Assembly: GCA_034231615.1 (NCBI GenBank)
Contig: CM067312.1
Coordinates: 7,934,546 to 7,998,545 of the forward strand
Direction of reading: 5' to 3'
Length of the DNA stretch: 64,000 bases
Source of the DNA: Meghimatium bilineatum
Lineage: Eukaryota > Mollusca > Gastropoda > Stylommatophora > Philomycidae
Part shown: piece by piece, positions 1 through 64,000 of the stretch
How positions within the stretch are numbered: position 1 is the stretch's first letter
Layout: each line of letters starts with the position of its first letter
Made by a program: the position numbers and the translations under genes
The notes under the pieces: generated by a model
Told to the model about the DNA's origin: nothing
Databases searched by the model: none
The model's input: the letters and a program-made list of their open reading frames with translations, nothing else

Positions 1-68
1 ACATTCCTATGAACAAGTCAGTCGAAACCTCATAACTGGAAAAAATGCAATATTTACAGTTTCTTTTA
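1..68 (+). mobile_element. SINE-E 3' fragment
   Basis: The first bases match the 3' part of the SINE-E copies at 15395 and 60545: AGTCxxTCGAAACCTC, then a GGAAAAAATGCAATATTxACAG block. Only the tail is inside the window; the tRNA-like head would lie upstream. By-eye alignment only. Confidence 0.6.
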
Positions 69-204
69 TATCCCATTCAGGAAGTAATCATCAACCCATA
101 ATTTCATTTACTGTATTAATTTCTAGGCAAAATAAATACGTCGAGTAGTATGCGATTGATTTCAAAACGGTCCTGACGCACACTTGCCTCCGACAAGATA
201 TCAT

Positions 205-405
205 CTCTCTACCTCGCCTCCACAGAGCCGAATTGTATTAGCCAATTGTACTCGTGATACCCCATATGTACTCCGTCCCTTTCAGCGGTCCGTCGCCTGC
301 CAAGAATATAACATTAAGCACGTAACTCCGTATCTCCAAGCAATAATCCTCGTGTGTCTGTGAGAAAATCCACTTTATAAACAAGACATCAGCAAGTAAG
401 ATTTT
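205..405 (-). mobile_element. SINE-C body and tail, headless copy
   Basis: On the minus strand this segment follows the same order as the copies at 852 and 21280: GTTTATAAAGTGGA, GGAGTTACGTGC, a GGCAGGCG block, then GGAGTACATATGGGG and GAGTAC. No convincing A/B box head precedes it, so it is probably 5'-truncated. The open frame across it is not a gene. Confidence 0.6.
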
Positions 406-470
406 CAACAACTCTTTTAACATATCCACAACTTTTTATTTGTTTTCCTTTTTTTCACGATGTTTTCCAT

Positions 471-783
471 ATTCGTCTATATATTTTCATCTCAAAGTCA
501 TCAATTCTATTCTTCTATATATTTTCATCTCAAAGTCATCAATTCTATTCTTCTATATATTTTCATCTCAAAGTCATCAATTCTATTCTTCTATATATTT
601 TCATCTCAAAGTCATCAATTCTATTCTTCTATATATTTTCATCTCAAAGTCATCAATTCTATTCTTCTATATATTTTCATCTCAAAGTCATCAATTCTAT
701 TCTTCTATATATTTTCATCTCAAAGTCATCAATTCTATTCTTCTATATATTTTCATCTCAAAGTCATCAAATATATTCTTCTA
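471..783. repeat. 38-bp tandem repeat, about 8 copies
   Basis: The unit contains TCATCTCAAAGTCATCAATT followed by CTATTCTTCTATATATTT. Spacing between successive copies is 38 bp. Copies are almost identical; the last diverges at AAATATATTC. Because 38 is not a multiple of three, the overlapping open frames have a 38-residue peptide period, which marks them as repeat artefacts. Confidence 0.95.
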
Positions 784-851
784 GCTGTGTATTCATTGTT
801 CATGTATCAAAAAAAACTGAGGCGCTAAAAAACTCTAACGGATTCCTTTTC

Positions 852-1075
852 TTGCACTTGGGTTTCCCCACATGTACTTCATCCATCTCAACGAAAGCGG
901 CACAGCGTCTGCCTAGAGTACCACACGTGGCTCTTAACTCAGTAGCTTCAATCGATAATCTCGAGGGATCTCCGAAAATTCCACTTTATAAACTAAACGT
1001 CACGAACCGGGTTCGAACCTGCGACCTCTTTACCATAAACCAAACGACGTAACCACTACGCCACAGAGATCTCAC
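852..1075 (-). mobile_element. SINE-C, tRNA-derived, with pol III boxes
   Basis: Read on the minus strand this is a complete-looking SINE. An A box (TGGCGTAGTGG, plus-strand 1053-1063) is followed by a B box (GGTTCGAACCC, 1009-1019) at tRNA-like spacing, then a non-tRNA body (TTTATAAAGTGGAA, GAGTTAAGAGCC, GAAGTACATGTGGGGA). It is the best preserved head among the four SINE-C copies. SINEs of this type are transcribed by pol III and mobilised by a LINE; the partner is not identified. Confidence 0.75.
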
Positions 1076-1079
1076 AAAA

Positions 1080-1685
1080 GTACATGTATCGCTTTACAAT
1101 TTCCGTCTTTATTTGCAATTTGATTAGATGTTATTAATTTCCTCATGACACTGCACTTTTAAGCCATTCTCTAAAAAATCTCTAAAAACTGAACAAATAA
1201 ACTTCAATAATATTAAATAAAAATCTAAATCTATACCCGCAATGATAGAAAAATACACAATATAATATAGATCTGAGCCGCTATTGTATGATTCAAAACA
1301 AAAATAAAAACCGTCCGACTATGAAGAGATTCAGCGTTGCCAATAAAAGCAAAAACATGACTATAAAATTGACACTGGAAAAATCAATGGACTTGACTGA
1401 AGCAACAGGAGTCTATTATTTGATACAAGAAATGTTTTCTATTTTTGTAGTCATTTCGTGGGCGGAGAAAGGGGGTTGTGTGTTGTTTATTTTTCCTGAC
1501 GTTTCTCTTCTATATTCATACTTGGTTTGTCGATAAATTAGTTGGAAGTTTTGTTGATTCCGTAAATATTTTCCGCAACGTATGCATTCTATCAGCTGCA
1601 GGTTTTACTTTTCCCTCGAACATTTATGACAGTTTTTTTTAACAATACATAACCTTTACCGGGGAAATATATAAGAAAGTGTGAC
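1080..1685. other. AT-rich spacer, nothing recognised
   Basis: Unique-looking AT-rich DNA. It includes a short open frame (1288-1536) with no recognisable motif. No repeat or RNA gene was seen. Confidence 0.5.
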
Positions 1686-1689
1686 TAGA

Positions 1690-2265
<576 letters not shown>

Positions 2266-2665
2266 CACATAGGTTGCTTGTTATGGAATAATATTGCGAC
2301 GTCTCAGAATGTTTGTAACCCCTTCAGTCCAATTTCTTCTAGGTCTTCCTCTTCCTGTTCATGTTACAATTTTTATGTTGTATGATTTTTCCGCTAGCCA
2401 AAATCTGCTCAGTCTTATTAAGTGGCAGAGACATTTCATTCTCTATTTTCAATATATTTGACCACAGATGTTTTTCAAACAGTTCTTGTAATCTCTTCAT
2501 TCTTGACATGATCTCTTCTTGTTCTGTGTGCTGCTTTTCTTAAACAACTCATTTCACACGTAGTAATCTGTCTCGCTCTGTCTTCAGTTAGTGTCCACGT
2601 CTGACATTGATAGCACACAGTTTTTATGAAGATTGAATTTATGATTTGTCTTTTAGTTTCCATCT
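2266..2665 (-). pseudogene. RTE-like retrotransposon RT C-terminus, relic
   Basis: Conceptual translation on the minus strand gives CQTWTLTEDRARQITTCEM, then CLRKAAHRTRRDHVKNEEI and, after frameshifts, [20 protein letters not shown]. These are hallmarks of the conserved segment after the RT domain in RTE-like elements (xCETWTL, RTRRDH, GRGRPRRxW). No catalytic RT motif remains, so this is a 5'-truncated, frameshifted fragment. It is the same subfamily as the relic at 30150. Its 3' end abuts the GATA array. Confidence 0.85.
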
Positions 2666-2799
2666 GGATAGATTTGTAATTATTCTATCATCAGATTTTA
2701 TCCAGAGAAGAGTTCTACAAATGCACTTACAGGAAAATGTTCTGCTTAAAAACATTCAAATGGCAAGATGACATTTTTTCAAATGTTAGAAAGAATTAA

Positions 2800-3152
2800 A
2801 ATGCTTTGGGGGAAAGCTCTAAATGTCACGAGACAAGACCTGCGGAAAAATGAAGATATCAGAGAATAAATAAAGACTATATCAAGTCCAGACGACATCT
2901 AGGGAAAGCGAACCAGGTGGTTTGTTCAAGTCATGAGAATGGAATAAACGCAATCAGCCCTTTCTGCACACATCTGCAGAAGACCGGAATACAAGACACG
3001 AAGAAGACCAAAAGCTGGATGGGTGAAGTTAATCAAAGAAATCTTAAGAGACACGGGCTGACTGTGGTCAATTCCACTCAAATGTACAAAGACAGACAAC
3101 TTCATCCCCCCCCCCCAACGAAGCTTAACGGCACGAGTGGAAATGGCAATAG
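2800..3152 (+). pseudogene. RTE-like RT C-terminus, second relic
   Basis: Plus-strand frames give TRQDLRKNEDIRE, RWFVQVMRME (family RWFGHVMRM), RRPKAGWVKLIKEILRDTG and then MYKDRQL and LNGTSGN. Stops and shifts occur at several points, including a run of C near 3106. It lies head-to-head with the relic at 2266-2665. Its 3' end runs straight into a GGTT/GATG array. It is non-functional. Confidence 0.85.
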
Positions 3153-3472
3153 ATAGGTTGGTTGGTTGGATGGATGGATAGATGGATGGATAAATTTATG
3201 GATAGATGGATAGATAGATTGATGGATGGATAGTTGGATGGATAGATAGATGGGTGAATGGTTTGATAGATGGATGGCTAGTTAGATGGATGATAGATGG
3301 ATGGATAGATAGATGGATGGATGGATGGATGAGTGGATGGTTTGATAGATGGATGACTAGATAGATGGATGGATAGATGGATGGATGAGTGGATGGTTTG
3401 ATAGATGGATGACTAAATAGATGGATAGATAGATGGCATACGGATGAATGGATGGATAGATTAAAAGAAATC
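3153..3472. repeat. GATG/GATA imperfect microsatellite
   Basis: Begins GGTTGGTTGGATGGATGG and continues as mixed GATG and GATA tetranucleotides. A longer repeated block near 3330-3420 contains GAGTGGATGGTTTGATAGAT. It directly follows the 3' end of the RTE relic. Confidence 0.9.
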
Positions 3473-3944
3473 AGATCTACTACAAATGTATTCTACATTC
3501 TACAATTTCATGGAGCGAGGGGTTGAGGGTTTTGGTGTGTTAGTGAATGTGAAGAGATAAACATAGTTACATTAAGATGATTCTCTCAACCATGACTGTG
3601 TTGTATTATAATTTCTGTGATAATTTATACAGTTATTCACTTCTGTATCATTCCTAAACATAAAAATGATGTTGAATTGTAAATCTATGAAGCGAGGAGA
3701 CGGTATACAAATGTCATTGCACGATCACAATAGAGGCTCAAACGTATATGAATATTTAACCAAAGTAGCATTGTAAATAAAAGCCATTGAGAAGATAGAT
3801 TTGGAAGCTAACGTTACACCCTGAAATTGTAAGGACACATACGTTTCGTGATAGACGAAATATCGTATATGGAATAGAAGGGGAAAGGGACAATATCTCA
3901 AGACATTTCCATGTGGGTACAGTTATGGCTTCCTATCGGTCTTG
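3473..3944. other. Spacer, nothing recognised
   Basis: No repeat unit, relic motif or RNA gene was seen. Confidence 0.5.
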
Positions 3945-4180
3945 TTATATGGGAGTAGAGGCGGTGTAATGTTAAATCATTCGCCCGCTTTCCAGCAGAC
4001 CTATGTTCGAATCCACTTGTTATTCGTTGTTAGATATCATTATTACTCACGTGGTTCACACAGCCACCAGAAATTATGTACCAAGGTTCATGCTCGGGGA
4101 AAGTCGAGGAATCGTGCCATCGCTACTGAGCACGTGCGGAAAGCGACGCTAGTCAGTCGGTTTATGGTCAACACCTAACT
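3945..4180 (+). mobile_element. SINE-B with B-box-like head
   Basis: A head with a degenerate A box (GTAATGTTAAATCATTCGC) and a B-box-like TGTTCGAATCC at about 4004-4014 is followed by a body matching the minus-strand copy at 54487-54720. Shared blocks include CCACCAGAAATTATGTACCA, AAGTCGAGGAATCGTGCCAT and GTCAACACCTAACTAGGCAG. The tail passes without a break into the 39-bp array. Family assignment rests on comparing the two copies in this window. Confidence 0.7.
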
Positions 4181-5572
4181 AGGCAGCTGAACACTTATGT
4201 TTCTGGTCAACCACTTACTAGACAGTTAAACACTTATGTTTCTGTTCAACCACTGACTAGAGAGCTGAACACTTATGTTTCTGGTCAACCACTGACTAGA
4301 CAGCTGAACACTTATGTTTCTGGTCAACCACTGACTAGACAGCTGAACACTTATGTTTCTGGTCAACCACTGACTAGACAGTTAAACACTTATGTTTCTG
4401 TTCAACCACTGACTAGACAGCTGAACACTTATGTTTCTGGTCAACCACTGACTAGACAGCTGAACACTTATGTTTCTGGTCAACCACTGACTAGACAGCT
4501 GAACACTTATGTTTCTGGTCAACCACTGACTAGACAGCTGAACACTTATGTTTCTGGTAAACCACTTACTAGACAGCTGAACACTTATGTTTCTGGTCAA
4601 CCACTTACTAGACAGCTGAACACTTATGTTTCTGGTCAACCACTGACTAGACAGCTGAACATTTATGTTTCTGGTCAACCACTGACTAGACAGCTGAACA
4701 CTTATGTTTCTGTTCAACCACTGACTAGACAGCTGAACACTTATGTTTCTGGTCAACCACTGACTAGACAGCTGAACACTTATGTTTCTGTTCAACCACT
4801 GACTAGACAGCTGAACACTTATGTTTCTGTTCAACCACTGACTAGACAGCTGAACACTTATGTTTCTGTTCAACCACTGACTAGACAGCTGAACACTTAT
4901 GTTTCTGTTCAACCACTGACTAGACAGCTGAACACTTATGTTTCTGTTCAACCACTGACTAGACAGCTGAACACTTATGTTTCTGTTCAACCACTGACTA
5001 GACAGCTGAACACTTATGTTTCTGTTCAACCACTGACTAGACAGCTGAACACTTATGTTTCTGTTCAACCACTGACTAGACAGCTGAACACTTATGTTTC
5101 TGTTCAACCACTGACTAGACAGCTGAACACTTATGTTTCTGTTCAACCACTGACTAGACAACTGAACACTTATGTTTCTGTTCAACCACTGACTAGACAG
5201 CTGAACACTTATGTTTCTGTTCAACCACTGACTAGACAGCTGAACACTTATGTTTCTGTTCAACCACTGACTAGACAGCTGAACACTTATGTTTCTGTTC
5301 AACCACTGACTAGACAACTGAACACTTATGTTTCTGTTCAACCACTGACTAGACAACTGAACACTTATGTTTCTGTTCAACCACTGACTAGACAACTGAA
5401 CACTTATGTTTCTGTTCAACCACTGACTAGACAACTGAACACTTATGTTTCTGTTCAACCACTGACTAGACAGCTGAACACTTATGTTTCTGGTCAACCA
5501 CTGACTAGACAGCTGAACACTTATGTTTCTGTTCAACCACTGACAAGACAGCTGAACACTTATGGCAAACCA
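4165..5572. repeat. 39-bp tandem array, about 35 copies
   Basis: The unit runs AGCTGAACACTTATGTTTCT, then GGTCAACCACTGACTAGAC (or GTTCAACC...). The first unit is continuous with the SINE-B tail. Copies left of about 4790 mostly carry GGTCAACC; those from 4790 to 5460 are uniformly GTTCAACC. The variants therefore sit in homogenised blocks. As 39 is divisible by three, a 445-codon minus-strand frame stays open with a 13-residue period (SSQWLNRNISVQL). It starts in an adjacent SINE-A and is not considered a gene. Confidence 0.95.
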
Positions 5573-5624
5573 TATGTTATAAAGCTGGTGTATAAGGCAT
5601 ATTACATAGACATTTATATGTGTG

Positions 5625-5905
5625 TGTTTAGTTCTTATGCTGGGATCATTCTCAAACTCCTGCAGGTCAGCAGCTTGTAGTCCGGAGAAAGTAATGTGCT
5701 GTGTCATGGTTTTAAGCACAGCTGCGATAACTGCGCTTTTAGGCTTAATTCGTTTATCATCAAAATGGCTTCTGGATCACTTTGACCCTAGGAGGCAGGA
5801 AAACAAATTCCTCCGAAATCCTGTTTAGTCGCCTCCTGCAACCTGCTTGACAGATAACAGGGTCACTATTATGTGTTTTCCTTGTGGGCCCTGTTATTAC
5901 AAGGG
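5625..5905 (-). mobile_element. SINE-A copy
   Basis: On the minus strand it follows the SINE-A order: GGGCCCACAAGG head, GGAGGCGACTAAACAGG, GGGTCAAAGTGATCCAGAAG, ATCGCAGCTGTGCTTAAAAC, then CTGCAGGAGTTTGAGAATGA. It is diverged from the TSD-bearing copies. The tail lacks a long GAA run. Confidence 0.75.
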
Positions 5906-6069
5906 GCATATGTTTATCTAGAAGTTTGTAATAACTTACGGCCTGAGAGCCACATTCGGTCTGTAAATGTATATTTACTGGCCCGTTAGGATGATTACAA
6001 TATGCAATGTCCCGTAAGCTGGAAAAATAATACTTGAAACTCAAAGTCAAGAACAAGCTTCATGGTCCC

Positions 6070-6175
6070 CACCTCACACACACACACATATACACACATT
6101 CGCACACACATCCACACTCACACACACCGCACACACGTATATATTTACCAGAACAAGCTTATTTGTCACAACCTC
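6070..6175. repeat. CA-rich microsatellite
   Basis: Interrupted CA/CACACAT dinucleotide tract, densest between 6075 and 6130. Confidence 0.85.
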
Positions 6176-6179
6176 ACAC

Positions 6180-6435
6180 ACACGGAGAGGAAGAGCAAGG
6201 AAGAGAGGAAGAGCAAGGAGGAGAGGAAGAGCAAGGAGGAGAGGAAGAGCAAGGAGGAGAGGAAGAGCAAGGAAGAGAGGAAGAAGAAGGAGGAGAGGAA
6301 GAAGGAGGAGGAAAGGATAAAGGAGGAGTAGAGAAAGAACAAAGAGGACATTGTGAAGGAGAGGAGAAGAAGTACAAGGAGGAAAGGATGAAGGAGGAGT
6401 TGCGAAAGAACAAAAAGGAGAGGAAGAACAATTAG
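6180..6435. repeat. Polypurine 18-bp tandem array
   Basis: The plus strand is almost purely purine for about 250 bp. Units are GAGGAAGAGCAAGGAGGA-like with an 18-bp period in the first half, then degenerate. Purine strand asymmetry with mirror-like repeats can form triplex DNA; that is inference. The Glu/Lys/Arg-rich and Ser/Leu-rich open frames are compositional. Confidence 0.9.
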
Positions 6436-6437
6436 GT

Positions 6438-6530
6438 GTTGATTTATGTATGTGTGTGTATACATGTGTATTTATGTATGTGTATGTGTGTATGTAGGTG
6501 TGTGTATGTCTGTATGTGTGTGCGTTGTAA
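6438..6530. repeat. TGTATG/TG-rich microsatellite
   Basis: Tracts such as TATGTATGTGTGTGTATAC and TGTATGTAGGTGTGTGTATG. It flanks the polypurine array opposite the CA tract. Confidence 0.85.
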
Positions 6531-6769
6531 CAGTATATTCTTGTGAAGAGGAAGTGTTCAATATATAACTTGTTATCTTTTATCTCTCTGCTACTCAATT
6601 CTAACCCTGTGGTACTCATGCAGTAGTCATGCAGTAATCTCTTCTTGGCTTCAATGAACACAGAGGCACTTCTTATTACATAATCAGAATGTCGTTTAAT
6701 ATAATTTCAAACCAATGACACAAATCAATATTAAACTCTAGAGTAATTGATATCTCCGAGACGTATAAT

Positions 6770-7025
6770 ATATCATCAATATAAAATGTACAATGTCGAG
6801 ATATTCATAAACTGCTCTAGCACTTCCGTTAAAGGCACACGTTATAACATGAACTTAATGAGATTATAGACTATCTCATTATTCTACTATTTATCTCTAT
6901 GATACTTCACCAATACAAAATGCTAAGGTTTCACAACTATCCTAGCACATCCAGGAATTTGGCGCACGTCGTGGTATAAGCTTAATGAGATTCTAGACCA
7001 TCTCATTAATCTACTACTAATCTCA
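6770..7025. repeat. Diverged 127-bp duplication with conserved hairpin
   Basis: Two diverged halves align at an offset of 127 bp (shared CTAGCAC, GGCxCACGT, CTTAATGAGAT, CATCTCATT, CTACTAxT). Each half keeps a perfect 8-bp inverted repeat AATGAGAT/ATCTCATT with an 8-bp loop, at 6857-6880 and 6984-7007. Confidence 0.7.
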
Positions 7026-7374
7026 CTTTTTGGTCAACTAACTTTGTTTCCAGTTGTTGAAGTCAACAAGGGACTTGTCTCCTGTGAGACAAGTGCTAAC
7101 TCTCTCCACACACGTCCCGGGGACTCTGTGTGATCCTGTCGACTGATTCTTGAGTGACATGCGACCGCCCTGCTCGGCAGTCGATAATGCAATCTTTCTT
7201 CCTCCTCCACTCCTAAGTTTCTCCAAACTTCCAGAAACTTCCAACCAATCAAAAGCTTTCATTTCCCCAGAGGGAAAGCTCTGGCCAATCAGAAATTGAT
7301 CCTTCTGGTTACAATAAACCCACGTTGCCTCAGACCAACCAGGAAGCTTCTACCTGGTATGATTCCCGTCTGTC

Positions 7375-7500
7375 TATTATCTGACATGTTCTTAGGTAAA
7401 CAAACGTTGCACTTGATCACAGCTTGACACGTTCCTATAAAAACACACGTTTGTTTTATCGTCGCTTGACACGTTCTTAGATAAACACACCTTTGCATGG
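7375..7500. repeat. Degenerate roughly 55-bp repeat, about 2.5 copies
   Basis: The block GACAxGTTCxTAxxTAAACA occurs three times (near 7382, 7427 and 7470) with CACxTTTG blocks between. Confidence 0.6.
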
Positions 7501-7649
7501 TGTGCCACTAGCATCCATAGTGACAACATTTACACAAGAGCAAAACATTCAATGTGTTGCATTTCACGCCGTTCATCTTTTGCTATATGTGAAGGGTTCT
7601 CACTTCTTACTGTGAAACCCCCTGCCTGTGAAGGGTTCTGCAACCAGAT

Positions 7650-7866
7650 ACTATCACATGCGTATGTGTGCATGTATGTGTGCGTATATGTGTGTGTATA
7701 CATGTGTGTATATGTATGTATGTGTATGCACATCTATGTGTATATGTATGTCTATATGTGCATGTATGTGTGCATGTATGTGTGCATGTATGTGTGCATG
7801 TATGTGTGCATGTATGTGTGTATGTATGTGTGTATGTATGTGTGTATGTATGTGTGTGCGTATGTG
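7650..7866. repeat. 12-bp CATGTATGTGTG-type array
   Basis: Imperfect TG/TATG repeats resolve into a regular 12-bp CATGTATGTGTG unit at about 7760-7815, and then an 8-bp TATGTGTG period. Confidence 0.9.
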
Positions 7867-7895
7867 CCGTGATGAGTCGGTGCGCACAAGAATGT

Positions 7896-8142
7896 GCTCT
7901 CTTTGTTTAGCTCGATACCAACTCACACCGCCCCACTCTCTTTGTTTAGCTCGATACCAACTCACACCGCCCCCACTCTCTTTGTTTAGCTCGATACCAA
8001 CTCACACCGCCCCCACTCTCTTTGTTTAGCTCGATACCAACTCACACCGCCCCACCCGCACTCTCTTTGTTTAGCTCGATACCAACTCACACCGCCCCCA
8101 CTCTCTTTGTTTAGCTCGATACCAACTCACACCGCCCCACTC
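7896..8142. repeat. 39-40-bp tandem repeat, 6 copies
   Basis: The unit is CTCTTTGTTTAGCTCGATAC followed by CAACTCACACCGCCCC(C)ACT. The number of Cs varies, and one copy has an inserted CCGCA. Confidence 0.95.
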
Positions 8143-8412
8143 TCCCAATCAAATCTAAAATTCAAAACTAGTCGTTGTTATCAATATATGAGATTCCAAA
8201 TAATCTTCTTGAAACCTTCATTTCCCCATCCTCTAGAGATGTCTATATCTTTACACGCACTGCAGACACCAGACACTGTAGCTCCCTGGACACGATATGA
8301 ATCTGGCGCCCTTTACATCAGCTAAATTTGATTTCGTTTGTAGCAGCATGGGGATTGATTTTGGTGCCCAAACCAGTGGCCAATGTTTCGTTCCGTTTCC
8401 GTTAACTTTTCG

Positions 8413-8655
8413 TTCTATCAAATACTCAGTTCTCCAGTTTCTTTGTATCTAATTCTCAGCTTCTCCAGTTTCTTTCTATCTTTATCTCAGCATCTCAAGT
8501 TTCTTTCTATCTAATTCTCAGCTTCTCCAGTTTCTTTCTATCTAATTCTCAGCTTCTCCAGTTTCTTTCTATCTAATTCTCAGCTTCTCCAGTTTCTTTC
8601 TAATTCTCAGCTTCTCCAGTTTCGTTCTATCTAATTCCCAGCTTCTCCAGTTTCA
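8413..8655. repeat. 31-bp tandem repeat, about 8 copies
   Basis: The unit is CTTTCTATCTAATTCTCAGC followed by TTCTCCAGTTT. One copy lacks the CTAT segment. Confidence 0.95.
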
Positions 8656-8724
8656 AAGACAGAACGATTTACCTGATGACGGAAAGCAAAGATGTAAAAC
8701 ATGTGAGAACTGTCCCGTAATCGA

Positions 8725-8835
8725 ACATACTACAGTTACCGTTACACAGGTATCCAGTTACCTTTTCACTATATCTACCGTTACGCAGGTATCCGGTTAC
8801 CTTTTCACTACAGCTACCTTTACACAGGTTACATT
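8725..8835. repeat. 45-bp repeat, about 2.4 copies
   Basis: The block ACCGTTACxCAGGTATCCxG followed by TTACCTTTTCACTA is repeated twice, with a third partial copy at ACCTTTACACAGG. Confidence 0.85.
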
Positions 8836-8839
8836 TTTA

Positions 8840-9148
8840 CCGCTTTGAAAAGAGAAAACATAATCTACTGCCTGAGAATATCCAAGTTACGGAACAAATC
8901 TCAGTCAAACAGAAGAATAGGAAGCAGGCTAATGCATTTTAATTGAATGATTGTTTGTCAAGATCTGCCCTGGTAAGGTTGAACATGATGTGGAAAGGTA
9001 AGATCAGTATTACAGCAAAGATCAATATATTCAGATCAATAGCGCCAAGTATACATGTATCAATTAATCAAGTGGCGTAAGTTATCATTTTTTTTCTTCA
9101 CAACTTTTTGTCTTTTGTGTTGTTAATAAGTTCAGTTGATGATTTTTA
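8840..9148. other. Spacer, nothing recognised
   Basis: AT-rich sequence without repeat or relic motifs. Confidence 0.5.
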
Positions 9149-9149
9149 T

Positions 9150-9775
9150 TTTTTTGGACCTCATAAATTTCTGTTTTTTGTCTTCCTCTGCCTCTTCTCC
9201 CCGTGAACTTTCCGGTGTTAAATGTTCAAGTTTTACTTTCCTCATCGCATGCCCTAAAAATCGGGTTCTCTGCTTCTAATTCTTGCTATAATTTGTCGTT
9301 TTACTCCAGCATATCTGAGAATTTTCACATTAGTTTTCTTTGCTGTTCATTACTCTTAACAACCACATCTCAGTTGCCTTCAGCTTATATAGGGACTTTT
9401 GTTTACTGTCCATGCTTAACTTCCATAAAGAAGGATTGGCTCAATATAACATCCTATCACTCGAACTCGTGTATGCATTGATAATACTCCATTGCATAGA
9501 ATGTTTCTCATTTTTTTGAAATGTTGATTTAGCCTGTGCTATCCTGTTTTTATCTCATTGGAGCACCTGCCATCAAATTAAATTGGTTTCAAAATACTAG
9601 ACTTTGTACACTTGATTTCATTTTGCATCATTGATATTAATACTGCATTTTGGCGGAGTGTAATTCTTTGAAACAACCATTACTTCAGTTTTCTTCTGTG
9701 TTAGACTGAGGCCTTTGTTTTCACTGTCTTTTACTACCATGTTCAATTTTCTTTTATACTGATGTGAATCATGGA
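9150..9775 (-). pseudogene. RTE-like reverse transcriptase relic, longer fragment
   Basis: Minus-strand frames give, in order, KGLSLTQKKTEVMVVSKNY, then a degenerate segment, RIAQAKSTFQKMRNIL, HTRVRVIGCYIEPILLYGS, AWTVNKSPY, EMWLLRVMN and GVKRQIIARIRSREPDF followed by GHAMRKVKLEHLT. This is the post-YxDD part of the RT domain and the C-terminal region typical of RTE-like elements (KTEVMVVSK, LLYGCEAWT, RGRGRQK). Multiple stops and shifts make it dead. It ends about 40 bp before the SINE-A insertion at 9814. Confidence 0.85.
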
Positions 9776-9813
9776 CGCCAATTAAAGGCGGACGTCTGTA
9801 ACTATACCACTAG

Positions 9814-10089
9814 TCGCCTGTGTGTCGCCGTGGGCCGAAAGGGGAGCAAAGAATAGCAACACTGTTTACCTTCCACGCATGTCGTAAAAGGCGACTAAAG
9901 AGGTTATGGGATGGAGTTGGCTGTCCCATCCCATATAGGGTCAGTGACCCAATGCCATGCTGAAGTCGGATGTGTCAGGCCGAAAGGCGCAGATATCGCA
10001 GCAATGTTGTAAACCATGACACAACGTATTCCGCTCTCTGGACTACATCCTGCTTAGCTGCAGGAGTTTGAGAACGAACGCAGAAGAAG
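9814..10089 (+). mobile_element. Full-length SINE-A with target-site duplication
   Basis: A 276-bp element flanked by a 10-bp direct repeat ATACCACTAG at 9804-9813 and 10090-10099. Order: GCCGAAAGGGGAGCAAAG head, CGTAAAAGGCGACTAAAGAG, GGCTGTCCCATCCCATATAG, GAAGTCGGATGTGTCAGGCC, GCAGGAGTTTGAGAACGAAC and a short GCAGAAGAAG tail. I see no tRNA-like A/B boxes. The middle block resembles the leader of the LINE immediately downstream. Confidence 0.9.
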
Positions 10090-10124
10090 ATACCACTAGA
10101 AGGCCAGACTTAGCGACATTTTTC

Positions 10125-13100
10125 TTATCGAGGCCAGCACCGTGCAGTGGTGATGGGGCTTAGTTCAGCCATCAGGGGCTGGAAACTAAGACGGATCGGG
10201 CAGTCCCACTCGAGCAGGACCATAGTCCTGCCCAAGTAAGCAGAGTGCTGAAGACGGAGGCATCCAGCCAAAAGGCGCACAGATAATCAGAATGCCACGC
10301 ACAAAACACAATGGAAACATGTCTGCATCTAATAATAGTTATGGTGCCTGCCCTGTGGCGGACATTCAGGCAGGGACGGTGCCGGGCCCTATACCTCGAA
10401 AGGGCCCAACCTCAGTTACTGGAAGTCCTTCTCAATTGCCCCGAGGAGCCAGGAGGCAAGGGGACAGAGTTACTGGCCAAACAAACAAACGACCAATAAA
10501 GATAATGCACTGGAATGCTGAGGGTGTCAACAGTAAAAGAGATGGATACAGCAAAAAATTGGAACTTGAACATGTCATCAGTGAAGAACAAGTTAATATA
10601 TGATGTATCCAAGAAACACACCTCAGCAGCGACATAGCCTTCAAAATCAGAGGCTACCAGTGCTACCGGTCTGACAGAAAGGACAGTCGAAAGGGTGGAA
10701 TTCTGACACTTGTTAAAAACAATATCAGCGCATGTCAGCTGGAAGTATATATGGAAGGGGCAGAATACCAGATGCTCCACCTAAAAACAGACAGTGCAGA
10801 ATTCCATCTCCTGAACTATCACTGCCCAAATGATAAACCATTGGCACTAGACACAATTCCAGACAAAGAGAGACGTATGGTATGTGGTGACTTCAACAGC
10901 CACTCTCAGAGCTGGGGCTACGATCATATCGACAAGAGAGGTGAGGAACTTGAGAGCTGGCAGGATGAAAATAATCTCATCCTTATTAACCAGCCAGCAG
11001 ACTCACCAACCTTCTACTCAAGAGCATGGCACACCACCTCTACACCAGACCTGGCATTCCACTCACCAGGCTTGGAATGGAACATCACACGTGTCGTTGG
11101 AAAGCAGCTTGGGGGTAGTGACCACAGACCAGTATTTCTGGAAATCCACAATGAATTTACCAAGGACAGCAGCACGCTCACTAGGTGGAACTATAAAAGG
11201 GCAGACTGGAAAATGTACCAGCATTTAACCAGTGTTCTAGCTAAGGACATGAACTTGGAAAAAGACATCAATAAAGCAGTGAGTGAATTTAATAGATGTA
11301 CACTACATGCTGCTAGTAAAATCATACCCAGGGGGGCACGCAAAAACTACAAACCCTACTGGAATGATGAACTGGAAAAGCTGCAAAATGAGATGGAAAC
11401 ATCTAGACAGCAGGCAGAGAACAGACCTAGCCAAGAACATCACAACAAATATCAGCAAACAAAGGCTAAATTTCAAAGAGCCAAGTTACAAGCCAGACGG
11501 AGCAGCTGGAAAGAAAAAACAGAGTCGCTGAACCTAGAAAGAGATACTAGGAAATTATGGAAACTTGTAAAACAACTAAATGATGAAGGTACAGGGAGAA
11601 ATACCAGGATCACACTTTATAATGATAGAAACATTTTAACAGGTAAACATGCAGCTGATTACTTTGCTGATTCCTTTGCAGAAGACAATAACGTCAAAGT
11701 CAGCCCAGACAAATAACAGGAGGTTCGAGAGAACCAGCAAAACATTGGACAAGGCGAACCTATACCTGAAGTAATAGAGACACCAATCACAATGAGAGAA
11801 CTGGAGCATGCAATATCCAAATTGAAAATGAAAAAGTCCCCTGGAGCTGATAGAGTGTCCAATGAAATGATTAGAAACCTGGGAATTGCAGCAAGAGCAA
11901 AGCTGCTGCAGATCTTTAACACAAGCTGGTCCACAGGTAATGTACCACAGGCATGGAGAGAAGCAATAATGATACCTCTCCTCAAATCAGGAAAAGATGG
12001 CAACACAGTCTCCAACTACAGGCCCATCAGCCTCACAAGCTGTCTATGCAAAACAATAGAACGCATTATCAATCTTAGGATGCAGTGGTACCTTGAAAGT
12101 GAAAACCTTCTGGTATCACAGCAAGCAGGTTTCAGACAGTGCTACTCTACTGAAGATCAGGCAACCTACCTCTCCTAAGAGATTGAGGATGCCTTCCACG
12201 ATAAGAAACTGTTACTAGCAGCATGGATAGACCTCAGGAAAGCATTTGATAAGGTCTGGAAAGAAGGGCTCCTAAAGAAATTGAGAAATTGCAGGGTTAG
12301 CTCAAGAATGTACAAATGGGTAAAAGCATACCTGCATAATAGAAGAGCCAGGGTACAATTAGATGGTCGCAAGAGCATGAAAGTTCTACTGCGTCATGAA
12401 GTCCCCCAGGGAGAAGTCTTGTCATTCACACTTTTTTTGGTTTACATCAATGACCTAGTTGCTGAACTACCACACGGGATCAAAGTGGCAATGTATGCTG
12501 ACGACCTGGTGATCTGGTGCACGGAAGAACATGCAACAGTGGCCATTAAACAAATACAAAGAGCTATCGATGCCCTAACCTTATGGGCAAATAGATGGTG
12601 CGTCAGCATTAACACAGATAAGTGCAGCACTACACTCTTTACCCTCTCATAAAACAAAAAGCTGGTCATATCAAGATAGACGGAGAGCTCTTGAAAGAAG
12701 ACAAACAACCAACATACCTCGGAGTTACTTTTGATAAGTTGACATGGAAGCAGCACATAAGCAAAGCAACAACAAAAGCCAGGAGGAAGTTAGCTATCAT
12801 GAGAAAACTAATTGGAACCACATGGGGAGCCAGTGGAAATATACTCAGTAAAGTTTACCAGCAAGGCATAAGACCACACCTGGAATATGGTTCAGCCGCG
12901 TGGTGTCCTGCATCAAACACCACATTACAAGATCTAGATAAAGTGCTGATAGAATAATGTTGGGAGCAATGAAATCAACACCCATAGCAGAGATGCAGAA
13001 AATGGGAATAATGCAAACACTTGGCGAACGCAGAGACACAAAAGTTCTAATTCAAGCAGAAAAGTTTCAGTGTATGCCAAGTCATCTAATGAAGGAAAGA

Positions 13101-14170
13101 TTCCAATATCTAGCAATGGGGCGACTGAAAAGAAGTAGTTTTATCCATCAAGCTAAACGTCTCCGTAGACAACGTACAGGCCTACCTGAAGGTGACAGCC
13201 CCTTAAGGTCTGTACCAGAGCAAACCCCGTGGAGTGAAAGCCATGGAATGCCAATATACATTCAGACCCATGTGAAATGAATACTAAGCGAGGACGAACA
13301 GAACAGTGTGCAACGAAGGACAGTCACCCTCAGTTTCCTGGATGAGGAATATCCACAAGATATATGGGTCAGAGTATACACAGATGTGTCAGCACAGAAT
13401 GCAGTGAGGAATGGAGGTGCAGGTGTATATATATATAGAATATCCACACAAGCCTAGAGATACAATCAGAACACCGACAGGAAAATTCTGCAATAATTAT
13501 GATGCAGAAATCCAGGGAATTAGTGTGGCAGCTAAAAAACTGCTGAACTCCAACTCTGGCCTACAGCCTGTGGTATTCCTGACAGATGCAAATTCAGTTC
13601 TTCAAGCTCTCCAGCCTGGAAAACTAACAGACCTGAAAAAACTACTTAGCGAATTGTCTTACCAGTATATAATAACCATGCAGTGGATACCCTCTCACTG
13701 TGAAATACCATAAATGAAAAAGCAGACCAACTGGCTAAGGAAGGTGCTGCAGAAGACCAACCAGATATACCAATCACCTACCATCAGAAAAAACAGATGA
13801 TCAAGTCAATAAGAAAGCCACAAACACCAACACAAGATGACTATCACATTATGAACAGATCAGAACAAGTTATAATTCTACGTCTCAGAACAGGACACAA
13901 CCGACTCCGCAGTCACATGTATACAAAGTTCAAGATTGGTAACACGGCCATGTGGTCATGTGGACAGGCAGCACAGAGTGCCAAACATATACTTCAAGAG
14001 TGTTCTGAGCATGAAACGCTGAGGTAGACTTATTGGCCAGAGGAAACAACACTGTAATCAAAGCTCTATGGGACACTGTATGAACTACAAAAGACTGTGA
14101 GTTTTATTCAGGAGACAGAATTACAGATATAGACATGTTTCAAGTGAACGAAAGAAGAAGAAGAAGAAGA
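10125..14170 (+). mobile_element. Complete non-LTR retrotransposon (EN-RT-RNase H), inactivated
   Basis: A 4,046-bp element flanked by a perfect 10-bp duplication GACATTTTTC at 10115-10124 and 14171-14180. It has a leader of about 167 bp, one long decayed coding region (10292-14132), and a 3' end of GAA triplets directly before the duplication. The domain order endonuclease, RT, RNase H and terminal Cys/His segment points to the I/Jockey-related branch of non-LTR elements; the exact clade is uncertain. It landed 15 bp beyond the right flank duplicate of the SINE-A at 9814. Full length with TSD means it arrived by complete target-primed reverse transcription and decayed afterwards. Confidence 0.9.
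10292..14132 (+). pseudogene. LINE polyprotein: EEP endonuclease, RT, RNase H
   Basis: It starts at the first ATG after the leader. The endonuclease (10499-11140) keeps MHWNAEG, IQETHL, GDFNSHSQSWGY and GSDHRPVF. The RT (11800-12760) keeps KKSPGADRVSNEMI, NYRPISLTSC, WIDLRKAFD and MYADDLVIW; the VPQG motif reads VPQGEVLSFTLF, unlike the usual SVLSPTLF. RNase H (13370-13760) keeps all four acidic positions: YTDVSA, AEIQGI, LTDANS and NEKADQLAK. A RLRTGHNRLR segment and Cys/His residues end the protein. In-frame stops lie at 10601, 11714, 12176, 13278, 14025 and about 14055; frame changes lie near 12650, 12945, 13430 and 13710. It cannot make a functional product. Confidence 0.9.
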
Positions 14171-14180
14171 GACATTTTTC

Positions 14181-14640
14181 CCCTAGATGCGAGATTGTTT
14201 TTTTTTATCCAGTCTTCGTAAATTTACTTATAAACTTTTAAAAATTTACAAAATTTATGAATTTAAAAAAAAAAAACAGTGGTTCTTCCAATAAAAAGGA
14301 AATGGGTACCAGCGGTGCAATATTTACGTTACATTTACGTTACAAGCTATAGCTTAGGGCTTCCTGAGCAATTGTCATATATACTTAAATATATTTCAGC
14401 ATTATTTGTCCCAATACCGCACGTCGGGAAAGCTTAGGGTTTTATCAAGTATAAATCCGGCCCTGGGTATCAGGAAAAACGCACAGGAGGGGTCTTGGAA
14501 TAATTTTATTGCTATTGAGTCAGAGCTGAAGCCAACACTACATAGGATTGTTCTGGTCAACAATTAGCCATGCATCTGAGTTAGCCAAATATTGCTACTA
14601 ATTCATTAACTTCCCATACACGTCTGTACGCCATGTTCGT
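14181..14640. other. Spacer, nothing recognised
   Basis: Contains T- and A-rich runs (about 14198 and 14263) but no repeat family recognised. Confidence 0.5.
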
Positions 14641-14644
14641 TAGG

Positions 14645-14937
14645 TACTGCAACCCAAAGGGAAGCAGAAATTGATAATAAAATATCAACCACTTTATACA
14701 CTAAATACCCTTACCTTACAAGCATGTCGTGAGAGAAATCTAAGGAGGTTTTGGGGTGGAATAGGTTGTCTCATCCCATATAGGGTCAAAGTGACCCAGA
14801 AGCTGTGCTTAAATCCGATGTATCAGGCATAAAGGAGCATATATAGATGCCAAGCTGTAAACCATTTCACAATCTCCCTGTTCTCCAGACTATATCCTGC
14901 TGATCTGTAGGCTTATGCTAACGAACATGAAGAAGAT
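14645..14937 (+). mobile_element. SINE-A, diverged copy
   Basis: Blocks in family order: CAACCCAAAGGGAAGCAGAA, ACAAGCATGTCGTGAGAG, GTTGTCTCATCCCATATAGG, GTCAAAGTGACCCAGAAGC, AAGCTGTAAACCATTTCACA and CGAACATGAAGAAGATG at the tail. No clear flanking duplication was seen. Confidence 0.8.
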
Positions 14938-15015
14938 GAATTACTTAAGTTTTTTACCGCAACCTTAAAAATATGATAAACCGTCAGAATATTTCTTTCT
15001 AGAACTTTTGTTTCA

Positions 15016-15330
15016 TGATACACCACATCTATTCCAGGGTTGCCACACAGTGATACACTAGATCTATCCCAGGGTTGCCACACAGTGATACACCACATCT
15101 ATCCCAGGGTTGCCACACAGTGATACACCACATCTATCCCAGGGTTGCCACACAGTGATACACCACATCTATCCCAGGGTTGCCACAAATTGATAAACCA
15201 CATCTATCCCAGGGTTGTCACAAATCGATATACCATATCTATTGCAGTGTTGCCACAAATTGATATACCATATCTATTCCAGTGGTGCCACAAATTGATA
15301 AACCACATCTATCCCAGGTGTGCCACAAAT
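15016..15330. repeat. 36-bp tandem repeat, about 8.7 copies
   Basis: The unit is GTTGCCACACAGTGATACAC followed by CACATCTATCCCAGGG. The right-hand copies carry AAATTGATA instead of CAGTGATA, so variants are grouped by position. Confidence 0.95.
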
Positions 15331-15394
15331 TAGCCTTTTTCACACATTCTTACGTGTCACTGGCAATGAAATTTACCGGTGGCTATTTTTATAG

Positions 15395-15620
15395 AAATAT
15401 TAGGTGTAGCGCATGGTCCAGAGGTTAGAGTTGTGGTCTCACACCCATACGTTCAGAGTTCAATCCCTGATAAAACTGATTTTTTAAATGTTGGAGTGTA
15501 AATGAAAAAAAATTATCTGAACATGGCGTGGCGACAAGAAGGGCATGCGGCCTTATTGAACCAGGCACTCGAAACCTCCCTGTAACTCCCTGTCGGGAAA
15601 AATGCATTATTGATAGTTTA
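15395..15620 (+). mobile_element. SINE-E, tRNA-derived
   Basis: A tRNA-like head GTGTAGCGCATGGTCCAGAG with a B-box-like GAGTTCAATCC at 15456-15466. The body carries AGGGCATGCGGCCTTATTGA, then CACTCGAAACCTCCCTGTAA and GGGAAAAATGCATTATTGA. It matches the copy at 60545 throughout and the fragment at 1-68. Confidence 0.8.
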
Positions 15621-15624
15621 ACAC

Positions 15625-16070
15625 AGATTTTTAAATGCGAGGAGTTTGTCAATTTTGACCTTTTTTTACCTATTACTTTACTATTCCAAAAAATATCAAT
15701 TCCAACATTACGGCAAACTCGAACCTTTTGCTTGTTTCGGGAAACACTGGACTTTCTTGTGTAACGTGTGGTTGTTTTATAATTTAAGAGTTAATGATTG
15801 AAGAATTAATAATTTATGATTTAATGATTTATGAGTTGTGAATTAATTATTTATGAGCTAGTGATTTATGATTTATTAGTTAATAATTTATGAGTTCTAT
15901 TATGTTTCTCTTTACCGGCTGCTACCCTCTATACACCAATCTCAGGTAGTCTTGAGAGCGAGCATAAACAGAAGCGTGTAATTGTGTTTAACTGTTTTGT
16001 TGACATCAGCTATGGGAAATCCCATGATTGTTACAGTTTGTCATTCATTTCCTCACTTAGCCTATGGCGT
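15625..16070. other. Spacer with degenerate TTTATGA repeats
   Basis: Between about 15778 and 15900 the sequence is a loose run of TTAATGA/TTTATGA words with no fixed period. The rest is unremarkable. Confidence 0.5.
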
Positions 16071-16071
16071 T

Positions 16072-16113
16072 ATCTGTTATCTGTTATCTGTTATCTGTTA
16101 TCTGTTATCTGTA
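16072..16113. repeat. Heptanucleotide TTATCTG repeat, about 6 copies
   Basis: Perfect 7-bp tandem repeat (TTATCTG)n. Confidence 0.95.
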
Positions 16114-16388
16114 GTTGACCATGTTCACTTCCAGGTATTGTAGCTCACCTGTACATAGGCTTCCAACTCTTAACATTTTTTGGTTACTTTAAATTTATCT
16201 TTTCACCTGTCGGTGACCTCGTTCATTAAAGGTCGATGAAGAAGATGCAGCTCAACTTTTAAGTTAAGAGAGTAACAAATACAGTTTTGTTGTGTGTTGT
16301 TGTAGGAGGCCGTCGAAATTTCTGAAAATTGAATGTTTTTGTGTGTGTCATTAGTTGGTTCATTCAAGCTAACATGAGAGGGGGGGGG

Positions 16389-16664
16389 GTCTAATGCATG
16401 AGTGTCTCTGGATGAACTTGAGTGGTCTAATGCACGAGTGTCTCTGGATGAACTTGGGTGGTCTAATGCACGAGTGTCTCTGGATTAACTTGGGTGGTCT
16501 AATGCACGAATGTCTCTGGATGAACTTGAGTGGGTCTAATGCACGAGTGTCTCTGGATTAACTTGGGTGGTCTAATGCACGAATGTCTCTGGATGAACTT
16601 GAGTGGTCTAATGCACGAGTGTCTCTGGATTAACTTGGGTGGTCTAATGCACGAATGTCTCTGA
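16389..16664. repeat. 36-bp tandem repeat, about 7.6 copies
   Basis: The unit is GGTCTAATGCACGAGTGTCT followed by CTGGATGAACTTGAGT. Variants alternate (GATGAACTTGAG versus GATTAACTTGGG, CGAGTG versus CGAATG), hinting at a two- or three-unit higher-order period on the right side. It ends exactly at the head of a SINE-A. Confidence 0.95.
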
Positions 16665-16895
16665 GGCCCGAAAGGTTAGCTCATATTAGCAATACTCTTA
16701 ACTGCCATAATAGTCGTACAAGGCGACTAAAAAGGTTTGGTGGCGGGGTTGGCTGTACCATCCAATAGAGAGTCAAAGTAACGCAGAAGCCATGCTGACG
16801 CTGGATGTGTCAGGTCGGATGACGCAGATTTGGTAGATAAGCTGTAAACCATTACTTAACATATTTCCTTATCTGGACCACATACTGGACCACCT
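16665..16895 (+). mobile_element. SINE-A, interrupted by its own amplified segment
   Basis: The head GAGGCCCGAAAGG is followed by AGTCGTACAAGGCGACTAAA, GGCGGGGTTGGCTGTACCAT, GCCATGCTGACGCTGGATGT and AAGCTGTAAACCATTA. At the CTGGACTACATCCTG position of the family the sequence turns into the 15-bp array at 16880. The normal GCAGGAGTTTGAGAACG tail is absent. Confidence 0.8.
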
Positions 16896-17095
16896 AATGA
16901 ACTGTATCCTGGACTACCTCCTGGACTATATCTTGGACCACATCCTGGATCACATCCTGGACCACATCCTGGATCACATCCTGGACTACTTCCTGTACTA
17001 CATCCTGCACAACATCCTGGATTACATCATGGACCACATTCTGGACTACATTATAGACCACATCCTGGATCAAATCTTGGACTACATGCTGCCAA
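16880..17095. repeat. 15-bp CTGGAcCACATCcTG array seeded in SINE-A
   Basis: About 14 imperfect copies of CTGGAYYACATCCTG with an internal half-unit period. The same 15-mer (CTGGACTACATCCTG) is present once in the SINE-A copies at 9814 and 55820. A Leu/Asp/His/Tyr-rich open frame spans it and is an artefact. Confidence 0.9.
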
Positions 17096-17327
17096 CTTTG
17101 GTTGTAAGTCTAATTGATATCTCACTGCCAATCACGTCACCAAATATAGTTATTTTAGTTACAAATCTGTCGACTAAATCATTACCAATCACGCCACCAA
17201 ACAAACAAACAAACAAATAAACAAACTTACTTATTTCTCGCTTCCATACACTTATACATTTCAGCACTTCTTCGTGTATGCAGAAATACAATTACTTCTC
17301 AAATCAAGAAGAGAGCTAGCTATACAT

Positions 17328-17500
17328 CAGATGTTACCAAATAAAGAAAAGATCTATACAAACAATAAGATGTTACCAAATAAAGAAAATATATATACAA
17401 ACAATCAGATGTTACCAAATCAAGAAAATATCTATACAAACAATCAGATGTTACCAAATCAAGAAAATATCTATACAAACAATCAGATGTTACCGTATCA
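17328..17500. repeat. 39-bp tandem repeat, about 4.4 copies
   Basis: The unit is CAGATGTTACCAAATCAAGA followed by AAATATCTATACAAACAAT. It is nearly perfect. Confidence 0.95.
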
Positions 17501-17748
17501 TGACAACAGACGCCTACGACTAAATAAATCGGCAGGAACATGTTACAATACTTCGCCTGAGGATAGGATACAACAGAGCGAACAAACACATCCAGAAGAT
17601 TCGGGATGCGACTGTGTGCCACACCATTGTGCACTAGTGGAACAGATAAATAGACATTTGAACATATACTGCAGAACTATCTTCAGTATAAATAATTGAA
17701 AGATACGTACTGGCTCAGCAGCTCAACCCTGCAAACATATATATATAT

Positions 17749-18578
17749 CAACAAAAAGAAACGCACGTTTTCTGGAGTTACTTTTATAAAAGATATTCAT
17801 TGATTGATTATCCTTCAACATATCGAATGTGTCCACTTGGACAATAACTTCTCGTGGTTACCTGAATTGTACTCACCTCATTATTCATGAGGCCATGGTA
17901 GAGGTCAAGATCAAAATAACGATTTTGGCAATAACTCGTGACAGGTTCATGAGAATTACATGAAACTTACTGAATACAAAACTCTCTGAACATATTATTG
18001 AATGCGTATAAAACATTGACGGTCCTCGAATAAATTTATTTGAAAATTTAGTGCTCAAGTATGGCTCATCTCACTACAGAGCAACAACACATCATCAGTG
18101 AACGCTTACAGACTGGACAATCACAAAGTGTAATGGACAAACAATTTAATGTTGTTGGAAGCACTATTAGTTGCATTTGAGACCGATTTCAACAAACTGG
18201 CTCAGTGGCAGACCGGCCGCGCAGTGGAAAACCCTGAGTCACAACTCCGCCAAAAATTGCTTCATATAGCTGCATCACATCAATAATCGATGTGCATCTG
18301 CGTCTTTCACAGTCCAGTCAATGTCAGCAGTTCGTCGAATTTCAGACCTAACAGTCAGAAACCAGCTACTCGCGCTGGTCTTTGGGCTAGAAGACCCTAC
18401 GTAGGTCCTGTTCTTACGGACCGGCAGCGCCATAACCGACTATAGTGGACGAACCAGTATGGTCAATGAACCCTTGGGAATGACTGAAGACGGGTGTGAT
18501 TTAGTTAGTCTGAAAGTTTCTCCATGCCAAAATAAAATTTTGTTACATGTTTGAAATAATGTTACGTTTCTTTTTTTT
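17749..18578 (+). mobile_element. Tc1/mariner-type transposon, internally deleted
   Basis: The left end ACAAAAAGAAACGCAC and the inverted right end (GTTACGTTTCTTTTT) form short imperfect terminal inverted repeats. The left end follows a TATATATATATC run, so a TA target is plausible but cannot be fixed. Total about 830 bp against a typical autonomous length of about 1.3 kb or more. The transposase start is present but the region that should hold the DDE catalytic core is missing. Confidence 0.8.
18061..18457 (+). pseudogene. Tc1-like transposase N-terminus, relic
   Basis: From the ATG at 18061: MAHLTTEQQHIISERLQTG, then a helix-turn-helix-like QSVMDKQFNVVGSTI and DRFQQTGSVADRPRSGKP. These match the paired N-terminal DNA-binding domain of Tc1-like transposases, with in-frame stops at 18178 and 18235. 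After a frame change, GLWARRPYVGPVLTDRQRHN follows, the linker typical of the family. Sequence then jumps to the 3' end, so no D-D-E residues exist. Non-functional. Confidence 0.85.
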
Positions 18579-18579
18579 T

Positions 18580-19140
18580 TCTTTTTTTTTTCTTTTTTTT
18601 AAACAATATATAACCAATCCTTAGACAACGATGGAGTTTATCATCAACAATTGTCTGGCCATGTTGACATCATCTAACAAACAAACGAACGAAAGAAAGT
18701 TCTTCTTCTTCACGGCTTCAAATCCTGTTTACTCTCATGAAGTTCTTATCTCATAGTTAAATGTGTTAAGTTGACAGAAAAGATAATCTTACAATTTGTA
18801 TCTTCTCTCTCTCTCTCTCTCTCTGTCTTATCTGTCAGACACAAGAATGGTGTTGAAGATTAAGATCATGACATCAGATATCGCGGTGAACGTTAGCAAT
18901 GAAATCTCTAACAGAATCCTGTCTTTTCAACAATTCTATTTGTATTTTCTGTTACAGTGAGATGTAACACGTAACTGACAACTAGGCCAGTGGGTCTCAA
19001 TCTTTACTCGCCCGTGGTCTCTTTATTGGACAATTCATCGCCAGTGGCCCACCTGGTACTTTTAAATAACGTTGACCTTCCTTACAATTCATCAAGGATT
19101 TTTTTATATTAGTATATCGATGTGTATCAGTATTTTATCG
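18580..19140. other. Spacer with T-rich and CT tracts
   Basis: T-rich run to about 18600 and a perfect CT tract at about 18808-18824. No other feature seen. Confidence 0.6.
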
Positions 19141-19194
19141 TTGATTGATTCTTGATCCAACGGTCAATGGGAATCATGCACTTTGCCCCTTTAA

Positions 19195-19290
19195 AGCTAA
19201 AGATAAGTCCAACGCCAGAAACCTGCCGTGGGTGATGAATATAACTCTTCATATACTAAGCTACGCAGCTATTAGGTCGGTGGCCAGTTC
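19195..19290 (+). repeat. Dispersed repeat fragment shared with 48310
   Basis: GATGAATATAACTCTTCATA, TACTAAGC, then CAGCTATTAGGTCGGTGGCC and AGTTCC line up with 48310-48372. The family is unknown to me. Confidence 0.55.
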
Positions 19291-19299
19291 CTTGCTGTG

Positions 19300-19655
19300 T
19301 TTATGTTGCATAACTCATGCGTCAGTGCCCCCGCCCTCCTACAGCCCACCCCTACAAATATTTTCTGGAAAGTTTGTATAATTTATCCCACCAATGGCTG
19401 AGTCAGAAAATAACTGTAAAATTATCTGAATAGCTAGTTTGTATATATTGCATTGCCCCAAGCTATTGCGGTCAAGATATAGTTCACTCTGTTTATTATT
19501 TATTATTTGAAATAATCTATTACACAGGAAGAGATGGCGAGAGAGATGAAGCGAGAGAGAGGAGCGAGAGGAGAGATGGAGAAGTGTGGAGAAAAGTAGA
19601 GAGAAACATAAATGTGTTGGAGAATAAGATGAGAGACTTTAGTCTGGTATCGCTG
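19300..19655. other. Spacer with GA-rich stretch
   Basis: A GAGAGA/GCGAGAG-rich stretch at about 19528-19580; otherwise nothing recognised. Confidence 0.5.
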
Positions 19656-19660
19656 ACATC

Positions 19661-20220
19661 ATGTAACCAAATATGTTGAATTCACTAATCTTGTAACCAA
19701 ATATGTTGAATTCACTAATCTTGTAACCAAATATGTTGAATTCACTAATCTTGTAACCAAATATGTTGAATTCACAAATCTTGTAACCAAATATGTTGAA
19801 TTCACTAATCTTGTAACCAAATATGTTGAATTCACTAATCTTGTAACCAAATATGTTGAATTCACTAATCTTGTAACCAAATATGTTGAATTCACTAATC
19901 TTGTAACCAAATATGTTGAATTCACTAATCTTGTAACCAAATATGTTGAATTCACAAATCTTGTAACCAAATATGTTGAATTCACTAATCTTGTAACCAA
20001 ATATGTTGAATTCACTAATCTTGTAACCAAATATGTTGAATTCACTAATCTTGTAACCAAATATGTTGAATTCACTAATCTTGTAACCAAATATGTTGAA
20101 TTCACAAATCTTGTAACCAAATATGTTGAATTCACTAATCTTGTAACCAAATATGTTGAATTCACAAATCTTGTAACCAAATATGTTGAATTCACAAAGT
20201 TTGTAACCAAATATTTTCAA
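19661..20220. repeat. 30-bp tandem array, 18.7 copies
   Basis: The unit is TTGTAACCAAATATGTTGAA followed by TTCACTAATC, in strict 30-bp register. The only common variant is CACAAATC in place of CACTAATC. Every full unit has an EcoRI site (GAATTC). Two minus-strand frames stay open for more than 180 codons, with a 10-residue period in each, so neither is good evidence for a gene. Confidence 0.98.
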
Positions 20221-20221
20221 T

Positions 20222-20800
20222 TCAATAGCTTGTCATGTCCTTATCCACCGTGCTACAATGACGGAACAAAGCCATAGGAAATCAGTTTGGCTGCTCTCAC
20301 CTTCCTTAGTTTATGTGCAGTGCATCTTTGGTTCCTTCCCAACTACAGTGCATACCAAGCAAGTAGATATGGTGGGGGCGTTTAAACGTCCTTAGCATTT
20401 CAGGACATGACTGTTAGTATTACGAATTTAGCTAAACAATTTGGAGAATAATTTTTTCACGGAAAGGATCTTCAAATTTATCATCAAAATAAAAAATTTA
20501 CACACGAGAACGCATGACTGCTATTTTTTAGTTAGATCATCCTCCCTCCCTCCTTCCGTCCACCCCAGCCCCTCTTTCATTCTTTGAGTTAAAAGTATCT
20601 ACGGCCCTGGCTAGTAAAATTCATAGAAGTCAATTTTGTTTGAAGGAAAATGACGTCGTATTAAGACACGATGTTATCAAAAAAGGATTTTATTTTTAAA
20701 AATATGATTTTGTAAAATAAAAACATAAATTAGTGTGCCCGCTAAATTAAAGAGTACACAATAATGCTCTCCGTGCACCTCTTGCAAGTATGTAGCCCAC
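20222..20800. other. Spacer, nothing recognised
   Basis: Contains a short CCTCCCTCCCTCCTTCC tract near 20543. No repeat family seen. Confidence 0.5.
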
Positions 20801-20801
20801 A

Positions 20802-21030
20802 TGTCGGCCATAAGATCCATGTTTAAAGCCATAGGTCGGTCGTATGACCCTTGTTTAAATCCACAGATCGGCCATACGACCCATGTTTAAAGCAATAGGT
20901 CGGCCGTACGACCCATGTTTAAATCCACAGGTCGGCCATAAGACCCATGTTTAAATCCACAGGTCGGTCATAAGACCCATGTTTAAAGCCACAGGTCGCA
21001 CATGACCCATTCTTAAAGCCATGGCTCTAA
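20802..21030. repeat. 32-bp tandem repeat, about 7 copies
   Basis: The unit is GTCGGCCATAAGACCCATGT followed by TTAAATCCACAG. Variants AAAGCC/AAATCC and GGCCATA/GGTCGTA are interspersed. Confidence 0.95.
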
Positions 21031-21279
21031 GCTATTTTCATCAGCGCTCCAATGGAAGTCAGTGTAACGATTTGACAAAGATTTAAACATTTGTTGTCCG
21101 TATCTTATTTTGTCTTCCTTGTTTTCGTGTCACAAGCTGATATATATATATATATCGTGAATGAATTGTGCTCTAATCATCAATTCGACGTAGGACCAAT
21201 AGAGCTGTTTCAGATGAGCATAGTTTTCTTCTTGTGATGTGTTGAAATTGACAGTTCTGTAAAATATGTTATTTTTTCT

Positions 21280-21560
21280 GCAGATTGTTGACAAGGGCAC
21301 ATATTATTGTCCCCTGTTGCCTGGGTAATGGGTTCGAATCCGGCTATTGTCTTCTTGTTTATAAGATGGATGTTCTTGTATATACATATGGATCATCGCT
21401 TGAATCTACGGAGTTACTTGCTATGAGTGCTACTCGACAGGGAGTTACTTGCTATGAGTGGTACTCGACAGGGAGTTACTTGCTATGAGTGGTACTCGAC
21501 AGGCGGCGTGCCGCCTCGTTAAGAATGACGGAGTATATATATGGGAAACCGAGTACAGTT
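21280..21560 (+). mobile_element. SINE-C with internal 31-bp triplication
   Basis: B box GGTTCGAATCC at 21331-21341, then TTGTTTATAAGATGGATGTT, ATCGCTTGAATCTACGGAG, the GGCGGCGTGCCGCCTCGTTA block and GGAGTATATATATGGGAAAC with GAGTAC at the end. The segment GGAGTTACTTGCTATGAGTG followed by GTACTCGACAG occurs three times in tandem (about 21409-21501) where other copies have one. Confidence 0.8.
21409..21501. repeat. 31-bp triplication inside SINE-C
   Basis: Three contiguous 31-bp units. The first differs from the others at one base (GAGTGCTAC versus GAGTGGTAC). Confidence 0.95.
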
Positions 21561-21561
21561 A

Positions 21562-21960
21562 AGTCAATCCTCTACGACGTTATTTTATTGTCGTCAACTC
21601 AAAACCGTCTATACATGTGTTGTTTAGAGTCTCTTGTGACATGTAATCAAGCTAGAAACGAATATGTGTTCCTTTCTTCCACAGTAGTGGACTGATACGT
21701 ATTGTCTACAACATCAGCGGAGACCACGAGGCAGCGAGTAAAACATTGGTTGCCCGTATACATTGAATTCTCCTTCTACTCTATTAGTGGGCAAACTTGT
21801 GGGCCGATGGGCCTATTTGGACATTTCCATGTGGTATAGAACCAAAAATATATCTTTTAGTCTTTTGGATATCCAAATTGTGCTTTCTCAGCTCTGTTGG
21901 GAGAATATATTGTACTTAAGAAGACCAACCTGGCTGACATATTAAAATCATGTCATTAGT
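21562..21960. other. Spacer, nothing recognised
   Basis: No repeat or relic motif seen. Confidence 0.5.
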
Positions 21961-21964
21961 CTAC

Positions 21965-22169
21965 CATGTCTGTCTACAATATAAAACCTTCTAGCGATTT
22001 GGAAATCGTCGTTCTTAAAGACTCATTTGACAATTTCATTGATGTTCATTGGTTGTTATATAAAATATAATCAGAGTAACCAATGAAAATCACGGATGTG
22101 GTCAAATTAATTCATACAGAAAGCTGGATTTCCAATTAGCAAGAAGGCCTTATATAGCAGACGGTCATG
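21965..22169. mobile_element. Foldback (MITE-like) inverted repeat
   Basis: Arms 21965-22055 and 22077-22169 are inverted copies. Matching blocks moving inward are CATGxCxGTCT, ATATAA, CCTTCT, TTGGAAATC, ATTTGAC and a perfect TCATTGGTT/AACCAATGA near the loop. The arms take almost the whole element, as in foldback MITEs. I could not define a target-site duplication. Confidence 0.65.
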
Positions 22170-22174
22170 CATTT

Positions 22175-22505
22175 ATTCATTTCCAGATATATCCTTAAAG
22201 CATTTAACGGGTAATTTTTGAGTTTTGAATTTAACTACTACTGGGATGCACCTCGTAGAAGTGCTTTTATAAGCTGTGCTATTGCCTAACCATGAAATTT
22301 CATCAAGAACAAATGGGTATCCCATTACATTTCCAGTAGAAATCTTCTGGGTGACATTTATTTTGTAGACATTCTTAATTTCTACCCGAGGGGCCATGTT
22401 TTTTTTTTTGGTTTTTCTTTAGTAACATGACTGACTGACGTACGATAAAGATACATACGAGTGAGAGAGTGAATGAATGATGGACAATGAAACGTGTGTG
22501 AAGTA
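22175..22505. other. Spacer, nothing recognised
   Basis: Contains a T run near 22400. No gene or repeat seen. Confidence 0.45.
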
Positions 22506-22507
22506 TT

Positions 22508-22528
22508 AGACGAGATTAAGACACGGAT

Positions 22529-22575
<47 letters not shown>

Positions 22576-22577
22576 GA
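22508..22577. repeat. GA dinucleotide microsatellite
   Basis: (GA)n with one GATAGA interruption and a terminal GTGAGAG. Confidence 0.95.
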
Positions 22578-22579
22578 GA

Positions 22580-22918
22580 AGTTTCGGGGTTGCAAAAAAG
22601 ACGTTTAAAATTTCCACACACTTAATTCTTTCAGCAGGCGCTGCTAATGGTGCGAATCATTACCGTCAAACGGATTGGAAGCTAGATTTGAGTTTAGCTG
22701 TGAGAAGACCGAACGTTTATATACAAAACTATTTGTGTTTTCTTGTGTTTAATGTGTGGGGGTTTTTTTTTAAGTTCTTGAGTGTTTAGATTCTTGATTT
22801 TGCTTATCAAGGTAATGACAGAGTTTTCGCGTTTCTTTACTTATCAAAAGCCAATACGAGCGCATTGGAGAACCAGATTTCTTCTTTTTATTCATCATCA
22901 TCAAGTGTGCCCACTGAG
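22580..22918. other. Spacer, nothing recognised
   Basis: No repeat or relic motif seen. Confidence 0.45.
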
Positions 22919-22919
22919 C

Positions 22920-24155
22920 GGTTCCCTTCAAGTACAGTGTAATGCAGCTCTCTAAAGAGTTCACTTCAAGTAAAGTGTAATGCAGCTCTCTAAATAGTTA
23001 AACTCTACCTTCAGGTAAAGTGTAATACAGCTCTCTAAAGAGTTCAATCTACCTTCAAGTAAAGTGTAATACAGCTCTCTAAAGAGTTCCCTTCACGTAA
23101 AGTGTAATGCAGCTCTCTAAAGAGTTCCCTTCAAGTAAAGTGTAATGCAGCTCTCTAAATAGTTAAACTCTACCTTCAGGTAAAGTGTAATACAGCTCTC
23201 TAAAGAGTTCAATCTACCTTCAAGTGAAGTGTAATACAGTTCTCTAAAGAGTTCTCTTCAAGTAAAGTGTAATGCAGCTCTCTAAAGAGTTCCCTTCAAG
23301 TAAAGTGTAATGCAGCTCTCTAAATAGTTAAACTCTACCTTCAGGTAAAGTGTAATACAGCTCTCTAAATAGTTAAACTCTACCTTCAGGTAAAGTGTAA
23401 TACAGCTCTCTAAAGAGTTCAATCTACCTTCAAGTAAAGTGTAATGCAGCTCTCTAAAGAGTTCCCTTTAAGTAAAGTGTAATGCAGCTCTCTAAATAGT
23501 TAAACTCTACCTTCAGGTAAAGTGTAATACAGCTCTCTAAAGAGTTCAATCTACCTTCAAGTGAAGTGTAATACAGTTCTCTAAAGAGTTCCCTTCAAGT
23601 AAAGTGTAATTCAGCTCTCTAAAGAGTTCCCTTCAAGTAAAGTGTAATGCAGCTCTCTAAAGAGTTCCCTTCACGTAAAGTGTAATGCAGCTCTCTAAAG
23701 AGTTCAATCTACCTTCAAGTAAAGTGTAATGCAGCTCTCTAAAGAGTTCCCTTCACGTAAAGTGTAATGCAGCTCTCTAAAGAGTTCAATCTACCTTCAA
23801 GTAAAGTGTAATTCAGCTCTCTAAAGAGTTCCCTTCACGTAAAGTGTAATGCAGCTCTCTAAAGAGTTCCCTTCAAGTAAAGTGTAATGCAGCTCTCTAA
23901 ATAGTTAAACTCTACCTTCAGGTAAAGTGTAATTCAGCTGTCTAAAGAGTTCAATCTACCTTCAAGTGAAGTGTAATACAGCTCTCTAAAGAGTTCACTT
24001 CAAGTAAAGTGTAATACAGCTCTCTAAATAGTTAAACTCTACCTACAAGTAAAGTGTAATACAGCTCTCTAAATAGTTAAACTCTACCTACAAGTAAAGT
24101 GTAATACAGCTCTCTAAATAGTTAAATTCTACCTACAAGTAAAGTGTAATACAGA
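22920..24155. repeat. Structured 38/44/45-bp minisatellite, about 30 units
   Basis: Every unit shares the core AAGTGTAATxCAGCTCTCTA and differs in the linker. Type A has TTCCCTTCAAG (38 bp), type B has TTAAACTCTACCTTCAGG (45 bp) and type C has TTCAATCTACCTTCAAG (44 bp). Cores ending AAATAG are always followed by B, and cores ending AAAGAG by A or C. Runs such as A-A-B-C recur, a higher-order period near 165 bp. Confidence 0.95.
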
Positions 24156-24156
24156 A

Positions 24157-24398
24157 CACTTAAAACAGTGACATAAACCATTATATATAAGAATACTCGG
24201 CAAAAACAGAGCTATATGGCGTTCTACGAAAAGATAAGGCTGAGTATTTTGTGGGAAAATAGAATAAATGTAAAAGCTTGAAAGCGGAGACTAGCTCGAA
24301 AGACATCAACATATCAAACACCATATGAAATGATCGTACCAAGCGCTATTTGTCCACGATTGCTCTGGATAGCATTTTGTTCGACCATCCAAACCAAC
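24157..24398. other. Spacer, nothing recognised
   Basis: Nothing recognised beyond the approach to the LINE relic. Confidence 0.4.
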
Positions 24399-24399
24399 G

Positions 24400-24838
24400 A
24401 TGACCTTTCAGTCAACTGATGATGTGTGCGGTTGGCCCGAAGTTGACTAGTCAGTCCTATACGCGTTTGGAATTGTCTGCTACGCTCTGAGCATGTGTGG
24501 AAAGATTCTGTGGGACATTGAGCAGCTCTTCCCTTTCTTCTAGAGTGATTTTGTTGAGCAGCTCGTGCCTTTCTTCTATTGTGATTTTGTTGAGCAGCTT
24601 CATGTCTCTGGTTCTCGTCAGCTACTACTCCACTCTTGATTCTGCGACTACAGTCGGATCAGTCGGGGCAATATTCTCCCATGTGTTTGAGTCTAATTTA
24701 AAATGAGTCAGTGATGTCTTAAGAGTGTCTTTAAAACGCCTCTTCTGTCCTCCTGCCTTGCGGGATCCAGTCTGGAGTTCTCCATATAACAAATTTTTGG
24801 GTAGACGACAATCTTCATGCCGGCCAACAATATAAAGG
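24400..24838 (-). pseudogene. Non-LTR retrotransposon C-terminus, relic
   Basis: The minus-strand frame from about 24825 gives RHEDCRLPKNLLYGELQTGS, then GGQKRRFKDTLKTSLTHFKL, DSNTWENIAP and, after stops, RRKARAAQQNH and CSERSRQFQTRIGLTSQLRA. This is the widely seen tail of a LINE RT protein: GELxxGxRxxGGQKKRFKDTLK followed by a terminal zinc-finger-like segment ending IGLTSHLRTH. Two adjacent stops near 24625 and a duplicated AAQQNHxRRK segment mark it as dead. Confidence 0.85.
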
Positions 24839-24839
24839 C

Positions 24840-25335
24840 CAGTTTAGCCACCTACGACCTCACAGACAATGACTAAACTCAAAACTGAATTTCACAAAGT
24901 GGATGTAACAAAAGGCATCATCATCACTTGCTATGGACGAACAACACACACATACACACACCCTGCCGCTGACATCTTCATGTCAAGCTATCAGAAGCGC
25001 GTATGTTCAATTTATCCAAATGGACTTGTCAAAAACTATTTACCTTATCATAAACAAGCTGAATGAAGTAACACTACATACGAGGTTAGCACATAAGATA
25101 GAAAATCATTCCAGAATATGATATGGATAATTGAGTTGTTCAATAAGTCCCACCATTCTTTTCTCAGCATGAACTTTTCTATCTTGCTTTGAGAGTCTGT
25201 GACTCACCCCTGTAATTCTAGGACGTCGTGGTCATTGAATTACCAGAACCGCGACATACACTATTATTTAATGGTTGTGAAGCTCTGAAATAACCAAACT
25301 GAACTATTGTCTGCAGTTGAAAAAGGTGTCATTAT
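24840..25335. other. Spacer, nothing recognised
   Basis: Short CA tract near 24943-24962. Overlapping small frames are not supported as genes. Confidence 0.5.
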
Positions 25336-25341
25336 CATCAG

Positions 25342-25645
25342 GGGCCATGGCGGTTGACGTAGGCGATCATGGCTCTCCACAGCTCTCTTTCTCGAGCATT
25401 ATGTATCAAGATAGTTTTTGTTTCCCTGCCGTGTCAGGTTGCCACACTTTCTAATATTTTCTCACGTTGTCGCCTTCTGTCTCTGTTCCCTTCAATTATT
25501 CCTGTTGTCACTATGTTCTCCAAACCTCCCTGTCTCATAAAATGCCTAAAAATTGAAGATTGCTTTTTTCGTATATTATTGATTAAGGTCTGTTTCACAT
25601 TTGACTCTTTCAAATGTGACGTACGTCTTCATAAAGAGGTCGTCA
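25342..25645 (-). pseudogene. RTE-like RT C-terminus, relic
   Basis: The minus strand gives FRHFMRQGGLENIVTTGIIE, then GNRDRRRQREKILESVAT, a stop, HGRETKTILIHNARERELWR and AMIAYVNRHGP with a stop codon at the expected C-terminus. This matches the end of the family (GHIMRxxGLENI, GxRxRGRQR, WRxMIA). One nonsense codon after ESVAT is visible. The 3' end has a TGATGATAATGA tail at 25333-25344. Confidence 0.85.
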
Positions 25646-25649
25646 TCAA

Positions 25650-26580
25650 GTAAAACTACGAAAACCTAAGTACTATTCTTACATTAAAGCTACATTTTAC
25701 GTAAGAAAAATAATCTCTGTAAAAGTCATCCTGTGACATTACATATTGTTTACACCTGCAGACATGACGCATACACAAATACAACATCTGGATAAAACAT
25801 CCAATTCTGGATTTAACATCATCCTTTCTTCAAAGTGCACTCACACCAGAATACAACAATGATGATATACCCAATAACAACTCACGCAGCCACGCTTCAA
25901 ATGAAATCATTAGCAGCCCCTGCGTAAAAAACAATGTTTTAAATGATGATTCGTTCATGTATATTCGATAGACAAGAAACAATGCAAGCTATTAATGTCT
26001 AAAATGTGTCAAAGATTTGAACAAGGGGTATGTAGTAAGTTGAAAATGATGAGGTATTTTTTTTTCTCTATAAGCAATAGAACGTTTCTGTGAATTGATC
26101 TTTATTCCAGCGCCCTAACTTGGACAATTTAAAAATCTGGGTGCGCATACTTTTCGCATCGTTTGCTCCACTTTGCACAAAACTAGAAAAGCAGGGATTT
26201 TTAACGAAATAAACCGATTTCAGGTTGGAAGTGTTTGAGCAAAGACATGGATTCGTTTGAAACATCAGGAAAAGTTAACATCTGGAGTACTTGAAAAGTA
26301 ATAAATAAAGTAATGATTGTGAGTGAAAGGGCAGGCGGTTCGGGTCTAAATTTATTATCTGTTTCAGTGGAGCGGGAATGAAAGAAACGAAGGATGAACC
26401 AGAGAGAACAGGCCGTTGCTTTTGACCTCAGCCTGCGCTTAATTTTCTTAGGGAATGTCTAGATGTGTTTTCGGGACATATCCCTGGCAGGTTGAGAAAA
26501 TTAAGGTGAAGTGAACAATCGTTTCTTCATCTTCTCACGTTTTTTGGTGATCTTGCAATCCTTAATGTGATATCCATGAA
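25650..26580. other. Longest ordinary spacer, nothing recognised
   Basis: Unique-looking AT-rich sequence. A 65-codon minus-strand frame at 26068-26265 has no recognisable motif. Confidence 0.5.
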
Positions 26581-26584
26581 GTCT

Positions 26585-26730
26585 AACCAAAGACAGATGT
26601 GTTGGACCAGTAGCGCAAGTAAAATGGCGACACGAAGCATTTCCATTATCCATTCCTACCTGCTGGAATCTAGTAGGACCATGGTCATGTTACAAGAGAT
26701 CCAGCGGGAGTTTGAGAATGTATTCTGAAA
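26585..26730 (+). mobile_element. SINE-A 3' half, variant subfamily
   Basis: Carries GATGTGTTGGACCAGTAGCG, GCGACACGAAGCATTTCC, CTACCTGCTGGAATC and CAGCGGGAGTTTGAGAATG with a GAAAAAAGAAGAAT tail. The same variant, with GGACCAxTxGCGCAA in place of the CCGAAAGGCGCAG block, appears at 55440, and its 3' end is also seen at 61345. Confidence 0.75.
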
Positions 26731-26767
26731 AAAGAAGAATAAGATATATCTATATAGAATCAACAAT

Positions 26768-27130
26768 TTCCTTCTCGTCATTATCATCCGTAGTATCGTC
26801 GTTGTCAGTAGCATTACTAGTATCGTCCTCGTTATTGTCATCACTAGTATCGTTCTCGTTATTGTCATCACTAGTATCGTCCTCGTTATTGTCATCACTA
26901 GTGTCGTCCTCGTTATTGTCATCACTAGTGTCGTCCTCGTTATTGACATCACTAGTATCGATCTTATTATCATCACTAGTATCGCAATTGCTATTATCAT
27001 CACTAGTATCGTCCTCGTTATTGTCATCACTAGTATCGTCCTCGTTATTGTCATCACTAGTATCGTCCTCGTTATTGTCATCACTAGTATCGCAATTGCT
27101 ATTATCATCACTAGTATCGTCCTTGTCATT
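26768..27130. repeat. 27-bp tandem array, about 13 copies
   Basis: The unit is TCATCACTAGTATCGTCCTC followed by GTTATTG. Variants with CGCAATTGCTATTA are interspersed. A 157-codon minus-strand frame is open through it with a DDTSDDNNE 9-residue period. Its N-terminal residues (ANVQEFENEQKRRR) come from the antisense SINE-A tail, so I regard it as fortuitous. Confidence 0.95.
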
Positions 27131-27149
27131 ATAAAAATCAATAGTTAAG

Positions 27150-27302
27150 CATATTCTTCTTCTTTTTTGTTCGTTCTCAAACTCCTGTACATTCGCAGGA
27201 TGCGGTACAGAAAATGGAATCAATTGTGCAATGTTTTTCCATTCTAGCTGCGATATTCGTGCCTTTTGACATCCACATTCGACTTCCTCATGACTTCAGG
27301 CT
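27150..27302 (-). mobile_element. SINE-A 3' fragment
   Basis: On the minus strand: GAAGTCGAATGTGGATGTC, AAAGGCACGAATATCGCAGC, ACATTGCACAATTGATTCC, GAATGTACAGGAGTTTGAGA and a GAACAAAAAAGAAGAAG tail. It converges tail-to-tail with the copy at 26585 across the 27-bp array. Confidence 0.8.
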
Positions 27303-27339
27303 CTAAACAAACAAGAATATGTCACATTTCCACACGGTA

Positions 27340-27725
27340 TCGCAACTAAACAATTTTATGCAACATACGGTTGTTTTGGCTGTCTCGTATGTAGTCCTTA
27401 TATCTATTATATTATCTATTGTCTTTTCCCAGGTGAAATGATTGTTAAACGTATTCACACTTACCTTTAAGCGTAGGGGTGGGAGCTTAAGCTGTCGTTT
27501 CAAGGCCAGATGTGTTGCCGTGGTTGCATTTAGTCCATGTTTGTTCAAGGCTATCTTGATGTTTTCTATTCACGGTTTTTTTTTTTGGGGGGGGGGGTTA
27601 ACCTTTGGCTTTACGCCCGGATATTCTTTTGTTATATACTCTTATTAGTATTTGGTTTGGCTTCATTCTCATAAGGTGACCGAACCATTTTACTTCAGCT
27701 TAGTGGCTCTTATGTCATTCTGTTG
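27340..27725 (-). pseudogene. RTE-like RT C-terminus, relic
   Basis: Minus-strand frames give KMVRSPYENE (family KWFGHLMRM, shifted), ILIRVYNKRISGRKAKG, then after a G/A homopolymer (27576-27597) ALNKHGLNATTATHLALKRQ and LKLPP. The order and spacing fit an RTE-like C-terminus (RGRPKKTWxxxIKxxLxxHGL). The homopolymer sits where RPKKTW would be encoded and breaks the frame. Confidence 0.75.
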
Positions 27726-27844
27726 CAATGTATCATCTTCTTCGCGGTGTAATCAAAAAGTCTACTGAGAAACTGAGAAATTACTGTCAAGCGTGAAAGA
27801 GAAAGTGTGTATTAAAAAAAACTTCACATGGATTATTACATGGT

Positions 27845-28275
27845 GAAGGGAATCTCCGTGACATAGCCATCTATCTGGTTTGTGCTCGAAAGGTAGCAGG
27901 TTCGATTCCGCGACGTCTTCTTTACAGTATATTTCTTTCGAAGATCCCTGATGAGTATTGCATGAAGATCCCTGATGAGTATGGCTTCATGATCCCTGAT
28001 GAGTATTGCATGAAGATCCCTGATGAATATTGCATGAAGATCCCTTATGAGTATTGCATGAAGATCCCTGATGAGTATTGTATGAAGATCCCTGATGAGT
28101 ATTGCTTCAAGATCCCTGATGAGTATTGCTTCAAGATCCCTGTTGAGTATTGCTTCAAGATCCCTGATGAGTATTGCTTGAATATAATGATCTCCGTAAT
28201 AGGAGCCAAACACACGGAATATATTTTGAAGCGCTTTTCTGAGAGATGAATCATATATTGGGGATCCGAGTACAA
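27845..28275 (+). mobile_element. SINE-C with internal 24-bp array
   Basis: Head ATCTCCGTGACATAGCCATC with a B box GGTTCGATTCC at 27899-27909. The expected 3' end (ATATATTGGGGATCCGAGTA, then CAATGAAGAC) is found at about 28253-28282. Between them the normal body is replaced by the 24-bp array. Confidence 0.75.
27939..28183. repeat. 24-bp array inside SINE-C, about 10 copies
   Basis: The unit is GATCCCTGATGAGTATTGCA followed by TGAA (variant TTGCTTCAA in the right half). Both strands have open frames with an 8-residue period, IPDEYCMK on the plus strand; they are artefacts. Confidence 0.95.
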
Positions 28276-28314
28276 TGAAGACAATATCCCTATGAATCTT
28301 TCTTTTCATCCCTT

Positions 28315-28970
28315 TTTTATATGTTCATCTTCTACATTCTCAAACTCCTGCAGAATATCAAGATATAGTCCATAGAAGGGAATGCATAGCGCCATGATAT
28401 AAAACTTGACTGATCTGCAACTCTCGTCTTGAGATATTCTACGTCAGTATGGCTTCTAGCTCACTTCGAACCTCTCTATTATATTCTACGTCAGTATGGC
28501 TTCTAGCTCACTTCGAACCTCTCTATTATATTCTACGTCAGTATGGCTTCTAGCTCACTTCGAACCTCTCTATTATATTCTACGTCAGTATGGCTTCTAG
28601 CTCACTTCGAACCTCTCTATTATATTCTACGTCAGTATGGCTTCTAGCTCACTTCGAACCTCTCTATTATATTCTACGTCAGTATGGCTTCTAGCTCACT
28701 TCGAACCTCTCTATTATATTCTACGTCAGTATGGCTTCTAGCTCACTTCGAACCTCTCTATTATATTCTACGTCAGTATGGCTTCTAGCTCACTTCGAAC
28801 CTCTCTATTATATTCTACGTCAGTATGGCTTCTAGCTCACTTCGAACCTCTTTATTATAGGACAGCTAACCAACACTACCATAACACTCTTTGTCGTCTA
28901 ATACGACATGTATGGCAGGCAGAATGTCACTAATCTTTGCTCCTCTTTCGGGTCTCTGCGGAACACGGGC
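28315..28970 (-). mobile_element. Full-length SINE-A carrying nine copies of a 47-bp internal segment
   Basis: The minus strand begins GCCCGTGTTCCGCAGAGACC, CGAAAGAGGAGCAAAG, passes ACGACAAAGAGTGTTATGG and GTTAGCTGTCCTATAATAAA, then enters nine 47-bp units, each equal to the family block GGGTCAAAGTGACCCAGAAG plus CCATGCTGAAGT. It exits into GTTTTATATCATGGCGCTAT, CTGCAGGAGTTTGAGAATGT and AGAAGATG. Subtracting eight extra units leaves about 280 bp, the normal SINE-A length. Confidence 0.9.
28436..28858. repeat. 47-bp array inside SINE-A, 9 copies
   Basis: The unit is ATTCTACGTCAGTATGGCTT, then CTAGCTCACTTCGAACCTCT and CTATTAT. Copies appear identical except at the right edge (CTCTTTATT). Confidence 0.98.
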
Positions 28971-28989
28971 AGGATTTTTCATTTTAAAG

Positions 28990-29180
28990 ACAACACCGAT
29001 GTCGGATATGTCTGGTCCTTGATGCAAAAAAACACTATGGACACAATGCATGTCCGTTTTCTGGACGGCACCCTGCTGGAAATCTAGTATGGCTATTTTT
29101 CTGCTATAAGAGAGATCGAGTGGGAGTTTGAGAACATTGTCCTGCTACAAGAGAGATTCAGTGGGAGTTTGAAAACAAAT
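28990..29180 (+). mobile_element. SINE-A 3' half with duplicated tail
   Basis: GATGTCGGATATGTCTGGTC, CCCTGCTGGAAATC, then CTATAAGAGAGATCGAGTGG with GAGTTTGAGAACA, and a second copy (CTACAAGAGAGATTCAGTGG, GAGTTTGAAAACA) about 41 bp later. This is an early-stage tail duplication. Confidence 0.7.
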
Positions 29181-29184
29181 ATAC

Positions 29185-29828
29185 ACAAAAAAGAAAAAAT
29201 CCAAAGACAGTGTTAAAACAATTTTCAGAATAAGAATACGTATCCCTGGACAGAAATGAAATGGACAATGTAACAAGGTGGATATTCGTTAGACGCAGAC
29301 ACTTTTTTAATGAAAGTCTGTAACAGACATACATGGAACCAGCTGACAAATAGACCCTGCTTATCGATGACCCCTCTACACACTACTTGAAAAAAAAAAG
29401 AGAAAATACATCAATGAATCATATCAGAGGAAATGTCGTCTCCGCATCGGAAGTTGGCTTTAATCGATCTTTTACACTGTGTGTATCTCAGCACAGTTGA
29501 CGGGTTTGACAAGTTCATGTTTCTGCATTTCTTGAGGTCACTCATCCAATTAGAAGCCTGTTTCCTCTTTCATATCCGCCTTCATACAACACTTTTATTT
29601 AAAGTTAAACGAGAGAGGAATATCATTTCTTCTTGTGTATTTATAGTTTGTGCTGTTTGTTGTTTTTTTTTTAGTTTCAGTATTTACCTTCATGTTTTTC
29701 TAATTTAATTTGATAGTGGCTATAATTGTTGTTTTTGCTGCTTTGTGGGTAGTTTCTATGTCCGGCTGCTGCAATGCATATGTGAGATCGAGTGAATTCA
29801 TCGGTGTACGTATGAGGGCGTGATTAAC
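29185..29828. other. Spacer, nothing recognised
   Basis: A-rich runs near 29390. A 91-codon plus-strand frame at 29433-29708 has no recognisable motif. Confidence 0.45.
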
Positions 29829-29829
29829 C

Positions 29830-30125
29830 AGATCAGATTAAACATTATACCGAACATCAGCTGTTCAGACGGGACCAGGTTATCAATTTCAGACTGGGTA
29901 CAGGACATAGCAGACTGCATTACCATCTATATCACAAATACAAGACCGGCTAAACAGACCTATGCACCTAAAACATCAATTCTATGACAGCCGAACAGTT
30001 GTTGCAGAAATGCCCAAAATAGGATGAAGAATGAAGAAACACCTGACCATGTTCTGTCTACTTTCATGACAAATTCTATGGCACTGCTCGGGGCCTGTAG
30101 TTGACTGCTACATTTGTTTGAACCA
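29830..30125 (+). pseudogene. RNase H-LINE C-terminus, relic
   Basis: Plus-strand frames give FRLGTGHSRLHYHLYHKYKT, then a Cys-poor stretch, TAEQLLQKCPK and a stop. It corresponds to the terminal segment of the LINE at 10125 (LRLRTGHNRLRSHMYTKFKI and AKHILQECSEHE). Several stops are present. Confidence 0.8.
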
Positions 30126-30149
30126 TCAATCTGGAGGTATGAAAGTGGA

Positions 30150-30492
30150 CGAAGAATGAAGAGCGGACACTAGCCAACGAAGAAACTTATTACATGTGAA
30201 ATGAGATGTCTAAGAAAAACAGCAAACAGAACAAGAAGAGATCATGTGAGAAATGAAGAGATTACAAACACCGTATATTGTAAAATATATTGAAAAACAG
30301 ACTGGAATGGTTCCGCCACTAAATAAGAATGAACCTTTATTGGGCAGCGGCATGAGCATACAACATGCAAATGGAAACATCAAGGGGCAGAGGAAGAAGA
30401 AGGTGTATTGAAGGAGTTACCAACAGTCAGAGATATCACAATATTACTGCATATCAGGTGATTAAACGGGATAAAGTCAGAAAACTGATCGT
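30150..30492 (+). pseudogene. RTE-like RT C-terminus, relic
   Basis: Plus strand: KKLITCEMRCLRKTANRTRR, DHVRNEEITNTVYCKIY, a frame change, ILKNRLEWFRH, then METSRGRGRRRCIEGVTNSQ and RYHNITAYQVIKRDKVRKL. It is the same subfamily as the minus-strand relic at 2266. Its 3' end leads into the 21-bp repeat at 30503. Confidence 0.85.
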
Positions 30493-30502
30493 AATTCAAT
30501 CA

Positions 30503-30603
30503 TCGACACCATACAGCAATCCTGCGATCCTTACAGCAAATCTGCGACACCTTACAGCAATCATGCGACACCTTACAGCAATCCTGCGACACCTTACAGC
30601 AAT
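30503..30603. repeat. 21-bp tandem repeat, about 4.8 copies
   Basis: The unit is TTACAGCAATCCTGCGACACC. It directly follows the RTE relic's 3' end. Confidence 0.9.
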
Positions 30604-30984
30604 GTCATCTCTACCTCCATCAGGTACTGGAGTGTTCTCTTTCACAACTCGTGTCACATCTACCTCAATCAGGTACTGGAGTGTTCTCTTTCACAACTCG
30701 TGTCATCTCTACCTCCACCAGACACTAGAGTGTTCTCTTCCACAACTCGTGTCATCTCTACCTCCACCAGACACTAGAGTGTTCTCTTCCACAACTCGTG
30801 TCATCTCTACCTCCACCAGACACTAGAGTGTTCTCTTCCACAACTCTGGTCATCTCTACCTCCACCAGACACTGGAGTGTTCTCTTCCACAACTCTGGTC
30901 ATCTCTACCTCCACCAGACACTGGAGTGTTCTCTTCCACAACTCTGGTCATCTCTACCTCCACCAGACACTGGAGTGTTCTGTA
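30604..30984. repeat. 49-bp tandem repeat, about 7.7 copies
   Basis: The unit is TCTCTACCTCCACCAGACAC, then TAGAGTGTTCTCTTCCACAA and CTCGTGTCA. Left copies read ATCAGGTACTGGAG, middle ones CACTAGAG with CTCGTG and right ones CACTGGAG with CTCTGG, a left-to-right variant gradient. Confidence 0.95.
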
Positions 30985-31240
30985 TGATAATATGGAGTGA
31001 CTAAATTGTACAAATACAGTTTGTAACAGAAATTGTGTATAACCTTTTTGAACATTTCTACAATGTATGTTATTCTTATTTAGTTTGACTATAGTTGTTT
31101 TCTAAACTGAAATATTCAGAATTGATACCACTTTTATTTACTTGTTCAGTTGTTGACTAAATACACTCATTCTACTCAAAACCACAGAAAAAATAGGACT
31201 TGTCACTACACGCATAGAAATATTAACATACACATGTTCC

Positions 31241-31273
31241 TAATTTATGTTTGCACATGATGCATACCTGTAC
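31241..31273. repeat. 33-bp direct repeat flanking the LINE block, left copy
   Basis: TAATTTATGTTTGCACATGA plus TGCATACCTGTAC matches 32799-32831 at 29 of 33 positions. It lies immediately next to the GAA tail of the LINE fragment. Confidence 0.8.
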
Positions 31274-32384
31274 ATCTTCTTCTTCTGCTTTCAGCATCTG
31301 TGATCATGTTGTATTGTCAGGCCCGTCGTCAAGACGAAGTCCACTGTCTTCTCCAGGTCGGAGCGGCTGCACCGTAGCTTTTGTCTCAAGTCTGTATCCT
31401 CTGGCCAGGTCTGCTGTCTCTGCTCTTTGTATGTTGGGCAGTCCTGAAGTATGTGTTCTGGGGTCTTGGTTCCGGATCCACATGGACATTCATCTGTGTA
31501 TGAGATCCTCAATCGGTAAAGGTGACCCAACAGTCTGCAGTAGCCTGTTATAAGGCGAAATATTGCGGTCTGTTGATATCTTTGGAGGAGATGTATTGCA
31601 TCATGTTTGTCTTCCCCTTCCATTTTTTTCTTCCACTTTGCTGTGTATGTGTTCTGGATTATTGTTTTTGCTTCTCCGTAAGACAGTGGTTGTCTGTGGT
31701 GCTCCATTTCACTTCCTGCTTTTGACAGAGCATCCGCTTTCTCATTTCCCATGATTCCACAGTGTGATGATATCCATTGAAGGACAATAACTGATGATTT
31801 TTAGATCTGTCAGCTCATGTCTGATGTTGTGCAGAGGACTTTCGTTTCTGTTGCTCTGGATTGATTCCAGTAGGGATCTGCAATCTGTCAATATGGCTAT
31901 CTTCTTTGGTCTTGGTAGTCCTGATTCGGTGAAGGATTTCAGTGCTTGATGGAGTGCAACTGCTTCTGCTCTAAGATTAGAGGAGTATTTCCCAGTTGGA
32001 AGAACATTTGATATTGTCTTCCCATCTTTGAGTCTTATAAAAATTCCACTTTCTCCATTCCTTACTGCTCCTTCTGCCGATCTATCTGTGTAGACATGTG
32101 TCCATTCCTTGGGATTGTATTTTATTTCTATCATCTCTAGTGTCAATGCTTTTAGTTGAGGTGGAGTTTGGTATTTCTTATTAATTATTCCAGGAACCTG
32201 TGTTATTATGGAGAAATTTTGGAGACTATTGTCTCGCTCTTCAAAGTCCGTTAGTGTTTCAATTTCATTTGGGCGGTTTGTGAGGATATCTTTATGTTGT
32301 TGATGGAGATGGTTGGAGATGTGACAGAAGCTGGTTATCTTCAGCCTGCTTATGGTTGATCTAGAAATTTGCGCATGCATCGAT
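31274..32384 (-). pseudogene. LINE fragment with RNase H domain
   Basis: A 5'-truncated copy of a LINE related to the one at 10125. The minus strand encodes THVYTDRSAEGAVRNG, SSNLRAEAVALHQALKS, AILTDCRSLLES and, after a frameshift near 31795, LQWISSHCGIMGNEKADALS. All four RNase H acidic residues remain. It ends with FRLITGYCRLLGHLYRLRIS, the Cys/His segment CPCGSGTKTPEHILQDCP, and a GAAGAAGAAGAT tail at 31274. It is less decayed than the full-length copy. Confidence 0.88.
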
Positions 32385-32662
32385 GGTTTTCATTCATTCA
32401 TTTTCCTTTTGCGCTGAAGTTAGCGCATAAGGCAGAGGTCAGATCTCTCCAATTTTGTCTGTTCGAAGCTATTATGTACAGTTCTTGAATAGTATGAATA
32501 TTGGTTGTTTTACTTTCTTTAAGTATTGTTCTTCTGAGTGTTTCATTTGGTCTACCCCTTGCTCTTTTGCCTGTTGGTATCCATTCAAGAGATTGGTGGT
32601 GTATTCTGTTGGTGTCTGCGTGTAGGACCTGTCCGATGTAGGACCAACGGCGTTTTATGAAA
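32385..32662 (-). pseudogene. RTE-like RT C-terminus with TGAA tail
   Basis: The minus strand gives RRWSYIGQVLHADTNRIHHQ, SLEWIPTGKRARGRPNETLR, RTILKESKTTNIHTIQELYI and NRQNWRDLTSALCANFSAKGK with a stop at the expected end, then an AATGAATGAATGAAAA tail. The frame appears intact from RRWSY to the stop. Family features are GKRxRGRPxxTxRRT and NRxxWRxLxxALC. It directly abuts the 5' end of the RNase H LINE fragment. Confidence 0.88.
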
Positions 32663-32798
32663 AAAGAATTGGAATGAACTGACTTCTATTACACAAATCG
32701 GTCTGGACTTTACGATGTTAGTTGATTAATCCAACGATCGACGGTGTGACCCAGACTTGATTAGAGAATCGATAGACAAAGTGTGGTTTACCTGTACA

Positions 32799-32831
32799 TA
32801 ATTTATGTTTACATAAGATGCAAACCTGTAC
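32799..32831. repeat. 33-bp direct repeat flanking the LINE block, right copy
   Basis: TAATTTATGTTTACATAAGA plus TGCAAACCTGTAC. See the left copy at 31241-31273. Confidence 0.8.
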
Positions 32832-33059
32832 CTTGATACTTGATTAGGAACCGCGTCACAGCACTAGGGGCATTACCATATATGCTCTGCTTGCCGTTCC
32901 GTCAGTCATCTAAAAGTGTATAAGCTCAGTGTCCCAGTCAGTTGCTGATTACGCGTTCATCTGATCTTTCCGGAGAGGGATGCCTGTATCTAATACACTT
33001 GACATATTTAATAAAAATATTTTTATCGTGAAAAACGTAAAGTGATAACATAAAGAGTG

Positions 33060-33155
33060 CTAAACAACATTTTAGTAGATTAATCATCACAATGTGTGAA
33101 ATTTAGTAGATTAATCATCACAATGTGTGAAATTTAGTAGATTAATCATCACAAG
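33060..33155. repeat. 31-bp repeat, left part of a split array
   Basis: About three copies of ATTTAGTAGATTAATCATCA followed by CAATGTGTGAA. Further copies occur at 33370-33428 beyond a SINE-D. Confidence 0.9.
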
Positions 33156-33366
33156 TCCGGTTTCAGCTCTGTGGAGAAGTGGAGAAGTGGAGCGCGTATG
33201 TGACGGCCAAGGTACCGAGTCCGATCCCCGCCACAGGCAATTGTGCATCCGGACCGTTCAGAAAGCAATGCAAACTACTGAAGGTATTTACATTGTCTAG
33301 AATATTACCACACCCAACAAATGCTGGGTTGATAGCCACGTCCTTGGTGGGATATGCTACCAATTT
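33155..33366 (+). mobile_element. SINE-D, probable tRNA-derived
   Basis: GAGCGCGTATGTGACGGCCA followed by a degenerate B box GAGTCCGATCCCC, a body with CCACAGGCAATTGTGCATCC and GGTGGGATATGCTACC, and a T-rich end. It is inserted in the 31-bp array: repeats resume right after it. Only one copy is in the window, so the family call is provisional. Confidence 0.55.
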
Positions 33367-33428
33367 TTTTTAATAAATCTTCACAATGTGTGAAATTTAG
33401 CAGATTAATCATCACAAAGTGTGAAATT
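33367..33428. repeat. 31-bp repeat, right part of the split array
   Basis: AATCTTCACAATGTGTGAAA, TTTAGCAGATTAATCATCAC and AAAGTGTGAAATT continue the array at 33060. Confidence 0.85.
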
Positions 33429-33429
33429 A

Positions 33430-34528
33430 CAATGAAAGAGAAGAGAAAAAAAAGGAAAGTCAAATACTGTAAGAAGTAAGTTTTCTGTTCCATTCTATGA
33501 ACCTCGTTCTGCAATAGTCAGTCCTCTTTGCAGTCTGGTCACGCGCGGCCTCCACCTAATTTCCTCTGAGAGTGTCACAAGTAAATCCTCATTTTTCTAA
33601 AATGGACTGGCGGACATGTCTTGACACCTCCAGGATCTGTGGTCGGCGTTACCCCGTTAAAACATCTAATCAGGTCACACAGATAGCAGAAAATGAGGAA
33701 TTGGGAAAGATGGGTAGAGGGGAGAAGATTTCCACTAGAAAGTAGATCACGTCATAAATATTAGTAATAGTTGTATTATTAGTAGCAGGGGTAACAAATC
33801 ATTAGATAAGGGTACGGGATGGGTATTCAAACACCCCAACCCCACTCTTAACAAAATTGAACTTTACTTGTAATGATAAGTGTCGGTAAACCCACTTTCT
33901 ATGTTCATTTTTAATGATAAGAAGGTAGATAAAGTGTGGGTAAACCCACTTTCTGAAAGATTTTTCATAAAAAGTTCACCAAATTTCTCATCATCATCAT
34001 GTGACATATATTTTTCCAGAAAGTGGTCTTCTTTATGGATTCTCTGAATACTCGGCAATTCTGGGGCAGATAACCTGCCGCGGCTATAAACATGTAGTCG
34101 TAACCTTCGGTAATCGTTTCCCGTAGTCGTAACCTTCGATAACAGTTACCATGTTGTACCGACAGACCGACGCTGTGCTTGAACTAGTTACGGGCACGGC
34201 GTGGGTGAGCGGAACAACAACGAAACTTATCGCAATGGCCAGAGTTGTGCCCTGATGTCGACGTCTGCTTCGGTGGCATTAGACTCGAAACATCATCGAG
34301 TCGGATGGCTGCTGGAACAGAGGGCGGAGCACTTATGGGAATGCCCCACGTGCTGTGAAGACAGTTTCTAATCAAGAATCAAGCTAGAAACATGTTTAAA
34401 CAATCTGCTATATCACTGCACCATCGTAATTGGGCGCCCTCTTCCCCTGTTGCCGTGAACTCTACCTTCAGCTATTACTCTTTCCATGTTGTTCTGTCTA
34501 ATTAACATAAGCCCAATGTGTAAGGAAG
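33430..34528. other. Mostly unrecognised spacer with two small duplications
   Basis: GTAAACCCACTTTCT occurs twice (near 33886 and 33940). GTAGTCGTAACCTTCG occurs twice, 29 bp apart, near 34095. No gene was supported. Confidence 0.55.
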
Positions 34529-34529
34529 A

Positions 34530-34860
34530 AATAAAATCGAAATGTATGCAGGTGTACAAGAATCACTGTTTTCAATAGTGAAACGACGAAAACTAGCATG
34601 GTTTGAACATGTATACAGACATGGTTCATTGTCAAAAACAATACTGCAAGGAACTGTCTAGGGAGGGGGGGGGAGAGAAGCAGAGGAGAGCAAATAAAGG
34701 CATGGATAGACAACATCAAGGAATGGACAGGGCAAGATATTTCCATACTCATCCGCATCGCTGGGAATAGAATTCGCTGGAGGACTCTGAGTTCTGAGGC
34801 ATCCAATGTTGTACCGCTACGACCCTGAAGGGTTACGAGTTTATTGATTGATTGATGTCT
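34530..34860 (+). pseudogene. RTE-like RT C-terminus with ATTG tail
   Basis: Plus strand: ESLFSIVKRRKLAWFEHVYR, HGSLSKTILQGTV, a stop and G-run frame break at about 34660-34672, then AWIDNIKEWTGQDISILIRI and AGNRIRWRTLSSEASNVVPL. The end has a TTGATTGATTGATG tail. Family signatures are KRRKLAWFGHVxRHxSLxKTILQG and WxDNIKEWT. Dead by stop and homopolymer. Confidence 0.88.
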
Positions 34861-34879
34861 TGTTATATGACCAAATAAA

Positions 34880-35075
34880 ACACAGCTTTCTTGTTAAGAT
34901 GTTATCATGGAGCCAGCCCTCTTCGTCGTTTCCTAGTACTTCTTGATTTTTCTTTTTATCTATCCACGGTATACTTACACTTCTTCTGCATCATATGGTT
35001 TCGAAGGCTGCGATTGTCTTTGCTACTGTTTTGTTTCATGTCCATGTCTCACAACCGTATATTGCCACTGGAGAT
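34880..35075 (-). pseudogene. RTE-like RT C-terminal fragment
   Basis: The minus strand gives LPVAIYGCETWT, a stop, NKTVAKTIAAFET, CRRSVSIPWIDKKKNQEVLG and NDEEGWLHDNI. YGCETWT and the WxDxxxNxEVL segment are typical of the family. It faces the relic at 34530 in a convergent arrangement. Confidence 0.8.
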
Positions 35076-35104
35076 ACGCATGTATCAGTCTCCGCGATAG
35101 TCCT

Positions 35105-35220
35105 CATATTTATTGCAACACCGTTTACTTTCCATGCATAACGTAACAGGCGAAAGGAGGTCATGGTGTGGTAGGTGTCTGTCTCATCATTCATAGTTTG
35201 GCTAATGATACGTTTCTCAT
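35105..35220 (+). mobile_element. SINE-A 5' fragment
   Basis: GCAACACCGTTTACTTTCCA, TGCATAACGTAACAGGCGAA, AGGAGGTCATGGTGTGG and GTCTGTCTCATCATTCATAG fit the first half of SINE-A. The rest is absent. Confidence 0.7.
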
Positions 35221-35289
35221 CAGAAATAAGAAATTACTAACGAAAACTAGAGAGTTACTTTTTCTAGGTTAAGACCTCACCTTACTGAA

Positions 35290-35574
35290 AACACGCATAC
35301 AGCCCTGAGTGCTAACAATGGTAATAGTTGTAATCTAATAGTATTGGTGGTGATAGTAGTAATGTAATAGTTTTAGTGGTGATAGTACTGAATTTACTAG
35401 TAGTAATGGTAAAGGTAGAAGTGGTAATAGTAAGTATGGAAAAAATGATTAACAGTAATATTAGTAATGTAATAGTATTAGTGATTATAGTAGCAATAGT
35501 AAAAGTAGTAATGGTAGAAGTTGTATTGGTAATAGCATTAGTAGTGATAATAATTGTTTGTAGTGGTAGTGGTA
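35290..35574. repeat. Degenerate GTA/TAG-rich flank of the giant array
   Basis: Loose ATAGTAGTAATGGTAATAG words with no fixed unit. It grades into the ordered array at 35575 and probably represents old, unhomogenised repeats. Confidence 0.85.
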
Positions 35575-38500
35575 GCAATAGTAGTAGTGTTATTGGTAGC
35601 AATAGTTGTATTACTGGTAGCAATAGTTGTATTACTGGTAGCAATAGTAGTAGTGTTATTGGTAGCAATAGTAGTAGTAGTGGTAGCAATAGTAGTAGTG
35701 TTATTGGTAGCAATAGTAGTAGTGTTATTGGTAGCAATAGTAGTAGTGTTATTGGTAGCAATAGTAGTAGTAGTGGTAGCAATAGTTGTAGTGTTATTGG
35801 TAGCAATAGTAGTAGTAGTGATAGCAATAGTAGTAGTGTTATTGGTAGCAATAGTAGTAGTGTTATTGGTAGCAATAGTAGTAGTAGTGATAGCAATAGT
35901 AGTAGTGTTATTGGTAGCAATAGTAGTAGTAGTGGTAGCAATAGTAGTAGTGTTATTGGTAGCAATAGTAGTAGTAGTGATAGCAATAGTAGTAGTGTTA
36001 TTGGTAGCAATAGTAGTAGTGTTATTGGTAGCAATAGTAGTAGTAGTGATAGCAATAGTAGTAGTGTTATTGGTAGCAATAGTAGTAGTAGTGATAGCAA
36101 TAGTTGTAGTGTTATTGGTAGCAATAGTAGTAGTGTTATTGGTAGCAATAGTAGTAGTAGTGGTAGCAATAGTAGTAGTGTTATTGGTAGCAATAGTAGT
36201 AGTGTTATTGGTAGCAATAGTAGTAGTAGTGATAGCAATAGTTGTAGTGTTATTGGTAGCAATAGTAGTAGTGTTATTGGTAGCAATAGTAGTAGTAGTG
36301 ATAGCAATAGTAGTAGTGTTATTGGTAGCAATAGTAGTAGTGTTATTGGTAGCAATAGTAGTAGTGTTATTGGTAGCAATAGTAGTAGTAGTGATAGCAA
36401 TAGTTGTAGTGTTATTGGTAGCAATAGTAGTAGTAGTGATAGCAATAGTTGTAGTGTTATTGGTAGCAATAGTAGTAGTGTTATTGGTAGCAATAGTAGT
36501 AGTAGTGATAGCAATAGTAGTAGTGTTATTGGTAGCAATAGTAGTAGTAGTGATAGCAATAGTAGTAGTGTTATTGGTAGCAATAGTAGTAGTAGTGATA
36601 GCAATAGTAGTAGTGTTATTGGTAGCAATAGTAGTAGTGTTATTGGTAGCAATAGTAGTAGTAGTGGTAGCAATAGTAGTAGTGTTATTGGTAGCAATAG
36701 TAGTAGTAGTAGTGATAGCAATAGTAGTAGTGTTATTGGTAGCAATAGTAGTAGTGTTATTGGTAGCAATAGTAGTAGTAATGATAGCAATAGTAGTAGT
36801 GTTATTGGTAGCAATAGTAGTAGTAGTGATAGCAATAGTAGTAGTGTTATTGGTAGCAATAGTAGTAGTGTTATTGGTAGCAATAGTAGTAGTAGTGATA
36901 GCAATAGTAGTAGTGTTATTGGTAGCAATAGTAGTAGTAGTGGTAGCAATAGTAGTAGTGTTATTGGTAGCAATAGTAGTAGTAGTGATAGCAATAGTAG
37001 TAGTGTTATTGGTAGCAATAGTAGTAGTGTTATTGGTAGCAATAGTAGTAGTAGTGGTAGCAATAGTAGTAGTGTTATTGGTAGCAATAGTAGTAGTAGT
37101 GATAGCAATAGTAGTAGTGTTATTGGTAGCAATAGTAGTAGTAGTGATAGCAATAGTAGTAGTGTTATTGGTAGCAATAGTAGTAGTGTTATTGGTAGCA
37201 ATAGTAGTAGTAGTGATAGCAATAGTAGTAGTGTTATTGGTAGCAATAGTAGTAGTAGTGATAGCAATAGTAGTAGTGTTATTGGTAGCAATAGTAGTAG
37301 TAGTGATAGCAATAGTAGTAGTGTTATTGGTAGCAATAGTAGTAGTAGTGATAGCAATAGTAGTAGTGTTATTGGTAGCAATAGTAGTAGTAGTGATAGC
37401 AATAGTAGTAGTGTTATTGGTAGCAATAGTAGTAGTGTTATTGGTAGCAATAGTAGTAGTAGTGATAGCAATAGTAGTAGTGTTATTGGTAGCAATAGTA
37501 GTAGTGTTATTGGTAGCAATAGTAGTAGTAGTGATAGCAATAGTAGTAGTAGTGATAGCAATAGTAGTAGTAGTGATAGCAATAGTAGTAGTAGTGATAG
37601 CAATAGTAGTAGTAGTGATAGCAATAGTAGTAGTGTTATTGGTAGCAATAGTAGTAGTAGTGATAGCAATAGTAGTAGTGTTATTGGTAGCAATAGTAGT
37701 AGTAGTGATAGCAATAGTAGTAGTGTTATTGGTAGCAATAGTAGTAGTAGTGATAGCAATAGTAGTAGTGTTATTGGTAGCAATAGTAGTAGTAGTGATA
37801 GCAATAGTAGTAGTGTTATTGGTAGCAATAGTAGTAGTGTTATTGGTAGCAATAGTAGTAGTAGTGATAGCAATAGTAGTAGTGTTATTGGTAGCAATAG
37901 TAGTAGTAGTGATAGCAATAGTAGTAGTGTTATTGGTAGCAATAGTAGTAGTAGTGATAGCAATAGTAGTAGTGTTATTGGTAGCAATAGTAGTAGTGTT
38001 ATTGGTAGCAATAGTAGTAGTAGTGGTAGCAATAGTAGTAGTGTTATTGGTAGCAATAGTAGTAGTAGTGATAGCAATAGTAGTAGTGTTATTGGTAGCA
38101 ATAGTAGTAGTGTTATTGGTAGCAATAGTAGTAGTAGTGATAGCAATAGTAGTAGTGTTATTGGTAGCAATAGTAGTAGTAGTGATAGCAATAGTAGTAG
38201 TGTTATTGGTAGCAATAGTAGTAGTGTTATTGGTAGCAATAGTAGTAGTAGTGATAGCAATAGTAGTAGTGTTATTGGTAGCAATAGTAGTAGTAGTGGT
38301 AGCAATAGTAGTAGTGTTATTGGTAGCAATAGTAGTAGTAGTGATAGCAATAGTAGTAGTGTTATTGGTAGCAATAGTAGTAGTGTTATTGGTAGCAATA
38401 GTAGTAGTAGTGGTAGCAATAGTAGTAGTGTTATTGGTAGCAATAGTAGTAGTAGTGATAGCAATAGTAGTAGTGTTATTGGTAGCAATAGTAGTAGTGT

Positions 38501-41500
38501 TATTGGTAGCAATAGTAGTAGTAGTGGTAGCAATAGTAGTAGTGTTATTGGTAGCAATAGTAGTAGTAGTGATAGCAATAGTAGTAGTGTTATTGGTAGC
38601 AATAGTAGTAGTGTTATTGGTAGCAATAGTAGTAGTAGTGATAGCAATAGTTGTAGTGTTATTGGTAGCAATAGTAGTAGTAGTGATAGCAATAGTAGTA
38701 GTGTTATTGGTAGCAATAGTAGTAGTGTTATTGGTAGCAATAGTAGTAGTAGTGATAGCAATAGTAGTAGTGTTATTGGTAGCAATAGTAGTAGTAGTGG
38801 TAGCAATAGTAGTAGTGTTATTGGTAGCAATAGTAGTAGTAGTGATAGCAATAGTAGTAGTGTTATTGGTAGCAATAGTAGTAGTGTTATTGGTAGCAAT
38901 AGTAGTAGTAGTGATAGCAATAGTAGTAGTGTTATTGGTAGCAATAGTAGTAGTAGTGATAGCAATAGTTGTAGTGTTATTGGTAGCAATAGTAGTAGTG
39001 TTATTGGTAGCAATAGTAGTAGTAGTGGTAGCAATAGTAGTAGTGTTATTGGTAGCAATAGTAGTAGTAGTGATAGCAATAGTTGTAGTGTTATTGGTAG
39101 CAATAGTAGTAGTGTTATTGGTAGCAATAGTAGTAGTAGTGGTAGCAATAGTAGTAGTGTTATTGGTAGCAATAGTAGTAGTAGTGATAGCAATAGTAGT
39201 AGTGTTATTGGTAGCAATAGTAGTAGTGTTATTGGTAGCAATAGTAGTAGTAGTGATAGCAATAGTAGTAGTGTTATTGGTAGCAATAGTAGTAGTAGTG
39301 ATAGCAATAGTAGTAGTGTTATTGGTAGCAATAGTAGTAGTGTTATTGGTAGCAATAGTAGTAGTAGTGATAGCAATAGTAGTAGTGTTATTGGTAGCAA
39401 TAGTAGTAGTAGTGATAGCAATAGTAGTAGTGTTATTGGTAGCAATAGTAGTAGTAGTGGTAGCAATAGTAGTAGTGTTATTGGTAGCAATAGTAGTAGT
39501 AGTGGTAGCAATAGTAGTAGTGTTATTGGTAGCAATAGTAGTAGTAGTGATAGCAATAGTAGTAGTGTTATTGGTAGCAATAGTAGTAGTGTTATTGGTA
39601 GCAATAGCAGTAGTAGTGGTAGCAATAGTTGTAGTGTTATTGGTAGCAATAGTAGTAGTAGTGGTAGCAATAGTAGTAGTGTTATTGGTAGCAATAGTAG
39701 TAGTAGTGATAGCAATAGTAGTAGTGTTATTGGTAGCAATAGTAGTAGTAGTGATAGCAATAGTAGTAGTGTTATTGGTAGCAATAGTAGTAGTAGTGAT
39801 AGCAATAGTAGTAGTGTTATTGGTAGCAATAGTAGTAGTAGTGATAGCAATAGTAGTAGTGTTATTGGTAGCAATAGTAGTAGTAGTGGTAGCAATAGTA
39901 GTAGTGTTATTGGTAGCAATAGTAGTAGTAGTGGTAGCAATAGTAGTAGTGTTATTGGTAGCAATAGTAGTAGTAGTGATAGCAATAGTAGTAGTGTTAT
40001 TGGTAGCAATAGTAGTAGTAGTGATAGCAATAGTAGTAGTGTTATTGGTAGCAATAGTAGTAGTGTTATTGGTAGCAATAGTAGTAGTAGTGGTAGCAAT
40101 AGTTGTAGTGTTATTGGTAGCAATAGTAGTAGTAGTGATAGCAATAGTAGTAGTGTTATTGGTAGCAATAGTAGTAGTAGTGATAGCAATAGTAGTAGTG
40201 TTATTGGTAGCAATAGTAGTAGTAGTGATAGCAATAGTAGTAGTGTTATTGGTAGCAATAGTAGTAGTGTTATTGGTAGCAATAGTAGTAGTAGTGGTAG
40301 CAATAGTAGTAGTGTTATTGGTAGCAATAGTAGTAGTAGTGGTAGCAATAGTAGTAGTGTTATTGGTAGCAATAGTAGTAGTAGTGGTAGCAATAGTTGT
40401 AGTGTTATTGGTAGCAATAGTAGTAGTAGTGATAGCAATAGTAGTAGTGTTATTGGTAGCAATAGTAGTAGTAGTGATAGCAATAGTAGTAGTGTTATTG
40501 GTAGCAATAGTAGTAGTGTTATTGGTAGCAATAGTAGTAGTAGTGGTAGCAATAGTTGTAGTGTTATTGGTAGCAATAGTAGTAGTGTTATTGGTAGCAA
40601 TAGTAGTAGTAGTGGTAGCAATAGTTGTAGTGTTATTGGTAGCAATAGTTGTAGTGTTATTGGTAGCAATAGTAGTAGTAGTGGTAGCAATAGTAGTAGT
40701 GTTATTGGTAGCAATAGTTGTAGTGTTATTGGTAGCAATAGTTGTAGTGTTATTGGTAGCAATAGTTGTAGTAGTGGTAGCAATAGTAGTAGTAGTGGTA
40801 GCAATAGTAGTAGTAGTGGTAGCAATAGTAGTAGTAGTGGTAGCAATAGTTGTAGTGTTATTGGTAGCAATAGTTGTAGTGTTATTGGTAGCAATAGTAG
40901 TAGTAGTGGTAGCAATAGTTGTAGTAGTGGTAGCAATAGTAGTAGTAGTGGTAGCAATAGTTGTAGTGTTATTGGTAGCAATAGTTGTAGTGTTATTGGT
41001 AGCAATAGTAGTAGTAGTGGTAGCAATAGTTGTAGTGTTATTGGTAGCAATAGTAGTAGTAGTGGTAGCAATAGTAGTAGTAGTGGTAGCAATAGTAGTA
41101 GTAGTGGTAGCAATAGTAGTAGTAGTGGTAGCAATAGTTGTAGTGTTATTGGTAGCAATAGTTGTAGTGTTATTGGTAGCAATAGTAGTAGTAGTGGTAG
41201 CAATAGTTGTAGTGTTATTGGTAGCAATAGTAGTAGTAGTGGTAGCAATAGTAGTAGTGTTATTGGTAGCAATAGTAGTAGTGTTATTGGTAGCAATAGT
41301 AGTAGTAGTGATAGCAATAGTAGTAGTGTTATTGGTAGCAATAGTAGTAGTAGTGGTAGCAATAGTTGTAGTGTTATTGGTAGCAATAGTAGTAGTGTTA
41401 TTGGTAGCAATAGTAGTAGTGTTATTGGTAGCAATAGTAGTAGTAGTGGTAGCAATAGTTGTAGTGTTATTGGTAGCAATAGTAGTAGTGTTATTGGTAG

Positions 41501-44500
41501 CAATAGTAGTAGTGTTATTGGTAGCAATAGTAGTAGTAGTGGTAGCAATAGTTGTAGTGTTATTGGTAGCAATAGTAGTAGTAGTGGTAGCAATAGTAGT
41601 AGTGTTATTGGTAGCAATAGTAGTAGTAGTGGTAGCAATAGTTGTAGTGTTATTGGTAGCAATAGTAGTAGTGTTATTGGTAGCAATAGTAGTAGTAGTG
41701 ATAGCAATAGTTGTAGTGTTATTGGTAGCAATAGTTGTAGTAGTGGTAGCAATAGTTGTAGTGTTATTGGTAGCAATAGTAGTAGTGTTATTGGTAGCAA
41801 TAGTAGTAGTAGTGATAGCAATAGTTGTAGTGTTATTGGTAGCAATAGTTGTAGTGTTATTGGTAGCAATAGTAGTAGTAGTGGTAGCAATAGTTGTAGT
41901 GTTATTGGTAGCAATAGTTGTAGTGTTATTGGTAGCAATAGTAGTAGTGTTATTGGTAGCAATAGTAGTAGTAGTGGTAGCAATAGTTGTAGTGTTATTG
42001 GTAGCAATAGTAGTAGTAGTGGTAGCAATAGTTGTAGTGTTATTGGTAGCAATAGTAGTAGTAGTGGTAGCAATAGTAGTAGTGTTATTGGTAGCAATAG
42101 TAGTAGTAGTGGTAGCAATAGTTGTAGTGTTATTGGTAGCAATAGTAGTAGTAGTGATAGCAATAGTAGTAGTGTTATTGGTAGCAATAGTAGTAGTAGT
42201 GGTAGCAATAGTTGTAGTGTTATTGGTAGCAATAGTAGTAGTAGTGGTAGCAATAGTTGTAGTGTTATTGGTAGCAATAGTAGTAGTAGTGATAGCAATA
42301 GTAGTAGTGTTATTGGTAGCAATAGTAGTAGTAGTGATAGCAATAGTAGTAGTGTTATTGGTAGCAATAGTAGTAGTAGTGATAGCAATAGTAGTAGTAG
42401 TAGTGGTAGCAATAGTAGTAGTAGTGGTAGCAATAGTTGTAGTGTTATTGGTAGCAATAGTTGTAGTGTTATTGGTAGCAATAGTAGTAGTAGTGGTAGC
42501 AATAGTAGTAGTGTTATTGGTAGCAATAGTAGTAGTGTTATTGGTAGCAATAGTAGTAGTAGTGGTAGCAATAGTAGTAGTGTTATTGGTAGCAATAGTA
42601 GTAGTGTTATTGGTAGCAATAGTAGTAGTAGTGGTAGCAATAGTTGTAGTGTTATTGGTAGCAATAGTAGTAGTGTTATTGGTAGCAATAGTAGTAGTGT
42701 TATTGGTAGCAATAGTAGTAGTAGTGGTAGCAATAGTTGTAGTGTTATTGGTAGCAATAGTAGTAGTAGTGGTAGCAATAGTAGTAGTGTTATTGGTAGC
42801 AATAGTAGTAGTGTTATTGGTAGCAATAGTAGTAGTAGTGGTAGCAATAGTAGTAGTGTTATTGGTAGCAATAGTAGTAGTAGTGGTAGCAATAGTAGTA
42901 GTGTTATTGGTAGCAATAGTAGTAGTGTTATTGGTAGCAATAGTAGTAGTAGTGGTAGCAATAGTAGTAGTGTTATTGGTAGCAATAGTAGTAGTAGTGG
43001 TAGCAATAGTTGTAGTGTTATTGGTAGCAATAGTAGTAGTAGTGGTAGCAATAGTAGTAGTGTTATTGGTAGCAATAGTAGTAGTGTTATTGGTAGCAAT
43101 AGTAGTAGTAGTGGTAGCAATAGTTGTAGTGTTATTGGTAGCAATAGTAGTAGTAGTGGTAGCAATAGTAGTAGTAGTGGTAGCAATAGTTGTAGTGTTA
43201 TTGGTAGCAATAGTTGTAGTGTTATTGGTAGCAATAGTAGTAGTAGTGGTAGCAATAGTAGTAGTGTTATTGGTAGCAATAGTAGTAGTGTTATTGGTAG
43301 CAATAGTAGTAGTAGTGGTAGCAATAGTAGTAGTGTTATTGGTAGCAATAGTAGTAGTGTTATTGGTAGCAATAGTAGTAGTAGTGATAGCAATAGTTGT
43401 AGTGTTATTGGTAGCAATAGTTGTAGTAGTGGTAGCAATAGTTGTAGTGTTATTGGTAGCAATAGTAGTAGTGTTATTGGTAGCAATAGTAGTAGTAGTG
43501 ATAGCAATAGTTGTAGTGTTATTGGTAGCAATAGTAGTAGTGTTATTGATAGCAATAGTAGTAGTAGTGATAGCAATAGTTGTAGTGTTATTGGTAGCAA
43601 TAGTAGTAGTGTTATTGGTAGCAATAGTTGTAGTGTTATTGGTAGCAATAGTTGTAGTGTTATTGGTAGCAATAGTTGTAGTGTTATTGGTAGCAATAGT
43701 TGTAGTGTTATTGGTAGCAATAGTTGTAGTGTTATTGGTAGCAATAGTTGTAGTGTTATTGGTAGCAATAGTTGTAGTGTTATTGGTAGCAATAGTTGTA
43801 GTGTTATTGGTAGCAATAGTTGTAGTGTTATTGGTAGCAATAGTTGTAGTGTTATTGGTAGCAATAGTTGTAGTGTTATTGGTAGCAATAGTTGTAGTGT
43901 TATTGGTAGCAATAGTTGTAGTGTTATTGGTAGCAATAGTTGTAGTGTTATTGGTAGCAATAGTTGTAGTGTTATTGGTAGCAATAGTTGTAGTGTTATT
44001 GGTAGCAATAGTTGTAGTGTTATTGGTAGCAATAGTTGTAGTGTTATTGGTAGCAATAGTTGTAGTGTTATTGGTAGCAATAGTTGTAGTGTTATTGGTA
44101 GCAATAGTTGTAGTGTTATTGGTAGCAATAGTTGTAGTGTTATTGGTAGCAATAGTTGTAGTGTTATTGGTAGCAATAGTTGTAGTGTTATTGGTAGCAA
44201 TAGTTGTAGTGTTATTGGTAGCAATAGTTGTAGTGTTATTGGTAGCAATAGTTGTAGTGTTATTGGTAGCAATAGTAGTAGTAGTGATAGCAATAGTTGT
44301 AGTGTTATTGGTAGCAATAGTAGTAGTAGTGGTAGCAATAGTTGTAGTGTTATTGGTAGCAATAGTTGTAGTGTTATTGGTAGCAATAGTAGTAGTGTTA
44401 TTGGTAGCAATAGTAGTAGTAGTGGTAGCAATAGTTGTAGTGTTATTGGTAGCAATAGTAGTAGTGTTATTGGTAGCAATAGTAGTAGTAGTGGTAGCAA

Positions 44501-47500
44501 TAGTAGTAGTGTTATTGGTAGCAATAGTAGTAGTAGTGATAGCAATAGTAGTAGTGTTATTGGTAGCAATAGTAGTAGTAGTGATAGCAATAGTAGTAGT
44601 GTTATTGGTAGCAATAGTAGTAGTAGTGATAGCAATAGTAGTAGTGTTATTGGTAGCAATAGTAGTAGTAGTGATAGCAATAGTAGTAGTAGTAGTGTTA
44701 TTGGTAGCAATAGTAGTAGTAGTGATAGCAATAGTAGTAGTGTTATTGGTAGCAATAGTAGTAGTAGTGGTAGCAATAGTTGTAGTGTTATTGGTAGCAA
44801 TAGTAGTAGTAGTGATAGCAATAGTTGTAGTGTTATTGGTAGCAATAGTAGTAGTGTTATTGGTAGCAATAGTAGTAGTGTTATTGGTAGCAATAGTAGT
44901 AGTGTTATTGGTAGCAATAGTAGTAGTAGTGGTAGCAATAGTTGTAGTGTTATTGGTAGCAATAGTAGTAGTGTTATTGGTAGCAATAGTAGTAGTGTTA
45001 TTGGTAGCAATAGTAGTAGTGTTATTGGTAGCAATAGTAGTAGTGTTATTGGTAGCAATAGTAGTAGTGTTATTGGTAGCAATAGTAGTAGTGTTATTGG
45101 TAGCAATAGTAGTAGTGTTATTGGTAGCAATAGTAGTAGTGTTATTGGTAGCAATAGTAGTAGTAGTGGTAGCAATAGTTGTAGTGTTATTGGTAGCAAT
45201 AGTAGTAGTGTTATTGGTAGCAATAGTAGTAGTGTTATTGGTAGCAATAGTTGTAGTAGTGGTAGCAATAGTAGTAGTGTTATTGGTAGCAATAGTAGTA
45301 GTGTTATTGGTAGCAATAGTAGTAGTAGTGGTAGCAATAGTAGTAGTGTTATTGGTAGCAATAGTAGTAGTAGTGGTAGCAATAGTAGTAGTGTTATTGG
45401 TAGCAATAGTAGTAGTGTTATTGGTAGCAATAGTTGTAGTAGTGATAGCAATAGTAGTAGTGTTATTGGTAGCAATAGTAGTAGTGTTATTGGTAGCAAT
45501 AGTAGTAGTAGTGGTAGCAATAGTAGTAGTGTTATTGGTAGCAATAGTTGTAGTGTTATTGGTAGCAATAGTTGTAGTGTTATTGGTAGCAATAGTTGTA
45601 GTGTTATTGGTAGCAATAGTTGTAGTGTTATTGGTAGCAATAGTTGTAGTGTTATTGGTAGCAATAGTTGTAGTGTTATTGGTAGCAATAGTTGTAGTGT
45701 TATTGGTAGCAATAGTTGTAGTGTTATTGGTAGCAATAGTTGTAGTGTTATTGGTAGCAATAGTTGTAGTGTTATTGGTAGCAATAGTTGTAGTGTTATT
45801 GGTAGCAATAGTTGTAGTGTTATTGGTAGCAATAGTTGTAGTGTTATTGGTAGCAATAGTTGTAGTGTTATTGGTAGCAATAGTTGTAGTGTTATTGGTA
45901 GCAATAGTTGTAGTGTTATTGGTAGCAATAGTTGTAGTGTTATTGGTAGCAATAGTTGTAGTGTTATTGGTAGCAATAGTTGTAGTGTTATTGGTAGCAA
46001 TAGTTGTAGTGTTATTGGTAGCAATAGTTGTAGTGTTATTGGTAGCAATAGTTGTAGTGTTATTGGTAGCAATAGTTGTAGTGTTATTGGTAGCAATAGT
46101 TGTAGTGTTATTGGTAGCAATAGTTGTAGTGTTATTGGTAGCAATAGTTGTAGTGTTATTGGTAGCAATAGTTGTAGTGTTATTGGTAGCAATAGTAGTA
46201 GTAGTGATAGCAATAGTTGTAGTGTTATTGGTAGCAATAGTAGTAGTAGTGGTAGCAATAGTTGTAGTGTTATTGGTAGCAATAGTTGTAGTGTTATTGG
46301 TAGCAATAGTAGTAGTGTTATTGGTAGCAATAGTAGTAGTAGTGGTAGCAATAGTTGTAGTGTTATTGGTAGCAATAGTAGTAGTGTTATTGGTAGCAAT
46401 AGTAGTAGTAGTGGTAGCAATAGTAGTAGTGTTATTGGTAGCAATAGTAGTAGTAGTGATAGCAATAGTAGTAGTGTTATTGGTAGCAATAGTAGTAGTA
46501 GTGATAGCAATAGTAGTAGTGTTATTGGTAGCAATAGTAGTAGTAGTGATAGCAATAGTAGTAGTGTTATTGGTAGCAATAGTAGTAGTAGTGATAGCAA
46601 TAGTAGTAGTAGTAGTGTTATTGGTAGCAATAGTAGTAGTAGTGATAGCAATAGTAGTAGTGTTATTGGTAGCAATAGTAGTAGTAGTGGTAGCAATAGT
46701 TGTAGTGTTATTGGTAGCAATAGTAGTAGTAGTGATAGCAATAGTTGTAGTGTTATTGGTAGCAATAGTAGTAGTGTTATTGGTAGCAATAGTAGTAGTG
46801 TTATTGGTAGCAATAGTAGTAGTGTTATTGGTAGCAATAGTAGTAGTAGTGGTAGCAATAGTTGTAGTGTTATTGGTAGCAATAGTAGTAGTGTTATTGG
46901 TAGCAATAGTAGTAGTGTTATTGGTAGCAATAGTAGTAGTGTTATTGGTAGCAATAATAGTAGTGTTATTGGTAGCAATAGTAGTAGTGTTATTGGTAGC
47001 AATAGTAGTAGTGTTATTGGTAGCAATAGTAGTAGTGTTATTGGTAGCAATAGTAGTAGTGTTATTGGTAGCAATAGTAGTAGTAGTGGTAGCAATAGTT
47101 GTAGTGTTATTGGTAGCAATAGTAGTAGTGTTATTGGTAGCAATAGTAGTAGTGTTATTGGTAGCAATAGTTGTAGTAGTGGTAGCAATAGTAGTAGTGT
47201 TATTGGTAGCAATAGTAGTAGTGTTATTGGTAGCAATAGTAGTAGTAGTGGTAGCAATAGTAGTAGTGTTATTGGTAGCAATAGTAGTAGTAGTGGTAGC
47301 AATAGTAGTAGTGTTATTGGTAGCAATAGTAGTAGTGTTATTGGTAGCAATAGTTGTAGTAGTGATAGCAATAGTAGTAGTGTTATTGGTAGCAATAGTA
47401 GTAGTGTTATTGGTAGCAATAGTAGTAGTAGTGGTAGCAATAGTAGTAGTGTTATTGGTAGCAATAGTAGTAGTAGTGATAGCAATAGTAGTAGTGTTAT

Positions 47501-48286
47501 TGGTAGCAATAGTAGTAGTAGTGATAGCAATAGTAGTAGTGTTATTGGTAGCAATAGTAGTAGTAGTGGTAGCAATAGTAGTAGTGTTATTGGTAGCAAT
47601 AGTAGTAGTGTTATTGATAGCAATAGTAGTAGTGTTATTGGTAGCAATAGTAGTAGTAGTGGTAGCAATAGTAGTAGTGTTATTGGTAGCAATAGTAGTA
47701 GTGTTATTGGTAGCAATAGTAGTAGTGTTATTGGTAGCAATAGTAGTAGTGTTATTGGTAGCAATAGTAGTAGTAGTGGTAGCAATAGTAGTAGTGTTAT
47801 TGGTAGCAATAGTAGTAGTGTTATTGGTAGCAATAGTAGTAGTAGTGGTAGCAATAGTAGTAGTGTTATTGGTAGCAATAGTAGTAGTAGTGGTAGCAAT
47901 AGTAGTAGTGTTATTGGTAGCAATAGTAGTAGTAGTGATAGCAATAGTAGTAGTGTTATTGGTAGCAATAGTAGTAGTAGTGATAGCAATAGTAGTATTG
48001 TTATTGGTAGCAATAGTTGTATTACTGGTAGCAATAGTTGTATTACTGGTAGCAATAGTTGTATTACTGGTAGCAATAGTTATATTACTGGTAGCAATAG
48101 TTGCATTACTGGTAGCAATAGTTGCATTACTGGTAGCAATAGTTGTATTACTGGTAGAAATAGTTGTATTACTGGTAGCAATAGTTGTATTACTGGTAGC
48201 AATAGTTGTATTACTGGTAGCAATAGTTGTATTACTGGTAGCAATAGTTGTATTACTGGTAGCAATAGTTGTATTACTGGTAGCAA
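35575..48286. repeat. 12.7-kb array of 21- and 24-bp GTA-rich units
   Basis: Two unit classes alternate. One is 24 bp, GGTAGCAATAGTAGTAGTG plus TTATT; the other 21 bp, (G/A)RTAGCAATAGTAGTAGTAGT-like. Variants are zoned: GATAGC units dominate up to about 40.5 kb, GGTAGC with TTG variants at 40.5-43.6 kb, two homogeneous GTTGTAGTG blocks of about 27 units (43.6-44.27 and 45.54-46.19 kb), and 21-bp ...TTGTATTACT units at both outer edges. Two plus frames and two minus frames each stay open for more than 4,250 codons. Four simultaneous open frames follow from the unit composition, so none is called a gene. Confidence 0.98.
43624..47463. repeat. 1,920-bp tandem segmental duplication within the giant array
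   Basis: Sequence from about 43624 to 45543 repeats at 45544-47463 with an offset of exactly 1,920 bp (80 x 24). In the stretches I compared, the only difference noticed is G at 45037 versus A at 46957. Each copy includes one homogeneous block and one mixed block, so the duplication postdates that block's homogenisation. Confidence 0.85.
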
Positions 48287-48299
48287 AGGTAGGTCCCAT

Positions 48300-48375
48300 G
48301 ACATTTGTGATGAAGATAACCCTTCATGTACTAAAAGCCGCAGCAAATATTAGGTGGGGTGGCCAGTTCCCTCAT
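48300..48375 (+). repeat. Dispersed repeat fragment shared with 19195
   Basis: GATGAAGATAACCCTTCATG, TACTAAAAGCCGCAGC, ATTAGGTGGGGTGGCCAGTT. It separates the giant array from the 18-bp array at 48485. Confidence 0.55.
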
Positions 48376-48484
48376 TTAGAGCTGAGTCGACTCGAGGAGT
48401 TGTGTCAAGCGAGAAATCACAACCCGCATTTTTATTTTGTCCGGATATGTTTTGACCGAATGTGGAAGCTCACTATCAGCTAGG

Positions 48485-48812
48485 CTAGATTATTAGTAGT
48501 AGTTGTAGTATTAGTAGTAGTTGTAGTATTAGTAATAGTTGTAGTAGTAGTAGTAGTTGTAGTAATAGTAGTAGTTGTATTATTAGTAATAGTTGTAGTA
48601 GTAGTAGTAGTAGTTGTAGTAATAGTAGTAGTTGTATTATTAGTAATAGTTGTAGTATTAGTAGTAGTTGTAGTATTAGAAGCAGTTGTAGTATTAGTAG
48701 TAGTTGTAGTATTAGTAATAGTTGTAGTATTAGTAATAGTTGTAGTATTAGTAATAGTTGTAGTATTAGTAGTAATTGTAGTATTAGTAGTAGTTGTAGA
48801 ATTTGTTGTTTT
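48485..48812. repeat. 18-bp GTA-rich array
   Basis: Units of GTTGTAGTATTAGTARTA, about 18 copies, with some GTAGTAGTAGTA expansions. Related in composition to the giant array but with a different unit. Confidence 0.92.
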
Positions 48813-49270
48813 GTATTCATCCATCAAATGACGATGCTAACCATTTGTTACATTTACTTTTGATATGAAGTTAGCGTTATGTCCTTGACTATGAGCTCGT
48901 AGAAGACTAATAACCCCTACTCTGACCAAGACAGTTCGAACATAAGATAACCACTGTAGATTGTAGATTTTTAAATCTACCCGTGACTTTCTATCTACTT
49001 TTCGCTGTTGAGCTGCTGCATTTCTCCTTTATTCACAAGATATAATTTTCGTCTATTTATTTGTTTACTCGAGATCCCAGTGTAACCCTATTTTATACAA
49101 GTTCTTCTCATGAATCTTGATCTATTTCAACGGATTTCTGTGTGCTCTTTAACTTGTCCTTGTAGCGATTCTGTCTAAAGTGGGAAAATCTTCCGGTAAA
49201 TTTCTTTGTATTTGAAAAGGATTTCCACTGCGTATTTTGATGTCAGTAAGAAAGATTTGCGCGAAGCGTC
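48813..49270. other. Spacer, nothing recognised
   Basis: No repeat or relic motif seen. Confidence 0.5.
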
Positions 49271-49274
49271 CACC

Positions 49275-49497
49275 TCACTCTCTTGTCTGACTTCCCCTCT
49301 CTTGTCTGACTTCCCCTCTCTTGTCTGACTTCCTCTCTTTTGTCTGACTTCCTCTCTTGTCTGACGTCACTCTCTTGTCTAACCACACTCTCTTGACTGA
49401 CCTTACTCTCTTCACTGATCTCGCATTTTTGACTGGCCTTACACTCTTGTCAGACCTCACTCTCTTGTCTGACCTCCCTCTCTTGTCAAACCCGATT
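49275..49497. repeat. 18-bp CTCTTGTCTGAC array, about 12 copies
   Basis: The unit is CTCTCTTGTCTGACTTCC with substitutions; the right-hand copies read CTCTTGTCTGACCTCC or CACTCTTGACTGACCTTA. Confidence 0.92.
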
Positions 49498-49499
49498 TT

Positions 49500-50495
49500 A
49501 GATAATCGGAGACAACTGGAAATAAATAGGGCGTCCAATGTTGATATTCTCTAAACAAGCACAGTGCCTTTCTCAGCATTCTCCTCATCATTTTGTAATG
49601 TATTCATGACTTCCAGTCTCTTCTCCTATATCTAGGTCCCTGCGGTAAATGTTCTCAATTTGATGCAAGTCTTCGAAATACCGTCCCCCTTAAATGGTTT
49701 TTTTCTTTGACATGCCGCCCCCGACAATGTATTTGGATTAAGGTTTCCTGATGCGGTCGCCTCTCTGCATCATAGCACGGCACGGCCATGTCTATATCTC
49801 TTCTGCGTTACAACAATCGTTAGGATATTTCATTTGAACATAATTTAGAACTAACCATTAGAATATAATTAAAAATAATAAAATCAAACAATATATCCAA
49901 TCATATATGTGAAGTATATGTGAAATATATGTGAATTAAATTTCATTTTCTAGTGACAATGTTCTTCTTTATCCACACACCCGCATCTACCCTCGTCGTC
50001 CCAATTCAAATGATAAAACTCGCCCGTGGGTGACATCTTAAAGATTTTTAACATCTCTAGGGAAATTCTCTCTATTAAACAGAGGACATCACGTCATGTG
50101 ACCTACGACCCCAATCAAAAAACGCTGGTTTAGTCACGTGCAACTCATGCTCTTTCCCATCATTCTTGCAATCTGCGCACGCTTCCAGTCTTGTCAACAC
50201 TTCCGGTTGGCGATTTAGTCTTGTGTCAACAGGAACTCAATATGGCCGCTTATTGAATTTCAAGTGTCGCCTTGCTCAGAACATTCAACTGGTCGTTGGG
50301 TGACCACTATTTCCGTAGTGATATTACATTTCCATCTTCGCTTCTGGCAGACGACTGGCGAGTACAATTTTCGTGTTCAATTGTTCAAAGGATAACGTGT
50401 GTAGCCTTTGAAATTTACAGTACACAAAGATGGCGTCAACACGTACACGTTCGGCTAGAACGTGATCACGTGTATCCGTCTCCACGATGTTCTTG
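49500..50495. other. Spacer with CpG-richer stretch, no gene supported
   Basis: Around 50160-50260 the sequence has CACTTCCGGTTGG followed by AATATGGCCGC, and at 50411 AAGATGGCGTC, which resemble ETS- and YY1-type promoter words. The ATG frames stop after 4 and 11 codons respectively, and nothing downstream supports a gene. Confidence 0.3.
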
Positions 50496-50499
50496 ATAA

Positions 50500-50735
50500 G
50501 AATTGCAACACCGTTACCGCCCACGCATAACGTAAGAGGCAAATGGAGATCAAGGAGTGGTGTTTGTTGTCTCATCCCATATATGGTCAACACTATCCGA
50601 AAGCCACACTGAAGTCGGATGTGTTCGACCAAAATTAGTAGATATAAGCTAAACTATAAAACATTACAAAACACACTGCCTTGTCCGGCTACGTACTGCT
50701 AATCTGTAGGAGTTTTAGAATAAACACAGAAAAAT
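50500..50735 (+). mobile_element. SINE-A, diverged copy
   Basis: GCAACACCGTTACCGCCCAC, GCATAACGTAAGAGGC, TTGTCTCATCCCATATATGG, GAAGTCGGATGTGTTCGACC, then CTGCTAATCTGTAGGAGTTT and ACACAGAAAAATGG. It lacks the CCCGAAA head. Confidence 0.75.
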
Positions 50736-50789
50736 GGGAAAATTAACATTATGTAATTCTTTTTCAGTGTTGTGGATGGCGAATATATA

Positions 50790-52208
50790 CACAAACACGT
50801 AGGTTAGTTCAGATGAACGACTCAAATTAGCCCAGATAAACGACTCAAATTAGCCCAGATAAACGACTCAAGTTAGCCCAGATGAATAACCTGTCAGCCC
50901 ACAGGAACAACTCAATTTAGTCCAGATGAACGACTCAAGTTAGCCCAGATGAATGACTCAGTTAGCCCAGTAGAATGACTCAAGTTAACCCAGATGAATG
51001 ACTCAGATGAACGACTCAAGTTAGCCCAGATGAATGACTCAGATGACCGACTCAAGTTAGCCCAGATGAATGACTCAAGTTAGCCCAGATGAATTACTTA
51101 AATAACGTCTCACGTTAGCCCAGATGAATGACTCGTTAGCCCAGATGAATGACTCAAGTTAGCCCAGATGAATGACTCAGAAGAACGACTCAAGTTAGCC
51201 CAGATGAATGACTCAGAAGAACGACTCAAGTTAGCCCAGATGAATGACTCAGAAGAACGACTCAAGTTAACCCAGATGAATGACTCAGATGAACGACTCA
51301 AGTTAGCCCAGATAAATGACTTAGTTCAGCCTAGATGAATGACATGTCAGTCCAGAAGAATGACTCAAGTTAGCCAAGATGAATGACTCAGATCAGATAA
51401 ACAACTCAAGTTAGTCCAGATGAATGACTCAGATCAGATAAACGACTCAAGTTAGTACAGATGAATGACTCAAGTTAGCCCAGATGAATGACTCAGATCA
51501 GATAAACGACTCAAGTTAGCCCAGATGAATGACTCAGATCAGATAAACGACTCAAGTTAGTCCAGATGAATGACTCAGATCAGATAAACGAATCAAGTTA
51601 GCCCAGATGAATGACTCAGATCAGATAAACGACTCAAGTTAGTCCAGATGAATGACTCAAGTTAGCCCAGATGAATGACTCAGATCAGATAAACAACTCA
51701 AGTTAGTCCAGATGAATGACTCAGATCAGATAAATGACTCAAGTTAGCCCAGATGAATGACCCAGATCAGATAAACGACTCAAGTTAGTACAGATGAATG
51801 ACTCAAGTTAGCCCAGATGAATGACTCAGATCAGATAAACGACTCAAGTTAGCCCAGATGAATGACTCAGATCAGATAAACGACTCAAGTTAGTCCAGAT
51901 GAATGACTCAGATCAGATAAACGAATCAAGTTAGCCCAGATGAATGACTCAGATCAGATAAACGACTCAAGTTAGCCCAGATGAACGATTCAGGTTAGCC
52001 AAGATGAATGACTCAAGTTAGCCCAGATGTATGACTCAAGTTAGCCCAGATGAATGACTCAAGTTAGCCCAGATGAATGACTCAAGTTAGCCCAGATGAA
52101 TGACTCAAGTTAGCCCAGATTAATGACTCAAGTTAGCTCAGATGAATGACTTAGTTCAGCCCAGATGAATGACATGTCAGCCCAGATGAATGACTCAAGT
52201 TAGTAATA
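50790..52208. repeat. Composite 23/41-bp array
   Basis: The basic unit is GACTCAAGTTAGCCCAGATG plus AAT (23 bp). In the centre (51370-51970) it alternates with an 18-bp GACTCAGATCAGATAAAC insert, giving a 41-bp period, and pairs of these form a longer period. Left and right flanks keep the simple 23-bp unit. Confidence 0.93.
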
Positions 52209-52239
52209 ATAAACTCAAAGAAATACAGCGAATCACAAA

Positions 52240-52950
52240 ACTTATATTTAAACGTGCAAAAAAACAAAAATCATGTCAACAGATATAACAACACATCAAC
52301 CAAAAATCAGAATGGACAATACCGAGATAGAATGTGTGGATAAATTTGAGTACTTATGAGAAAACATCAACGGTGTAGGAGACTGCATGACATAAAGAAG
52401 GAAAAGATTGGCAATGGCTTATTGTAAAATACCAAAGTTGAAAAACATATGGAAAAACAATCAAATAGAAACGAAATTGCTAATGCTACGAACTTTTATT
52501 TTTCCGGTTGAAACATACGGCTGTGAAACATGGACCCTAAGTAAGACAGTGGCAAAGAAGATCAACACCTTTGAGATGAAATGCCACAGAAAGATACTTA
52601 GAATATCACGGAAGGAAAATAAGATAAACTCAGATATTAGAAACATTTTGAAGATTTCAGAGTGTTTGTTACTAAACACAATAGCAAAAATAAAACTACA
52701 TCTGTTTGGTTATATAAAGAGACACAGCTGTTTAGAAAGATAAATAATGGCGGGCAGAACACATGGGCGGATTAAGAAAGGCAGACAAAGAAGACGATGG
52801 ACTGACGATATTAAAGATAAGTTAATACATCGGTGGAAAATGCAAGCCGCATCGCCCAAGACAAAAGGGGATTCAGAGAGTTCACCGGGAAGACAACATC
52901 CTGGAAAGAATTTTCGTCACATGATATATACGTCTCAACAATATAATTTT
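52240..52950 (+). pseudogene. RTE-like RT C-terminal half, relic
   Basis: Plus strand: DNTEIECVDKFEYL, RRKRLAMAYCKIPKLKNIWK, ETKLLMLRTFIFPVETYGCE, TWTLSKTVAKKINTFEMKCH, RKILRISRKENKINSDIRNI, LLLNTIAKIKLHLFGYIKRH, a stop at 52741, AGRTHGRIKKGRQRRRWTDD, and after a frameshift near 52845 RIAQDKRGFREFTGKTTSWK. The order is that of the RTE-like C-terminal region: RRLAMAY, YGCESWTL, GRRRRGRQRRRW. It is the most complete relic of this type here. Its 3' end meets a 19-bp array. Confidence 0.9.
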
Positions 52951-53203
52951 CGTCCATGATTATATATTTTGTCCATGATTACATATTTTGTCCATGATTA
53001 CATATTTTGTCTATGATTATATATTGTTTCTATGATTATATATTGTGTCCATGATTATATATTTTGTCCATGATTATATATTGTGTCCATGATTATATAT
53101 TGTGTCCATGATTATATATTTTGTCTATGATTATATATTTTGTCCATGATTACATATTTTGTCTATGATTATATATTTTGTCTATGATTATATATTTGTA
53201 TGT
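52950..53203. repeat. 19-bp tandem repeat, about 13 copies
   Basis: The unit is ATTATATATTTTGTCCATG (variants ATTACATATTTTG, TTGTGTCCATG, TTGTCTATG). It begins at the 3' end of the RTE relic. Confidence 0.95.
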
Positions 53204-53214
53204 CTCCTTCTCTT

Positions 53215-53405
53215 ATCAATGTATCGCATGGATCTACTGTCCAGGCCATGCGGGAGTCAGAAGCAACGAAAGATAACTTGCTTACTCTAGCATACGTAGT
53301 AAAGAAAAAACACGCGCATTGGGGGAAAAACAGGATTGTAGTTTCCCTCAGATCCGTGTACCTCAAAGCTTCACGGAAGTAAAATCTCTGCTAAAATAAT
53401 CTATG
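53215..53405 (+). pseudogene. RNase H C-terminal relic of a LINE
   Basis: The plus frame gives WIYCPGHAGVRSNER, a stop and VPQSFTEVKSLLK further on. WxYxPGHxGVxGNExAD is the final catalytic region of LINE RNase H domains; here the last Asp is lost within the broken NERxxxLA segment. A short, dead fragment of a different LINE from the one at 10125. Confidence 0.65.
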
Positions 53406-53409
53406 CGAC

Positions 53410-54080
53410 TTCAGTGGAGAGAACTAAACTATAGCCCCTAGCAAGACAACATTAACAAATTGAACAGAAATAAACAGGTCGAGATATCTCAACCGAAAAC
53501 GGACCACAGCCGTCTAAAACACACACGGAAACGGTATCAGGAACTCTGCAGTCCGAATAAAAATACAACAACAGTGATAACAACAATATAAACAATAACA
53601 ACAAAATAATAAAAACAATAGAGAATATAGCAAACAGTAGTAATTGTAGTGATATGTACTCTAGATTCTATAGCAGACCAAGAGCAACAATAACATTGCA
53701 ACAACAGCATGTGATAAGACTAGATCAGGAGACAAGTGTCCGTAAGCACGGGACACCCACAAAATAGCAACTGACAACTAACACAACGTGGTGATGGATG
53801 TGACAGTAAGAACATAACACAAAACAAACACAAAGAAGCATATATTTTCCATCTGCAGGTATTCAACCCATTAGTAATGGCTGACCTGGTTGGGTTACAA
53901 CAGCAATGTTGAAACCTGACACTACTTGAAACTTCAACAAACTTACACAACGACTAGGGTACGTAATCACTGACAGGACCATTTGATTTTTCTAGTTATC
54001 TCTCTTTATTGACAAGTTTCGAAATACCAAGTTTGACGAATAAGATTAATGAATTATTTGGTGGAGTTTAAAGAGGAACC
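53410..54080. other. Spacer with AAC/AAT-rich stretch
   Basis: An interrupted ACAACA/AATAAAAACAAT stretch lies at about 53558-53640. Nothing else recognised. Confidence 0.5.
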
Positions 54081-54084
54081 TGGA

Positions 54085-54480
54085 ATCAAGTTGATAAAGT
54101 CAAGTTTCTTGGCACCATTTTAACATCAAGATGTCAGGTGATAATTTGAATTACAGAGGTAGGATAGCAGTAGTCAAATCGACATTCTGAAGAATGAGAC
54201 ACATTGTGTGCTCTTATAGTACTGGGAATAAGTATACTGACTCCAGTTTACCCGTGTTACCAGAGTCAAAAAGGGGAGATGAAAAGTAACACTAAAAGAT
54301 AAAAGGATACGGTAAGCTAAGTTGTGAACCAACATCATGATTTATGGTTTTCCCATAAGTGCAACTGCTCAAATGCATGCACATGTCGCTAGATGAAGCG
54401 GGACAATTTACCAGAAACCGCGGGGATTTCAGGAGATTCATAAGAAAGACTACGTTTTGGAAAGAATACTTCATATAACA
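54085..54480 (+). pseudogene. RTE-like RT C-terminus, relic
   Basis: Plus strand: KVKFLGTILTSRCQ, degraded sequence, then MSLDEAGQFTRNRGDFRRFI, RKTTFWKEYFI and a stop. This parallels RIAQDKRGFREFTGKTTSWK in the relic at 52240. Most of the middle is unreadable. It ends next to a SINE-B in reverse orientation. Confidence 0.75.
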
Positions 54481-54486
54481 CAAGCT

Positions 54487-54722
54487 CAACTGCCTAGTCA
54501 ATGGTTGACCAGGAACGGTCTGACTGGCGTCACCTAAAGCAGTGTCTCAGAAGCGATGGCGACATTTCTCGACCTTCCTAGAGAATGAACCCTGGTACGC
54601 TACTTTCTGGTGGCGAGGTGAACTACGGCCGTAATTTCTTTCAAACCAAGAAGAACAAGTGAACTCGAAACCCAGTTTTCCTGGTCGGTGGGCGAATGAC
54701 ATCAGTACATCCCCGCTGCTCC
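54487..54722 (-). mobile_element. SINE-B copy
   Basis: The minus strand has a B-box-like GGGTTTCGAGTTC (plus 54661-54673), then CACCAGAAAGTAGCGTACCA, GGAAGGTCGAGAAATGTCGC and the tail TGGTCAACCATTGACTAGGC. Here the tail unit is present once, while in the copy at 3945 the same sequence has become the 39-bp array. Confidence 0.75.
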
Positions 54723-54727
54723 CAATA

Positions 54728-55350
54728 TGAGTGTAAAATATGGGAATATGTGAACATAGAATATGGGAAGATGTGAAAATAAAACATGTGAAAATGTGAA
54801 CATAAAACATGTGAAGATATGAACATAAAACATGTGAAGATGTGAACATAAAACATGTGAAGATATGAACATAAAACATGTGAAGATGGGGAACATAGAA
54901 CATGGGAAAATGTGAACATAAAACATGTGAAGATGTGAACATAAAACATGTGAAGATGTGAAAATAAAACATGTGAAGATGTGAACATAAAACATGTGAA
55001 GATGGGGAACATAGAACATGGAAAAATGTGAACATAAAACATGTGAAGATGTGAACATAAAACATGTGAAGATGTGAACATAAAACATGTGAAGATGTGA
55101 ACATAAAACATGTGAAGATGGGAACATAGAACATGGGAAATGTGAACATAGAACATGGGAAAATGTGAACATAGAACATGGGAAATGTGAACATAGAACA
55201 TGGGAAAATGTGAACATAGAACATGGAAGATGTAAACATAGAACATTGTAAGATGTGAATAATAGAACATGGTAAGATTTGAACATAGAACATGATAAGT
55301 TCTAGATATAGGATATGGTACGATGTGAACATAAAATATAGCTAACGTTG
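54728..55350. repeat. 23-bp tandem array, about 27 copies
   Basis: The unit is GAACATAAAACATGTGAAGA plus TGT, with unit length varying from 21 to 24 bp (GGGAACATAGAACATGGGAAAATGT types). It lies directly at the head end of SINE-B. All three minus-strand frames stay open with a 23-residue period, an artefact of unit length and lack of stops. Confidence 0.95.
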
Positions 55351-55439
55351 AACATTCGAAGATTGGAACATAGAATATGGAGAGTCCGCGTAACTTGGCT
55401 CTAATAATCGACAATATATGGAAACTAAGTAAAACTTTA

Positions 55440-55605
55440 CCACCGAGGATGGATGTGCTGGGCCATTGGCGCAAATAAAACTGCGACACAACGCATTTTC
55501 ATTCTCTGTTTTACATACTACTGGAAGTCTAGAATGGATGATGCTCCTGCTTTGAGCCATTTTGGAGTTTGATAATAATAATTAAAGAAGAAGAAGAAGC
55601 AAAAC
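55440..55605 (+). mobile_element. SINE-A 3' half, variant subfamily
   Basis: GGATGTGCTGGGCCATTGGC, CTGCGACACAACGCATTTTC, CATACTACTGGAAGTC, TTTTGGAGTTTGATAATAAT and the tail AAGAAGAAGAAGC. The same subfamily as 26585. Confidence 0.75.
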
Positions 55606-55756
55606 TGTGGGACAGTAGGTATGAAGAGAGAACACAATGTAAACAGTTGTACAGTTCTTCAAAAATATTGAATCAATATTTCAACCAATAGGACTTTATC
55701 AAGAAAATATACAATGCAAACGTGAATAAACCAAATGAAATCAAACTGAGATGGGA

Positions 55757-56155
55757 ATATACGAGATATTCAACACAAGGAAGCTCACAGATGTAATGAC
55801 GTATTATTATATACTAGATCGCCCGCGTGTTGCCTGGGCCCGAAAGGGGAGCAAAGAATAACAACACTGTTTACCTTCCACTCATGTCATAAAAGACGAC
55901 TAAGGAGGTTATGGGATGGAGTTGGCTGTCCCATCCCATATAAGGTCAGTGACCCAAAGCCATGCTGAAGTCGAATGTGTCAGGCCGAAAGGCGTAGATA
56001 TCGCAGCAATGCTGTAAACCATGACACAGCGCATTCCATTCTCTGGACTACATCCTGCTAATCTGCAGGAGTTTAGGAATGAACGCGGAAGAAGAAGATA
56101 TACTAGATATTCAACATAAGTAAGATCACAGATGTAAGAACGTATTATTATACGC
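55757..56155. repeat. Roughly 56-bp tandem duplication split by a SINE-A
   Basis: AGATATTCAACACAAGGAAG, then CTCACAGATGTAATGACGTA and TTATTATATACT (55761-55815) recurs at 56105-56153 with a few changes. Removing the SINE-A and one copy of its duplication restores two head-to-tail units. Confidence 0.8.
55820..56097 (+). mobile_element. Full-length SINE-A with 11-bp target-site duplication
   Basis: A 278-bp element flanked by ATATACTAGAT at 55809-55819 and 56098-56108. It starts CGCCCGCGTGTTGCCTGGGC and CCGAAAGGGGAGCAAAG and ends GGAGTTTAGGAATGAACGCG with GAAGAAGAAG. It is very similar to the copy at 9814, consistent with recent spread of this subfamily. Confidence 0.92.
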
Positions 56156-56157
56156 AT

Positions 56158-57638
56158 GCGACTGGGGGTCTCACCAATGGTCCATAAAACAACACACCCA
56201 TGCAACAGTAAACCTTAGTAGATGACGTGCTTTTATATTGAGGCTTTCTTGTGGAAGCTTTGTACCATGTCATCTACCCAAGCATAGAACCCCCCCCCCC
56301 TCTTAGTATAAGGCTTCTTCAATAGACATTGCACTAAGCCGAAAGCTGAAGTCTCCTGGGCATGAAAGAAAGCTCGGAAAATCCACACCACTGCACATAA
56401 GAAGTAAGAGCTAATCGCTCGCAATTCCTGAGGTCCTCAAACTAACCAAAACAAACAAACATATGTATTATGATAGAAATAAAATACGTTTGTTATAATT
56501 TGGTGACATGGAGACGAAACAAAACGGCTACAACTGGAAGCAAATATATCATTCATAGGTTAGGTATTTAGTCAATCAATCAGGAGCAATAGAGCACTGC
56601 ATTGGAGCACTGCACTGGAGCACTGAATTACATGCATTGCAGAACTCAAGTGTCATCAAAGAATGTTTATTTACATCGATGCTGGTGAAAGTAAACAAAT
56701 AGCTACTAAACAATTCTCATGTTATTTTATCCATGATTTTATTTATCTTCCTATTCTCCTTCGGCCTGCAGGATATTTTGTGACAGAGAATCATGTCAGA
56801 ATACATTTCCAAACCATGCACGTTTTGCTATTGAAAGTTGGCATTCTTGTGAACCTGCACGTGTATCTATTTTATTTGTTACGTACACATGTATTTTGTG
56901 CTCTTTATAGGAAAAAAAACAACAATCTTTACGGTATGTTTTCCTGTGAAGGAGTGCAGAGAGACTTTCTATGGGCTGGGAAATATAGGCCGCTATTCCA
57001 TATAAGACACTGCGACATGTACAGGAAGGGATTTGATTGTACCTCCAAAAGAAAAAAAATCTTGTCTGAGCCATGGATTGAACCCTGGACTATAAGAAAT
57101 ATATTTCTCTCTATAAGAAATGCACACAATTCGTCTATAACATATGGATTTGAAGGCATGTATTCGTCCCTCCATGTCTGCAGGGAGTGTTCAAACCCCC
57201 CAACCAAATACTCTATAGAGAGAACATATGATTTCTAAGTTGTGTCTTTAACAAAGATATTGGTTTTCAATACTGACTGCTCATACAGATAATACAATAT
57301 ATGCAAATTCTTAATTTGATATAAGAATGAAGTATAATGAGCCGAAAGGTGTGCCATACTGTAATATAGAACGATTCTCAGGAGCAATGTTCCCTCTAGT
57401 TTTCATAACTTGTGAGCAAATCTAAAGTTGTTTGAGCAGTGAATATTTCATGTGGGTATCTGTCACTTTAAAAAAAATAGATTTTTATTTTTCGTTAATA
57501 ATATAGGTCCGTAGGTGGTACATTTCGTGAGTAGGATTTTTCAGTAGAAGGAACATTGCCTAGGTCATGTCAAGCAAATGATGCAAAAGTAAAATGTTAT
57601 TGCAGTGACCTGATTGTCAAGGACATCAAGAAGGTACG
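56158..57638. other. Large spacer with unrecognised open frames
   Basis: A 191-codon plus frame (56663-57238) has a hydrophobic first half but no recognised domain. Part of it (57065-57090) is antisense to a B-box-like GGGTTCAATCC, so a decayed minus-strand SINE is possible. A C run (56290-56299) and CAAACAAACA near 56449 are the only simple repeats. I do not call a gene. Confidence 0.35.
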
Positions 57639-57639
57639 A

Positions 57640-57960
57640 TATGGTACGAAGTGAATGTGACGTGTGACAGAGGTATCAACATATAAATAGGAAGATAAAC
57701 AGAAAGGCAGACAAAATAATAGACAGAATGTTAGAAATAGCGACAAAAAGATGGAAAGACAAAACGATGTATAGACACACACAGGCATATGACAGACACA
57801 TGTATATGTCGATAGATAGACATACAGACAGACAGACAGACAAGGTAGGTAGGTAGGTAGGTAAATACATTAGATAGATGGATACATGATGGATTAATTG
57901 ATGGATGTGTATATGGATATCTAAATAGTTAGATATACGGATAGACAAATAATGTAAGAC
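57640..57960. repeat. Degenerate GATA/GACA/GGTA microsatellite
   Basis: Pure GACA at about 57824-57843, then GGTA x4-5 (57844-57862), embedded in imperfect GATA/GATG words. Confidence 0.85.
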
Positions 57961-57964
57961 ACAC

Positions 57965-58690
57965 ACAAAAACCAAGCGTCTTGAGCGATTACTGACAACA
58001 CCTCTCTCGTGAAACACTTAAACTGGAGTTTATATAAAGTGCGAGGATGTGCCGTGGTTCTAGAACTAGGCGTGCCTAAGTGCTGGCTCAGAATCCTTGC
58101 TGCAAAAGTGTGACGCCAATGACGATCTGGTTAAATGTGCATACCGAAATGATGCTAATCTACCCCTCTTTTCTAGACTTAAAAAAGAAACGACTTCTAG
58201 ATTATTCGACAATTTTATCGCCGTTGATTATTCTGATATGTCTATTTCATTGTGAAAGTTGGCAAGATCAATACATTAAGTATAAAAACATTCAAATCAA
58301 CAAAATAAGCAGAAAATATTACAAATATTTAGCAAATTATCTGAACCTTTATGACAAAATATGTGACCATGGAATATTTTAACCAGACTCGAAGAATAAG
58401 GGAGTTGTGGTTTTAAACTCTCCGACTCAATGTAAGAAATAAAAGAGCATTAGATTTTGAACTAATATACAAGTAAAAATGTGGGTACCCACCTCAACTT
58501 GAGAGGTTTATATATATATGGATAATCAAAGTCTTCTCATATTGACATTGGTGGCGATGGACGTTGGGGGGGGGGGGGGGGTTCCTTCCTGGGAGGGGGT
58601 GCAAAAATAGTAAACAGTCAAATTGTCAAAATTCTTATTTTGCATTTCCCAGAGCATTAAATTGTTAGTTCTCTCCCCTCCCCCTTGTCT
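57965..58690. other. Spacer with a 16-G run
   Basis: A 100-codon plus frame (58080-58382) has no recognisable motif. An uninterrupted run of about 16 G lies at 58566-58581. Confidence 0.5.
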
Positions 58691-58695
58691 TGCAG

Positions 58696-58905
58696 AGCGC
58701 CATATAAGCTTGCTAAGCCAGTCTCCTCAGAAGTGACGTCATTAGTTTCCCTGGGCGCCATACAAGCTAGCTAAGCCAGTCTCCTCAGAACTGACGTGAT
58801 TAGATTCCCTGGGCGCTATACAAGCTAGCTAAGCCAGTCTCCTCAGAAGCGACGTGATTAGTTTCCCTGGGCGCCATATAAGCTAGCTACGCCAGTCTCC
58901 TCATA
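58696..58905. repeat. 58-bp tandem repeat, about 3.6 copies
   Basis: The unit is GCGCCATATAAGCTAGCTAA, GCCAGTCTCCTCAGAAGTGA and CGTGATTAGTTTCCCTGG. A further partial unit (GTCAGTCTCCTCAGAAACAA, CGCCCATTAGTTTTATTTTA) appears at 60229, beyond an inserted sequence. Confidence 0.93.
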
Positions 58906-59269
58906 CGCTAGATAATGGATTGGTGCGTCGGTGGGTGGTCACGCAGTGTGGCTTCGCGAGGCTCGTTTGGATCCGGGGTGGGTCCGTTTCTATTTTGCAC
59001 GTCGTTTTGTTGGTCCACCTGCATCCCTCATCCTCACTCTCTCACTCTTCCAACGGATTTATTCACCGTGTCTTTCTCCGTCATGGCCTTAGATTCTTGT
59101 CCTTTTATTATCCATTAACACTGGTGCCCCTTTCTTCGGAACCGTTTGCTTCTGCCTTTCGTCTATCTTCTGTTTTTCTATATCAGCCTCTTTTCCATTC
59201 ACACATTGATAGCTTCCTATGGCGCTCTTTTCCGCAATGGTTCCCTTCGTCTCCAGCCGTGCCTTCCGT

Positions 59270-59545
59270 GCGCTTTACGTTGCTGCCTTGCACATACCTA
59301 CCCTTTACGTTGCTGCCTTTCACATACCTACCATTTACGTTGCTGCCTTGCACATACCTACCCTTTACGTTGCTGCCTTGCACATATCTACCCTTTACGT
59401 TGCTGCCTTGCACATACCTACCCTTTACGTTGCTGCCTTGCACATACCTACCCTTTACGTTGCTGCCTTGCACATACCTACCCTTTACGTTGCTGCCTTG
59501 CACATATCTACCCTTTACGTTGCTGCCGTGCACATATCTACCCTA
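59270..59545. repeat. 30-bp tandem repeat, about 9 copies
   Basis: The unit is CTTTACGTTGCTGCCTTGCA plus CATACCTACC. All plus frames stay open with a 10-residue period. It lies inside the putative inserted element. Confidence 0.97.
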
Positions 59546-60060
59546 TCTATTTTTAGATATTAGTTCCGGTGTCGGGTAAAAACCGGAGATTTTCTATTCT
59601 CCATTATAAGACCTCCTTCTTTATCAGGTCCACGGCCCTGCTTTGACCACGCTCGTTGTCTGGCTCCCCCAGCTCCGACTTTCTTTATGTTAGTCCCCAT
59701 TCATCAACTTCTGACCGTAAGTTTTGCAATTCTGTCACTATTTGCCTGCATCACTCAGGTGGACAAGACAATCAGATAAGTTACTTTTTATTACTCATTT
59801 TAAGCTCATCTAACCTGCTCGTATCACTTTATTGATTTCTTCTTTTTACTGGTTCTCATGACACGCCTCTCTTCATTTCCTAATATTTTCCTTCCTTTGA
59901 TTATATGTGCTCTGTGGCGTTTCCATTCTCTCTTCTGTTCTTACCGTATTTGACTACTTTGTCCTCTCTCTCTCTCTCTCTTATCTGATCTCCTGTTCTC
60001 TTCATTTCCTCTTCTCTTAGGTTATGATTTTTCGTTTCTAACATTCATTGCCTCTTTCTT

Positions 60061-60102
60061 GTCTGTGTCCTGATGAAGACGTTTTAGTCGAAACGTCGTC
60101 CG
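60061..60102 (+). ncRNA. Hammerhead-ribozyme-like core
   Basis: CTGATGA (60070-60076) is followed by a possible stem II (GAC...GTC, 60078-60089) and GAAAC (60090-60094), then GTCGTC, which could supply a two-base-pair stem III and a GUC cleavage site. I could not draw a convincing stem I, so activity is doubtful. The diverged copy at 63544-63567 also keeps CTGATGA and GAAAC. Confidence 0.35.
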
Positions 60103-60289
60103 TCACTGTATCTCGCTGTTAGGTGTCTTTATCGTTTTATTTTGGTAACACGAATACCTGTTTATGTTCATTTTGAGAGACCCTGTGTTACCCTAGCTGT
60201 TACCCGACACCGGAACTCTATCCCCTAAGTCAGTCTCCTCAGAAACAACGCCCATTAGTTTTATTTTACAAAAATAGCTCGAATATTGT

Positions 60290-60556
60290 TGACGCCCGAA
60301 ACGGGGGGCAATGAATATCGACATACTTACCTGTCATGCATGTCATAAAATGCGACAAGGGAGTTATGAGGGATAAAGTTGGTTGTCTCATCCTATAGAC
60401 GGTTAAAGTGACACATAGGCCATGCTGCTGATCATGGATGTGTCTAGCCGAAATGTACAAATATCGCAGCTAAGATGTAACATAAATGACAGAATGCATT
60501 CCGTTTCCTGGACTATGGTCTTCTAATCTGCAGAAATTTAATCATGAACGCAAAGT
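60290..60556 (+). mobile_element. SINE-A, diverged copy
   Basis: ACGCCCGAAACGGGGGGCAA, GCATGTCATAAAATGCGACA, GTTGTCTCATCCTATAGACG, GGATGTGTCTAGCCGAAATG, CTAATCTGCAGAAATTTAAT and CATGAACGCAAA. Its tail is abutted by a SINE-E. Confidence 0.8.
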
Positions 60557-60785
60557 GTGGCGCATGGTCGACAGGTTAAGCGCTCTGATCTCACATCCGT
60601 GAGGTCCACGGTTCGATTCCCGGTACGGACTGGATGTTTTCTGTCCGAGTGCAAGTTTGAAAATTCCACCCTGTACATGACAGCAAGAGCATGCGGCGTT
60701 TATCACGCAAGTCACTGGAAACCTTTCTCAAACTCCCTAACGGGGGAAAAAGCAGTATTGACAGAAAGACCGCAAAAAACTTTAC
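60555..60785 (+). mobile_element. SINE-E, best-preserved tRNA-derived head
   Basis: The head has an A-box-like TGGCGCATGG (60558-60567) and a perfect B box GGTTCGATTCC (60610-60620), followed by CGGTACGGACTGG. The body has AGAGCATGCGGCGTTTATCA, GTCACTGGAAACCTTTCTCA and CGGGGGAAAAAGCAGTATTG. The tRNA-like part is long enough to suggest derivation from a tRNA gene, but it is not a functional tRNA. Confidence 0.85.
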
Positions 60786-60789
60786 TAAG

Positions 60790-61340
60790 GACCACTGTCT
60801 ACCACCCTTTTTTAACCCGAAATCGTATTTGAGATCCCGCTTGCAACTTAAGCATCAAGTCAGTAAGTATAATATAGTGTTCAAAGAAATGAAAATCACG
60901 GCAACCATTATTAGAAAGACGCAAACCTCAATACAAAGCAACCTAAATTAAAACAGAAGAGATGAAACGGTTTGACAAGATTAAGAAGACCAGCCTGTAA
61001 TCATGTAAAGATGAGACGTAATGATGATAAAAGAATAATTAACACAAAATTCCTAAACAATATTATAACTTGGAGCTGTCTGTAGCTTTTAGTGTAGAGG
61101 AACAGAATGAAAGATGCAAACATACTTCAGTGGAGCAAAGCTAACGAAATGTTTTTTGATGTTGTTGAAGATACACGATAAATAGCGAAACATGTCTTGT
61201 TCTGGAATTCGCTGAGAAAATAGAAATAGAGGAACTCAAAACAGAGTTGTAAGGAAGGACGATGAGAGATGTTCAGAAATTAAGATATTGGAAGTTTATC
61301 GAAAGGTGGAAATTATTGGTCAATTTATTTATATATGCTG
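60790..61340. other. Spacer, nothing recognised
   Basis: A-rich sequence without identifiable motifs. Confidence 0.45.
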
Positions 61341-61344
61341 CTGA

Positions 61345-61462
61345 AGACGGATGTGACGGATCATTGATTCAAATAATACGGCTAATTCCTATTACTTAGT
61401 CTATATCCTGCAGGGCGATCTGCAGTGAGATCCAGCGGGAGTTTGATATATAACACTGAAGG
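61345..61462 (+). mobile_element. SINE-A 3' fragment
   Basis: CTGAAGACGGATGTGACGGA, AGTCTATATCCTGCAGGGCG, CTGCAGTGAGATCCAGCGGG and AGTTTGATATATAAC. The GAA tail is lost. Confidence 0.65.
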
Positions 61463-61504
61463 CGAAGATTTATATACTGTGTGATTAACACAGGGACGTA
61501 GATA

Positions 61505-61780
61505 TAATATTGATAAGGATGGGGGCAAGGATGCTGACAAGGATGGGGGCAAGGATGCTGATAAAATGGGGGAAAGGATGGAGGTAAGGATTGGGGCAAG
61601 TTTGGGGACAAGATAGCGGCAATGATAGGACCAAGGATGACGCAAGGTTGGGGGGGGGTGCAAGGATGCTGACAAGGATGGGGGCAAGGATGGAGGTAAG
61701 GATTGCGGCAAGTTTGGGGACAAGATGTGGGCAAGGATGATGGCGGCAAGGGTGGGGCAAGGATGGTGACAAGGGGTTTG
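61505..61780. repeat. GGGGCAAGGATG-type imperfect array
   Basis: Units of GACAAGGATGGGGGCAAGGA and TGxxGGTAAGGATTGGGGCA; a longer block (AAGGATGGAGGTAAGGATTG, then GGCAAGTTTGGGGACAAGAT) occurs twice, about 120 bp apart. Confidence 0.88.
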
Positions 61781-61814
61781 CATAAAAGACAAGTTGTAGC
61801 TTTGTTGGTGATGA

Positions 61815-62580
61815 TAAATTTTTTTGGGAAATCTAATTTGTTTCAATTTTTGTCTTAAAGTTAATGATATATTTTGGGGGAAATCTAATTTGTTTCAATT
61901 TTTGTCTTAAAGTGAATGATATATTTTGAGGGAAATCTAAGTTGTTTCAAATTTTGTCTTAAAGTGAATGATATATTTTGGGGGAAATCTAATTTGTTTC
62001 AATTTTTGTCTTAAAGTGAATGATATATTTTGAGGGAAATCTAATTTGTTTCAATTTTTGTCTTAAAGTGAATGATATATTTTGGGGGAAATCTAATTTG
62101 TTTCAATTTTTATCTTAAAGTGAATGATATATTTTGAGGGAAATCTAATTTGTTTCAATTTTTGTCTTAAAGTGAATGATATATTTTGAGGGAAATCTAA
62201 GCTGTTTCAAATTTTGTCTTAAAGTGAATGATATATTTTGGGGGAAATCTAATTTGTTTCAATTTTTGTCTTAAAGTGAATGATATATTTTGGGGGAAAT
62301 ATAATTTGTTTCAATTTTTGTCTTAAAGTGAATGATATATTTTGAGGGAAATCTAATTTGTTTCAATTTTTGTCTTAAAGTGAATGATATATTTTGAGGG
62401 AAATCTAATTTGTTTCAATTTTTGTCTTAAAGTGAATGATATATTTTGAGGGAAATCTAATTTGTTTCAATTTTTGTCTTAAAGTGAATGATATATTTTG
62501 AGGGAAATCTAATTTGTTTCAATTTTTGTCTTAAAGTGAATGATATATTTTGATGGAAATCTAAGTTGTTTCAAATTTTT
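61815..62580. repeat. 52-bp tandem repeat, about 14.7 copies
   Basis: The unit is AAATCTAATTTGTTTCAATT, then TTTGTCTTAAAGTGAATGAT and ATATTTTGAGGG. Variants GAGGG/GGGGG and AATTTG/AAGTTG or AAGCTG are interspersed. Confidence 0.97.
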
Positions 62581-62581
62581 T

Positions 62582-63415
62582 CATCAGGAAGATGATGGTG
62601 TGAAGGTTTAATTTTTAAAGTTTTTCATCGCATGTTGATTTTCCTCTGGGGTCATCAATAAATTATATCAAACCAAAACATTTCCTATTTTACTTAATTA
62701 TGTCAAAATTGTGTGGTGCAAGAACTACTACAGTGTGGGTGTTGTGTATGTGTGTGTGTGGGTGTGTGTGTGTGTTTCTGTGTGTGTGTGGTTCTAGAAC
62801 TACGAATGCGTATCTTGTTTTATGTATGTGTGTTTGCCTTTCTTTATTCTTCCGGTTCCCTTGTCTGTCATACAGTCCCGTCGTTTAATATGTTTCATTC
62901 TTCAGGGGTGATGCTATGGGACTTTTTGCGTGATTTGTATTGGCTGCCGATCCACAGTATACACAAAACGACCACTGAAAAGTACCATGAGTCATTTTAA
63001 AGGGCAGCTTTCCAACTAGAACATATCACAGATGGTCGAAACTCAAAGTCACCAATGAAAATCACGCACAAATTCAAATAGTTACTTCTGAAAGATGAAA
63101 TTATGAGTCTACATGACTATAGAATTTACAAGGTACTCAATTCAATACGTAACTGATCCTACACTGAAAATTCGTAACTTTGAACTTGGATTTCGAAGTT
63201 GTATTTTAATCTGAAGCTATACTCTTCAACCCAAGTAATATAAAATATACAAATATAAAAATTAAAAGTAATAGTCATAAGTGCTACTAATGTAAGTAAA
63301 TAAAACTATAAAATATAGAGTGGAGGAACGGATGAAATGTCATTTAAATATATGTTCTAATGTACTTAGCTGAGTATTATACTGAAGGATTGTCTTAATC
63401 TCATACCCTTTTCCT
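62582..63415. other. Spacer with TG microsatellite
   Basis: TG-rich tract at 62736-62792. A short LRDLYWLPI peptide at about 62928 recalls LINE LxxLHWLPV segments, but is too short to call. Confidence 0.5.
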
Positions 63416-63419
63416 TGTC

Positions 63420-63735
63420 GTGCCTCTATCTACTTTTGCTTATTCCATTTTCTCCTCGCTTCTCTCCTTCTTTTCGTCCTCTCACCATTCTTTCCTACGT
63501 GTGTCTCTGCGTAAAACTTGTTGTCTGTCTTCGTTTCTTTGTCCTGATGAAGATGTGTTGTCGAAACGCCGTATGTCGCTGTGTCTCATTGCTAGTTTGC
63601 TTTATGGACTTTTATTGATGAAACACACCTTTTTCTATTCATTTTTATATTTGCCATGTGTTACCTTTCTTTCCCCCTCCCCCACCCCCAACCACCATTT
63701 CCAGTGTCGGGTTGTTTCCCGACACTTGAGCTGTA
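63420..63735 (+). mobile_element. Second Penelope-like terminal sequence with hairpin
   Basis: It parallels 59900-60216: TTTGTCCTGATGAAGATG, GTCGAAACGCCGTATGTCGC, TGTGTCTCATTGCTAG, CTTTTATTGATGAAACACAC, GTGTTACC and a terminal GTGTCGGG. A perfect 9-bp hairpin, AGTGTCGGG/CCCGACACT with loop TTGTTT, occupies 63703-63726, echoing the inverted GTGTCGGGTAA ends of the first copy. Confidence 0.5.
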
Positions 63736-64000
63736 TCTCTTGTCAACATAAGTGAAGTTTTATTTGTCTCAAATTTATTTGTGAAGTTTCGTGTCCGTTT
63801 GGTTTGATTCAAACAGAGTGACTTCCATTTGAAAAGTGCTGCTTAATCAAAGATGTCCACTGCCAGAGTGTGGGCTGTCCGTTAGATAAATATACGGACG
63901 CTTAATCCCATTAGATGCCAAAGCTACAGCCACACCAGGTTACAAACAACATTAAGTGTTCAATTAGGCTAGTCAGTAAACATACTAATACTAGCAGAAG
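63736..64000. other. Window end, nothing recognised
   Basis: No repeat or gene feature identified before the window ends. Confidence 0.45.

Follow-up and report, generated by a model that had tools for sequence, protein, structure and literature searches.

Tandem repeats that have grown within retroposons are already well documented in primates, rodents and reptiles, and the locus described here adds one case. Alu elements carry a Pol III head derived from 7SL. The 2006 work of Jurka and Gentles is cited in connection with Alu-derived human minisatellites, and that of Bois from 1998 is said, going by its cited title, to concern the instability of a mouse B1-derived VNTR. For the human genome, the passage of PMC3389668 drawn on here counts 2663 Alu-derived repeats, describes 17 units of 52 bp within an AluJo, and gives relative abundances of 0.18 for AluJ, 0.24 for AluS and 0.40 for AluY, figures that carry no unit in that passage and that were obtained with stricter filters. 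As at our locus, these are a retroposon's own internal stretch in tandem, at single loci (PMC3389668, same passage); they belong to another element family, whereas here the element is that of a mollusc and no Pol III head was found in it. An excerpt of PMC6947457 names minisatellites derived from Alu, B1 and LTR sequences and sets out the slippage model; the mouse B1-derived VNTR (Bois 1998, via PMC6947457) is likewise an array arisen in a SINE, though with a short unit, GGCAGA in the table of that paper, against 47 bp here. The SINE-derived satellites of squamate reptiles, so far as the consulted sections of PMC10702118 describe them, also have units from part of a SINE and adjoin SINE ends; in most variants the terminal unit at one end exceeds the others in length, and some stand at many loci with up to 1000 units, whereas here there is one locus, with nine units and both ends of the element. 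Among the papers listed in a limited literature search, none dealt by its title with gastropod arrays derived from SINEs, and three short conserved strings of the family treated below were not found in the literature searched by sequence.

The array lies in the window, that is, the whole 64,000-nucleotide stretch of Meghimatium bilineatum DNA under analysis, inside one copy of an element called SINE-A. The whole copy runs on the minus strand from 28970 to 28324 and has these parts, in the order of the element:

28857..28970, minus strand: 5' part of the SINE-A copy, consensus ~2-115 (85/112 aligned bases match the consensus)
28434..28856, minus strand: minisatellite of nine tandem 47-bp units, each corresponding to SINE-A consensus 116-162
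28324..28433, minus strand: 3' part of the same SINE-A copy, consensus ~163-280 (86/110 aligned bases match the consensus), with a decayed GAA-rich tail at its end

The sequence-only reading had described this as a SINE-A whose internal 47-bp block stands in nine copies, and the count agrees with both ways of obtaining it: TRF calls period 47 at 28434-28859, with 9.1 copies and 99% matches, and cutting the array yields nine whole 47-mers, head-to-tail. Eight of them are identical; the lone variant, which is the first in SINE orientation, has a single-base change, giving 1 difference in 423 bp overall. A head-to-tail array of 47 bp x 9.1 falls within what is called a minisatellite (unit of about 10-100 bp). 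The 20-mer singled out in the same reading, allowed 3 mismatches, is present in 9/9 units and in four further places in the window, 13 matches as against 0.01 expected in shuffles. That the count of nine was produced by the assembly, the true array being shorter or longer, is very improbable: near-identical tandem units are easily mis-assembled, but this array is just 423 bp long, one edge unit has a distinguishing base, and several units would be present whether or not nine is exact.

The descent of the unit from the element was examined with two descriptions of the family. A first SINE-A profile, for which seven copies of the window other than the target were used, matches the target locus at 28951-28812(-) (model 1-139, E 9e-17) and again at 28475-28335(-) (model 100-244, E 4e-19); the stretch of the model covered by both matches is the 47-bp unit. 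The 283-bp consensus comes from 28 near full-length copies, found in the window and in a 200-kb sample of the same assembly. On it, the unit aligns without gaps at 116-162, with 32/47 bases identical, far above shuffles (0/1000 simple shuffles score as well), and among the 209 TRF rows compared with SINE-A (unit length 15-120 bp) it is the top match (z 7.6; 0/200 dinucleotide-preserving shuffles equal). The array unit is thus recognizably the SINE's own stretch, as had been claimed from the letters of the window.

Versions of the target with 0 to 9 units were each searched against the SINE-A family. With one unit kept there is a single full-length alignment of 154.6 bits and 75.5% identity; with none it splits in two (59.6 + 48.3 bits), and with 2 to 9 there are two main pieces (88.1 + 81.0 bits). 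The array is accordingly framed, in order, by the rest of the same element, the flanks being consecutive parts joined by exactly one unit, as the earlier statement that both SINE ends are present in order requires; removal of eight units leaves ~271 bp, close to the ~280 bp that had been given. The one-unit test and the shuffles together exclude the two outcomes that the sequence-only reading had set against itself, namely flanks from different elements and a unit that aligns no better to SINE-A than to random genomic sequence.

They bear in the same way on the notion that a SINE inserted in or beside an older, unrelated minisatellite whose likeness to the SINE is fortuitous. Such an arrangement does exist in this genome: at L018 6014-6611 a copy of SINE-B, a related family with its 3' part common to SINE-A, has inserted (6253-6401) inside a 33-bp minisatellite, with ATATATCAAAAC on either side, as any insertion into that array would leave it. 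Closeness of SINE and array is therefore no proof of descent; what counts is a match of the unit itself, and the target shows one. There the unit fills, gapless, exactly the SINE stretch that is absent between the flanks, 0/1000 shuffles equal its score, and the one-unit test already contradicts a chance likeness, so that we give this explanation hardly any weight. Another nested insertion was seen at L017 6563-6963, where an oppositely oriented SINE-B (6695-6837) splits a SINE-A copy.

SINE-A is a short interspersed multi-copy element, with 62 profile matches in 264 kb. Young copies near 9813-10095 and 55817-56103 end in (GAA)n and are bounded by target-site duplications of 10 and 11 bp, which is what a retroposon should show; at the target copy no such duplication is clear. 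A search of the window for tRNAs gave none, the Rfam search of the window gave no match at gathering score, and one young copy searched against Rfam at E up to 10 gave nothing relevant (a single irrelevant match, E 7). The best box B in the consensus is 7/11, and a box-A-like match of 10/11 lies at consensus 166, mid-consensus and not near the 5' end. A diverged Pol III head could escape these tests. Since no tRNA-, 7SL- or 5S-derived head was found, the family is best called SINE-like, SINE-A being kept as the original label: the retroposon side of that name holds in the duplications and tails of two copies, the Pol III side found no counterpart, and the assignment is provisional. LINE remains are also present in the window, at 10604-12649 on the plus strand (neighbouring open stretches that encode endonuclease and reverse transcriptase domains) and at 31745-32389 on the minus strand (an RNase H domain). 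Elsewhere, the haemocyanin domain PF14830, which is typical of molluscs, matches 50 places in the assembly and none in 14 control genomes, which marks the host as a mollusc; two dense groups of these matches, at C15 ~48.69-49.24 Mb and C22 ~44.15-44.27 Mb, suggest haemocyanin gene clusters.

The target copy is old. Its K2P distance from the consensus is ~0.30, more than that of 23 of the 28 near full-length copies (range 0.046 to 0.46). The nine units have the decay of this copy in common, yet they scarcely differ from one another, which means that they multiplied after the decay or have been kept alike by conversion. When the whole 656-bp locus, C15:7962860-7963515, was searched against the 1.61-Gb assembly, the array was covered at its own locus only, among 40 scored of 1402 candidates; the remaining 49 matches comprise element ends and at most about one unit of the array. 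With the array at no other scored locus, growth in place is favoured over spread from a repeated master copy. An array that formed in a master copy and was then retroposed as a SINE subfamily has a parallel, in that the Discussion of PMC10702118, in the portion consulted, mentions amplifying SINEs with internal duplications; its absence from all other scored loci (again 40 of 1402 candidates), and the different units and different borders of the other expanded SINE copies, leave it only a slender chance, if a shade more than the two alternatives above. The array, then, either expanded in place and late or was homogenized, two histories that one assembly cannot separate. The phrase "minisatellite being born", used in the sequence-only reading, would fit the low divergence among the units, on which it depends.

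The locus consists of one element and one block, in nine near-identical units that share the decay of the copy. Our preferred reading, to which we give a probability of roughly 0.93, is that a SINE-like copy inserted, decayed, and then had an internal 47-bp stretch duplicated in place until there were nine, making a private minisatellite. In this sequence of events the retroposon would have inserted on the minus strand and decayed to ~75% identity with the family consensus before the stretch at consensus 116-162 was duplicated where it lay. The first duplication may have been a slippage or short-homology event, TAT being found at both borders; because the borders of the duplicated segment have just these 3 bp in common, little above chance, slippage at a short direct repeat is something that we infer. 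Later growth to nine could have come about by further slippage, unequal exchange or gene conversion, any of which may also maintain the likeness of the units. Counting against the preferred reading, besides these short borders and the unclear target-site duplication of this copy, the unit is slightly more diverged from the consensus (32/47) than the flanks are (171/222).

Other multi-unit SINE copies, which the sequence-only reading had proposed to look for in SINE-A, were found both in a sample and by searching the assembly. The 200-kb sample consists of 20 random 10-kb stretches (L009-L028) from parts of 20 of the 32 contigs, and is not uniform. It holds 65 chained elements (38 SINE-A and 27 SINE-B), at least 5 of which look like two wrongly joined elements, so that the true count is nearer 70. 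Four of the 65 contain an array of their own sequence, each beating 1000/1000 shuffles:

L012 2614-3472: SINE-B self-derived array, 40 bp x 19.0
L017 8121-8534: SINE-B self-derived array, 39 bp x 7.6
L022 3907-4319: SINE-B self-derived array, 33 bp x 9.3
L026: SINE-A self-derived array, 48 bp x 2.3

Own-sequence repeats are present in three of the 14 elements of the window: the target, the SINE-A copy at 16641-16889 and a SINE-B at 28996-29180. The last is in head-to-head orientation to the target, with the two 5' ends turned towards each other, and its 3' part is present twice, as recognized by profile alone (TRF makes no call even at score 30). The second SINE-A copy is set out as follows:

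16641-16889 (region 16384-17091): second SINE-A copy, preceded on the 5' side by a 36-bp x 7.8 array and followed on the 3' side by a 12-bp x 18.2 array

Its 12-bp unit is SINE sequence (0/300 shuffles equal); the 36-bp unit matches no better than shuffles, and that array was not taken as SINE-derived. When 225 units were compared with both families, six arrays stood at z of at least 5.4, namely the four of the sample, the target and the 12-bp array. Weaker matches, with 0/200 shuffles equal and z of 3.3 to 4.4 among 450 comparisons, were not counted as SINE-derived:

window 51165-51300: weaker array
L017 9557-9758: weaker array
L023 118-175: weaker array
window 30497-30603: weaker array

Also set aside was a 32 bp x 4.3 array at L025, which separates two parts of a single SINE-A; its unit matches neither family.

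The assembly was searched with five 45-bp blocks of the SINE-A consensus, each repeated x4, and 40 candidates were scored per block. Tandem loci numbered 1, 0, 2, 0 and 1 of the 40 for the five blocks, four additional loci in total:

L029: 30 bp x 18.9, SINE-A flanking the array on both sides
L030/L036: 29 bp x 16.2, SINE-A flanking the array on both sides
L034: 54 bp x 9.4, array reaching the edge of the piece, so that one side is seen
L035: 38 bp x 2.6, SINE-A flanking the array on both sides

The first of these aligns best with one unit (162.0 bits; 123.1 without any unit, 92.6 + 80.3 if two are kept), and so does the second (138.7 bits, as against 121.7 with none and 112.5 with two), an extra 5' piece of 48.4 bits remaining separate. 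The target locus is one of several such cases in this genome. Of the four loci, two came from the block of the sequence-only reading and two from others, too few for a hot spot there to be accepted; the search with the fifth block also gave a pair of matches at C2:6217587 and 6217824, separated by 237 bp. Three further loci that seemed to hold slightly over one unit (L031, L032 and L033) are ordinary copies, the last with just an 8-bp duplication. The four SINE-B expansions (L012, L017, L022 and window 28996-29180) all overlap model ~82-140, a region partly missing from SINE-A that contains a second TCCTGCT; a short direct repeat built into it might seed expansions.

The surroundings of SINE copies were also compared. 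The counts took fragments and not elements, and used only those of at least 25 bits that include a 3' end. Among 3'-complete fragments in the window, an array lies within 150 bp on the 3' side in 7/12 and on the 5' side in 1/12; in the random sample the same counts are 9/50 and 14/47. A pooled test, which included the window that had prompted the idea, gave 13/60 within 100 bp on the 3' side vs 5.6 expected (p 0.001) and 8 within 50 bp on the 5' side vs 3.2 expected (p 0.017). Seeding of minisatellites downstream of SINE 3' ends was rejected, as the asymmetry of the window was not repeated in the random sample, where fractions of 0.18 (3') and 0.30 (5') of the SINE fragments have an array within 150 bp, vs 0.087 of random points. 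Tandem arrays are abundant there: 102 loci (period at least 8 bp, at least 2 copies) cover 39,612 of 200,000 bases, about a fifth. The window itself has a 12.7-kb array at 35560-48286, with periods of 24, 45 and 114 bp, GTAGTGTTATTGGTAGCAATA-like units and a strong GC skew of ~0.74 along its length.

A single locus contributes little; it is the apparent frequency, four of 65 elements in the 200-kb sample (or of ~70 if the doubtful chains are split), that could matter. The abundance figures for human Alus would agree with a total of about a million Alu copies if they are read as per cent. Frequency, at several per cent of copies, is the one respect in which the present case could go beyond what is documented, differing filters and a small sample allowing no firm comparison with human Alus yet. 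Tentatively, and at somewhat less than even odds, this mollusc may convert short retroposons to minisatellites at an unusually high rate, involving several per cent of SINE-A and SINE-B copies, with retroposons as a steady seed of arrays. If the difference survives equal filters, the genome would offer a large set of minisatellites that arose independently within one template whose sequence is known, and the starting step (unit length, borders and age of the template) would then be open to statistical study.
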